DNA of 44,539 bases, from assembly GCA_030065255.1 (NCBI GenBank), contig JASJCX010000015.1:1-44539 (forward strand), read 5' to 3'. Positions within the stretch are counted from its first letter, which is position 1. Every line of letters starts with the position of its first letter. Under the pieces are notes generated by a model, which worked only from the letters and a program-made list of their open reading frames with translations, made no database searches and was not told the DNA's origin. A program made the position numbers and the translations under genes. Origin of the DNA: Calothrix sp. MO_167.B42 (GTDB lineage Bacteria > Cyanobacteriota > Cyanobacteriia > Cyanobacteriales > Nostocaceae). Shown here piece by piece: positions 1 through 44,539 of this stretch.

Positions 1-140
1 CAAATAAGAAACGGAATAATTCTCCTCTTCCTTTTGGGTGTTTTCATTTTTTGCTGAATACCCTCCCATATCGCATCATTGTCTACCGACTCGACGTGCT
101 GATTAGCAGCTTTATTAATATGATTTCTAAACTCATTCAT
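1..140 (-). CDS. Anti-sigma-factor-like protein, N-terminal part (runs off window)
   Basis: Partial gene read leftward from an ATG at 140 and cut by the window edge after about 46 codons. The visible protein begins MNEFRNHINKAA, contains the short motif IWEGIQ, and ends in a basic patch (KRKRRIIPFLI) that looks like the entry to a membrane segment. Its start overlaps the stop of the ECF sigma gene by 8 bp (GGAAATGAATGAG), so the two are probably translationally coupled. In Bacteroidota, ECF sigma genes are commonly followed by a membrane anti-sigma gene whose short cytoplasmic head has this pattern. The function therefore rests on position and on the N-terminal pattern only. Confidence 0.5.
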   Translation of the reverse strand, partial: MNEFRNHINKAANQHVESVDNDAIWEGIQQKMKTPKRKRRIIPFLI

Positions 141-690
141 TTCCAACGCATTTGACTCTTTTACTTTTAGCCGATAGTTTTTCTTTAAGCTTTTTTATAG
201 CTCTGGAATACATGGATCTTGAAGTACCTGGACGGATATTCAGTAATTCTGCAATTTCCTTATGAGAATACCCATCTATGGCATACAAGCCCACAATTCG
301 TTTATAGTTTAATGGTAAATCGTAAATAGCCATCATCAATTCTTCGTATTCGTATTGTATGAGAACTGCCGGATCCTCGGTTTGCGGGGTTATAGTATCT
401 AAAGAATAGCTTTCATATTCATATCGCATTTTTCGATACTTGGATAAGGCAGCATTGGTTACAATTCTTTTCATCCATCCAACGAAAGCCTTTTCTTCAC
501 TTCCTTGGAATTGATTGATTTTTCGATAGACAGATATAAATGCATCTTGCAAAACATCCTCAGCATCTTCTTTATTTCGCGTATACAACTTGGCAACGGT
601 CATAAGAATCCCAGAGTAGTGATATACTAATTCTTTGAACGCTTTCGGGTCACCTTCTTTGAGATTCTTTATGACTATTGCTATATCCAT
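133..690 (-). CDS. ECF-type RNA polymerase sigma factor, Bacteroidota style
   Basis: A 185-residue sigma-70 family protein of normal ECF length. Region 2 is at about residues 20-90: it has the core-binding stretch AEDVLQDAFISVYRKI, and the part matching the -10-recognition helix includes FVGWMKRIVTNAALSKYRK. Region 4 is at about residues 115-170, with a helix-turn-helix reading GYSHKEIAELLNIRPGTSRS followed by RAIKKLKEKL. The GTSRSMYSRA form of the recognition helix is typical of Bacteroidota ECF factors and unlike the cyanobacterial SigG/H/I groups. The gene precedes and overlaps a putative anti-sigma gene. It lies in the left block without HIP1 sites, so a Bacteroidota origin is inferred. 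The regulon cannot be told from the sequence. Confidence 0.85.
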   Translation of the reverse strand: MDIAIVIKNLKEGDPKAFKELVYHYSGILMTVAKLYTRNKEDAEDVLQDAFISVYRKINQFQGSEEKAFVGWMKRIVTNAALSKYRKMRYEYESYSLDTITPQTEDPAVLIQYEYEELMMAIYDLPLNYKRIVGLYAIDGYSHKEIAELLNIRPGTSRSMYSRAIKKLKEKLSAKSKRVKCVGNE

Positions 691-758
691 TTACCTTGAC
701 AGCATATTGACCCCATTTGTGAATCAATACGGTACTTTATTTTTTAATGTCTCATGTT

Positions 759-2663
759 TCAATCTTTTATGCACCTGACCGAAAATCCTAGCTCCAACGT
801 GTTGCTTCCAATCGATGCGTCACTTGTATCTGAACCCAAATTCAGCCCCGAGCCTGTCGATCCTGTCCTATCCGATGACCAAAAGGAAGTAGATCTTCCG
901 GTATAGTCCAATGAACCAAACACATCTATTCCTACGGGGAAAGCATTGAACCCACTGCTGTTGGAACCATTTCCTCCGTTTTGCCAATCTTCAGCTGATT
1001 TTAGTGCAAAGCCCGCAGGACCACTTAATTCTAAAAATGAAACCAGGTCTTCAAATTCATCTTTCGATGGTAGGTGCCACCCGTCCGGACATGCTTCTTG
1101 CGCGGAATAATAATTGTATAATCTACCATAATGGTCTGGTACTTCATCGTACTCGATGTCATAAGCATTGGAAATTCCATCATCCGTATCGAATCGAATG
1201 TTTTCTGCTGTCCAGATTTGTCCATTAATTTCTATGACAAGATACTTCTCTCCATCTCTTGGATCCAAGAGTTGACTATTGTCTGCACAGATGGTAACTT
1301 CGCCTACATCAATACTATTGCTCACTGCGAAGTTTATGGATTCACTTGCCACAGCATTTAGTGGGTCTACAATTCTTATGACTACATCAGATTGATCACA
1401 GTAGGAGATATTTCCCGAAAAAGTGAAATTGGAATTCATTGTAAGTATATTATTGAGTGTACCCTGCACAATGCTGACATACGTTTGCTCGGATGGATCA
1501 CTCGCACAGGATACGACAGAGCCAGAAATGGCTGCAAAATTAGATTCCAATAACAGTTCAATTGGATCCAAAATGATGTCTTCATCCGCATCCTGAATCA
1601 TGATAGATACCGCTTCATTGCCACATTTATCCAAGACTGTTACGGTCAAACTCTCATTTTTTGGTACATATCCACAGAAAAACCCTTCCGAGTCGGTTAA
1701 GGAAGATGCTGAGACAAGGTTGGATTGCGCAGTTACTACGACATTCACGTTTGGTATCGGAAACCCTCGATTCTGAACACTTCCCTTCAGGAAGACAAGT
1801 TCATTAGGGATGTCGCAATTCCAAAACGTAAAATGTGGAATAGAGGCTTCGTACATTCCGTTTTCCAGAAAAGCAACTCCTTCTTCTATCCAGCTCCCAA
1901 CGTGCTCATCGAAGTACCACATGGGTATGGATTCAGGGGCATTGGAAAGTAAATCTTCAGGAATTGGAATTTTCGCTTCTACGGATTTTCCATCTTGAAC
2001 TTGAAGTGGATTGCCGATATCGTCATACAATTCTACAGCCATCATGGCAAAGCTACTCAGCACCACCCTGTTTTGACTTGCAGCTATTCCGGAAGGGTTG
2101 CGGGAGATTCCGGTAAGATCACCAGGCATTTGGTTCAATGTACTTGTTTGCGTTGGGTCCAGGTATTTTGCGGCAACAAATACATTGCCGGTAAAGGGTG
2201 AAAGGTCTGAATTCATGATGCTATTGGCTTCAAATTCTAACTCTACATTTTCAAAAGATATTGTATTGCCCGTCATTGCATCAAATTGGCCTATGATATT
2301 TTTGCGAATCAACTCTACGGTTATTATAGATGTTTTACCCGGACTAGGATAGAATCTCCTTGATCCATCAAAAAAGCCATCTTTACGTACAGAGATGAAT
2401 GTACCGGTCGAATACAATTCTTCATTTCGAAATTGAAAAACTCCGTTTTCATCCGTAAAGATCATATCGTCTTCAAAGGTGACCGCAGCACCTTCAATGG
2501 TGTTTCCTTGTGCATCAATTACGGTACCTACTACTGAACTGAGTACTTTTATTTCAGGTTCGGTCGTCGGGGGAGTTGTTATCAATTCGTCGCTATCTTT
2601 TCTACAAGATTGACCAAGTAATGCAATTACAAGCAGTATGGTCAGAGCATTTATCGTTTTCAT
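759..2663 (-). CDS. FISUMP-domain lipoprotein with carboxypeptidase-regulatory-like domain
   Basis: A 634-residue protein starting with a lipoprotein signal (MKTINALTILLVIALLGQSC, lipobox LGQSC), so it is predicted to be lipid-anchored. Residues about 40-115 form a carboxypeptidase-regulatory-like beta-sandwich (VVGTVIDAQGNTIEGAAVTF, then a DENGVFQF turn). A second similar module is near residues 290-350. The last about 150 residues match the Fibrobacter succinogenes major paralogous (FISUMP) domain, with IWTAENIRFD, the GRLYNYYSA stretch, CPDGWHLPSKDE and the closing GFSVRCIKD. This architecture is characteristic of Bacteroidota and Fibrobacteres and is not expected in cyanobacteria. The start lacks a Shine-Dalgarno sequence and is preceded by A-rich CACAAATAA, as is usual in Bacteroidota. 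A precise role is unknown; it is likely a cell-surface binding or structural protein. Confidence 0.85.
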   Translation of the reverse strand: MKTINALTILLVIALLGQSCRKDSDELITTPPTTEPEIKVLSSVVGTVIDAQGNTIEGAAVTFEDDMIFTDENGVFQFRNEELYSTGTFISVRKDGFFDGSRRFYPSPGKTSIITVELIRKNIIGQFDAMTGNTISFENVELEFEANSIMNSDLSPFTGNVFVAAKYLDPTQTSTLNQMPGDLTGISRNPSGIAASQNRVVLSSFAMMAVELYDDIGNPLQVQDGKSVEAKIPIPEDLLSNAPESIPMWYFDEHVGSWIEEGVAFLENGMYEASIPHFTFWNCDIPNELVFLKGSVQNRGFPIPNVNVVVTAQSNLVSASSLTDSEGFFCGYVPKNESLTVTVLDKCGNEAVSIMIQDADEDIILDPIELLLESNFAAISGSVVSCASDPSEQTYVSIVQGTLNNILTMNSNFTFSGNISYCDQSDVVIRIVDPLNAVASESINFAVSNSIDVGEVTICADNSQLLDPRDGEKYLVIEINGQIWTAENIRFDTDDGISNAYDIEYDEVPDHYGRLYNYYSAQEACPDGWHLPSKDEFEDLVSFLELSGPAGFALKSAEDWQNGGNGSNSSGFNAFPVGIDVFGSLDYTGRSTSFWSSDRTGSTGSGLNLGSDTSDASIGSNTLELGFSVRCIKD

Positions 2664-2906
2664 TTATTTGTGGTTTGCAAAGGTTTTCCAATTAGCCAAT
2701 CAGAGTAAAAATGCATGCTTCAACCACTTAAAGGTAATGAGTTTGAAAAGTGCTGCAAATAGATTAGGAATTTTAAAATAATGTGGTAAAAAGTTTAATG
2801 CATTGAAATTGACCAATGGTAAATTCAATATTCTTTGCTTGGTACACCAGCAAGTTTAGCATTGTGAATGTTTGAAATTATTTCTAGGAAGAGAAATCAG
2901 AAACGA
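2664..2906. other. Intergenic spacer inside the Bacteroidota-like block
   Basis: About 240 AT-rich bases between the FISUMP gene and the protease-tail gene. No convincing ORF, terminator hairpin with U-tract or HIP1 site was seen. Any promoter would be of the Bacteroidota type and could not be fixed by eye. Confidence 0.4.
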
Positions 2907-5099
2907 TCAATTTTCCTCCAACACACAATCTCCTTCAACGGTCAGGTTACTTCCATTTTCGTTGATTATGGATGGTTGATTCTTGCTCGACGTTATTTTT
3001 ATATCTTTTAATGTCAACGTTCCATTGTTTTCGATCACCCCATCCTCAGAATCTATGTTTTCTATATCAAAACCAACCAAGGATACTGTTTTTCCTGAAT
3101 TAATGATAAACGTAGGCGAACCGCCATTAGACAATACCTTGATATTGTCATTTGGATCAGCCAAAATGGTAATGCTCTGATCGATAATAATGGAGAGAGA
3201 CCCTATGTCGATGGTGCTTCCTGCAATTATGGACTGAAGTTTGATCGTATCACCATCCACGGCACACTCCAAAGCAGATTTTAACGTACCATTACTATCC
3301 GTGAAAGAATTTTTATCCACCGTGATGTCGCAATAGTCATCAACACACAATTCTAAGTTCCAGGAATTCAAAGAGCCTCCATCCTCGTTAAAATCATCGA
3401 ATACGGATAGTTGCCACTGACCCTTTATTTGTTTGGTGTCAAATGCCGTCAAGGGATTATCAGGTTGGTAAGTCAATCCATCTACTGGAGGACAAGGAAA
3501 GTTATCATTGGCAGCTTCATCATCAAAGTTGATATCAAAATCATTTTGTTGAGTGCATGGATCGGACCAAAAAGCCAAACTTGTACCGTCGGGAGCGATT
3601 AAGGTAAAATTGAGATCGGAAATATACGTATGTGTCCCTTCCAGGTCAATGATGTTGAGATCGTTGATAATTCCTTTATCCGCAATAGTCAGCGACGATA
3701 CGATCGTAGGCGTACCTACGGATGAAATTGAGATTGGCAGGTCTTCGGCACCTACCAGAAGACAAGCCCTTGTCTCGAAAGACCACTCCTCCGACCAGGA
3801 AGAGATTCCGCAATCATTAATACTTCGTACGCGCCAGTAATAAGTGGTGGCCAGATCCAATTCCGTAGAAATGGATACCGAAGTTGCAGCCGTGGTACCA
3901 CTGGTTATAATATTACCTCCACTAGGTAAAGTACTTATCTCATATTCATACGACAGGGCTCCAAACTCAGAATTCCATATAAGCAGTGGCTCTGTATCTA
4001 CTCCGATTGTTCCATCCGCCGGCGAAGAAAGTGCTGGATCTGAAGCTATATTCTTTATAAAAAGGCTATAGAATATTTCACGCGTTATACTTCCTGATGT
4101 ACCGGTTACTCTTATGGTAAAATCACCGGATTGGCCATTCATGTTTTTAAGAGTAATTTTCGTGTTGTTGCCTGGCGTTAACGGATTATCAGCAATAGTT
4201 GCTGTAGCTCCTGCCGGCAGATCCGAAACGGTTAAATTTACGGGGTCTAAAAATTCAAGTATCGAGATAGATTCCAGGTTGATGTCAATCGTATCAGCGT
4301 CACAGACTTCACCTGAGGAAGGATTCGTACTAATGATAAATGACGGAGCACCCATATTGATAGTGATGTCAGCATCATTGATATCGAAAAAGTAATTATC
4401 GCTACATTTTACCATAATTCGTGCGGTAGAGGTGGTTCCCAGGGGAACAGTGATCACAGCAGAACCATCATTGGGGGTGGTTGCCAGTTTCAACGGATAC
4501 GTAAGTCCGCTATCGTATGAAATGAAAATATCAACATTTGCGCAACTTACCGGAGATACATCCGCATTTGCAACATTCCAGGTGATCGTTCGTGATTCAG
4601 ATTCCATCCACGTTGCGCCACTATTTTGAGAAGTGACCAGAAATGGTCCGGCATTACCTTCTACATCTAGTGTTACATCTTGTTCGTCGGTACATCCGGG
4701 TGCAAACGTATTGTCTCGCACCGTCACTCGAAAATCCATGTTTCTATCCACGGTAGGCAATACTTCCCACTGAAACGTACCATTGGCAGCAATGGTGGCT
4801 ATATTTGGAAAATAGCGCATCGAATCTGTAGTGGCAAAAATAGATCTGAACATCGGTCCTATGGTATTACCAGGATAAAGGGCCCAAGATGTGTAGAGTG
4901 GTTCAACTTCATTATTTCCGAAGGAATCGACTGATGCATCAGAGTCTCCAATATTGTTAATATCGATGTCGATGTTGGGGTCGATGTTGAAGTCGGGGTC
5001 GAGTAACACATCTTCACCACCTTGAATAGAGGAAAATTCTTCGGCATTTAGCTCTTGTAAATTTTCTAGATTCTCAATTTTTAACTGCTTATTTGCCAT
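2907..5099 (-). CDS. Double-glycine leader fused to Bacteroidota metalloprotease tail (P-domain, beta-helix)
   Basis: A 730-residue protein. Residues 1-28 are an export leader (MANKQLKIENLENLQELN, then EEFSSIQGG) ending in the GG cleavage motif used by C39-peptidase exporters. Residues 29 to about 55 are an acidic DPDFNIDPNIDIDINN linker. From about residue 73 the protein resembles the C-terminal part of Bacteroidota reprolysin-like proteases: FRSIFATTDSMRYFP, WEVLPTVDRNMDFRVTVRD, an Ig-like region, a fibronectin-like domain (YYWRVRSINDCGISSWSEEWSF), a proprotein-convertase P-domain (LEGTHTYISDLNFTLIAPDG through WQLSVFDDFNEDGGSLNSWN) and a beta-helix-like end. No HExxH zinc site is present, so the catalytic domain is missing. 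The start at 5099 is chosen because it begins the leader shared with the paralogue at 5709; the frame is open further upstream to 5171. It is either a real chimeric exported protein or an assembly join near 4880-4950. Confidence 0.7.
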   Translation of the reverse strand: MANKQLKIENLENLQELNAEEFSSIQGGEDVLLDPDFNIDPNIDIDINNIGDSDASVDSFGNNEVEPLYTSWALYPGNTIGPMFRSIFATTDSMRYFPNIATIAANGTFQWEVLPTVDRNMDFRVTVRDNTFAPGCTDEQDVTLDVEGNAGPFLVTSQNSGATWMESESRTITWNVANADVSPVSCANVDIFISYDSGLTYPLKLATTPNDGSAVITVPLGTTSTARIMVKCSDNYFFDINDADITINMGAPSFIISTNPSSGEVCDADTIDINLESISILEFLDPVNLTVSDLPAGATATIADNPLTPGNNTKITLKNMNGQSGDFTIRVTGTSGSITREIFYSLFIKNIASDPALSSPADGTIGVDTEPLLIWNSEFGALSYEYEISTLPSGGNIITSGTTAATSVSISTELDLATTYYWRVRSINDCGISSWSEEWSFETRACLLVGAEDLPISISSVGTPTIVSSLTIADKGIINDLNIIDLEGTHTYISDLNFTLIAPDGTSLAFWSDPCTQQNDFDINFDDEAANDNFPCPPVDGLTYQPDNPLTAFDTKQIKGQWQLSVFDDFNEDGGSLNSWNLELCVDDYCDITVDKNSFTDSNGTLKSALECAVDGDTIKLQSIIAGSTIDIGSLSIIIDQSITILADPNDNIKVLSNGGSPTFIINSGKTVSLVGFDIENIDSEDGVIENNGTLTLKDIKITSSKNQPSIINENGSNLTVEGDCVLEEN

Positions 5100-5194
5100 G
5101 ATGTTTTTCTTAGACCTCAAACTAATTAAAAATTTCGCAGTGTGGGAAGAGCAGCAGCAACATCCCAACAAATTTGCACTACCGTTGAGTATCC
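5100..5194 (-). promoter_or_regulatory. Conserved 95-bp leader-gene upstream region, copy 1
   Basis: It aligns without gaps to 5710-5804 (16 mismatches in 95, about 83% identity by eye). Both copies keep an open frame upstream of the leader ATG, but the substitutions look unconstrained at the protein level, so a shared promoter or 5' UTR is more likely than a coding extension. The stretch GAGGTCTAAGAA upstream of the ATG is kept in both and may include the ribosome-binding region. Confidence 0.5.
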
Positions 5195-5387
5195 CTAGAG
5201 AACCAGTCCACTAATATATGTTGACAAAAACTAAATTAAGTGAACTAGGATAAAACACCTATTTGAGGTGAAATATTTTAGCCTATTTTTTAGCGGTCGT
5301 ATAAAAATAGAATACTAAAATCCCCAATTTTACAAGGCTCCTAACTTGCCTTTTAAGTCAAGTATTTCTAGTGGACAGGTTCTCTAG
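5195..5387. mobile_element. MITE, 193 bp, with 19-bp terminal inverted repeats
   Basis: The left arm CTAGAGAACCAGTCCACTA (5195-5213) is matched by the right arm at 5369-5387, whose reverse complement is CTAGAGAACCTGTCCACTA (18 of 19 identical). The 155 bases between carry no ORF of note. CTAG at each tip could be part of the repeat or a palindromic target duplication. The element sits exactly where the similarity between the two leader-gene upstream regions ends (5194), so its insertion, or recombination at it, defines that boundary. Confidence 0.75.
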
Positions 5388-5418
5388 TTTATCAATGTGC
5401 AGATATCTGTCAGTAAAG

Positions 5419-5709
5419 TTATAAGATGACAGGACACCACTTAATTTCTATTTTTTTCTCCCCATCGTAAAAAACATAAGTTTCACATGGAGGGGGGATG
5501 TAGCAAGGATCGGGATAGATTAGAATTGGCTCATGGACATCAATTGGCCGATCAACTGGCTTATAATCAATTGATGAGACTTCGCCTGTTGCAGATATTG
5601 CAGATGCGGAGCTTGTTGCAGTTAAACCACCTTGAATAGAAGAAAACTCTTCGGCGTTTACCTCTTGTAAATTTTCTAGGTTCTCAATTTTTAGCCGCTT
5701 ATTTGGCAT
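5419..5709 (-). CDS. Double-glycine leader precursor peptide with Pro/Cys-containing cargo
   Basis: A 96-residue precursor. Residues 1-28 are a leader (MPNKRLKIENLENLQEVN, then EEFSSIQGG) nearly identical to that of the neighbouring chimeric gene, with the GG at residues 27-28 as the predicted C39 cleavage point. The 68-residue cargo begins LTATSSAS. It has three cysteines in its second half, a proline-rich patch (YPDPCYIPPPCETY) and ends EIKWCPVIL. No known bacteriocin family is recognised. The exporter with the matching peptidase is encoded at 15138-18236 on the same strand. The start at 5709 is chosen by alignment with the paralogous leader; the frame stays open to 5781. Export is inferred; activity is unknown. 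Confidence 0.75.
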   Translation of the reverse strand: MPNKRLKIENLENLQEVNAEEFSSIQGGLTATSSASAISATGEVSSIDYKPVDRPIDVHEPILIYPDPCYIPPPCETYVFYDGEKKIEIKWCPVIL

Positions 5710-5804
5710 GATGTTTCTCTTAGACCTCAGGTCAATTAACAATTTCGCAGTGTGGGGAAAGCGACAGTCACATCCAAACAAATTTGCACCACTGTTGAGT
5801 CTCC
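5710..5804 (-). promoter_or_regulatory. Conserved 95-bp leader-gene upstream region, copy 2
   Basis: Paralogous to 5100-5194. Similarity stops at 5804; the sequence beyond it is unrelated to what follows the MITE next to copy 1. It probably contains the promoter and 5' UTR of the precursor gene. Confidence 0.45.
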
Positions 5805-6715
5805 ATGGGTAGAAGACTATTGTGTAAGCTCCATCCGCGCGCGATCGGAATAAGCCTATATTCTTGTCCGTTTAGGAAAAGCAAAACCCTAATGGCACTA
5901 ATTTTTATTTTCGGGATGGTGTCCCTCGTCACCAAAAATAGAATGAGAGTTAGGTCTTACCTAACCCCTACAACTTGTTCCAGACAAAACATTTACCGAA
6001 ACACATTAGTAAACTTGACCGCGATCGTTGTCAAAGAATTTGACAATACTTTTTGTTTCCGATAAGATAATAATACCTGGTAATGCTAACCATTTAATCA
6101 TGGACTCGATAGCTAACCATAGTTGCACCTTCTGTGATTGTTCATGTGGACGCATTAAACAAATCGTAGTAAGGGCGAGAAAGGAATAAAGTAAATGCAG
6201 TTTACCTGATTCCCTTCCCAGCAATTTTATGGCTCAGATATGGTAAATGGAAGGTTCTCCCAGGAATTACTAACTTGTTTTGGGAATTTTATGAGTAGGC
6301 AATTATTTATTTAATTGCCTACTTTTATAATATACATTTTTTTGTGTCTAAAATCAATTATTTTGAACATTATATTGATGAGTTTATTTAATATTTAAAT
6401 AAATAAAAAACACTTTTTTCTATCAGAAAAGCCATAAAATCAACGATATCAATTGTTGATTTTAAGCTTGATTATTTAGACAGTATTAATTGTTTTTTAG
6501 CATTCTCATAATCCTTCTTTGAGAAGAAATTAAAAATAGTAATGGGATACTAAAAATACATTTATTCACATTAAACGAGTCAGATTATACCTGATACCAA
6601 TTATTCATGAAGATGCGCCAAATTCTTTTTTATAAACTAAGTTATATCAGACTGTGGAGCCTTCGAGTTTAGCGCAACTTCACATAGAAATGGTATTACT
6701 CTCGTAGTTGATGGG
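5805..6715. other. Intergenic region between leader peptide and GT41 genes
   Basis: About 900 AT-rich bases. The only clear structure is the 12-bp perfect hairpin at 6294-6323. Two short open frames (around 5805-6065 plus and 6006-6224 minus) have no convincing start or family resemblance. The minus-strand one is hydrophobic in part and could be a gene remnant. Confidence 0.4.
6294..6323 (+). terminator. Hairpin, 12-bp perfect stem
   Basis: AGTAGGCAATTA (6294-6305) and TAATTGCCTACT (6312-6323) pair perfectly around a 6-base loop, followed by a short T-run on the plus strand. No plus-strand gene lies upstream, so either an unannotated transcript ends here or the hairpin serves another role. 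Confidence 0.5.
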
Positions 6716-9430
6716 CTATGTTAAAACTTTTTGTGGTTGAATTTCGTGAATATCTGCCAAACACATACGAACTTCCTTGTAGTCAGGATTTAGTTCCAAG
6801 GCTTTTTTCAAATAAGCCTCAGCAGTAACCAAATCCCCTACTTTCTTCCGCATGAGACCCAATTTATGATTTAATTTTGCATAGTAAACTTTTTTGTCAG
6901 AAGAGAGTTTAGATTGAGCATGGAGTGCATTGCCTAAATTGATATCTGCTTCAATGCAATTAGGTTGAATTTTAACTGCTTTTTGATAGCATATTATTGC
7001 TTGGGACCATTTACCTTGTTGCTGCAAAGTATAGCCGAGGTTATTATGAATTGATGCTGCATCTGGTCGTAGAGCGATCGCTTTTTTGTAAGCATCTTCA
7101 GCTGCTGGTAATTCTTCTTGAAGTTGATAGAGATTACCCAAAGCAAACCAAATCTTCACTGAGTCTGGTTGTCCTTGTGCGGCCCAACTGAATAATTCCT
7201 CCGCTTGTTGCAGTTCGCCTTTTTGTTGCGCCATCATAGCCAAACCATATAATGCTTCTGGGTGGTTTGATTGCATAGCCAAAACTTGTTGGTAAGTTTG
7301 CTGTGCAGACTCTAAATGATTGGCTCTATGTTCTTTAATGGCCAAACGTAAAGTATCGGTAATATTATCTGCGGTAGATACCCTTTGCTTGCCAACAACA
7401 TCAAATAAAAATTCTTCTAAAGCTCGAACTGGTTTGAGGTCGTTATATAGTTTATGCTTGTTTTGGGCAATCAAATTAGATATATGTTGGCGATATTCAA
7501 CATCTTTCCCCAGACGGATAGCAATTTGTACATATTCTTCTTTACTAGATGCGATGGTTTCTTCAATCCCCATCATCTTTAAGATTGCCATCACATGTCT
7601 TCCCCGCATCATTTCTCCTGGATAGGTAACAATCGGGACATTGAAAGCAGTCGATTCCATGGTTGTGTTATTCCCCGACCAACCAATATTATCCAGGAAA
7701 ATATCTGCAATGGCTGTGACTCCAGCAAATCTCCCAGCTTTTAAACGGGGTAAAAAGACACAATAATCTTGATAATTAAGTCCAAATTCTTCAAAAGCCT
7801 GTTTTAGTCTTTGCTGGAATATTTCCGTTATAAATTGACCATCGTTCTGGATAAAGACAAATTTGCATTTATCTACATCTCGAGCAATTCTCGGAAAAAC
7901 ATCATCATTTTGGGGTAGATACTTGTATAAAGATTGACAGCTCCAAAACATGATATCGTCTTCTGCAATGCCAATATCTGCTTTAGATACAGGTTTTGGT
8001 GGAATGTCCAAATGTGTGTAATGAACTGCCATATTTGGTAATCTAATCAGCTGCTCGGTATAATGCTCCTGTGCATTCTCCGGTTCCATTAAATCACTAC
8101 TCAAGTGGTAGTCAATAGTTGGTAAACCACTTGTTTCTGGGTGTCCTCCAAAGACAATTTGAGTCGGAGCTAGTTTGAGACACCCCAACTGCACTGTTGT
8201 AGGATCCATGCCAAACTCTGGAAAAATTAGGGCGTGTAATTTGTCTTTTTGTATAGCCTCAGCCCATTTTTCCAGTGGTAAAGGACCTTGAGCAAACTTA
8301 TCAAATGCTTTCGCTGCTTTGACAGTTTCCTCATCCTGTTTCAAGTTGGTATTTGTATAGTAGCCAAATAATTCAAACTGACTTCTGTCCAGGTTTTCCA
8401 CCCAACCCTTCATGGGGATTTTCCAAACAGAATGCTTGTAAAAATATCCAGAGACAAAACCGATGCGAATCTTCTCGTTTGGTTGCAAATCTGGCAAAGG
8501 AATATCCTGACTCCATTGGGGATAGCAGTTTGACATGATGTGAACAATCATATCCCCATAAATCTGCTGCAAATTGCGATCGTTTAAACCTTGATAAGCT
8601 AGAAAAAAGGGTTGGGATGTACCTACTACATCTGCAGCCCTCTTTAACTCTTGGGAGGTGGCTTGTTTATAATGTTGAGCTAAATTTTGTAGATGGTGTT
8701 GATAATTTTTTCGCCTGATTTCTATCTCTGCAAAATTTTTATAAATAATTGGTAGTTGAGTTATACAAATACAAAATTTAGCTAGATCCAAGTCTGGCTG
8801 AATTTTTAGGGCTTCTTGGTAGGCCTCAACAGCAGCCTCTAATTTACCTTGCTCTTTAAGTACATTACCCAAATTGCAATGAACTTCAATAAATTCAGGT
8901 TTTTGCTTTAAGGCTTGTTGGTAAGACTTCACTGCATCTGAAAATTTTCCCTGTTTTTTGAGTACAATTCCCAAATTACAATAAGCCTCAGCATAGTCAG
9001 GTTTTTGCTTTAAGGCTTTTTCATAGGATTCTACAGCAGCTGGTAAGTTGCCTGTTTTAGCTAATACAGTTCCCAAATTATAATAAGTTATAGCAGAGTT
9101 GGGTTCATTTTTTAAGGCTTCCTCATAAGAGGATATAGCAGATAATAACTTGCCTTGTTGTTGAAATAAATTTCCCAAATTGATATGTGCTTTAGTATAA
9201 GCAGGCTTTAGCTGTAATGCTTTTTGATAAGCTTTTACAGCTTCATCCATTTTGCCTTGTTGTTTGAATAAATTTCCTAAATTGTAATAAACTCCAGCAC
9301 TATCGGGTTTTAATTTTAATATTTTTTGATAGTAATTGGCAGCTATTTCTAAGTTGCCCAACTGTTCTTGCTCAACTGCAACGTTAAACAAAGATTTAAT
9401 GTTAGATTCTAAATTACTTTCCGTATTCAT
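6716..9430 (-). CDS. TPR protein with O-GlcNAc-transferase-like (GT41, SPINDLY-type) domain
   Basis: A 904-residue protein. Residues about 10-225 are tandem tetratricopeptide repeats (for example YNLGNLFKQQGKMDEAVKAY). Residues about 315-670 match the catalytic region of GT41 glycosyltransferases: KIRIGFVSGYFYKHSVWKIP, the FGGHPETSGLPTIDYHLSSD stretch, CKFVFIQNDGQ, then the nucleotide-sugar-binding loop DNIGWSGNNTTMESTAFNVP with VTYPGE and the RGRHVMAIL helix. Residues about 700-895 are a second TPR array. Enzymes of this family transfer a sugar from a nucleotide donor to Ser/Thr of proteins. The gene lies between the RTX gene and the double-glycine peptides, all on one strand, which suggests that secreted cargo could be glycosylated before export. 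That link is inference; the family assignment is firm. Confidence 0.88.
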   Translation of the reverse strand: MNTESNLESNIKSLFNVAVEQEQLGNLEIAANYYQKILKLKPDSAGVYYNLGNLFKQQGKMDEAVKAYQKALQLKPAYTKAHINLGNLFQQQGKLLSAISSYEEALKNEPNSAITYYNLGTVLAKTGNLPAAVESYEKALKQKPDYAEAYCNLGIVLKKQGKFSDAVKSYQQALKQKPEFIEVHCNLGNVLKEQGKLEAAVEAYQEALKIQPDLDLAKFCICITQLPIIYKNFAEIEIRRKNYQHHLQNLAQHYKQATSQELKRAADVVGTSQPFFLAYQGLNDRNLQQIYGDMIVHIMSNCYPQWSQDIPLPDLQPNEKIRIGFVSGYFYKHSVWKIPMKGWVENLDRSQFELFGYYTNTNLKQDEETVKAAKAFDKFAQGPLPLEKWAEAIQKDKLHALIFPEFGMDPTTVQLGCLKLAPTQIVFGGHPETSGLPTIDYHLSSDLMEPENAQEHYTEQLIRLPNMAVHYTHLDIPPKPVSKADIGIAEDDIMFWSCQSLYKYLPQNDDVFPRIARDVDKCKFVFIQNDGQFITEIFQQRLKQAFEEFGLNYQDYCVFLPRLKAGRFAGVTAIADIFLDNIGWSGNNTTMESTAFNVPIVTYPGEMMRGRHVMAILKMMGIEETIASSKEEYVQIAIRLGKDVEYRQHISNLIAQNKHKLYNDLKPVRALEEFLFDVVGKQRVSTADNITDTLRLAIKEHRANHLESAQQTYQQVLAMQSNHPEALYGLAMMAQQKGELQQAEELFSWAAQGQPDSVKIWFALGNLYQLQEELPAAEDAYKKAIALRPDAASIHNNLGYTLQQQGKWSQAIICYQKAVKIQPNCIEADINLGNALHAQSKLSSDKKVYYAKLNHKLGLMRKKVGDLVTAEAYLKKALELNPDYKEVRMCLADIHEIQPQKVLT

Positions 9431-9566
9431 AGCCTACAAATATTAAAACAAAAAAACAGATTATTTAGTGAGGTGATTAATACCAACCTCACTTTATACC
9501 TGTAGAGATTTATTCTCAGGTTAATCCCAACCTGGTGTGAAGAGTAATGCTAAATATTTTACATAC

Positions 9567-10643
9567 TTAAACAAACTCAAAAGAAGGAGAACCCAAAACA
9601 GAACCAATGTCCACACCACTAAATGCAACTATGAGATCACCATTGAAGCGAATCAGACCATTGCCATTGACATCATTAGAAAAACTATACCCATTTGGGT
9701 CGCTTCCGTTAATACGGACAATATCTACACCGAGTTCAAAGTCTTGAATCAAAGCAAAATCATCATTACCCAAACTGGTATAGAAGACAGACTCAGTATC
9801 ACCAAGAACAAAAGTATCTGCTCCACTATTACCAGTTAGGAAGTCAATTTCACCGCCAGTCCCACCTGTAAGGGTATCATCCCCTGCACCACCGAAAAGG
9901 TTATCAACTCCTGTACCACCTATGAGGTTATCATTACCATCTTCACCAAGGAGAAGATCGTTACCTCGTCCCCCACTCAGGTCATCATTACCACTAGGAG
10001 AAGAATTATTTGAGCCACCTAATAGGGTATCGTCGCCAGAGCCCCCTAGGACAGAGTCGTCTCCTCCTTGACCAAAAAGCAAGTCATTATCACCACCACC
10101 ATTAATATCATCGTTACCTGCACCACCAAGGAGAAAGTCGTTACCATTACTGCCAGAGATAAAATCATTGTCGTCACCACCATCAATTGTTTCATCTCCA
10201 CGGCTGCCAACTAGACTATCATTGCCAGTTCCCCCGATTAGAGTGTCACTTCCTTCTCCAGCAGTTAGAGTATCATTTCCACTACCACCATCAAGGAAAT
10301 CATTTCCTCGACCACCAACTAGGAGATCATCCCCGTTTTCGCCATAGAGTTCATCGTCGCCATCATCTCCATCGAGTAAATCATTTCCATCCCCACCAAA
10401 AAGGGTGTCATTTCCATCCCCACCTAAAAGGGTGTCCATGCCATTACTAACACCATCCCCATCACCAAACATGAAGTCATCACCGGCATAGCCTCGGAGG
10501 AGATCATCACCTCCAAAACCAACGAGAGTTTCGTTCTGAGGGATAAACTGACCACCTTGTCTTTCTCTAGCCCCATAGATAGTATCATTTTCATTAGTAC
10601 CTAAAGCTAAATCTTCGCCTAATTCTAACCGAATGAGTGCCAT
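9567..10643 (-). CDS. RTX (hemolysin-type calcium-binding repeat) secreted protein
   Basis: A 358-residue protein made largely of GGxGxDxLx nonapeptide repeats from about residue 40 to 275 ([20 protein letters not shown] and many more), which fold into a calcium-binding beta-roll outside the cell. The last about 85 residues ([15 protein letters not shown], then [16 protein letters not shown]) form the C-terminal module common in cyanobacterial type I secretion substrates. No N-terminal signal or GG leader is seen. A good ribosome-binding site (TAGGAGATAAAAAT) precedes the ATG. Being downstream of the exporter and HlyD genes, it could be another substrate of that machine or of a separate HlyB-type exporter. 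No enzymatic domain is present. Confidence 0.9.
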
Positions 10644-10821
10644 ATTTTTATCTCCTATAATTAAATGCCAAAACTAATAGTTAGTTGGTGTTTATTATGC
10701 AGAATCATTACTTATCCTCAGAGTCAATGACTTAATCCGCAATCATTTCTGCTGTTGTATAACAAGGACTTCAAGCTTTTTAAGCTATATATTTAAATCT
10801 AATAAATATTTAGCTTCAATA

Positions 10822-10924
10822 ATATCATGTCCGCTTGAACACTTACGATAAAAGTAACGCTGAGATTTTTAAATATAAAGAATCTGGAGATTTTATATCG
10901 TAACTAATTACCCGGACATGATAT
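10822..10924. repeat. MITE-like element, 103 bp
   Basis: ATATCATGTCCG (10822-10833) and CGGACATGATAT (10913-10924) form perfect 12-bp terminal inverted repeats. A nested 8-bp inverted pair, TTACGATA and TATCGTAA, lies inside. No coding potential is seen. It sits upstream of the RTX gene. Confidence 0.6.
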
Positions 10925-11163
10925 AACTCCTAAATAACCAAAATAATTATCTTTTTGGTTCACGTAAACCAAAATTTCATAGCAAATTTAATGCAGTGTG
11001 GGGAAGCATTTTTGCAGTTTTCTTTTACGCAAACCTTAATTTCATTAACAGTGTTTAATACAAGTGCAAAATATACTATGGTGGGCTTTATATTTGGAAT
11101 CTCATTAATAGCTTGAAAATATTACTAAATAAAACTTTATACTTAACAGATGACGTTGGGCAT

Positions 11164-11205
11164 GAATTATCACTGAAAGCTTATTAGAGCTTTCAGTGAT
11201 AATTC
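11164..11205. terminator. 18-bp perfect hairpin downstream of the DV-repeat precursor
   Basis: GAATTATCACTGAAAGCT and its exact reverse complement are separated by a 6-base loop. There is no U-tract on the minus strand, so it may end or stabilise the minus-strand precursor transcript rather than act as a classical terminator. Confidence 0.5.
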
Positions 11206-11227
11206 TCATCTTTTGAGGTTTTTCTAT

Positions 11228-11264
11228 AGTTACCTTAGTTGGTAAATTACAAACTAAGGTAACT
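11228..11264. terminator. 13-bp perfect hairpin downstream of the DV-repeat precursor
   Basis: AGTTACCTTAGTT and AACTAAGGTAACT pair perfectly around an 11-base loop, about 50 bases past the precursor stop. Together with the next hairpin it makes a tandem 3'-end structure. Confidence 0.5.
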
Positions 11265-11316
11265 GTTCGCACAACCTCTTTCCAAAGTCTTGGAGAAGTT
11301 AAATTGAAACTACTTA

Positions 11317-11607
11317 TTAGTAGGTAGCAGAATTAGCTTCAGAGAAAGATTCAGAAGAACCGTCAGTGGTTTGTGTCCATGCATCACTTTGAGAAACGGT
11401 GTTGTTACCAAGAGCATCAGCAGAAGCAGTAGCAGTAGCAGTATTACCAACTGCATCAGCGTAACCACTGATGTTAACCTCAACATCAACATCAACATCA
11501 ACATCAAGATCCTTATCTAGCTCTAAGTTGCTATTGAAGGTAACACCACCGCCACCGATGATTTCTTCGTTGGTAACTTCTAAGTAGTTTAGGTCATTAA
11601 TAATCAT
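11317..11607 (-). CDS. Double-glycine precursor with acidic DV repeats
   Basis: A 96-residue protein with a short leader (MIINDLNYLEVTNEEIIGG) and a run of four glycines at residues 18-21, so C39 cleavage after a GG pair is predicted. The cargo has an alternating Asp-Val block (LDVDVDVDVEVN, residues about 34-45) and then an Ala/Thr/Ser/Asn-rich tail (TATATASADALG, SSESFSEANSATY) without cysteines. The leader type recurs in heterocystous cyanobacteria near C39 exporters. The ribosome-binding site CAGGAGAAAAACCA precedes the ATG. The gene is on the exporter strand, downstream of the parvulin-like gene. The Ser/Thr-rich tail would suit O-glycosylation by the nearby GT41 protein (inference). The cargo could be structural or adhesive rather than toxic. 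Confidence 0.8.
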   Translation of the reverse strand: MIINDLNYLEVTNEEIIGGGGVTFNSNLELDKDLDVDVDVDVEVNISGYADAVGNTATATASADALGNNTVSQSDAWTQTTDGSSESFSEANSATY

Positions 11608-12033
11608 TGGTTTTTCTCCTGAAAATTACTTAATTTGTTTGGGATTTTTGTCTGTGAGCTGTTTGTTTTTGCTCACATTTATAATATAGGATAATTAATT
11701 TTAAAAGTCAATATGTTTTTCCCATTTGTTTACAATTAGAAATAATATTTTTAGCGCAATAAAAACAAATAATCCTAACATTAAAAACAATAAATTTAAC
11801 GCAAAAATCTCATGGCTATAGTAAATAATTGCCATGAGTTAACTATTTATAAAAGCAAAAGCAACTTGCATAGCAAAGCTTACAAGACTTAGCGTTTATT
11901 TTTCTTGTTTAATTAAATACAAACTATTAATGATTTGTTTTAATATTTTTCCTCATTTTATGGAAAATAAAACTAATGTTAAATAACTGTAGATATACTA
12001 CTTATTCATGGCTATAAAATAATTTTTAATGCA
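11608..12033. other. AT-rich intergenic spacer
   Basis: About 425 very AT-rich bases upstream of the DV-repeat precursor, which must contain that gene's promoter if it is transcribed on its own. No gene or strong hairpin was seen. Confidence 0.4.
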
Positions 12034-12813
12034 CTAAGACTGATTCACTAATTTATCTTTTTGTTCAATTAAATTTGGATCCATCTGAATAGCTACATCT
12101 AAAAATTTCAGCTCTCGGTTTAACCAATCATTGAATGATTCAGAAATAATTTTATCTCTTAATACCTCATCTAGTTCCGGCTGAATTATCTCTTCTACCC
12201 AAATTAAATACACACCTTTGGGTGTACTAATTGGTTTAATAATCCCTGGTAAGGAAGTAGCAAATATAACCGAAGCAATCTCTGGGCGAAAATCTTTACG
12301 ATATTTAACTCCTTGATATCCATAAGTACGACGAAGTTCTATATCCTGTATATATAAACGAGCTATTTCTGGAAAAGTGATTTCGCCTTCTTCCAGTGCA
12401 TAAAATAACTCGAAAGCTAAATCTCTATCCTCGAAAACAACTTCATACGTAACGGCAGCATCATAATCTATCCGATTCTCATAAAAGAATTTTTCAATTT
12501 TAGTCGAAAATAAATGATTTGCTAGTTTCTTAGAAATCAAACTGTTATGAACTAATTCTTCAAAATCCATCACAGACAAATGATGTTTGTCTAACCAAGC
12601 CCAGGTATCTTTAGCTGTAGCCAGTTTTTTCTCTAACCTGACTTTATCGCACTCTGACTGCAATTCTGCTTCTGTGACTTCAATACCAGCTTTATTAGCT
12701 GTTTCCAGGATAATTGTTTGAGATGCTATGGCTTCTATAACACTAGGTATCTGACAGGATAATTTGAGCCTGTGAATAATGTCTGAAATTGAAATGGTTA
12801 GATGTTCGGGCAT
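12034..12813 (-). CDS. SurA/parvulin-like peptidylprolyl isomerase
   Basis: A 259-residue protein. The N-terminal half is helical and SurA-like (residues about 20-110, IEVTEAELQSECDKVRLEKK). Residues about 130-225 fit a degenerate parvulin (PpiC) domain: LFYALEEGEITFPEIARLY, RPEIASVIFATSLPGIIKPI, then STPKGVYLIWVEEI. No signal peptide is evident, so it may act in the cytoplasm or be exported otherwise. Genes of this type are regularly found beside HlyD and C39-exporter genes in cyanobacteria, where they are thought to chaperone substrates. It lies downstream of HlyD on the same strand. Isomerase activity is uncertain. Confidence 0.75.
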   Translation of the reverse strand: MPEHLTISISDIIHRLKLSCQIPSVIEAIASQTIILETANKAGIEVTEAELQSECDKVRLEKKLATAKDTWAWLDKHHLSVMDFEELVHNSLISKKLANHLFSTKIEKFFYENRIDYDAAVTYEVVFEDRDLAFELFYALEEGEITFPEIARLYIQDIELRRTYGYQGVKYRKDFRPEIASVIFATSLPGIIKPISTPKGVYLIWVEEIIQPELDEVLRDKIISESFNDWLNRELKFLDVAIQMDPNLIEQKDKLVNQS

Positions 12814-13191
12814 GATGCCAATTGATGAAGAAAGTAGTTTTGGATTTATATAGATTGATTTATAGGATTGACTTGCGGGCAGGTAAAATTTACGTCTTTA
12901 GTAATTGTGAATTGCCTTGTTTTGTGAAAACAGTGCAACATAGAATTTAATTGCTATTAATCATTAAAGTAGAACTTCAAATCACAGTCTAGGTCACTTT
13001 GGTAGTAACAATGGTTCTAAAAGCTAAGATTCTGACTTTTTCTCCCTGATGACAAAAAATATCGGACTTCTTGAGGAAATCCAATATCTAGCGAGCATCT
13101 TGATTTTTAAAATTTACTAAGATTTAGGTTGTCATTGCAAATTTAGCAAAGCGGAATGACGCAATCACCAAGTCTAGATGTTGTGATTGCA
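12814..13191. other. Intergenic spacer between the parvulin-like and small HTH genes
   Basis: About 380 bases with no supported gene. It ends in the palindromic repeat that begins at 13192. Confidence 0.35.
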
Positions 13192-13224
13192 CCAGTCCTG
13201 GCGGACACGCTACGCGGGGACTGG
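13192..13224. repeat. Short palindromic cyanobacterial repeat
   Basis: CCAGTCC (13192-13198) and GGACTGG (13218-13224) enclose the core TGGCGGACACGCTACGCG, resembling the short repeats rich in CGCTACGCG scattered through heterocystous cyanobacterial genomes. It supplies the final codons and the stop of the small gene at 13210-13413. Confidence 0.6.
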
Positions 13225-13413
13225 TATAGGAGGTGGCGATAATTCTTTATCAATTCTTTCTGCGAGCTTATAAGCCATTGAGGGGGGATTTCGATAATTA
13301 CTGGCAGTTTTTCTAAATCCCCACCGCCTAGCTTCAGCTTCTGAAACTCCAAACTCTAAAGCGAGTTTGTGATAAGACCAGCTATATTTTCTCATTAACT
13401 CAATGGGATGCAT
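13210..13413 (-). CDS. Small HTH-like hypothetical protein
   Basis: A 67-residue protein starting MHPIELMRKYSWSYHKLALE, followed by FGVSEAEARRWGFRKTASN, which reads like a helix-turn-helix (LALEFGVSEAEARRWG) and could bind DNA. The C-terminus KELSPPPIPVPA is partly encoded by a repeat element (13192-13224), so the native tail may have been replaced or cut. It lies between hlyD and the parvulin-like gene on the same strand and may be co-transcribed with them. No specific family is recognised. Confidence 0.55.
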   Translation of the reverse strand: MHPIELMRKYSWSYHKLALEFGVSEAEARRWGFRKTASNYRNPPSMAYKLAERIDKELSPPPIPVPA

Positions 13414-13516
13414 AACTTTGTTCCTGCTGACTTAATTCTGTAAAAACTGTAAGTATTGACCAAATAATCTAGTTACTCATTAAGTAGGGGTATGGCGTTA
13501 ATTAGATTGTTGATTT

Positions 13517-15067
13517 TTACATTTCTAAACCATCTTTTTGTAATTTCTTAAATGGATCTAAAACAAAGTCAATAATTCGACGCTGGCGAATAATAACTTC
13601 AGCGTTTGCTGTTTGACCAGCAGTTAAATAAACACGTTTTTCGCCATTATCGACATACTGTTGCTTTAAAGTAATTTCTAATTCAAAACTTTCACTATTT
13701 CCTTGGGGTGTTTGTTGCATTTTTGAATCAGGAGATACCCAAGTTACTTCTCCTTCCACAATCCCGTACTCTTGGAAAGGATAGGCATCAAACTTGACTT
13801 TAACTGGCATTCCCACCTTTAAGAAGCCACTATCTTGTATGGGCATTTGGGCTTTGAGAACAACATCAGCATTTTTGGGTGCAATTTGGGCAATCCGTTG
13901 CCCTGGTTGTACTACTTCTCCTGATTTACTAAATGGCAATTCAAAAATCACACCATCAATGGGCGATCGCACAATCCGTTGTTTTAACTGTATATTTAAA
14001 GATGCTATCTCACCTTTGGTTTGAGCGATTTGGGATTCTAGTGCGGTAGCTTGCTTATCTATATCTTTGAGTTGTTCTTGATTCTTCAAAATTGACAATT
14101 TACCAGCTTGGAGTAAGCTTTGATAGCTATTTTTCTCTTCTTGCAGTTGCAGTTTTGCTTGTTCAATATCAGCCTCTAACTGGTTCATTGTCGCCTGAAA
14201 ACGGCTGTTTTCTTCTGTTAGGCGTAATTTTGATTGTTTAAGGTCAGATTTGGCTTTTTCATAGAGTCGTTTACTTTCTTGTTCTTGCTTGAGTAGTTCA
14301 TCAACTTGATTGATAGAAACAGCACCATCTTTCATCAGGTTGCTAAACCGTTGGACTTGTCTAGAATCTATAGTTAAACGCTTTTGAGAGGCATTTTTAT
14401 CATTCAACGAGGCATGAATTTGTTGATTGACTTGATTGACTAATGCTTGTTTTTCTAGCCTTTGTAGATAATATATACTTGTTTTAGCAGCCAGATTTTG
14501 TTTTGCCTGGTTGACTTTGGAGAGTTTCTCTAAGGCTTGGGATTGGTTTTGTTGTTCTTGGGTACTAAGAGTTAACTGAATTTGATTTTTGATTACATCT
14601 AATTGTGCCCTTTGATTTAGAAATCCAGTCAGCTTTGCCTCGGCTTGTTGCAGCTGTGTTTGTAAAACATCAGCATCGAGTTCTAGTAAGGTTTGTCCTG
14701 CTTTGACAGTGTCACCTTCTTTTACATTGACAAGTTTCACACTCCCAGCAGCTAGGGAATCCAATTTTTGGGTTGCGCCTTTAGGCTCTATCCGTCCCTT
14801 AGCACTTCCCGTTTCATCCACTTTAGACATTGTTGCCCAGGGTATACCAAGGGCTGCAAAGAAAATTAGGGCATACAATACACCATGAGTCCACAACTTG
14901 GGTAAAGCATCTAATAACTCTTTTGTAGCATAGTGGAGGTCATTGTTATCATCTACTGGGAGGTTTTCATTGCCTCCAGTATTTTCATCATCAACTTTGT
15001 CGTGTATGTACTCGTCATATTCTTTTGGTGCAAGTACAGATGAAGAATTGGAAGATCGATATGGCAT
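13517..15067 (-). CDS. HlyD-family membrane fusion protein of a type I exporter
   Basis: A 516-residue periplasmic adaptor. A cytoplasmic N-terminus of about 60 residues precedes one membrane helix (VLYALIFFAALGIPWATMSK). A split lipoyl-like domain follows (AAGSVKLVNVKEGDTVKAGQ with LLELDADVL, residues about 108-135). A long coiled coil occupies about residues 140-370. The second lipoyl half (QRIVRSPIDGVIFELPFSKS, then GEVVQPGQ) and a beta-barrel domain (KVGMPVKVKFDAYPFQEYG) close the protein. It would link the ABC exporter at 15138-18236 to a TolC-type outer-membrane channel, which is not encoded here. The gene follows the exporter by 70 bp on the same strand, so one operon is likely. Confidence 0.92.
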   Translation of the reverse strand: MPYRSSNSSSVLAPKEYDEYIHDKVDDENTGGNENLPVDDNNDLHYATKELLDALPKLWTHGVLYALIFFAALGIPWATMSKVDETGSAKGRIEPKGATQKLDSLAAGSVKLVNVKEGDTVKAGQTLLELDADVLQTQLQQAEAKLTGFLNQRAQLDVIKNQIQLTLSTQEQQNQSQALEKLSKVNQAKQNLAAKTSIYYLQRLEKQALVNQVNQQIHASLNDKNASQKRLTIDSRQVQRFSNLMKDGAVSINQVDELLKQEQESKRLYEKAKSDLKQSKLRLTEENSRFQATMNQLEADIEQAKLQLQEEKNSYQSLLQAGKLSILKNQEQLKDIDKQATALESQIAQTKGEIASLNIQLKQRIVRSPIDGVIFELPFSKSGEVVQPGQRIAQIAPKNADVVLKAQMPIQDSGFLKVGMPVKVKFDAYPFQEYGIVEGEVTWVSPDSKMQQTPQGNSESFELEITLKQQYVDNGEKRVYLTAGQTANAEVIIRQRRIIDFVLDPFKKLQKDGLEM

Positions 15068-15137
15068 AACTCTATTTCCCAGAATTGACAGATGAAGATG
15101 TAGAGATCCGATGTTGATTCTCTACAATTTTCCTGGC

Positions 15138-18100
15138 TCAACTTACTTGAGATAATTGTTGTTGATTGAGATAGTAATAATGACCTTGTTTAGAGATTAA
15201 TTCGTCATGATTGCCACTTTCTACCAATATCCCGCGGTCCAAAACCAGAATTAAATCTGCATTGCGTACCGTTGAGAGTCGGTGGGCAATAATAACGCTG
15301 GTACGTCCTTTCAAAATAGTCTTCAGATTGTTCTGAATAATCCTTTCTGATTCTGTATCTAGATGGCTAGTAGCTTCATCAAACAGCAACAAACGGGGAT
15401 TACCCATTAGAGCGCGGGCTATGGCTATACGCTGGCGTTGACCCCCAGAAAGCATACCACCACCTTCACCGATTTTGGTTTCGTAACCCAAGGGTAATTG
15501 CTGGATAAATTCATCTGCACCAGCTAAGTTTGCTACTTGAATGATGTCGTCTAACGAGGCTTCTGGATGAGCTATGGCAATATTTTCCCGAATGGTGCCA
15601 CCAAACAGAAATGTGTCTTGATCTACAACCCCCACTTGGGAACGAAGTGATTGCAGGGAAATCCCATTAACATCATGACCGTCAATGAGCACTTTGCCAT
15701 CTGTCGCAGGATATAAACCTAAAATTAATTTACTCAAGGTTGTTTTGCCAGAACCACTACGTCCCACAAGTGCCACCATTTGTTCTGCTTTGATTTCAAA
15801 GTTAAGATTTTCTAGAACGTTAGTCTTGCTTTCTGGGTGATAGCGAAATGTGACATTTTGAAAGTGAATATTACCGCGCAGTTGACCCAAGGTTTTGCGG
15901 GGTTTATTGTGCAAATCTTCCTCTGGTTCTGCTTCTAGCACATCATTGAGACGTTCTACAGAGATCACGATTTCTTGAAATTGAGTCCACAATCCTGAAA
16001 ACCTCTTAAAAGGACCCAACACATTACCCACCAACATATTAAAAGCAACTAATTGTCCAACGGTGAGTTCTCCTTGAATTACTTGCCATGCTCCAAACCA
16101 CATCAATCCTGTACTGGTAAAGGTTTGAATGGCACCACCAATCATTGAAAGGCGGATGCCAATTATTTTGGAATGAAAGCGTTTTTTAACCACATTATTC
16201 AGCAATTCTTCCCAACGCCAACGTACAGTTTGTTCGATTGACAATGAACGAACTGTACGAACTCCTGTAAGAGATTCGATCAGATAGCTTTTTTGTTCAG
16301 CTCCAGCATTAAAAACCTCCCTAGATATGCGGCGCAAAATGCCTGTGCTAGCCAAAGCCAGAATAAAAAATGGTGGTACAGTCAATAGCACAAATAATGC
16401 CATTTTCCAGCTATACCAAAACATTAGGCTCAGATAGATGACTAATGTCAGCATGTCTAGGACTATTGACAAACTTTGTCCTGTCAAAAAGTTGCGAATT
16501 TTTTGATTTTCAGCGATACGAGAAGTAATGTCGCCGACATAACGTGACTCAAAATAAGAAAGAGGCAAGCGTAAGGTATGTTTGATAAAGCCTACTATTA
16601 AAGAGACGCTAATCCGATTGGCTGTATGGGCCAGCAAATATGACCGTACTGCATTCATGATAATGCTGAACAAACCAAAAACCAGCATCCCCAAACCAAC
16701 GGCGTTTAAGGTAGCTAGGCTGCGCTGCACTAAAACTCGGTCTAGTAATAGCTGGGTAAACACCGGTGTAACCAGTCCAAATAACTGCATTATCACCGAA
16801 GCAATAAAGATTTCCAGCAGTACCTTATAGTGGGGTTTGACTAATTCAAAAAACTTCCACAATCCGACAGTATCTGACTTGGTATCTTTGAGTAAAGATG
16901 TGGGTTGTAGAAGTAAGGCATAACCAGTCCAACCGGCTGCAAATTCCTTACGGGTTAGTTGGCGTTGACCAATAGCAGGATCGCCAACAATCACTTTTCT
17001 TCTGCTAATTTCATAGACAACGATAAAGTGATTACCTTCCCAGTGAGCGATCGCTGGTAGGGATTGTTCAGCAAATTTTTCTAAGGTTGCTTTCACTGGA
17101 CGGGTGGCAAAACCTAGGTTTTCTGCTGCTGATGCCAGGGCACGTAAAGAAGCACCACTACGTCCGACATTGGTCATATCTCGCAAACGGTTGACACTAA
17201 AACGTTTGCCCCAGAAACTACTAATCATTACTAAACAAGCAGCACCGCAGTCGGAGGCACTGTGCTGGGCATAGTAAGGATATTGCTTTGTAAACCTTCC
17301 CCACCAATGCCCCATTTGCACTTTGGGACCAGGAAAGTAAGGACGGGTTTTCTTGGGTGGTGGTTGTGATACTTGTTCTTGCCCTGGAAAAGGAATAATT
17401 TTTTGAGATGAGCCCAAACGTTCAATTTTGTTACGTTTGAGCCGTGATTTTGATTTGAGGGCTGGGCGACGATTCTCTGGTTGGTAGTCACCCAAGGGGC
17501 GATCAACAGTGACAAATTCTGCTAATTCTGGGCAGTGTGACAATGCAGTTTGCCAATGCTCATCCCTAAGGATGTAAGCAATGCTTGGTTCTTCTATCTG
17601 CCAATTTCTCTGGGGTAAATCACCACAAATTTTCCCTGGTGTTAAGGAATTACCGTCTTGTAAAAATTTGCCCCGATAAAGTATGCATAATTTGGGAACT
17701 TCATGCACAGATAGTTCGTCTGGGCTGCTTAGACAACAACGTTCAAATAAAGAGAAAGCTTTGAGCAATCCTTCTACTTGCGATGTGTGCTCGGGGAATT
17801 GTGAAGTTTGACGACACAACAACATTAAATCCCACATCTCTGCCTTGTGATAGAGGCGATCGCTTAATTGGGCATATTTCTCCATCAAGGGCTGCAATTC
17901 TTCTTGGGGAAGGTAACACAGCTTTAAATTGTGAGAAGTTTTAGCAATATAAGGCAAAAAGTCCGCTTCCTGGAACAGAGTCATTTCACCAAATGCCATT
18001 CCCGCTTCAAGGGTAGTAATTAAATTCTCAAAATTGTCTAGAAGTCTAACTTTACCTTGAAGAACAATGTAAATACCTTTATCAACACCATCCGCCTGCC

Positions 18101-18236
18101 AGAATAATTTTGCTAATGGCGGCTCTAGGATTTGGATTTTTTGGACACAGTTTTTAACATCGATTTCTGCGACAGAATCACCTAAGAAGTCATGAATTAT
18201 TTCATACAGACTTCTCTGAGAAAAGATTGATATCAT
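15138..18236 (-). CDS. C39-peptidase ABC exporter with N-terminal cNMP-binding-like domains
   Basis: A 1032-residue peptidase-containing ABC transporter. Residues about 20-125 form a cyclic-nucleotide-binding-like domain (GIYIVLQGKVRLLDNF, GMAFGEMTLFQEADFLPYIA), and a weaker second one is at about 160-250. The C39 peptidase is at about 318-440, with catalytic Cys330 in ASDCGAACL, His403 in EGNHFIVVYE and Asp419 in GDP. The six-helix membrane domain follows (about 460-750), then the ATPase with Walker A GRSGSGKTT, signature LSGGQRQRIA, Walker B LLLFDEATSHLD and the AHRLST H-loop. It cuts leaders after GG and exports the cargo. The domain order resembles HetC of Anabaena, but the HlyD partner and the leader genes next door argue for a peptide exporter. 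All catalytic residues are present. Confidence 0.93.
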   Translation of the reverse strand: MISIFSQRSLYEIIHDFLGDSVAEIDVKNCVQKIQILEPPLAKLFWQADGVDKGIYIVLQGKVRLLDNFENLITTLEAGMAFGEMTLFQEADFLPYIAKTSHNLKLCYLPQEELQPLMEKYAQLSDRLYHKAEMWDLMLLCRQTSQFPEHTSQVEGLLKAFSLFERCCLSSPDELSVHEVPKLCILYRGKFLQDGNSLTPGKICGDLPQRNWQIEEPSIAYILRDEHWQTALSHCPELAEFVTVDRPLGDYQPENRRPALKSKSRLKRNKIERLGSSQKIIPFPGQEQVSQPPPKKTRPYFPGPKVQMGHWWGRFTKQYPYYAQHSASDCGAACLVMISSFWGKRFSVNRLRDMTNVGRSGASLRALASAAENLGFATRPVKATLEKFAEQSLPAIAHWEGNHFIVVYEISRRKVIVGDPAIGQRQLTRKEFAAGWTGYALLLQPTSLLKDTKSDTVGLWKFFELVKPHYKVLLEIFIASVIMQLFGLVTPVFTQLLLDRVLVQRSLATLNAVGLGMLVFGLFSIIMNAVRSYLLAHTANRISVSLIVGFIKHTLRLPLSYFESRYVGDITSRIAENQKIRNFLTGQSLSIVLDMLTLVIYLSLMFWYSWKMALFVLLTVPPFFILALASTGILRRISREVFNAGAEQKSYLIESLTGVRTVRSLSIEQTVRWRWEELLNNVVKKRFHSKIIGIRLSMIGGAIQTFTSTGLMWFGAWQVIQGELTVGQLVAFNMLVGNVLGPFKRFSGLWTQFQEIVISVERLNDVLEAEPEEDLHNKPRKTLGQLRGNIHFQNVTFRYHPESKTNVLENLNFEIKAEQMVALVGRSGSGKTTLSKLILGLYPATDGKVLIDGHDVNGISLQSLRSQVGVVDQDTFLFGGTIRENIAIAHPEASLDDIIQVANLAGADEFIQQLPLGYETKIGEGGGMLSGGQRQRIAIARALMGNPRLLLFDEATSHLDTESERIIQNNLKTILKGRTSVIIAHRLSTVRNADLILVLDRGILVESGNHDELISKQGHYYYLNQQQLSQVS

Positions 18237-18599
18237 ACTACTCGTTTTTTACTGTTATTTAGCATTCGTACACATAACCCACTTGAGAGATACAGCAGAT
18301 TGCAAGTTTATGAGGTACGGTACCCAATCCAAATTATCAAAGCTAAAAAAACCATCCCTGTAATTGGTATACATCACTTACCAGCAAAAGTACTGTAAGT
18401 GTTGCAGAATTTTTTAGAAACAAGAAAAATCAAGAGAATTTATCTCATCAATTAGGGAAATAGTTCCTATGAGAATGCAAATATTGCGATCGCAAATATA
18501 CGTGTAAAATCCGAAACATCACAAGGTAGCAGTATTTAAATATTAAGTTGGTAAAAACTTGCAATTTATGCTTGGAATGTGACATGATGACTGGTGTAA

Positions 18600-18749
18600 T
18601 AATTGTATTCATGAGCAAACCGACTATCTGTTTCGTGCCGAGCCAAGGTGTAACAGACAGAAGTGTTTTTCTTTTCTGATATGCAGTTATTGCTGGGTGA
18701 CTACCCCTCTGGTATTTGAGGTTCCAGGGGGGTAGTTGCTCAGTTTTTT
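18600..18749 (+). ncRNA. Candidate small RNA ending in a strong intrinsic terminator
   Basis: The segment contains no ORF but ends in an exceptionally stable hairpin with a T-run (18692-18749) and no protein gene feeds into it, so a short plus-strand RNA is likely. Possible promoter-like sequence (GTGACA about 18581 and TTGTAT about 18605) is upstream, so the 5' end given here is a guess. I could not match it to a named cyanobacterial sRNA. Confidence 0.45.
18692..18749 (+). terminator. 20-bp stem intrinsic terminator
   Basis: CTGGGTGACTACCCCTCTGG pairs over its whole length with CCAGGGGGGTAGTTGCTCAG (16 Watson-Crick pairs and 4 G-U) around a 12-base loop, followed by TTTTTT. Confidence 0.8.
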
Positions 18750-20036
18750 AGTTTGTAGGCAGCAATTTTCATCGTTGTTTTTTTGACTTAATATTGCTAA
18801 GAAAAGTATGTAATAACCAATGCCCTGTGCAAAATCATTTATCAAGCAAAGATTGACAAAGACCATCGTAAATCATAGATACAATAATCCAGATTTGACT
18901 AGCAACTATAATGTACGAAAGTCTTAAGGATGATTCTGCTCAATTATTATAATTCTTCGGTACTTATCATACTAGAATTTGAATTAAATTCCGCAACTTA
19001 TGCCGACTTCAGGGCTTCCAGGCAGTTACATCGTCAATTCCTTTCATTAAGCAGCAAACGCCAATATTAACGATTGTTATAATTGCCCAGTTAGGGTTTT
19101 AAGCTTACTTTAGAGAATTATGCGACACAACACATGCGGAAGAACCATGTTTATAAGAGTATCTAATTAAAAAATTTGAAGGTGTTGCGAAATTGATTTT
19201 CTAGAGCTTTTACCTACTATTTAACTCATAAGCTATCCTCATAAAAATTTCAATATTTTACTTTCTAGTATAATAATATGGGCGATGTCAACATTACCAT
19301 ACATTTTATAAATCTTTAATAAAACGTATAGTAACTGTCTGAATACCTCTGATATCAATTGTTTCACTATACTTTTATCAATTCATAACAAATTGTCCAT
19401 ATGGTCAAAATATTCAAATAAAAAAACACTCACTTCATGATAACTTTACATAATTATGTTGCCATTTTTCATGTTTATTGAATAGGTAACTCATGAAAAA
19501 AATGTCTGAAAATCAGTAATGAAGTTATTATTCATAGGTTAATTTTAAGTAAATATTATTCTCAACCGCTTCTCAAAGCCATCTAAATAAAATAGCCATT
19601 ACTATTTTTGTAAAGTTTGTGTAAAGCTATTTTCATAGGTCAAGCTAGTATCATGTTGCAAATAATGTAAAAATTGGTAAAGGCATAATTTGGATGGTTA
19701 TTCATCCGTAGAAGCATCAAAATAGTTGGGGTAAATATTCTAGAAGATATATAGATAGACTGTGAAATTACACTGATCACAAAATAAGCATTATTACTTA
19801 TTGTATAAATAGAATTCATTTAACTTTTCATGGAGGGAGCAAAATATCACATCTCCGGCATAAAATCATCCCAAATGAATACGAAAACTAGTCTAGATTT
19901 GATTTTCTGTGGATATTTAAGATAAGTGATGGCTTTAGTGAGATTCCAAATTATTTAGATAAAGAAAGCTGTTGAAAATTTTGCAGTTCTTGCCTTGCCT
20001 GATAAAATGCAAAATTGAAAAATAAACAACAGAAAA

Positions 20037-20951
20037 TTGATCGCTGTTCTTGGTGCAGGTGCGTGGGGAAGCAGTTTAGCTAGCATTGCCTTAGCTAACG
20101 GCCATAATGTAAATATTTGGTCCCGCAGGGGTTCCCTATCTTTGGCTAATGCTGTCAAAGATGCCGATATTATTTTGTCTGCAATTTCTATGAAAGGGGT
20201 AAGTGAGGTAATCTCTCAACTTCAAGGATTAACCTTTCCCTCCCATACAATTTTTGTCTCAGCCACAAAAGGCTTAGATCCTCAAACTACCTGCACACCT
20301 TGTCAGATTTGGCAAGATGCTTTTCCTGACTATCCCGTAGTTGTGCTTTCTGGACCAAATTTATCTAAAGAAATAGAACAAGGATTACCTGCTGCCACGG
20401 TAGTTGCTAGTACTATCGCCAGTGCTGCGGATATGGTGCAGTTATTGTTCTCCTCTAGTCGTTTCCGGGTTTATACTAACCCCGATCCCTTGGGAGTGGA
20501 GCTGGGGGGCACACTCAAAAATGTAATTGCGATCGCAGCTGGTGTTTGTGATGGCTTACACTTAGGAACTAATGCCAAAGCAGCTTTAGTTACCCGTGGA
20601 TTAACAGAAATGGTACGTATTGGCGTTAACTGGGGCGCACAACAGGAAACATTTTACGGTTTATCAGGCTTAGGGGATTTACTGGCAACTTGTAACAGTC
20701 CCTTAAGTCGTAATTACCAGGTTGGTTATCAGCTGGCTGGTGGTAAGACTCTTGCAGAAATTTTGATTCACTTACCGGGTACAGCAGAAGGAATCAACAC
20801 CACTGAGGTTTTACTGCAACGCTCCCAGCAGCAAAATATATCCATGCCGATTACCGAACAAGTATATGACTTACTTCAGGGCAAAATCACACCCAAACAA
20901 GCATTGGAAGAATTAATGCTCCGGGATATCAAACCAGAATACCAGTACTGA
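20037..20951 (+). CDS. gpsA: NAD(P)-dependent glycerol-3-phosphate dehydrogenase
   Basis: A 304-residue enzyme that reduces dihydroxyacetone phosphate to sn-glycerol-3-phosphate for membrane lipid synthesis in the cytoplasm. The dinucleotide-binding motif VLGAGAWGSSLASIAL is at the very N-terminus. SGPNLSKEI, VELGGTLKNVIAIAAGVCDG, the catalytic-region sequence GTNAKAALVTRGLTEMVRIG and GLSGLGDLLATC follow in the usual order. The proposed start is a TTG at 20037, because an in-frame stop lies at 20016-20018 and no ATG falls between; the ribosome-binding site is weak. It is followed by sigC on the same strand after about 430 bp. Confidence 0.93.
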   Translation: MIAVLGAGAWGSSLASIALANGHNVNIWSRRGSLSLANAVKDADIILSAISMKGVSEVISQLQGLTFPSHTIFVSATKGLDPQTTCTPCQIWQDAFPDYPVVVLSGPNLSKEIEQGLPAATVVASTIASAADMVQLLFSSSRFRVYTNPDPLGVELGGTLKNVIAIAAGVCDGLHLGTNAKAALVTRGLTEMVRIGVNWGAQQETFYGLSGLGDLLATCNSPLSRNYQVGYQLAGGKTLAEILIHLPGTAEGINTTEVLLQRSQQQNISMPITEQVYDLLQGKITPKQALEELMLRDIKPEYQY

Positions 20952-21382
20952 ATCTTAATAATTGTCAATTACACCATGAAAAAATAGTGGAATCCCCTGA
21001 AGAAAAACATATAAATCTTCAGGAAATAATAGACATACCTGTGTAGATAGGACTATGCCAAAAAGAATATATTTTTGCGTCTGTCTACATTTATACTAAA
21101 TATTTCCGTCATCGGTCAAGGTAAATCCCCATGTTTTCACAATCTAATAATGACTCAAATTACTTCTGTGTAATCATTTAGGCAAAAACAACATAACTTC
21201 ATAACTACAGTTTAACGCCAAAAAATACTAGTGATAAATATAACTAGTAGTTGACGTTTTAAAAAAAAATTGTAAGCAACCTAAAAACTATGTTAGTTCA
21301 CCGCAAATCCCGGGAACAATAGCAACAGTTAATTAGCTGACCGTAATCTATCTGTTACCTGGAGCCATTGAGACGATACTTT
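20952..21382. other. Intergenic region upstream of sigC
   Basis: About 430 bases that should carry the sigC promoter and a long 5' UTR. A TTGACG followed by an A-tract near 21252 is a possible promoter part but no clear -10 pairs with it. GGAG at 21361-21364 lies 18 bases upstream of the chosen ATG. Confidence 0.35.
20996..21023 (+). terminator. Possible hairpin terminator after gpsA
   Basis: CCTGAAGA and TCTTCAGG form an 8-bp stem with a 12-base AT-rich loop 45 bases past the gpsA stop. There is no clear T-run. Confidence 0.35.
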
Positions 21383-22651
21383 ATGCCAGCAACATCTTTT
21401 TACACAGATACTATCGACGAAGCCCAAAAGTCTCCTCAGGTTTTTGATGCCGAACTCACAGTTGATGATACCGTTGATGATACTGAGCTATCAGTAAGTG
21501 AAGAAGAACTAGAGGATTTGGAGGCTGCTGCCATCGAGCAAGCACCCTTAACACCTAATCCTAACCGCCGCAGTACGGATCTTGTACGCCTGTATTTGCA
21601 GGAAATTGGTCGGGTTCGTCTATTGGGGCGAGATGAAGAAGTTTCAGAAGCTCAAAAAGTTCAACGCTACTTACGGCTACGGATTCTTTTATCCAATACA
21701 GCCAAAAAGGGAGATGAAATCCTAGAGCCCTACCTGGGTTTAATTGAAGCTCAGGAGCGATTAGCATCAGAACTAGGACATCGTCCTTCCTTGGAACGTT
21801 GGGCTAGGACTGGCGGTGTGGATGTGTTTGAACTCAAGCGCATTCTTTCCCAAGGAAAGCGACGCTGGGCTGAAATTGCTAAATTGACTGTGGAGGAGTT
21901 GGAAAAAGTCCAAGCCTCAGGAATTCAGTCTAAGGAACATATGATTAAGGCGAATCTTCGTCTGGTTGTATCCGTCGCCAAGAAGTATCAAAACCGTGGC
22001 TTGGAACTATTGGACTTAGTGCAAGAAGGCACTTTGGGCTTAGAAAGGGCCGTTGATAAATTTGATCCCACCAAAGGTTACCGTTTTAGTACCTATGCTT
22101 ACTGGTGGATTCGTCAAGGAATTACCAGAGCAATTGCAACTTCTAGCCGTACTATTCGCCTTCCAGTCCACATTACGGAAAAGTTAAACAAAATTAAAAA
22201 GGCTCAACGCAAAATCTCCCAAGAAAAAGGAAGGACTCCTACCTTGGAAGATTTGGCAGTAGAGTTAGAAATGACTCCTACCCAAGTCCGAGAAGTGCTG
22301 TTGCGAGTACCCCGTTCTGTTTCTCTAGAAACAAAGGTTGGCAAAGATAAGGACACTGAGTTGGGAGAACTCCTGGAAACTGATAGTGTTACCCCAGAAG
22401 ATATGTTGATGCGGGAGTCTTTACAACGAGACTTACATAATCTCTTGGCGGATTTAACTACCAGGGAACGGGATGTAATTCTGATGCGGTTTGGTTTGGC
22501 TGATGGCCATCCCTACTCTTTAGCAGAAATTGGTAGGGCTTTGGAATTGTCTAGGGAACGAGTCAGACAAATTGAATCTAAAGCCTTACAAAAATTGCGC
22601 CAACCCAAGCGACGCAATCTCATCCGTGACTACATGGAGTCACTTACCTAG
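21383..22651 (+). CDS. sigC: Group 2 RNA polymerase sigma factor, SigC type
   Basis: A 422-residue sigma-70 family protein. Region 1.2 (DLVRLYLQEIGRVRLLGRDE) is at about residue 65. Region 2 (KANLRLVVSVAKKYQNRGLE, LLDLVQEGTLGLERAVDKFD, and GYRFSTYAYWWIRQGITRAI) spans about 190-260. Region 3 follows, then region 4 with the helix-turn-helix YSLAEIGRALELSRERVRQIE near the C-terminus. The long insert between regions 1.2 and 2 (LERWARTGGVDVFELKRIL) and the MPATSFY start are as in cyanobacterial SigC. The ATG at 21383 is preferred over the TTG at 21368 because homologues begin at MPATSF. Group 2 sigma factors are non-essential and direct stress or stationary-phase transcription. An intrinsic terminator follows. 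Confidence 0.9.
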   Translation: MPATSFYTDTIDEAQKSPQVFDAELTVDDTVDDTELSVSEEELEDLEAAAIEQAPLTPNPNRRSTDLVRLYLQEIGRVRLLGRDEEVSEAQKVQRYLRLRILLSNTAKKGDEILEPYLGLIEAQERLASELGHRPSLERWARTGGVDVFELKRILSQGKRRWAEIAKLTVEELEKVQASGIQSKEHMIKANLRLVVSVAKKYQNRGLELLDLVQEGTLGLERAVDKFDPTKGYRFSTYAYWWIRQGITRAIATSSRTIRLPVHITEKLNKIKKAQRKISQEKGRTPTLEDLAVELEMTPTQVREVLLRVPRSVSLETKVGKDKDTELGELLETDSVTPEDMLMRESLQRDLHNLLADLTTRERDVILMRFGLADGHPYSLAEIGRALELSRERVRQIESKALQKLRQPKRRNLIRDYMESLT

Positions 22652-22690
22652 TTAAAAATCAAGTGAATGAAGGAGTTAAGGAATTATTGG

Positions 22691-22714
22691 GGCGCAATGT
22701 TTTGCGCCTTTTTT
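22691..22714 (+). terminator. Intrinsic terminator of sigC
   Basis: GGCGCAA and TTGCGCC pair around a 4-base loop and are followed by TTTTTT, 40 bases after the sigC stop. Confidence 0.88.
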
Positions 22715-23111
22715 GGTAGACAATTATTTTGATTCGGTATTCTTTATCCAAACTAATCATTAATTGTTAATTCGTCAATAGTTACTAATTTTGTAGACAA
22801 ATCTACTCAAGCTTTGTAAGGTTTTAACCTTACTGGGCTAACTACGAGCCTCTCTCCACTGGCTAATGTTAACTTTGGACTCGGATTAATATTACATAAC
22901 TCACCCATTCTTGATTTTACTTTGCAACAATTTAAAGAAAATTATTCGCTTTTTTACAAAATGTTACCTTAGCCACTATATCAATAGAACTTACTAGTTG
23001 GGGATCAAGAATTATTTAAACAAAAATGATTACTAATAGAGAAGGCAAAATTTTTAGCAACTATTCTCAATAAGAGCCGGTTGTTGCTAAAAGACCAAAG
23101 AATTTGCTATA
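22715..23111. other. Intergenic region between sigC and furA
   Basis: It carries an 18-base perfect palindrome GTAAGGTTTTAACCTTAC at 22816-22833 and an ATTCTCAATAAGAG motif near 23063 that resembles half of the putative Fur site closer to the gene. No ORF is supported. Confidence 0.4.
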
Positions 23112-23138
23112 TTCTCAATTAATAAGCTTTGTTGAGAA
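23112..23138 (+). promoter_or_regulatory. Putative Fur box controlling furA
   Basis: TTCTCAA (23112-23118) and TTGAGAA (23132-23138) form a perfect inverted repeat across 13 AT-rich bases, ending 8 bases before the furA ATG. FurA is known to autoregulate in Anabaena through AT-rich palindromes containing such half-sites; the site here is inferred from pattern only. Confidence 0.5.
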
Positions 23139-23146
23139 AAATTAGT

Positions 23147-23602
23147 ATGAGTGTTTACACGTCTTCTTCACTCAAGGCAGAATTAAACGATCGCGGCTGG
23201 CGTTTGACTCCCCAGCGAGAGACAATTTTGCATATTTTCCAGGAATTACCCCAAGGAGAGCATCTCAGTGCTGAGGATCTTTATCATCGTCTAGAAACAG
23301 AAGGTGAGGGTATTAGCCTATCAACTATTTACCGTACTCTCAAGTTAATGGCACGGATGGGTATACTTCGGGAGTTGGAACTGGGAGAGGGTCATAAGCA
23401 TTATGAAATTAATCAGCCCTACCCCCATCATCACCATCACCTGATTTGTATCAAATGTAATGCAACAATTGAGTTTAAAAATGACTCAATTTTAAAAATT
23501 GGTGCAAAAACTGCCCAAAAGGAAGGTTATCAATTGCTGGATTGTCAGTTAACCATCCATGCAGTTTGTCCCCAGTGCCAACGGTCATTAGTTCCAATGT
23601 AG
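23147..23602 (+). CDS. furA: Ferric uptake regulator FurA
   Basis: A 151-residue iron- and heme-sensing repressor. The winged helix is at residues about 10-85, with the recognition region GISLSTIYRTLKLMARMGIL. The metal-binding histidine cluster YPHHHHHLICIKC is at about 93-105. The two CxxC pairs are CIKC and CPQC near the end. The sequence is close to Anabaena FurA (All1691). The ATG at 23147 gives the known MSVYTSSSLKAELN start; the frame is open further upstream from a TTG at 23129. The convergent gene at 23706-24854 corresponds to alr1690, whose transcript in Anabaena runs through furA as the regulatory antisense RNA alpha-furA. Confidence 0.96.
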   Translation: MSVYTSSSLKAELNDRGWRLTPQRETILHIFQELPQGEHLSAEDLYHRLETEGEGISLSTIYRTLKLMARMGILRELELGEGHKHYEINQPYPHHHHHLICIKCNATIEFKNDSILKIGAKTAQKEGYQLLDCQLTIHAVCPQCQRSLVPM

Positions 23603-23705
23603 TTCTTTATTTGTTGAACTATCCAGACACGATCGAGAATTCACTACCGAGGGATTAAGGAAACTGATTGGGCAGTAATACAGTCAAAACCAAACCTAGT
23701 GGACG

Positions 23706-24854
23706 TTAGAAACTACCGTTTCTTACGTCCCTCAGACTGATACCATAAAACTCCTGGGCATTTTTAATGGCTTGTTTGGTATCATTTCCCAATTTGCCAT
23801 TCAAAGGACCTTTGTAAAAGCCCCTTGTCCGCAGTCGTCTTTGTACTTCCAAGACATCAAACTGTCCTTGATTATCTTTGTTGATTACACTGTATAGTTT
23901 GGCACGAGTTGTCGGACCTGCAATACCACTAGCTGCTAAATAATTATTGGCATGAAAACGGCGCACAGCATCTGCGGTATAAGGACCGTAATAGCCATTG
24001 GGTTCTCCTTGCAAATACCCAGCTTTAATCAACTGTGCTTGTACAACCCGAACAACTTCACCACGGTGACCTAGACGCAGTTTATTGCCGTTAGCGATCC
24101 CAGTTTTAGCAGTATCTTCCCCATAACCGACACCAACTGGAGGTAATTTACTCCTGGTGGATGGTCCAACAATGCCATCAACGTCTAACTTGTAGGCAGC
24201 TTGGAATTTTTTCACCGCATCTTCGGTAATCGGACCAAAAATTCCATTGGCATTACCATAGTAAAAACCTGCTACGCGTAACCGTTCTTGCAGGATTTTA
24301 ACTTCATTCCCTTCAGAACCCCGAGCCAGAAATTTACTTTTGCCAGAAGAAGAATTAGTAGTAGAAGTAGAAGTAGTAGTCTTCACCACAGTGCTACTAG
24401 TTCTGGCTTGGGTGGTAGCTGGCTTGGGCTTCTTGGTGGTAGTGCTAACTACCTTGGGGGCACGCCAATTTTTTAATTTTTGTAAAGTGTTAGTGCTAGC
24501 AATGCCATCTACTGTTAAGCCACTAGCTTTTTGGAAGCGGCGAACGGCATCTTCTGTATTAAAATCGTATACTTGGGTGATATTAGCTTGATAAAAACCA
24601 GCTGCTTTTAATTTTTGTTGTAATTTTTTTACAGAGGGTCCGCGATCGTTCCTTTCCAATGCCAAGGCACTGCTGACAATGCTGAGGATAGATAACGTGA
24701 AAATTAGGGGTAAAAGATATTTCCAGGCTTTGCTGGAAAATTTTTTCCAATCTGGTGCTGTTGATTGCTTGAGTAAATGGCTATGAGCAATCAATTCATC
24801 GGATGGGTTGTCCTCGTAGGCAAAAGCTACGTGCAAATACGCAAGATTATCCAT
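23706..24854 (-). CDS. Peptidoglycan-binding-domain protein, Alr1690-like
   Basis: A 382-residue, probably membrane-anchored wall-binding protein. A cytoplasmic N-terminus of about 45 residues precedes one hydrophobic segment (LLPLIFTLSILSIVSSALAL). Four PG_binding_1 modules follow, at about residues 68-130, 175-240, 255-315 and 325-380, with recurrent VKKLQQKLKAAGFY and DAVRRFQKASGLTVDGI signatures. A Ser/Thr-rich linker (about residues 134-170) separates the first two. The gene converges on furA with 103 bp between stops. In Anabaena the homologous alr1690 transcript lacks an efficient terminator and yields alpha-furA antisense RNA. I see no strong terminator between the two genes here either, which fits. 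It starts 9 bp after the CobN-fusion stop, so the two may be co-transcribed. Confidence 0.85.
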   Translation of the reverse strand: MDNLAYLHVAFAYEDNPSDELIAHSHLLKQSTAPDWKKFSSKAWKYLLPLIFTLSILSIVSSALALERNDRGPSVKKLQQKLKAAGFYQANITQVYDFNTEDAVRRFQKASGLTVDGIASTNTLQKLKNWRAPKVVSTTTKKPKPATTQARTSSTVVKTTTSTSTTNSSSGKSKFLARGSEGNEVKILQERLRVAGFYYGNANGIFGPITEDAVKKFQAAYKLDVDGIVGPSTRSKLPPVGVGYGEDTAKTGIANGNKLRLGHRGEVVRVVQAQLIKAGYLQGEPNGYYGPYTADAVRRFHANNYLAASGIAGPTTRAKLYSVINKDNQGQFDVLEVQRRLRTRGFYKGPLNGKLGNDTKQAIKNAQEFYGISLRDVRNGSF

Positions 24855-24863
24855 AGGTTCTTC

Positions 24864-27800
24864 TTACACCACTGTTTTAGCTTCAATTGCGGCTTCGGCT
24901 TGATGTACTAGACTTCGTAAGGTTTCTAAGGTTTCTATATCTACATCCTGCCATAAACCACGTTGGTTTGCTTCTAATATTCTCTCAGCAATATCACGTA
25001 AAGCATAGGGGTTATGCTGCTCAATAAATTGGCAGGTGTTGGGATCTAGTAAATATGCTTGGACTATGCCTTGGTACATATAGTCTTCCACGCATTTGGT
25101 GGTGGCATCGTAGGCAAATAAATAGTCTACCGTTGCTGCCATTTCAAAGGCTCCTTTATAACCGTGGCGCATGACTCCGGCAATCCATTTGGGGTTGACA
25201 ACCCGGGAACGATACACTCTGGCGATTTCTTCTGTGAGGTGGCGGATGCGGGGTTTGCTGGGAAGGGAATGATCGCCAAAATAGATTTGGGGGTTTTTCC
25301 CTTGGGCGGAACGTACTGCTGCTGTTAACCCTCCTTGAAATTGATAGTAGTCATCGGAATCAAGTAAGTCGTGTTCCCGGTTGTCTTGGTTGTGTAACAC
25401 TATTTCCATGTTTTGTAGTCGCCGTTCAAAGGCCTCGGGTGCGGATTTTCCCCATGATGGTTGATAGTTGATAGTTGATGGTTGATAGTTGATGGTTAAA
25501 CCTCCCACACTCCCCTCACTCCCCACACTCCCCTCACTTCCCCTGCTCCCTGCCCCCTGCCCCCCTGCCTCTTGCCTGGAGTAGGCGTAACAACTCCAGT
25601 TAATGTAGGCACGGGCTAAGTCTTCGTCGTCTGTCCAGTTTTGGGATTCAATTAATCCTTGGAGTCCGGCTCCATAGGCACCGGGCTTGGAGCCGAAAAT
25701 GCGATATTGCGATCGCTGTTTGGCTGTGGGTAAATCTAAGCCTTGTTGAGTCCAAAATTCGGTTTCTTGCCTGATTTTTGCTGCTAGGGGGTTCTGTTCT
25801 TCTGGCTCGTCTAAGGCTGCAATTGCTACCACTGCGCGATCAAATAAGTCTATGAGGTTAGCAAAGGCATCCCGGAAAAATCCGGAGATACGTAATGTTA
25901 CGTCTACCCTAGGACGGCCTAAAACTGTTAGGGGTAAAATTTCAAAATCTACTACCCTTCTTGCCACACCATCCCATACTGGTTGCACTCCCAGTAAAGC
26001 TAATGCTTCGGCCATATCATCTCCTCCGGTTCGCATGGTGGCTGTTCCCCACATAGATAAACCTAGTGTTTTGGGATACTCCCCATGCTCCTGGGTGTAA
26101 CGTTCTATGAGTGCTTCAGCAGCTTTCCTGCCTACGTCCCAGGCTGTTTCTGTGGGTAGTGCCCGGATGTCAACGGAGTAAAAATTATTGCCTGTAGGTA
26201 GTACTTCTGGTCTGCCCCTTGTAGGTGCGCCTGCGGGGGCACTGGGTATATATTTACCGTCCAAGCCCTGCAATAAGTTGGTAATTTCCCGGTGAGTTTG
26301 TTGGAGTGCGGGGAGGAGGTGATGGTTAATCCAATTTAGGGATGGAGGGGTGGAGGGATGGAGGGATGGAGGGATGGAGGGATGGAGTGAGGGAGTGGAG
26401 GAGGGGAGAAGTGAGGAAAATTTGTCCCCTTGTCTTCTTTGTACTCTTGTCTCCCCCTGCCCCCTGCCCCCTGCCCCCCTGCCTCTTGTCTCTCCCTGCT
26501 CCTCTGCTAAAGCATCCATGCTTTGTTGTACTAAAATGGCTGCTTGATGTTCTAGAAGTTCTACTGCATCGCCGATGGTACGGCAAGGTTGGCTGTGTGT
26601 GTTGAGTAGGAGTTGATGGTTTTGGGGGGAGAGTTTGGTACTAAAGTCATCGGTAAGGGGGTCAAAATCTAAACCTAAATCTGTTGCTAAGGCGCGGGTA
26701 ATACCGATATGATGGCGGTTGGGTTGACGGGCAATGGCAACAATTAAGTCCCGTAGTTGATTTTGTGAGGGACATTGCCCAAAAATATGCAAGCCATCCC
26801 GAATTTGGGCTTCTTTTAGCTCACAAAGATAGCCATCCATTTTGTTAATTGCTAATTCCCCTGGACTATCTTCCATGACCAAATCTAGGTTAAGATTCTC
26901 TTGCAAGATTAATTCCTGGATGCGATCGCTTATGGCTGGTAAACGACTAGGATCTAAACTTTCCGCTTCATAATATTCGTCAATAAGATTTTCTAAATTT
27001 TGTAAAGAACCATAAAGTTCTGCCCTGGTAAGGGGTGGGGTGAGATGATCTATAATTACAGCCTGGGCACGACGCTTTGCCTGGGAACCTTCCCCTGGAT
27101 CGTTGACAATGAAGGGGTATAAATGGGGTAATGCTCCCAGGGCGATTTCTGGATAACAATCACTAGATAAAGCAATACTTTTACCAGGAAGCCATTCTAA
27201 ATTGCCATGTTTACCTACATGGATGACTGCATCAGCACCAAAACATTCCCTTATCCAGTAATAAAAGGCTAGATATTCGTGGGTAGGTTCCAAATCTGGG
27301 GCGTGGTAATTTAAGCTGGGGTCAATATCGTAACCCCTGGCTGGCTGGATACCGATAAAGATATTGCCCAGTTGAATGCCAGCAATGGGTAGGGAAGCAG
27401 GGGAAGGGGGCAGGCTTCCGCCGTGAGCGTCAGCCGAACGGGAGCAGGGGGCAGGGGAGAATATTTCGTTGGGAGTTCCCCAGCGTTGGGTAATTGCTTG
27501 CTGTACTGCTAATGGTAAAGTCTGGAAATATTCTGTGTATTCGGATAGGGAAACGCTTTGTAAAATAGGGCGTAATTCCCTGGCTTCGGGATCGTTGGTG
27601 ACACCAGAAGTTAAAATTTCAATTAAATCATCCCCCGTAGGAGGGATATTTTCCAAACTATACCCTTGTGCTTGTAAAGCCTTGAGAATTTCCACACAAC
27701 TGGCTGGGGTATCTAACCCCACACCATTAGCTAGTCTGCCATTGCGGGTGGGGTAGTTTGCCAAAATCAGAGCTATACGCCGCTCTGGAGGTGATTTTTC

Positions 27801-29045
27801 ACCCAATTTGACCCAATTAGCGGTAAGATTAGCAACAAAATCAATGCGATCGCTTACTGGTTGATAAATTACCACATCTGTCTCTAAATCGGGGTTGCGT
27901 GTTTCCAATGCCTTAAAGGATACAGCACGGCTAATAATGCGTCCATCCACCTCTGGTAAAGCTACATTCATGGCAATATCCCGTGGTGAAAGTCCTTGCC
28001 ATTGTGACTCCCATTGTGATTGGGAGCCACTGCTGAGAATTACCTGTAACACGGGCACATCTAACTTTTGCCACAAATCAATTTGGGGTACTTCTGTATC
28101 CAAACGAGCGACGGAAAAACTGGTGGTATTAAGTATCAAGGAAACAGGAGTTTCTTCCTTGGGTTGGAAAAATTCGATTAAATCTTCTTGCACATCAATT
28201 TCCCGCAAGGAAGACACAAACACTGGAACTGGTTCTAAATTGCGTTCTGCCAAAGCAGCACACAAAGCATCAATTACCTTCGTATTACTCGCTAAATAAT
28301 GAGCGCGATAGAAAATAATACCCACCTTGGGGGGAGTGTGGGAGGTGTGGGAGGTGTGGGGAGTGTGGGAGGTGTGGGGAGTGTGGGAGGTGTGGGGAGT
28401 GTGGGAGGTGTGGGAGGTGTGGGGAGTGTGGGGAGTGTGGGAGGATAAGGATAAATTTTTCTCCCCTGCTCCCTGCTCCCCTGCTCCCCTGCCTCTTCTG
28501 CTCCCTGCTTCTTCCGTCGTCAATCGCCAAGCCGTGAGACAAAAAAAAGTTAATGTCACAACTGCTGTGAGGGGATAATCTAAGAGAAATTCCAGACGAA
28601 AGCGGTAAAGTCCAGGCAAAACTTGACACAAAATTGCTGCCCACAAACCAACGGATTCGCCAAATAAAATTGTCCCCAAACCATAGACAGAACTAATGAG
28701 AATTGCACTGAAAGCCAGCATTACTAATGCCGCTTGGTCCTGTCCCCTGCCGAAAATATTTTGTACGTATGCTGTAACAATATAAGTTAAAGGTGGTATC
28801 TTAGAAGACAACAGCCATAAACTTTGCCACCAATCTCCATCCAACCATTGAGAATTTTGTAACCCTTGCCAATAGTTTAAAGTACCTGTGAGATAGTCGG
28901 CTTGATCCCAACCAGGAATGGAGCGATCGAGGGCAAACCAAATGCGATCGCATCCTGCGCCCAATAGCCAAATTATGGCGAGTTTCAGTAGATTTTTCTG
29001 TTTAAAAAAATATTTTTTCCCATCCACAATTTCAATGTCCGTCAA
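24864..29045 (-). CDS. cobN: Fusion of a PMT-type glycosyltransferase N-terminus with CobN
   Basis: A 1393-residue frame. Residues 1-178 are the N-terminal part of a membrane glycosyltransferase of the PMT/GT39 type (WDQADYLTGTLNYWQ, then several helices such as LVMLAFSAILISSVYGLGTI). Residues 179-238 are low-complexity, rich in SHTPHT. From 239 it is cobaltochelatase CobN (VGIIFYRAHYLASNTKVIDA, VIHVGKHGNLEWLPGKSIAL, PYALRDIAERILEANQRGLW), which with its partner subunits inserts cobalt into the corrin ring in cobalamin synthesis. About 200 N-terminal residues of a normal cyanobacterial CobN are missing, as is most of the glycosyltransferase. Further low-complexity inserts lie at DNA 27390-27470, 26338-26500 and 25445-25580. 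The start overlaps the ftsW stop (ATGA). It is either a deletion between minisatellites or an assembly collapse. Confidence 0.8.
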   Translation of the reverse strand: MTDIEIVDGKKYFFKQKNLLKLAIIWLLGAGCDRIWFALDRSIPGWDQADYLTGTLNYWQGLQNSQWLDGDWWQSLWLLSSKIPPLTYIVTAYVQNIFGRGQDQAALVMLAFSAILISSVYGLGTILFGESVGLWAAILCQVLPGLYRFRLEFLLDYPLTAVVTLTFFCLTAWRLTTEEAGSRRGRGAGEQGAGEKNLSLSSHTPHTPHTSHTSHTPHTSHTPHTSHTPHTSHTSHTPPKVGIIFYRAHYLASNTKVIDALCAALAERNLEPVPVFVSSLREIDVQEDLIEFFQPKEETPVSLILNTTSFSVARLDTEVPQIDLWQKLDVPVLQVILSSGSQSQWESQWQGLSPRDIAMNVALPEVDGRIISRAVSFKALETRNPDLETDVVIYQPVSDRIDFVANLTANWVKLGEKSPPERRIALILANYPTRNGRLANGVGLDTPASCVEILKALQAQGYSLENIPPTGDDLIEILTSGVTNDPEARELRPILQSVSLSEYTEYFQTLPLAVQQAITQRWGTPNEIFSPAPCSRSADAHGGSLPPSPASLPIAGIQLGNIFIGIQPARGYDIDPSLNYHAPDLEPTHEYLAFYYWIRECFGADAVIHVGKHGNLEWLPGKSIALSSDCYPEIALGALPHLYPFIVNDPGEGSQAKRRAQAVIIDHLTPPLTRAELYGSLQNLENLIDEYYEAESLDPSRLPAISDRIQELILQENLNLDLVMEDSPGELAINKMDGYLCELKEAQIRDGLHIFGQCPSQNQLRDLIVAIARQPNRHHIGITRALATDLGLDFDPLTDDFSTKLSPQNHQLLLNTHSQPCRTIGDAVELLEHQAAILVQQSMDALAEEQGETRGRGAGGRGQGETRVQRRQGDKFSSLLPSSTPSLHPSIPPSLHPSTPPSLNWINHHLLPALQQTHREITNLLQGLDGKYIPSAPAGAPTRGRPEVLPTGNNFYSVDIRALPTETAWDVGRKAAEALIERYTQEHGEYPKTLGLSMWGTATMRTGGDDMAEALALLGVQPVWDGVARRVVDFEILPLTVLGRPRVDVTLRISGFFRDAFANLIDLFDRAVVAIAALDEPEEQNPLAAKIRQETEFWTQQGLDLPTAKQRSQYRIFGSKPGAYGAGLQGLIESQNWTDDEDLARAYINWSCYAYSRQEAGGQGAGSRGSEGSVGSEGSVGGLTINYQPSTINYQPSWGKSAPEAFERRLQNMEIVLHNQDNREHDLLDSDDYYQFQGGLTAAVRSAQGKNPQIYFGDHSLPSKPRIRHLTEEIARVYRSRVVNPKWIAGVMRHGYKGAFEMAATVDYLFAYDATTKCVEDYMYQGIVQAYLLDPNTCQFIEQHNPYALRDIAERILEANQRGLWQDVDIETLETLRSLVHQAEAAIEAKTVV
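25445..25585. repeat. Low-complexity insert inside cobN
   Basis: Tandem TTGATAGTTGATGGT-type units followed by CTCCCCACACTCCCC-type units, all in frame with CobN (encoding GSEGSVGSEGSVGG and a doubled NYQPSTI). They fall at a poorly conserved loop. Confidence 0.7.
26338..26510. repeat. GGATGGAG minisatellite and CCCCCTGC run inside cobN
   Basis: A repeated GGGATGGA unit at about 26339-26385 (encoding LHPSIPP repeats), followed by G/A-rich and CCCCTGCCCCCTG sequence to about 26510. It is in frame with CobN. Confidence 0.75.
28327..28511. repeat. GGGAGTGTGGGAGGTGT minisatellite at the fusion point
   Basis: An irregular array of GGGAGTGTG and GGAGGTGTG units (28327-28443) followed by a CTCCCTGCTCCCCTGC tract to about 28511. 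It encodes the SHTPHT linker joining the glycosyltransferase fragment to CobN. Such arrays are usual between cyanobacterial genes and recombine or collapse easily. Confidence 0.8.
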
Positions 29046-30205
29046 TCCATCCGATCTCCATGTAATGGTACAACTTCCGCCTCATTACTTTCCCTGGCCA
29101 CACGGATCAATAATGCAGCAGACACCAAACTAGAAATCATCGAATTTCCACCATAACTAAACATCGGTAACGGTAAACCAGTAGTAGGTAAAGCACCAGT
29201 AGTTACAGCGATGTGAATCAGTGATTGCCCAATCATCAAAATAGTAATACCAATGGCCACCAATCGATGGGCTGGTTTAGTTGCTTTTAATGCCACTCTC
29301 AATCCCAAGGTAGCGTAGCAAGCAAACATCAACAACAAAACCATACTGCCAAAAAAACCAAATTCCTCTGCGAACACCGAAAAAATAAAATCAGTATCCT
29401 GAATTGGTAAATAGGATAATTTTTGTTGTGAAAGTCCGAAGCCAGCACCCCAATTACCCCCGGAACCCACTGCTAACAAACTTTGTACTAATTGATAGCC
29501 ATCTCTAGTTGCATCTGCCCAAGGGTTGAGAAATGACATAATCCGTTTGCGTTGATATTCCTTAATACTTACACTAAGTAGTGCCAGTAGCACTCCTCCC
29601 AAGGCTGTTCCCCCCAAATACTTATAAGGTAATCCCCCAGCTAGGGCAATGAACCAAATAGTCATACCACAAAGTGCAGTGGTACTTAAATTTGGCTGGG
29701 CGAGGATTCCCAAAATTATCAGGCAAAAAACAGCCAGCCAAGCAAAAATTAACCGCCAATTGAGTTTATCCCACCGAGAAAAAAGCCGCGCACTTTGCAG
29801 TACCAAAAAAGGCTTAACTAATTCCGATGGTTGAAGAGGGAATGGTCCCACAGGTATCCAACGAGATGCCCCCAAGGACCTTTTACCTAATCCCGGTATC
29901 AGAGTCGCAACAATTAACCCTAGGAGGATAAATAAGAACCAATGGGATACCCGTAAAATATGACGTAAAGGTAAATTAACAATGATTTGAAAAAAAATCA
30001 GCCCAATAAATACCCACAGTAATTGACGTTTAAAATAATATAATCCGTCAGACTGAAGACCATCGGCCACAGCATAGGAAGCCGAGAATAATACCATTAA
30101 GCCAATACATAACCAAACAAACGTTAACCAGTGTAGCAATCTCGCTTCTGCCGACCAACTAGATACGGAATCATCAAAAAATGGAATTAAGCGCCGTAGA
30201 TTCAC
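29042..30205 (-). CDS. ftsW: FtsW/RodA-family lipid II polymerase, probably FtsW
   Basis: A 387-residue SEDS-family glycosyltransferase with about ten membrane helices, polymerising peptidoglycan strands at division or elongation sites. Family motifs are the GASRWIPVGPFPLQPSELVK stretch, NPWADATRDGYQLVQSLLAV, FIFSVFAEEFGFFG and LPTTGLPLPMFSYGGNSM. The aspartate-containing and GGNSM loops are intact. The cytoplasmic N-terminus (MNLRRLIPFFDDSVSSWSAE) and the partner gene are typical of cyanobacterial FtsW. The stop overlaps the ATG of the glycosyltransferase-CobN frame, indicating that a glycosyltransferase gene originally followed in the same operon. FtsW versus RodA is judged by length and overall resemblance only. 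Confidence 0.88.
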   Translation of the reverse strand: MNLRRLIPFFDDSVSSWSAEARLLHWLTFVWLCIGLMVLFSASYAVADGLQSDGLYYFKRQLLWVFIGLIFFQIIVNLPLRHILRVSHWFLFILLGLIVATLIPGLGKRSLGASRWIPVGPFPLQPSELVKPFLVLQSARLFSRWDKLNWRLIFAWLAVFCLIILGILAQPNLSTTALCGMTIWFIALAGGLPYKYLGGTALGGVLLALLSVSIKEYQRKRIMSFLNPWADATRDGYQLVQSLLAVGSGGNWGAGFGLSQQKLSYLPIQDTDFIFSVFAEEFGFFGSMVLLLMFACYATLGLRVALKATKPAHRLVAIGITILMIGQSLIHIAVTTGALPTTGLPLPMFSYGGNSMISSLVSAALLIRVARESNEAEVVPLHGDRMD

Positions 30206-30287
30206 AATGGGTACAAATCAGATATAGTTATTTTCAATAAACTTTAACAAAAAATAATTTCCAAATCCGCACTTCTACTGGCATAAA

Positions 30288-30632
30288 TTATGCCACAGCT
30301 AAATTTACAGCATAGGCCAGAGCAGCTTGTTGTTTACGAGTCAGGATATCAAAACCAAAACAAGCAAATGCAATTGGTGACAACTGAGATTGGGTAGAAA
30401 AAATTAAATTTTTGCCAGCATCTCTCAAGTCTGTTTGACCTTTTTGAACTTTGACTTGATAAACTAATTGCTTTGCCGGTGTCTCTATATCACACCCATA
30501 TTCTCTAACTTTGACGATATAAACGTTTTGATTATACCTATCTTGTAGCTGATAAATACCAGTTTGGGACTGTTTTAAAGTATAATTTTTCTGACTATAT
30601 GACCAGTAATTCATGTATTTAACATTTTCCAC
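30288..30632 (-). CDS. Conserved cyanobacterial hypothetical protein
   Basis: A protein of 114 residues, or 108 if it starts at the internal MNYWSYSQKNYTLKQ, which looks the better start. It is soluble and beta-rich (YTLKQSQTGIYQLQDRYNQN, VYIVKVREYGCDIETPAKQL), ending in a helix (LTRKQQAALAYAVNLAVA). I recognise the type from cyanobacterial genomes but no domain name or function. It is a single gene upstream of ftsW on the same strand, 80 bp away. Confidence 0.6.
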   Translation of the reverse strand: MENVKYMNYWSYSQKNYTLKQSQTGIYQLQDRYNQNVYIVKVREYGCDIETPAKQLVYQVKVQKGQTDLRDAGKNLIFSTQSQLSPIAFACFGFDILTRKQQAALAYAVNLAVA

Positions 30633-30825
30633 CGCAAATGAGCAATTCTCCCCTCAGAAGAATTAATAGCTTTTTCTATTGATTAAAAATAATCTCAAAT
30701 TCAACATTTGTATGTCGGCGAAATCGTAACAAACATTAAAACCACTGTCAACAATTATGAAATATTAAACTTGTGTACATTTTCTCAACTGCCCAATGTC
30801 AACTCCCGAGCGTCTTTTCTTGTAA

Positions 30826-31269
30826 TTAGACCACAAAACTAGCTTCTTCCCCTAGAGAAGCTTGCCAACTACGAGCATCATAATAAAGGTCTGCCAAAGT
30901 AATACTATACAACGCTTCCTTTAGTTTTTGGTGTAATCTCCGCCAAAGACAATCAGTCACCCAATCTTCTGCTTGTGATGGTTCGGGGGAGAAATTAGGT
31001 AACTGGATCATAGTTTCTCCTACTGCTTCTAAAATTTCTCCTAAAGATATTTGTTTAGGCTCTCGTGCTAATTGGTATCCACCAATACTACCCCGGACAG
31101 ATTTAACTAATCCAGCACGGCGCATTTCTATTAATATTTTTTCTAGGTAAGGAGCTGGTATATCTTGACGTGTGGCGATTGCTTTTACAGATACAGGAGA
31201 ATTTTTTGGCTGCAAACTCAAGTCTAGTAATGCCTTGACACTATAGTGTCCCCTCGCTGTTAGTTTCAT
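30826..31269 (-). CDS. Rrf2-family transcriptional regulator
   Basis: A 147-residue winged-helix regulator. It opens with the family hallmark MKLTARGHYSVKALLDLS, then VKAIATRQDIPAPYLEKIL and the wing GLVKSVRGSIGGYQLAREP. The C-terminal dimerisation helix contains WVTDCLWRRLHQKLKEAL. Only one cysteine (in TDCLW) is present where IscR-type members have three, so classical [2Fe-2S] ligation as in IscR is not supported. It is similar to the cyanobacterial Slr0846 type, reported to act on photosystem I gene expression. The gene is divergent from cyabrB1 across a 500-bp gap. Confidence 0.88.
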   Translation of the reverse strand: MKLTARGHYSVKALLDLSLQPKNSPVSVKAIATRQDIPAPYLEKILIEMRRAGLVKSVRGSIGGYQLAREPKQISLGEILEAVGETMIQLPNFSPEPSQAEDWVTDCLWRRLHQKLKEALYSITLADLYYDARSWQASLGEEASFVV

Positions 31270-31778
31270 AATTGATTAAGCGTTTACCTGATTGGGATAG
31301 CTAGTGACTAAAGATTGAAGATCGGTTTTGCTTCTAGTACAATTTGGTGTATATCAACCAACCATTTAGACTAGGCAAAAAACTTACACCATCGGTATTT
31401 TGTTCCCATAGGGTTGTCATTGGTGTACCTCTAAACATTTTGAATCCCCCACAGCACCCAATAGTTTTATTTACTCAAGTTCAGAGACTGTGATTAGAGT
31501 AAAAATCGTGGATACGGTTCAGGAAACTTAAAATAAATATAATATAGCATTAAAAAAATAAAGAAAAAGTTTCTAATATGATTTATAAAACTTGCCAGCT
31601 TTATTACCAATATAATGTATGGGCAAAATTGCGTAATTCGTTAAAATTTTGCATCTAATTGTAATATACTTAAGCAATAGCTGAGATAAAAACTAAAGGA
31701 CTCTGTTCCTCTGAGCAATTTATCGGCTAAAATAAAAACGATTAAAACACTTCAAACATTTATTTTCGATCTACATTG
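31270..31778. promoter_or_regulatory. Divergent promoter region of rrf2 and cyabrB1
   Basis: About 500 bases between divergent regulator genes, AT-rich on the cyabrB1 side. Both promoters must be here but no box could be fixed. No ORF is supported. Confidence 0.4.
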
Positions 31779-32183
31779 ATGGCTAAACAGAAAAAGATTG
31801 AACCCCTAATCGGTGAAGAACTGCTCACAAAAGTCAAGGAGTTAGAGAACCTCAGCAAAGAAGAAAAAGCCAAAGAATGCGGATACTATACCGTTACTAA
31901 AAATGGTGTAGAACGTGTCAACATGATGAAGTTCTTGAATGCTTTAATTGATGCAGAGGGCATTCAGTTAGATAGTAGTCCTAGTTTAAATGGTCGAGGG
32001 GGACGCAGTGCTAGCTACAGAATCAGCGTGCAATCAAACGGTAACTTACTGATTGGTTCTGCCTATACAAAACAAATGAATCTCAAGCCTGGAGACGAAT
32101 TTGTGATTACTTTAGGGAAAAAACATATTCGTTTGAAACAAATTGATGCCGAAGAAATGGAAGCTGTAGAAGCTACAGCGTAA
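31779..32183 (+). CDS. calA: cyAbrB1 (CalA-type) transcriptional regulator
   Basis: A 134-residue AbrB-like regulator unique to cyanobacteria. It begins MAKQKKIEPLIGEELLTKVK and contains the conserved block CGYYTVTKNGVERVNMMKFL, the NALIDAEGI helix, GRGGRSASYRISVQSNGNLL, then the C-terminal swapped-hairpin AbrB fold LKPGDEFVITLGKKHIRLKQ. The wording matches cyAbrB1 (Sll0359/CalA) rather than cyAbrB2. These essential regulators act on carbon/nitrogen balance, hydrogenase and heterocyst genes. The ATG at 31779 is preferred over the TTG just before it. Confidence 0.92.
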   Translation: MAKQKKIEPLIGEELLTKVKELENLSKEEKAKECGYYTVTKNGVERVNMMKFLNALIDAEGIQLDSSPSLNGRGGRSASYRISVQSNGNLLIGSAYTKQMNLKPGDEFVITLGKKHIRLKQIDAEEMEAVEATA

Positions 32184-33530
32184 ATATTCATCAGTGTTTT
32201 GTATGTAATTATTTATCAGTTGTTTCCTTGTGCGCCTAATTGTGGGGGTTTTATTCCCCCCCAAAAACAACTTGGTGGTAATAGTTGAACTATGAGGGCT
32301 ACACTCTGCTCCCATATAAGTGAATTTATTTTTTCATCGACACAATTAAAAATAAATTTATCATGGGCTAAGAAAATAATTTTTCATCACTGTGGAGTGG
32401 CGACACCTGTTTTCGAGTTAAACTGCCACAGAAAATTAATCAGAAAATCCAAGATGCTACTTGCTTGATACAAAAGCAGAAACTTAATGGTGGTATTTTT
32501 TGGTAATTCCGTAGTCTTGTGCCAATACTATCGCATCTACATTAATCCAAAATCTCAAATCTAAAATCTAAAATTTCAGGACTAAAGCTGAGTGCCACAA
32601 TCGGTAGTTGGTGCGTGAGGCTCGCTACAAATTGTGATTACTACGTTCAAACACTTTGAAGTTCATCACATACCCCACACCAAAAAATATGCCAGTTGCG
32701 TTAAGTCCAAATGCAATGTCAGTAAATCCTCAAACTATAATTTTGAATATAATAAACTACAGGAATTGAATGTAAAGGTTCTGTTCAACTGATAAATGGT
32801 GATACCAATCACTGACAACTGAAATTATTATTGCTTTAACTGACGATTGTAATGAGTATTCTATATTTCAATACCGTTGAGTTAAGCGGTGAAAACCAAA
32901 AACGCCGTAGATTGGGCAGTAACTTTGTAGTGGAGGTTTCCTCCCCATGAGAGTGGCTCCTCAACCTACAATGATAATTATTGTTAATCCAACTGTATTG
33001 TTGTATATTTATGTACTTATTTGACAAAAAATTTAGTTACAAAAAATTTGTTTTTTTAAAATTTTGCTGGGGATAATGCTTAAATGGTAAGACAGTTGAT
33101 AAGTAGGGTCTGCTGAATAACTGTAAAACATCGATTTATCAATACTTTTAGGCTATTTTTGGGTAAGCACGTGCAAAGGAATTACGATTTTAGGTGTAAA
33201 ATTCTTGCATCTGGAGTTTTTTCTAAATAATAAAGAATAGAAAAAAGAGACAACAAACTGTCCCCACCTCCCCTGTCCCCACCAAAAGACTTTTTGTTGC
33301 AAGCCCTCAAGCAATGATTGTTTCTCCAAGATACAAGCCAGCCAAGATTCATATCCATTGGAATTTAATAATGCTGTTATTGCTTTACTTGGGTTATGCT
33401 GAGTTAATAATGTAACTTTGTGGGTATTCTGAATAGAGGGAATCTCTAAAATTTAAATTTTCCTAGAAATTGAGCAACAAAAATCACATATTTATATAGA
33501 GTAAGTAAATGGATTAAACGGACAAAGTTA
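32184..33530. other. Gene-poor region with MITE and IS-like remnants
   Basis: About 1.35 kb without a supported gene. It holds a GGGGG/CCCCC hairpin near 32243, the MITE copy at 32579-32708, and at about 33105-33240 a stretch beginning GGTCTGCTGAATAACTG that resembles the end of a degraded insertion sequence. A C-rich patch (CCCCACCTCCCCTGTCCCC) lies near 33265. Confidence 0.4.
32579..32708. repeat. MITE family A, copy 1 (degenerate left end)
   Basis: It shares TTGGTGCGTGA, ATTACTACGTTCAAACA and CACACCAAAAAATATGCC with the copies at 39083 and 40686. The right end GCGTTAAGTCC pairs poorly with the left end GGACTAAAG, so this copy is decayed. Confidence 0.65.
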
Positions 33531-33920
33531 ATGAATACACACAATAATATTGATAATCATTATCTTACATGCCCAATTTGCCAGAATAATGGTAAATCCC
33601 AGTTAATTAAGACTGGTTCAGGGTTATTTACCTGTCCTTATTGTCAAGAGCGGTTAGTTGTCAGCCATAGTGGTCATTATGTCCGAGATCCATTCGCTTG
33701 GAAACAGACTATTTTCTGCGAGTCATTGCGTACTCAAAGTAGACCTAATACTAACATTTTCAGAAAATTTTTCTTATTTAAGAGACCCTTTGCATCTTTA
33801 ATTTTAGTAGCTGCGATGATGGTAGGGGTGGTATTTATCACTCAACAAAAAGTATCTGACAAGGATTCTCCAGCAATTCCTAAAATAGATCAACCAGATA
33901 AGCCCGACAAAGCAGATTGA
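33531..33920 (+). CDS. Zinc-ribbon protein with one membrane segment, unknown function
   Basis: A 129-residue protein. Residues about 14-43 form a zinc-ribbon (CPICQNNGKSQLIKTG, then FTCPYCQERLVVS) with two CxxC pairs. One helix (FASLILVAAMMVGVVFITQQ) at about residues 89-108 would anchor it, leaving a short Lys/Asp/Pro-rich tail (PDKPDKAD) outside. No enzyme motif is seen. The gene stands alone, ending about 70 bases from the TnpB remnant which converges on it. Confidence 0.65.
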   Translation: MNTHNNIDNHYLTCPICQNNGKSQLIKTGSGLFTCPYCQERLVVSHSGHYVRDPFAWKQTIFCESLRTQSRPNTNIFRKFFLFKRPFASLILVAAMMVGVVFITQQKVSDKDSPAIPKIDQPDKPDKAD

Positions 33921-33923
33921 CAT

Positions 33924-33952
33924 TCTCCCCACGCCTATAAGGCGGGGGATTC
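33924..33952 (-). repeat. Right-end hairpin of an IS605-family element
   Basis: CCCC and CGCCT pair with AGGCG and GGGG around ATA with one bulged A. This short foldback next to a tnpB end is typical of the right end of IS200/IS605 elements, where the reRNA (omega RNA) guide also ends. Confidence 0.55.
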
Positions 33953-33992
33953 TAAGAATCACTTCTTAGGTTTCCTCTTTCTACGACTCGAC

Positions 33993-34556
33993 TTATCCAG
34001 AGGGATTTCTCCACCCAAACTCCAGGTTGATGTCTCCAGAGGCGATTAACCCTTCGGCGTAGCTCAGGGCTTGCGTTCCCATGTGCCCCACTGTACGGAG
34101 TCCTATCTCAAGTATATTTCGTGCAGCATTCCAATCTCGGTCTTGGGTATGTCCACAATGAGGACAAACATGAGTTCTCGTGCTCAGAGATTTTTTCACA
34201 ACCTCACCACACTTAGAACAATTTTGGCTAGTTCCATGAGGTGGCACAGCCACAGTAACTACCCCAAAAACTTTGCCAAAATATTCAACCCATTGCCTGA
34301 ACTGTGTCCATGCTGCATCACTAATGGACTTAGAAAGGTGTCTATTCTTGAGCATATTTCTCACCTTTAAATCCTCATAGGCTACCAAATCGTGAGACTG
34401 GACTACGCACCTTGCTGTTTTCACAGCAAAGTCCTTACGCTGCCTACTTACTTTTAGGTGTTTACGAGCCAGTTTATTTCTAAACTTGACTCGATTTTTA
34501 GAACCCTTCTTAGTCTTAGAAAAACGGCGTTGCCGGGGTTCCCCCGGTTGTAGCAA
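33993..34556 (-). pseudogene. tnpB: TnpB (IS200/IS605 OrfB) remnant, N-terminus lost
   Basis: The C-terminal 187 residues of an RNA-guided nuclease of the TnpB family. Present are KKGSKNRVKFRNKLARKHLK, the RuvC-II glutamate in LVAYEDLKVRN, the zinc finger (CSKCGEVVKK and CPHCGH) and the RuvC-III aspartate in DRDWNAARNI. The N-terminal half with the RuvC-I aspartate is gone. The apparent start MLQPGEPRQRR comes from a palindromic repeat (34523-34566), so the gene was cut by that repeat or by an event at it. No TnpA is nearby. It should be inactive as a nuclease. Confidence 0.85.
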
Positions 34557-34566
34557 GTGGCGTTAG
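34523..34566. repeat. Palindromic repeat at the TnpB break
   Basis: Contains CCGGGG TT CCCCCGG foldback within ACGGCGTTGCCGGGG and GTAGCAAGTGGCGTTAG. It is of a kind dispersed in Nostocales genomes (recognised by resemblance) and marks the 5' break of the tnpB remnant. Confidence 0.5.
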
Positions 34567-34638
34567 AAATTAGCGGCTTTGGTCACGTTTCCGGTAAAAC
34601 TTTAAATCTGTTAATTTTATAAAAAAGGGCTTATTTGA

Positions 34639-36264
34639 CTATATATCACTTCCCTTGCTCTCTTTGGTTACTAGTATCCAGCCTTGAGATTGGTCAATTG
34701 GCTCCAGAGCATCTAATTGTATTTGCTCCAGAGCATCTTGAGTCAACAATAAGTAAGGTTGCTGATTATGCTGCCAATAGTCTTGCAGCTGTATACTCTG
34801 CCAAGGAATAATGGAGCGATCGCTATAAAAATTGAGAGAAGGGCGGTGTTCAGGATTAGATGTGTAAATTTTGGTACCTGGTGGAGTTCCCTGCTTGACA
34901 ATTTCAGCTACTGGCTTCACAGGGTAGCGTTCCCCTAGCTCCCAAACCCAGTGTTGGGATTGCATCAGTAGTAGCAGGGATAGATAACTCCCCCAAACTA
35001 AAATTTGCAAGAATTGTTTGTCACCTTTGGTTGCCAAAACTGCTGCTAATCCCATAGTTATGGCCACCGCAACTAAAATTAACTGTAATTCAGGTTGATT
35101 GGAATTATTCCATGAGTAATAAATATTAATACCACAAGAGGCGATCGCTAGTAAAATTAAACCGGGAACCCAATAACGGGGATAGGATGAAAGTAAAGGT
35201 AAACCCTGAATTTCACCAAAAAGCACGCCGATAACTAGGGCAATACTAGGATAAATGGGGAAAACATACCAAGGTAATTTAGTGCCCATGATGGAAATAG
35301 TCAGCAAATAACCACCCATCCAGACCAATAGTAATTTTGCCCAGCTTAAATTCCGGTTGTTCCAACACAGGCGCAGAGCTTGGGGGAAAAATAGTAACCA
35401 AGGCCAGGTATATTTTAATATTTCCAGAATATAAAACCAAGGGGGATGGGCATGGCCCTCAACTGGCTGCCAAATGCGACTGAGGGATTGATTCATCACC
35501 CCAATGTTACTAAATAGATGACCGTAATGCCACCACTGGGCACCATACCATAAAGCTACAGGAATCATACCTAAAAAAATGGCAACCCAAAGATAAAAAC
35601 TGGTAAGTAACCTTGGTGTATCCCACAGCAAAAAAATCAAAGCGATCGCTGCCAATAATAGCCCCAGCATACCTTTTGTGAGGCAAATTAGTCCCAAACT
35701 AATCCCCACGCCCAAGCAATAAACTAAATTGCGCCGCGATCGCAATAACCATAAAATCATCATAAGAAAGAAAAATACTGCCCCTCCATCCAACATGGCT
35801 AAACGTCCATGACGCACCACAGGTAACATGGTTAAATAAACAAGGGCACTGTAAATAGCGCAAATACGTTGATAAAATAATTCTCGGGCAATTAAGTAGA
35901 GTAAGGGTACAGAAATTGCTGATAGCAATGCTCCGGGTAAACGTGCTGTCCACTCACTCACTCCTCCCAGAGCATAAGCTGTAGCAATCAACCAATGCAT
36001 GAGTGGTGGTTTATTGAGATATGGTTCCCCTCCCAAAGTTGGGTATAACCAAGTCATGGAATCAATGGGTGCACGCCAAATTTCCCTGGCTACCTGTGCT
36101 ACTGTTCCTTCATCCCAATCCCGTAGAGGTAATGTACCCAAATCTATGGTAAAAAGTAATACAGCCGCCACGAGGAGTAGGATTATCCACAAGCCATCAA
36201 TCCATTGGTCGTGAATTTCATTCCATTTTTTGACCCGACCCCCAAAAAAGCTGTTTGCTGGCAT
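34639..36264 (-). CDS. PMT/ArnT-type membrane glycosyltransferase
   Basis: A 541-residue protein with about eleven membrane helices. The first outer loop carries the family's acidic motif (LPLRDWDEGTVAQVAREI) followed by YLNKPPLMHWLIATAYALG, as in ArnT and GT39/GT83 enzymes that use polyprenyl-phosphate-linked sugars. A soluble periplasmic C-terminal part follows the last helix (VAEIVKQGTPPGTKIYTSNP). It probably transfers a sugar from a lipid carrier to a protein or glycolipid at the outer face of the plasma membrane; the acceptor is unknown. It is a single gene. The fragment fused to CobN at about 28.5-29.0 kb is of the same broad class but not a copy of this gene. Confidence 0.82.
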   Translation of the reverse strand: MPANSFFGGRVKKWNEIHDQWIDGLWIILLLVAAVLLFTIDLGTLPLRDWDEGTVAQVAREIWRAPIDSMTWLYPTLGGEPYLNKPPLMHWLIATAYALGGVSEWTARLPGALLSAISVPLLYLIARELFYQRICAIYSALVYLTMLPVVRHGRLAMLDGGAVFFFLMMILWLLRSRRNLVYCLGVGISLGLICLTKGMLGLLLAAIALIFLLWDTPRLLTSFYLWVAIFLGMIPVALWYGAQWWHYGHLFSNIGVMNQSLSRIWQPVEGHAHPPWFYILEILKYTWPWLLFFPQALRLCWNNRNLSWAKLLLVWMGGYLLTISIMGTKLPWYVFPIYPSIALVIGVLFGEIQGLPLLSSYPRYWVPGLILLAIASCGINIYYSWNNSNQPELQLILVAVAITMGLAAVLATKGDKQFLQILVWGSYLSLLLLMQSQHWVWELGERYPVKPVAEIVKQGTPPGTKIYTSNPEHRPSLNFYSDRSIIPWQSIQLQDYWQHNQQPYLLLTQDALEQIQLDALEPIDQSQGWILVTKESKGSDI

Positions 36265-36725
36265 ACTCTCGAATTAAGGACAAATTTAGTTTAGTTATAT
36301 AGAGACGATGTAGAGATTGCTATGTTGCCCAGGTTCATTCTTAAAAGAGCCTTGGCAAATCTTGAATACAACCATTATTCTCGAATATTATCAAATCTTA
36401 AACTAATTCAATTTTTACAACAAATCAAAAACTATAGTAATTTTACCTGAATTTTGCTAAGTATACTGAGAACTAAATCTTTATCGGGCAAGCATCAGCG
36501 CCAGCCTAGTTTTACATCAAATATGAGTCCTATAGTTTTTTTGTGTGGAAATCAAATAGACTTGTCTCCTCTGGCTTTGGCATTTTATAAACCTGACCTG
36601 GATTAGATATTTTTGACAAGTATTGTCAATTTAATTTTAATTTTATTGACTAAATATACTATGGTAAAAATTGGCAATTAACCTACTAAATATAACCATT
36701 CATAAATACACTAGGGAAAGGGTAA
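36265..36725. promoter_or_regulatory. Intergenic region with candidate promoter for the 36726 gene
   Basis: It includes the palindrome TTGACAAGTATTGTCAA near 36613, whose TTGACA could act as a -35 box, and TTGACT near 36647. AGGGAAAGGGTAA gives a strong ribosome-binding site just before the ATG at 36726. Nothing else is supported in the 460 bases. Confidence 0.4.
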
Positions 36726-38291
36726 ATGAATCTATCTTTTATTTTAGATGTCACACTGGGTTTAATATTTATTTACTTGACATTGAGCTTATTAGCATCA
36801 GAAATTCAAGAATTGATTGCCACACTTTTTCAGTGGCGTGCCCAGCATCTGCGAAGAGCAATTGAAATTCTTTTGGCTGGGGACCTACAAAATTCACAGG
36901 ATCTGCGAGTGATTCAATTAGTCAATCAAATTTATGCCAATCCTTTAGTCAAAAGTCTGAATCAGGAAGCGAAAGGTTTTCTCCCTGTTTTACCCAGGCG
37001 ATTTACCTGGGGGATAGCCTCAGCTTATCGATCATTAAAAGCATTAAAAACACCTACTCCAGGATTACAAGCACAAGATACAGTTTTTGGAGATCAAAAG
37101 CGTAGTGGGCCATCTTATATTCCTGCCCAAACTTTTGCTAATAGTCTCATAGATACTTTACAGGTACCAACATTAGTTCAAAAATTAAGTGAATCTAGAT
37201 TTGCCAAGTTTAAAGAACAAAAATTAGCAGAGATTCAAAATATTTTATTTCAAATGCAAGAGCAATCTGCTGATGATGAAAATATGGCTAATTTTTTTAA
37301 TAAAATGTACCAAGAATTTGCCGAAATGCACGCAGATTTTGAGCAAATTTTGTGGAACTTTCAACAAGATAAAGCTGATTTAGTTACCAGCATTAATCGC
37401 ATGGCAGAAAGTCTGGATAGATATATCGATAGTTTTCAAGCGGATATGATAACCAATGAAATATCCACAAAGGCTTTGAGAAGACTACAATTTTTAAAAG
37501 AAGATGCTTTTGGTGATCCAGAAAAAGCAATATCCCTCGGTGGTTTACAACCTAATGTAAATGAAGTAGTTCAATCTGTGGATAGAAATAGTCCTGTGTA
37601 TCAGGAAATAAAAGAATCCATGCAAGATAAAGATGATGACAGATTTCAAGCCATTGAGGACGTAATTGACCGCTTGCCCCCATCTATGGCTCAAAATTTG
37701 ACTATTTTAGCCAAAAATGCCCAAACCAAGGTACAAAAGACAGAGGAAGGGATTAGTTTATTACGTCACGAAATTGAAAATTCATTTAATAGCTCCATGG
37801 ATAGGGCATCAGGAGTATACAAACGTAATGCCAAGGGCGTAGCAATTTTGTTGGGAATTATCATTGCTACTGGTTCCAATGCTGATGCTTTTCATATGGT
37901 GAATCGACTTTCTAAAGATTCTACGATTCGCAATACAATTGTCAATAATGCCGGGGAAGTGTTGCGACAAAATAACCAATACGCACAAAGTTTTCAAGCT
38001 TTAAGAACCGAAACCGATAATGCTTTAACTAATATTGCTCTACCTTTGGGCTGGAGTGATGCGAATTTACAACAGCAATTACAACAACAGCAAACACCGA
38101 CCCTTTCCACTGCGAATTTACAAGAATCCACTAGCTCCCAACCACAATCTTTTCCATTATTTAAGTACCTAGGTATGTTTTTTGGTTGGGTTATCAGTGG
38201 AATTGCGATCGCTATGGGAGCACCATTCTGGTTTGATCTTTTAAATAAAATTGTCAATGTGCGTAATTCTGGAAAGTCTCCCACACGTTAA
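36726..38291 (+). CDS. Membrane-anchored coiled-coil protein of unknown function
   Basis: A 521-residue protein. The N-terminal helix (FILDVTLGLIFIYLTLSLLA) is followed by SEIQELIATLFQWRAQHLRR and AIEILLAGD, the signature of a widespread bacterial family of unknown function with an LDV-GLxFxYLxLSL start. The middle part (about 140-370) is helical and charged. A hydrophobic stretch (GVAILLGIIIATGSNADAFH) is near 380 and a final membrane helix (MFFGWVISGIAIAMGAPFWF) near 485-505. A Gln-rich linker (LQQQLQQQQTPT) precedes the last helix. It has no catalytic motif that I recognise, and the gene is not in an obvious operon. Confidence 0.65.
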   Translation: MNLSFILDVTLGLIFIYLTLSLLASEIQELIATLFQWRAQHLRRAIEILLAGDLQNSQDLRVIQLVNQIYANPLVKSLNQEAKGFLPVLPRRFTWGIASAYRSLKALKTPTPGLQAQDTVFGDQKRSGPSYIPAQTFANSLIDTLQVPTLVQKLSESRFAKFKEQKLAEIQNILFQMQEQSADDENMANFFNKMYQEFAEMHADFEQILWNFQQDKADLVTSINRMAESLDRYIDSFQADMITNEISTKALRRLQFLKEDAFGDPEKAISLGGLQPNVNEVVQSVDRNSPVYQEIKESMQDKDDDRFQAIEDVIDRLPPSMAQNLTILAKNAQTKVQKTEEGISLLRHEIENSFNSSMDRASGVYKRNAKGVAILLGIIIATGSNADAFHMVNRLSKDSTIRNTIVNNAGEVLRQNNQYAQSFQALRTETDNALTNIALPLGWSDANLQQQLQQQQTPTLSTANLQESTSSQPQSFPLFKYLGMFFGWVISGIAIAMGAPFWFDLLNKIVNVRNSGKSPTR

Positions 38292-38301
38292 TTTTCTGAG
38301 T

Positions 38302-38949
38302 TTATTGGCAAATCTTGGTAAATAAAGCCCGATATACAGGCTCCCCTTTATTCTGAGTCGCTATTTCCCGCTCTGTGGGCACTGGGAGGGGATTTTCCGT
38401 CAGCCATTCTCCATTACCTCGTCTTTTAAAAGCGGGATGTGCTGCAAAGCGATGGCACATTTCCAAGGCGACAAATTGAATATCTGACTGTAAAAATACT
38501 ATCCCTTCTGGTGCTAAATATTCTGCGAGTTCTGTAACTAACTCTGGTTGCACAACACGCCGTTTGGCATGGCGAGTTTTAAACCAGGGATCGGGGAATT
38601 GAATGCTAACCCGTTGTAATGTTCCTGGAGCCAGGCTAGATAGGAGCGATCGCATGGAGGCATTGACGTTGCAAAATAGGTAATGTAGGTTTGTCAGCCC
38701 TAATTCAGCACATACTCTATTAGCATCATCAACCAGTGGCTCCCTAATTTCTAGCCCGAGGAAATTCCAATGGGTTTCTATCTGGGCCATTTTTAATGCA
38801 AAGCGCCCCCTCGCACAACCAATATCTAAATGGAGGGGTTGGTTGGGGTTCCCATAGATTTTTTCCCATTCTAGGGGATTTGCAGGTGTTTGATATTTGT
38901 TTGCTAAAGGGTTAACATGCTGACGGACTCGGACTCGCAATGCTGCCAA
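38302..38949 (-). CDS. trmB: tRNA (guanine-N7-)-methyltransferase
   Basis: A 215-residue SAM-dependent enzyme forming m7G46 in the tRNA variable loop. The SAM-binding motif [17 protein letters not shown], then [19 protein letters not shown], the family motif [20 protein letters not shown] and [14 protein letters not shown] are all present. The length is normal. It converges on the coiled-coil membrane gene with 10 bp between the stops. Confidence 0.95.
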
Positions 38950-38998
38950 ATTTTTATACTCCTTTTTACCAGTTAAGCGTAATTAAATGTCAGAGGCG

Positions 38999-39059
38999 AA
39001 CCTCACCCCGCCTGACAGCACCCCTCTCCTTAATAAGGAGAGGGGCTGGGGGTGAGGTT
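38999..39059. repeat. Palindromic repeat of the CCTCACCCC / CCCCTCTCCTT type
   Basis: AACCTCACCCC pairs with GGGGTGAGGTT, and CCCCTCTCCTT with AGGAGAGGGG around AATA, giving a long foldback. Elements of this wording are common between genes of filamentous cyanobacteria. Confidence 0.65.
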
Positions 39060-39082
39060 TTATATTTAATTTTACCTAGTCA

Positions 39083-39203
39083 GGACTTACGCAATTGTCA
39101 CAATCGGTGGTTGGTGCGTGACGTTATAAGCCTTATTGCTACGTTCAAATATTTTCGCATCTCACGCACCCTACACCAAAAAATATGCCAGTTGCGTAAG
39201 TCC
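39083..39203. mobile_element. MITE family A, copy 2 (best preserved)
   Basis: Ends GGACTTACGCAATTG and, as reverse complement, GGACTTACGCAACTG (14 of 15 identical); total 121 bp. CTAGT flanks both sides and may be a target duplication. The interior shares CACAATCGGT, TTGGTGCGTGA and CACCAAAAAATATGCCAGTTGCG with the other copies. Confidence 0.75.
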
Positions 39204-39442
39204 TACTAGTAACTTATTCAGTTACCAATTATTAATTTATTCCCCTAGGGGGATGTAGAATTTTTGATATTTCGACTGTAAATTTCGACTGTAAATATTG
39301 TCATTTCTTTGGTTATCTATAAATTCATCTCAATCTATACAAATCTTAACTGGGATCATTTGTCTGCTACATGATAGAGGTAAGGTTATACTCTATAAAA
39401 AAAGAGTTTTTACACCTTGATTTTAAAATTATCCTAACTTCA

Positions 39443-40558
39443 ATGACTTATAAATTTCGTTTTGCAATAGTCAGCGACTTACATATTGCCCTTCCCCATA
39501 CTATTTGGCAACATCCCAGTCGATTTCATTTAGTGGAAGTTAGTATTAATGCATTTGAAAGCGTATTAGAACATTTAACACAATTAGATTTAGATTTTCT
39601 CTTGATTCCAGGAGACTTAACCCAACATGGAGAGCCTGAAAATCATAGCTGGTTAGCAGAACGTCTGTCAAAATTACCTTTTCCCGCCTACGTTGTGCCT
39701 GGCAATCATGATGTTCCTGTATTACAAGCAAATGAACAATCTATTGCTTTTCATGATTTTCCTTACTATTACCAAAAGTTTGGTTATGCTCAACCACAGA
39801 AGAGTTATTATACCTGTGAGATACTTCCAGGGGTGAGACTAATTGGATTGAATTCTAACTCGTTTAACGAGCAGGGGCAATTAGTAGGGCGGTTGGATAA
39901 CGAGCAATTGCAATGGTTACAAGGGGTATTAGATGCTGCTGGTGATGATTTGGTGCTGGTAATGGTGCATCACAACGTAGTTGAGCATTTACCCAACCAA
40001 TCCAATCATCCTATGGCAAATCACTACATTTTGCAAAATGCTCCAGAACTACTACAACTATTGCAACAATACGGAGTCAAACTACTATTCACAGGACATT
40101 TACACGTTCAAGACGTGGCTCAATCCCACGGTATATATGAGATTACTACGGGTTCATTGGTAAGTTATCCCCATCCCTACCGCATACTCGAATTTAAGCA
40201 GGACGATTGGGGTAGGGAGTGGTTACAATTTTTATCATATAAAGTAGAATCAGTACCTGACTTTCCTAACTTACAACACTCTTCTCGTCAGTGGATGAGC
40301 GATCGCAGTTTTCCCTTCATGGTCAAGTTCTTGAGTCTACCACCTTTGAACTTACCCTTAGCCCAGGCGGAAGAAATGGCTCCCACTTTCTGCAATTTTT
40401 GGTCTAGTATTGCCGACGGTGATGCGTTGGTAGATTATCCTAGCTTTCCCCCACAATTACGCCAGTACTTCCAGCAATATGGTGCGATTTCCCCTTGTGG
40501 TACTCCTACACTGATTGATAATCACAGTACATTATTAATTTCAGACACTGGAAAATGA
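39443..40558 (+). CDS. Calcineurin-like metallophosphoesterase
   Basis: A 371-residue phosphoesterase with the complete dimetal set: SDLHI, LIPGDLTQHGE, VPGNHDVP, VMVHHNVVEH and LLFTGHLHVQD. It resembles the CpdA/Icc-like group that splits cyclic nucleotides or other phosphodiesters, but the substrate is not fixed by sequence. After the catalytic domain (to about residue 240) comes a cyanobacterial C-terminal extension of about 130 residues. The ATG at 39443 (MTYKFRFAIVSDLH) is chosen because it places the first motif at the usual distance; the frame is open from 39371. Confidence 0.85.
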   Translation: MTYKFRFAIVSDLHIALPHTIWQHPSRFHLVEVSINAFESVLEHLTQLDLDFLLIPGDLTQHGEPENHSWLAERLSKLPFPAYVVPGNHDVPVLQANEQSIAFHDFPYYYQKFGYAQPQKSYYTCEILPGVRLIGLNSNSFNEQGQLVGRLDNEQLQWLQGVLDAAGDDLVLVMVHHNVVEHLPNQSNHPMANHYILQNAPELLQLLQQYGVKLLFTGHLHVQDVAQSHGIYEITTGSLVSYPHPYRILEFKQDDWGREWLQFLSYKVESVPDFPNLQHSSRQWMSDRSFPFMVKFLSLPPLNLPLAQAEEMAPTFCNFWSSIADGDALVDYPSFPPQLRQYFQQYGAISPCGTPTLIDNHSTLLISDTGK

Positions 40559-40562
40559 TAAC

Positions 40563-40602
40563 TAAACTGTGCCTATGGAATTTCCATCATGGGCACAGTT
40601 TA
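40563..40602 (+). terminator. Hairpin after the metallophosphoesterase gene
   Basis: TAAACTGTGCC and GGCACAGTTTA form an 11-bp outer stem, with an inner ATGGAA/TTCCAT stem, directly after the stop codon. No long T-run follows. Confidence 0.55.
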
Positions 40603-40685
40603 ATTCGGAATTGTAATTAAGTTCTTTGTAGCGGGGATTTGAGAACCCGATACAAAATTTGCTGCTTTTAGTTGCTACAATTATC

Positions 40686-40960
40686 CAGGATTAAAACTGG
40701 GTGACACTACAAGTTGTGATTACTACGTTCAAACATTTTCGCAGCGTCACACACTAGACTGTTGACTTTGATGCTTTTTCGCAAATTTTACGAAAATTTA
40801 TTTGTGCTTATCGAGTTGGTGTGAAAGTGACTTTTCCAACCACTTTCACACTAAAAAACAAAGACACAGATTTTGTATGAAGTCTTGCGGGCTAAAGGAT
40901 ACAGAGTCAACACCCTATTCACACACCCCATATCAAAAAATATGCCAGTTGCACAAGTCC
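40686..40960. mobile_element. MITE family A, copy 3, interrupted by a second MITE
   Basis: The left part (GATTACTACGTTCAAACATTTTCGC region) and the right part (CAAAAAATATGCCAGTTGC, then ACAAGTCC) match copies 1 and 2, but are separated by a 164-bp insertion at 40755-40918 with an 8-bp target duplication. Confidence 0.7.
40755..40918. mobile_element. Nested MITE family B, 164 bp
   Basis: TAGACTGTTGACTTTG at the left end matches the reverse complement of the right end (TAGGGTGTTGACTCTG) at 13 of 16 positions. TCACACAC is duplicated at 40747-40754 and 40919-40926. An internal foldback (GGTGTGAAAGTG with CACTTTCACAC) lies in the middle. Confidence 0.7.
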
Positions 40961-40979
40961 TAAAGTAATAAAAACTATT

Positions 40980-41147
40980 TTATATATGAGGTAAAAATGC
41001 AATGACAATTAAAGCTAAAAATCCAAAGAAAATTCCTAAAATAAACCAAAGTGTAGAACTTCGTCCTTTTTCTTGAGCAATTTTCATTGTAATTGTAGCT
41101 ATACTTACTAATAAGATTAATCCAAAAATAAATCCTAATCCTTCCAT
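40980..41147 (-). CDS. Small membrane protein, 55 residues
   Basis: It starts MEGLGFIFGLILLVSIATIT, then KIAQEKGRSSTLWFI, and ends in a second hydrophobic helix LGIFFGFLALIVIAFLPHI. Two membrane helices are joined by a short basic loop. The ribosome-binding site AAGGAGTTAATA in front of the ATG is excellent, which decides for this frame over a longer overlapping open frame without such a site. Small two-helix proteins of this kind are common and of unknown function in cyanobacteria. It sits between a MITE and the secreted hypothetical protein, on the same strand as the latter. Confidence 0.7.
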   Translation of the reverse strand: MEGLGFIFGLILLVSIATITMKIAQEKGRSSTLWFILGIFFGFLALIVIAFLPHI

Positions 41148-41296
41148 TATTAACTCCTTGTCCCTCTCCTATCACGGCTTTCAGCTATGAGGTACATTCT
41201 CATAGCTGCCGGAAGTGCTCTAACTCCTTTTTACCGCACTTTCCGCTAAGTCTCTGCGATTTTTTAATCTGAAAAAAATCGAATAGTAGTCCATAA

Positions 41297-41794
41297 CTAC
41301 CATAAACGATTAGCTCTAATCGCGCCTGCGGAATCTTTAAAAATATCAGCAGTACGATAAACAATAAAATTGGGAGGATAATATCCTTCCCATCTTTGAT
41401 ATTGGTAGTTATAGATAAACCATCTACCTCTTGAATCAGCAAAGAACAAGTATTTACGGCTTGGTTCGATGAATGTACTACCAATATAAGTATTATTATT
41501 TATATTAGTAGTGGCACTCACATTTTCTGTTCTGGGATTAAATGTTTGTTCTACAACCTCAGAAGCGATAGTAGAACCAGCTTCAGAAAAGAAGGGAGAA
41601 ACAACATAGTCACCCAAAAATTTGCCTAATTTTCCTACTATTTTTCTACCACGAGGTTTTCCATAAGCAGGTTGTGCAATTTCTGCCTGGAAATATGGTG
41701 CTGACGTACTAACTTTTACTGTACTTGCGAAAGAAAAACTACTTGCGATTGCTGCTACTGTCAAAAGCGGGATGGTGATTTGAAATTTTTTCAT
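41297..41794 (-). CDS. Secreted hypothetical protein
   Basis: A 165-residue protein with a signal peptide (MKKFQITIPLLTVAAIASSF, likely cut after SFAS). The mature part has a basic, Gly-rich segment (YGKPRGRKIVGKLGKFLGDY) and an aromatic C-terminal half (SRGRWFIYNYQYQRWEGYYP) that may form a small beta-domain. No known family is recognised. It is likely periplasmic or extracellular. It is probably transcribed ahead of the 55-residue membrane protein on the same strand. Confidence 0.6.
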   Translation of the reverse strand: MKKFQITIPLLTVAAIASSFSFASTVKVSTSAPYFQAEIAQPAYGKPRGRKIVGKLGKFLGDYVVSPFFSEAGSTIASEVVEQTFNPRTENVSATTNINNNTYIGSTFIEPSRKYLFFADSRGRWFIYNYQYQRWEGYYPPNFIVYRTADIFKDSAGAIRANRLW

Positions 41795-41979
41795 GACGAT
41801 TCTGACTTTATACGATGTTTTCTGGAGCGGGAATATCTACTGTTCTTCGTAGTTCCGTTAGATGGAAGTCTGCATCAAATATCCTAGTTTCAGTTTCATA
41901 TTTAATCTTCTATTCTTTTTCACTCCTGTATCCTGTCACATCCCCATCTTCCATAAATCCACTAAGAAAATCTAGTAAA

Positions 41980-42020
41980 TTTACGGATCACTTACCCTCC
42001 ACACTGTAGTGATCCGTAAA
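41980..42020. promoter_or_regulatory. 13-bp perfect inverted repeat upstream of the STAND gene
   Basis: TTTACGGATCACT (41980-41992) and AGTGATCCGTAAA (42008-42020) are exact inverted copies across a 15-base spacer, 33 bases before the ATG. TTGACA and TATAAT occur just after it but are only 7 bases apart, so they are not a normal promoter pair. It could be an operator, a 5'-UTR hairpin or a very small insertion remnant. Confidence 0.55.
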
Positions 42021-42053
42021 TGTACTTGACAATACTCATATAATTCAGTAATC

Positions 42054-44539
42054 ATGCGGAGTTTAAAACCATCACCACAGGGACTGAAGAGAATCAAGGA
42101 AGCACGGGAAACACGAGGATTAGCCATAGATAACCCCGAATGGCTGGAGGAAGCAAGTAATATCCTCGAACCAGGCAAAAGTTGGCAATATCCAGTAGTA
42201 GCGGTTGCTATCGGTACTTGGAAGCGTTTTTTGCAGGGTAAACCCGTAAGAGCTGTAAATTTCAAGGCTTTTTGCCAAGTATTACAACTAGACTGGGAAG
42301 AGGTTGTTGATACTCAGGAGAAATCATCAACAAAATATGAGTGGGGTGATGGGCAGAATATATCAATATCAATTTTCTCTGAAAGGAGTAAAGAATTACA
42401 CACTTTAAAACAATGGTTAACCGACGAAAAATGTCGATTGGTGACAATCTTAGCCATGGGTGGTGTGGGTAAAACTACTTTGGCGAAAAAATTAGCTCAA
42501 GAGGTGAATGGTGAATTTGACTACATTATTTGGCGAAGTTTGCGGGAAGCACCAACCGTAGAAAAGATAATTGCAGACGTGGTTTGGTTTGTTTCTCAAC
42601 AACAAAAAATTGAGTTACCCGAAAGTTTAGAAGAAAAAATTAAGCTACTTATTGATTATTTTTCTAACTCCCGTTGTTTGCTAATTCTGGATAATGGGGA
42701 GTCAATTTTGCCAAGTGGTTCGATTGTGGGTTGCAATCGCCAGAGTCATGGGGGTTATGGTGAATTATTTCGCAAGATAGGAGAATCTTTGCATCAAAGT
42801 TGTTTGCTGTTGACTAGTCGCGAACTGTTTCCCGAAGTGGAAAGATTAGCGGGGGAAAATTTACCTGTGCGGGTTTGGGAGTTGGAGGGGTTAGAGTCAG
42901 CAACGGAAATTTTGACTGCAAAGGGTATCAGTGGTTCACCGGAAGAGATGAAAAATTTGGTAAAACATTATCGCGGTAATCCTTTTGCTTTACAAATTGT
43001 GCCTGGGACGATTAAAAAGTTGTTTAATGGCAATATTCGGGATTTTTTGAATTCGGGTATTACAGTTTTTGATGGTATTGATGATTTACTGACACAACAG
43101 TTTCAAAGATTATCGCCATCAGAACAATCTTTAATTTATTGGTTGGCTATTTATCGTCAACCTGTGTGGGAAAATAATTTAGTTGAAAGCATTTTGGATT
43201 TTTCACCAAAGCAGGTTCGAGAAGCTTTAAATTCCCTGTCACGACGCTGTTTAATTCAATCAACTCCCCAGGGATTGACGCTACAAAATGTGGTGATGGA
43301 ATATGTCAGCGATATCTTGATTCTTAGGGTGATTCATGAGTTGGAAAGTTGTGAATTAAATATATTGAAAACCCATGCAATTATTCAAGCTTCCGCACCA
43401 GATTTCATTCGCCAAAATCAAATCCAGATGCTATTAAAACCAGTGGCTGAAGATTTATGTAAAAATCAGACACAAAAGGTTATAGAACAAAAATTTCGTT
43501 TCATTGTTGATAAATTAAGAACAGAAGAATTACAAACACCTGTCAGGTATGCGCTGGGAAATTTAATTAATCTTTTAATCCAACTAAAAGTAAATTTAAC
43601 TGGTTACGATTTTTCTCGTTTGACTATTTCCCAAGCTTATTTACAGGGGGTGGAATTACCACAAGTAAATTTTAGCGATTGCAGTTTTGATCAAACTGTG
43701 TTTTCCCAATCTCTAGGTAGTATATTTAGCGTCAATTTTAGTCCCGATCAAAAATTACTCGTAACAGGGGGAATGGATGGACAAATTCGTTTGTGGAATG
43801 TGGCCGATGGTACGCAAATCTTAGCATGGCAAGCCCATGAAGATTGGATCCGCTGTGTGGATTTTAGTCCTGATGGTAAATTAATTGCAAGTTGTGGTAA
43901 TGACCATACGGTAAAAATTTGGGATAGTCAAAACACAAAATGTTTAAAAATATTGCGCGGACATACTGATTGGATATGGTCAGTGTACTTTGTATTAGGT
44001 CAGCAATTTGTGATTAGTGCTAGTAGCGATGGCACCGCAAAAGTTTGGAGTCTCGATTCAGGGGCTTGTGTTTACACTTTCCACGAACCAGGTAGGGAAG
44101 TGTGGTCATTTGCTTTTAGTCCAGATAGTAAAACTTTAGCTACAAGTGGTGCTGATTCAATAAAATTATGGGATGTTTGGACAAATGAATGTTTGAAAAC
44201 CTTTGACGAAAGTTCGAGACAGGTTCGGAGACTTGCTTTTAGTCCAGATAGTAAAACTCTTGTAGGAAGCACCGATAATCAAAATCTCAAAATTTGGGAT
44301 GTGAATACGGGTAAATGTTTGCGGAGCGTGAGAACTGCACCCACTGCAATTTGGGCTATAAAATTTAGTCCTGATGGTAAAACAGTGATGAGTTGCGGAA
44401 CAGATAAAATTCAACTTTGGAATTTGGCAAATGGGGAACCCCAGATGACTTTATATGAACCCCATCACCGCATTCGTTCTTTGGCTTATAGTCCCGACAA
44501 AAAAATCGTTGCTGTGGGTAGCGATGACCAGTTAGTCAG
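42054..44539 (+). CDS. NB-ARC / WD40 STAND protein, 5' part (runs off window)
   Basis: At least 828 codons are open to the window end. Residues 1-80 (MRSLKPSPQGLKRIKEARET, VVAVAIGTWKRFLQGKPVRA) are the helical N-terminal domain usual in cyanobacterial STAND proteins. The NB-ARC ATPase follows, with P-loop ILAMGGVGKTTLAKKL at about residue 135, Walker B-like CLLILDNGESIL, and LLLTSRELFPEVERLA. A pentapeptide-like bridge (LTGYDFSRLTISQAYLQGVE) leads at about residue 555 to WD40 repeats (VNFSPDQKLLVTGGMDGQIR and so on), at least seven of which are visible. Such proteins are signal-sensing ATPase switches; roles in defence, cell death or regulation are suspected for the class but not fixed for this gene. 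Confidence 0.9.
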   Translation, partial: MRSLKPSPQGLKRIKEARETRGLAIDNPEWLEEASNILEPGKSWQYPVVAVAIGTWKRFLQGKPVRAVNFKAFCQVLQLDWEEVVDTQEKSSTKYEWGDGQNISISIFSERSKELHTLKQWLTDEKCRLVTILAMGGVGKTTLAKKLAQEVNGEFDYIIWRSLREAPTVEKIIADVVWFVSQQQKIELPESLEEKIKLLIDYFSNSRCLLILDNGESILPSGSIVGCNRQSHGGYGELFRKIGESLHQSCLLLTSRELFPEVERLAGENLPVRVWELEGLESATEILTAKGISGSPEEMKNLVKHYRGNPFALQIVPGTIKKLFNGNIRDFLNSGITVFDGIDDLLTQQFQRLSPSEQSLIYWLAIYRQPVWENNLVESILDFSPKQVREALNSLSRRCLIQSTPQGLTLQNVVMEYVSDILILRVIHELESCELNILKTHAIIQASAPDFIRQNQIQMLLKPVAEDLCKNQTQKVIEQKFRFIVDKLRTEELQTPVRYALGNLINLLIQLKVNLTGYDFSRLTISQAYLQGVELPQVNFSDCSFDQTVFSQSLGSIFSVNFSPDQKLLVTGGMDGQIRLWNVADGTQILAWQAHEDWIRCVDFSPDGKLIASCGNDHTVKIWDSQNTKCLKILRGHTDWIWSVYFVLGQQFVISASSDGTAKVWSLDSGACVYTFHEPGREVWSFAFSPDSKTLATSGADSIKLWDVWTNECLKTFDESSRQVRRLAFSPDSKTLVGSTDNQNLKIWDVNTGKCLRSVRTAPTAIWAIKFSPDGKTVMSCGTDKIQLWNLANGEPQMTLYEPHHRIRSLAYSPDKKIVAVGSDDQLV

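Follow-up and report, generated by a model that had tools for sequence, protein, structure and literature searches.

An in-frame junction between a cyanobacterial double-glycine leader and a Saprospiraceae protease tail at a Calothrix contig end is probably an assembly chimera

Gene clusters for double-glycine (bacteriocin-type) peptides have been described from cyanobacteria, and in the sections of that survey drawn on here those of groups I, II and VI combine a long-type C39 exporter with HlyD and SurA components (PMC3140520). A second described object with a bearing on the present case is the chimeric contig of metagenome assemblies; the authors of GUNC, in the part of their article used here, regard misassemblies as relatively rare compared with mis-binning (PMC8201837). 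The window, that is, the whole stretch of DNA that was analyzed, is one entire contig (C333) of 44,539 nucleotides from Calothrix sp. MO_167.B42, the genome of which comprises 384 contigs and is 80% complete; the feature under study lies at a contig end. Its main features are collected in Table 1. They include the C39 exporter, which a previous interpretation made from the DNA alone (hereafter the sequence-only reading) had placed in the same locus as the leader and which was indeed found on the contig, and the HlyD-type adaptor; genes for an RTX-repeat protein and for a TPR protein that matches glycosyltransferase 41 lie on it as well.

Table 1. Positions of the features discussed, in coordinates of the window
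Feature	Position	Strand	Basis or remark
Anti-sigma-like gene start, cut by contig end	1-140	-	likeness by eye to the post-sigma ORF of L166-L168
ECF sigma factor, Saprospiraceae type	133-690	-	PF04542, PF08281
Bacteroidota-type lipoprotein, CarboxypepD_reg and FISUMP domains	759-2663	-	PF13620 and PF09603, over cut-off
Saprospiraceae part of ORF (residues 78-730), C-terminal part of M12B reprolysin-like protease	2907-4868	-	62-67% identity to five homologues
Estimated breakpoint, between residues 76 and 79	4866-4874	.	identity drop against five homologues
Cyanobacterial part of ORF (residues 1-76)	4872-5099	-	leader (1-28), Asp-rich stretch and PLY...P stretch; cut by join
Repeated promoter-leader cassette, fusion copy	5016-5194	-	87% identity to 5626-5804, 179 nt
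Intact twin peptide gene, 96 aa, ending in ...WCPVIL	5419-5709	-	same-kind peptides in G002 and G003
Double-glycine-type peptide gene	11317-11607		same contig
SurA/PpiC-like gene	12034-12813		same contig as C39 exporter and HlyD
HlyD-type adaptor of exporter	13517-15067	-	PF13437, TIGR01843
Long-type C39 peptidase ABC exporter, cyclic-nucleotide-binding N-terminus	15138-18236	-	PF03412, PF00664, PF00005, PF00027

The ORF in question occupies positions 2907–5099 of the minus strand; it begins with an ATG at 5099 and is closed by a stop codon at 2907–2909, and its 730 codons contain no internal stop. The frame is open from a double-glycine leader into a Bacteroidota protease tail, and the hybrid reported by the sequence-only reading is confirmed and, as a sequence, real. 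Residues 1–28, MANKQLKIENLENLQELNAEEFSSIQGG, end in Gly-Gly and are accompanied by a C39 exporter in the locus, as in a C39-exported double-glycine precursor; the short core that relatives carry is absent from the ORF, same-genus peptides being 89–109 aa long. The leader is 86% identical over residues 1–29 to that of the twin gene and 83–86% identical to those of the closest same-genus peptides. Behind it, residues 29–58 are rich in aspartate, DPDFNIDPNIDIDIN, and Asp-rich cores are also found in the double-glycine peptide encoded at 11317–11607 and in such peptides of G002 and G084. A further stretch, EPLYTSWALYP, bears a weak likeness, judged by eye, to the QPLYGVIVDP and AMYGAVIPP of Nif11-type peptides on another contig of the same genome (C262) and in G002. 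The 179-nt repeat spans both the upstream region and the leader, and its second copy heads the intact 96-aa peptide gene; the near twin that had been noticed about 600 bp away thus lies at a distance of 610 bp. Just upstream of the cassette of the fusion there is a 193-bp MITE-like element (5195–5387) with 36-nt inverted ends that are 75% complementary. This element was considered as a multicopy trap for the assembler and rejected; it has a single copy in the genome and is situated away from the join.

The cyanobacterial side has clear relatives. DNA of the contig matches a locus in another genome of the same genus (G002) at 75–84% identity and in the same order of double-glycine peptide, TPR gene and leader-peptide genes. 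In full, the G002 locus runs from a double-glycine peptide through RTX and TPR genes to three peptides of 96, 95 and 89 aa, each with the same kind of leader, and the fusion is absent from it. The same kinds of peptides occur in G003; no leader match was found in G001, likewise of the same genus. A homologue spanning the junction, the search for which had been proposed along with the initial claim, was found in none of 149 other cyanobacterial relatives, and the fused form was seen in none of them. Same-genus clusters (L056, 6584–10463; L055; L057) encode proline-rich double-glycine-leader peptides of about 90 aa that end in C[YP][VA]IL, and a locus from another cyanobacterial family (L052, G130:C416) has four different double-glycine peptides in a row, with a KIENLENLQE-like leader. 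Behind the peptides of G002 lie two genes (362 and 331 aa); no match to either is listed in the genome of the window. Near one end of C262 there are DNA matches to a gene of the G002 locus, which we take to be radical-SAM-like from its cysteine motif, and to a Nif11-type peptide. The idea that the genome retains a displaced native continuation of the peptide locus was set aside for want of proof, the 362- and 331-aa genes of G002 being without a listed match.

The tail has an equally clear, and entirely different, set of relatives. Residues 78–730 are 62–67% identical, to within two residues of the C-terminus, to proteins of G372, G383, G310, G414 and G217, whose open frames measure 1122–1154 aa. 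The Saprospiraceae locus L005 comes from G150; of 398 genomes drawn from the family to which G150 belongs, 378 gave a match with an E-value of 1e-20 or better when residues 74–730 were used as the query. A P-domain (PF01483, residues 485–583, E-value 2.5e-9) exceeds its cut-off in the tail and is also present in the proteins of L140 and L142, which are two of the five loci, this C-terminal part being aligned with 30 homologues; matches to Ig-, cadherin- and Fn3-like domains stay under the Pfam cut-offs and are weak. Of the domains that the sequence-only reading had listed, the P-domain is secure, while the Ig-like and Fn3-like ones are represented by weak matches. That reading was right in saying that the tail has no catalytic domain: the Reprolysin_4 domain is present in L140 and L142, and neither PF13583 nor its relatives were detected in the ORF. 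There is no frameshift in the tail. One cyanobacterium has a relative of this protease family (L013, G148:C99), an M12B reprolysin-like protease that combines RTX repeats with a catalytic domain of its own and differs at its C-terminus.

The position of the join was estimated from an alignment of 31 rows, 30 of them homologues, each from a different one of the 378 matched genomes; all 30 continue upstream of residue 78. Mean identity between the ORF and its five nearest homologues is 0.13 over residues 29–61, 0.00 over 62–77, 0.83 over 78–100 and 0.78 over 101–150, and 0.69, 0.57, 0.64 and 0.60 in the remaining segments after residue 150. The corresponding values for the five homologues among themselves are 0.80, 0.89, 0.87 and 0.79, followed by 0.74, 0.62, 0.65 and 0.61; in residues 401–560 the tail is 64% identical to the homologues and these are 65% identical to one another. 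The change from 0.00 to 0.83 indicates that homology begins abruptly at residue 78, near nucleotide 4868. The start at about residue 73 given by the sequence-only reading is thus shifted slightly, the Bacteroidota homology itself being present, and the join, at about nucleotides 4868–4871, falls some ten bases beyond the interval that had been singled out, in a block that is conserved among the homologues. In the 1116-aa protein of L140 the join maps to about residue 467, just after a sub-threshold PKD_4 match (residues 413–456, profile positions 1–45 of 85) that was not found in L142, so that the break probably lies inside a PKD-like domain. With gaps allowed, local alignment carries the match back to residue 62 in three of six loci, which locates the join to within about 15 residues. 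The shared triplet Asn-Glu-Val (residues 63–65) was not preferred as a sign of upstream homology, since none of the five close homologues, when kept in register, agrees with the ORF over residues 62–77. A 5-mer change point at 4969 (4894–5039 within 5 nats) is coarser and falls slightly to the right of the homology break, to which we gave more weight. No run of N is present at the join, and the switch between the two unrelated source genomes is sharp and away from a gene boundary.

These identities bear on the possibility of an old fusion maintained by selection, with the tail now serving the cyanobacterium as an exported adhesin. All that speaks for such a history, which we consider highly improbable, is an open frame behind an intact leader. 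In every segment the tail is just 0.01–0.05 less identical to the five homologues than these are to one another, and it consequently displays no clear trace of relaxed or adaptive evolution; the synonymous codons of residues 76–174 lean to the left-hand genes, under a model whose training set included the later part of this ORF, and the absence of a junction-spanning match in the relatives surveyed also tells against it.

Sequence of foreign type extends well beyond the tail. From the join to base 1 of the contig, about 4.87 kb, everything is Bacteroidota-type, and the single gene to which the sequence-only reading had limited the foreign DNA has to be extended by a lipoprotein, a sigma factor and an anti-sigma-like gene that reach base 1. 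The lipoprotein is 41–44% identical to genes in L166–L168 from residue 1 to residues 461–494, mainly before its FISUMP domain. Saprospiraceae loci led to two sets of genomes, of which 4 of 4 and 9 of 10 have a match to the lipoprotein; there is none in the 149 other cyanobacterial relatives. Over residues 1–164 the sigma factor is 59–61% identical to the sigma gene that follows immediately on the lipoprotein gene in G354, G283 and G178. These three genomes (L166–L168) have a Saprospiraceae triplet of lipoprotein, ECF sigma factor and an anti-sigma-like ORF of 470–474 aa. The triplet at the left end has the same order and orientation as in all three loci, the gene order of the source group thus being kept to the contig end; a tblastn search with the anti-sigma-like fragment gave no match at 1e-3. 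The triplet is not found beside the protease in any of the six protease loci fetched, in stretches that reach about 2 to 9 kb downstream (under 2 kb in L143), so the adjacency of the left-hand genes to the protease is without an example in another genome. L145 has a sigma factor near the protease, but one that is 34% identical.

Nucleotide composition changes along with homology. A first model, trained on 20 stretches of the same genome and on four Saprospiraceae loci (1-kb windows, k=4), scored the first five 1-kb windows of the contig at -14.8 to -25.0, on the Saprospiraceae side, whereas to the right of 5 kb 35 of 39 windows were positive; in leave-one-out trials 19 of 20 own stretches were positive and three of four Saprospiraceae loci negative, L010 falling on the wrong side. 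A second model, built on nine Saprospiraceae loci of closer homology, gave the left pieces scores of -3.9 to -11.1, and the right-hand 1-kb windows were positive, as own genome, in 37 of 39 cases. The median of the Saprospiraceae windows (-18.6) is below the left pieces, seven of 100 own-genome windows are negative, three of them scoring no higher than -6.7, and a single window in the right-hand part of the contig, at -15.2, is lower than any left piece. The expected contrast in k-mer profile across the join was accordingly observed, with the left 5 kb Saprospiraceae-like in five of five windows under both models; composition supports the split and by itself is not proof of it. As to the converse arrangement, a Saprospiraceae contig with a cyanobacterial insertion, nothing beyond the mixture itself suggests it, the synteny with G002 contradicts it and 37 of the 39 right-hand windows score as own genome; its probability is practically nil.

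Taken together, the leader–tail fusion is best explained, with a probability of roughly 0.87, as an assembly chimera, a Saprospiraceae fragment on a cyanobacterial contig, since one assembly error and one accident of frame suffice to produce it, whereas a fusion in the cell needs an insertion of at least 4.87 kb that begins within a foreign protease gene, brings a foreign regulatory triplet with it, has diverged hardly at all from its homologues and is met in none of the 149 other relatives. The hybrid sequence, its sharp break, the foreign genes and their lack of a counterpart in the relatives searched are direct observations; that the assembler, rather than the cell, made the join is what we infer. 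Misassembly with a Saprospiraceae-like contaminant had been offered by the sequence-only reading as the rival to its headline, and it turned out to be the better supported of the two, through the sharp break and the foreign genes that run to the contig end; the headline, a foreign cargo captured by a peptide exporter, found no support, with the junction unmatched among the relatives and every aligned homologue extending upstream. Several observations count against a chimera. Frame and strand are both preserved across the join, and chance alone would preserve the frame about once in three times, as had been pointed out, or once in six if strand is included; the tail is free of frameshifts and the join of N runs; misassemblies are described as relatively rare (PMC8201837); composition taken alone is indecisive; the two marker searches revealed no other Bacteroidota material in the bin, TIGR04183 having no match in the genome and FISUMP a single one, the lipoprotein described here; and the protease and the triplet are not neighbors in the six loci.

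The open frame and shared strand, the intact leader and promoter cassette beside the twin, and the exporter on the same contig would also be compatible with a real and very recent insertion of at least 4.87 kb of Saprospiraceae DNA into the peptide locus, with the frame continued by luck; the C39 exporter could then be predicted to cut at Gly-Gly and export the protease tail with its Ig/P-domains. We consider this unlikely, as no such insertion is seen in the 149 other relatives, the tail starts within a conserved block of its homologues, further Bacteroidota-type genes follow in Saprospiraceae order and cyanobacterial sequence does not resume before the contig is over, the nine window proteins scanned include neither integrase nor transposase, and the composition is Saprospiraceae-like. 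In addition, C39 exporters are known for short peptides. If the fusion is an assembly chimera, a cyanobacterial contig with an ordinary double-glycine-peptide export locus would have ended within the second peptide gene, and this end would have been wrongly joined to a piece of Saprospiraceae DNA, 4.87 kb or more in length, that begins within an M12B protease gene. The leader would most likely head a normal short exported peptide, of about 90 residues by same-genus comparison, whose core was cut by the join; the Saprospiraceae cell would secrete an ordinary protease some 1,120 residues long, and the fused protein would be nonexistent.

The main value of the case is as a warning that domain capture can be mimicked where sequences of two phyla meet in frame at a contig end; here, about 4.9 kb of Saprospiraceae-like sequence is filed under a cyanobacterial genome. 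It also illustrates that a join can be placed closely without reads, by comparing both sides with the close homologues of each parent. Were the join true, it would be a striking capture of cargo by a peptide exporter. A fresh, exportable in-frame leader–adhesin fusion, caught before its composition changed, is a doubtful prospect; it would provide a natural test of whether C39 exporters move large folded cargo, the C39 domain being predicted to cut after Gly-28 and about 700 residues to be exported.

In comparison with known systems, the locus on the contig agrees with the cyanobacterial clusters, as far as the sections cited describe them (PMC3140520), in its C39 exporter with a cyclic-nucleotide-binding N-terminus, its HlyD, its SurA-like gene and its short GG-leader peptides, and the ORF differs from them in having a foreign tail of about 650 residues in place of a short core. 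From residue 78 to its end the same ORF resembles the Saprospiraceae M12B reprolysin-like proteases, with their beta-sandwich region and P-domain as in L140 and L142, but it is without their N-terminal part and catalytic domain. Set against the chimeric contigs of metagenomes, in the portion of the description used here (PMC8201837), it differs in that the join is in frame, and it is like them in its two sharply separated origins, in a break that lies off the gene boundary and in the location of the foreign part at the contig end.
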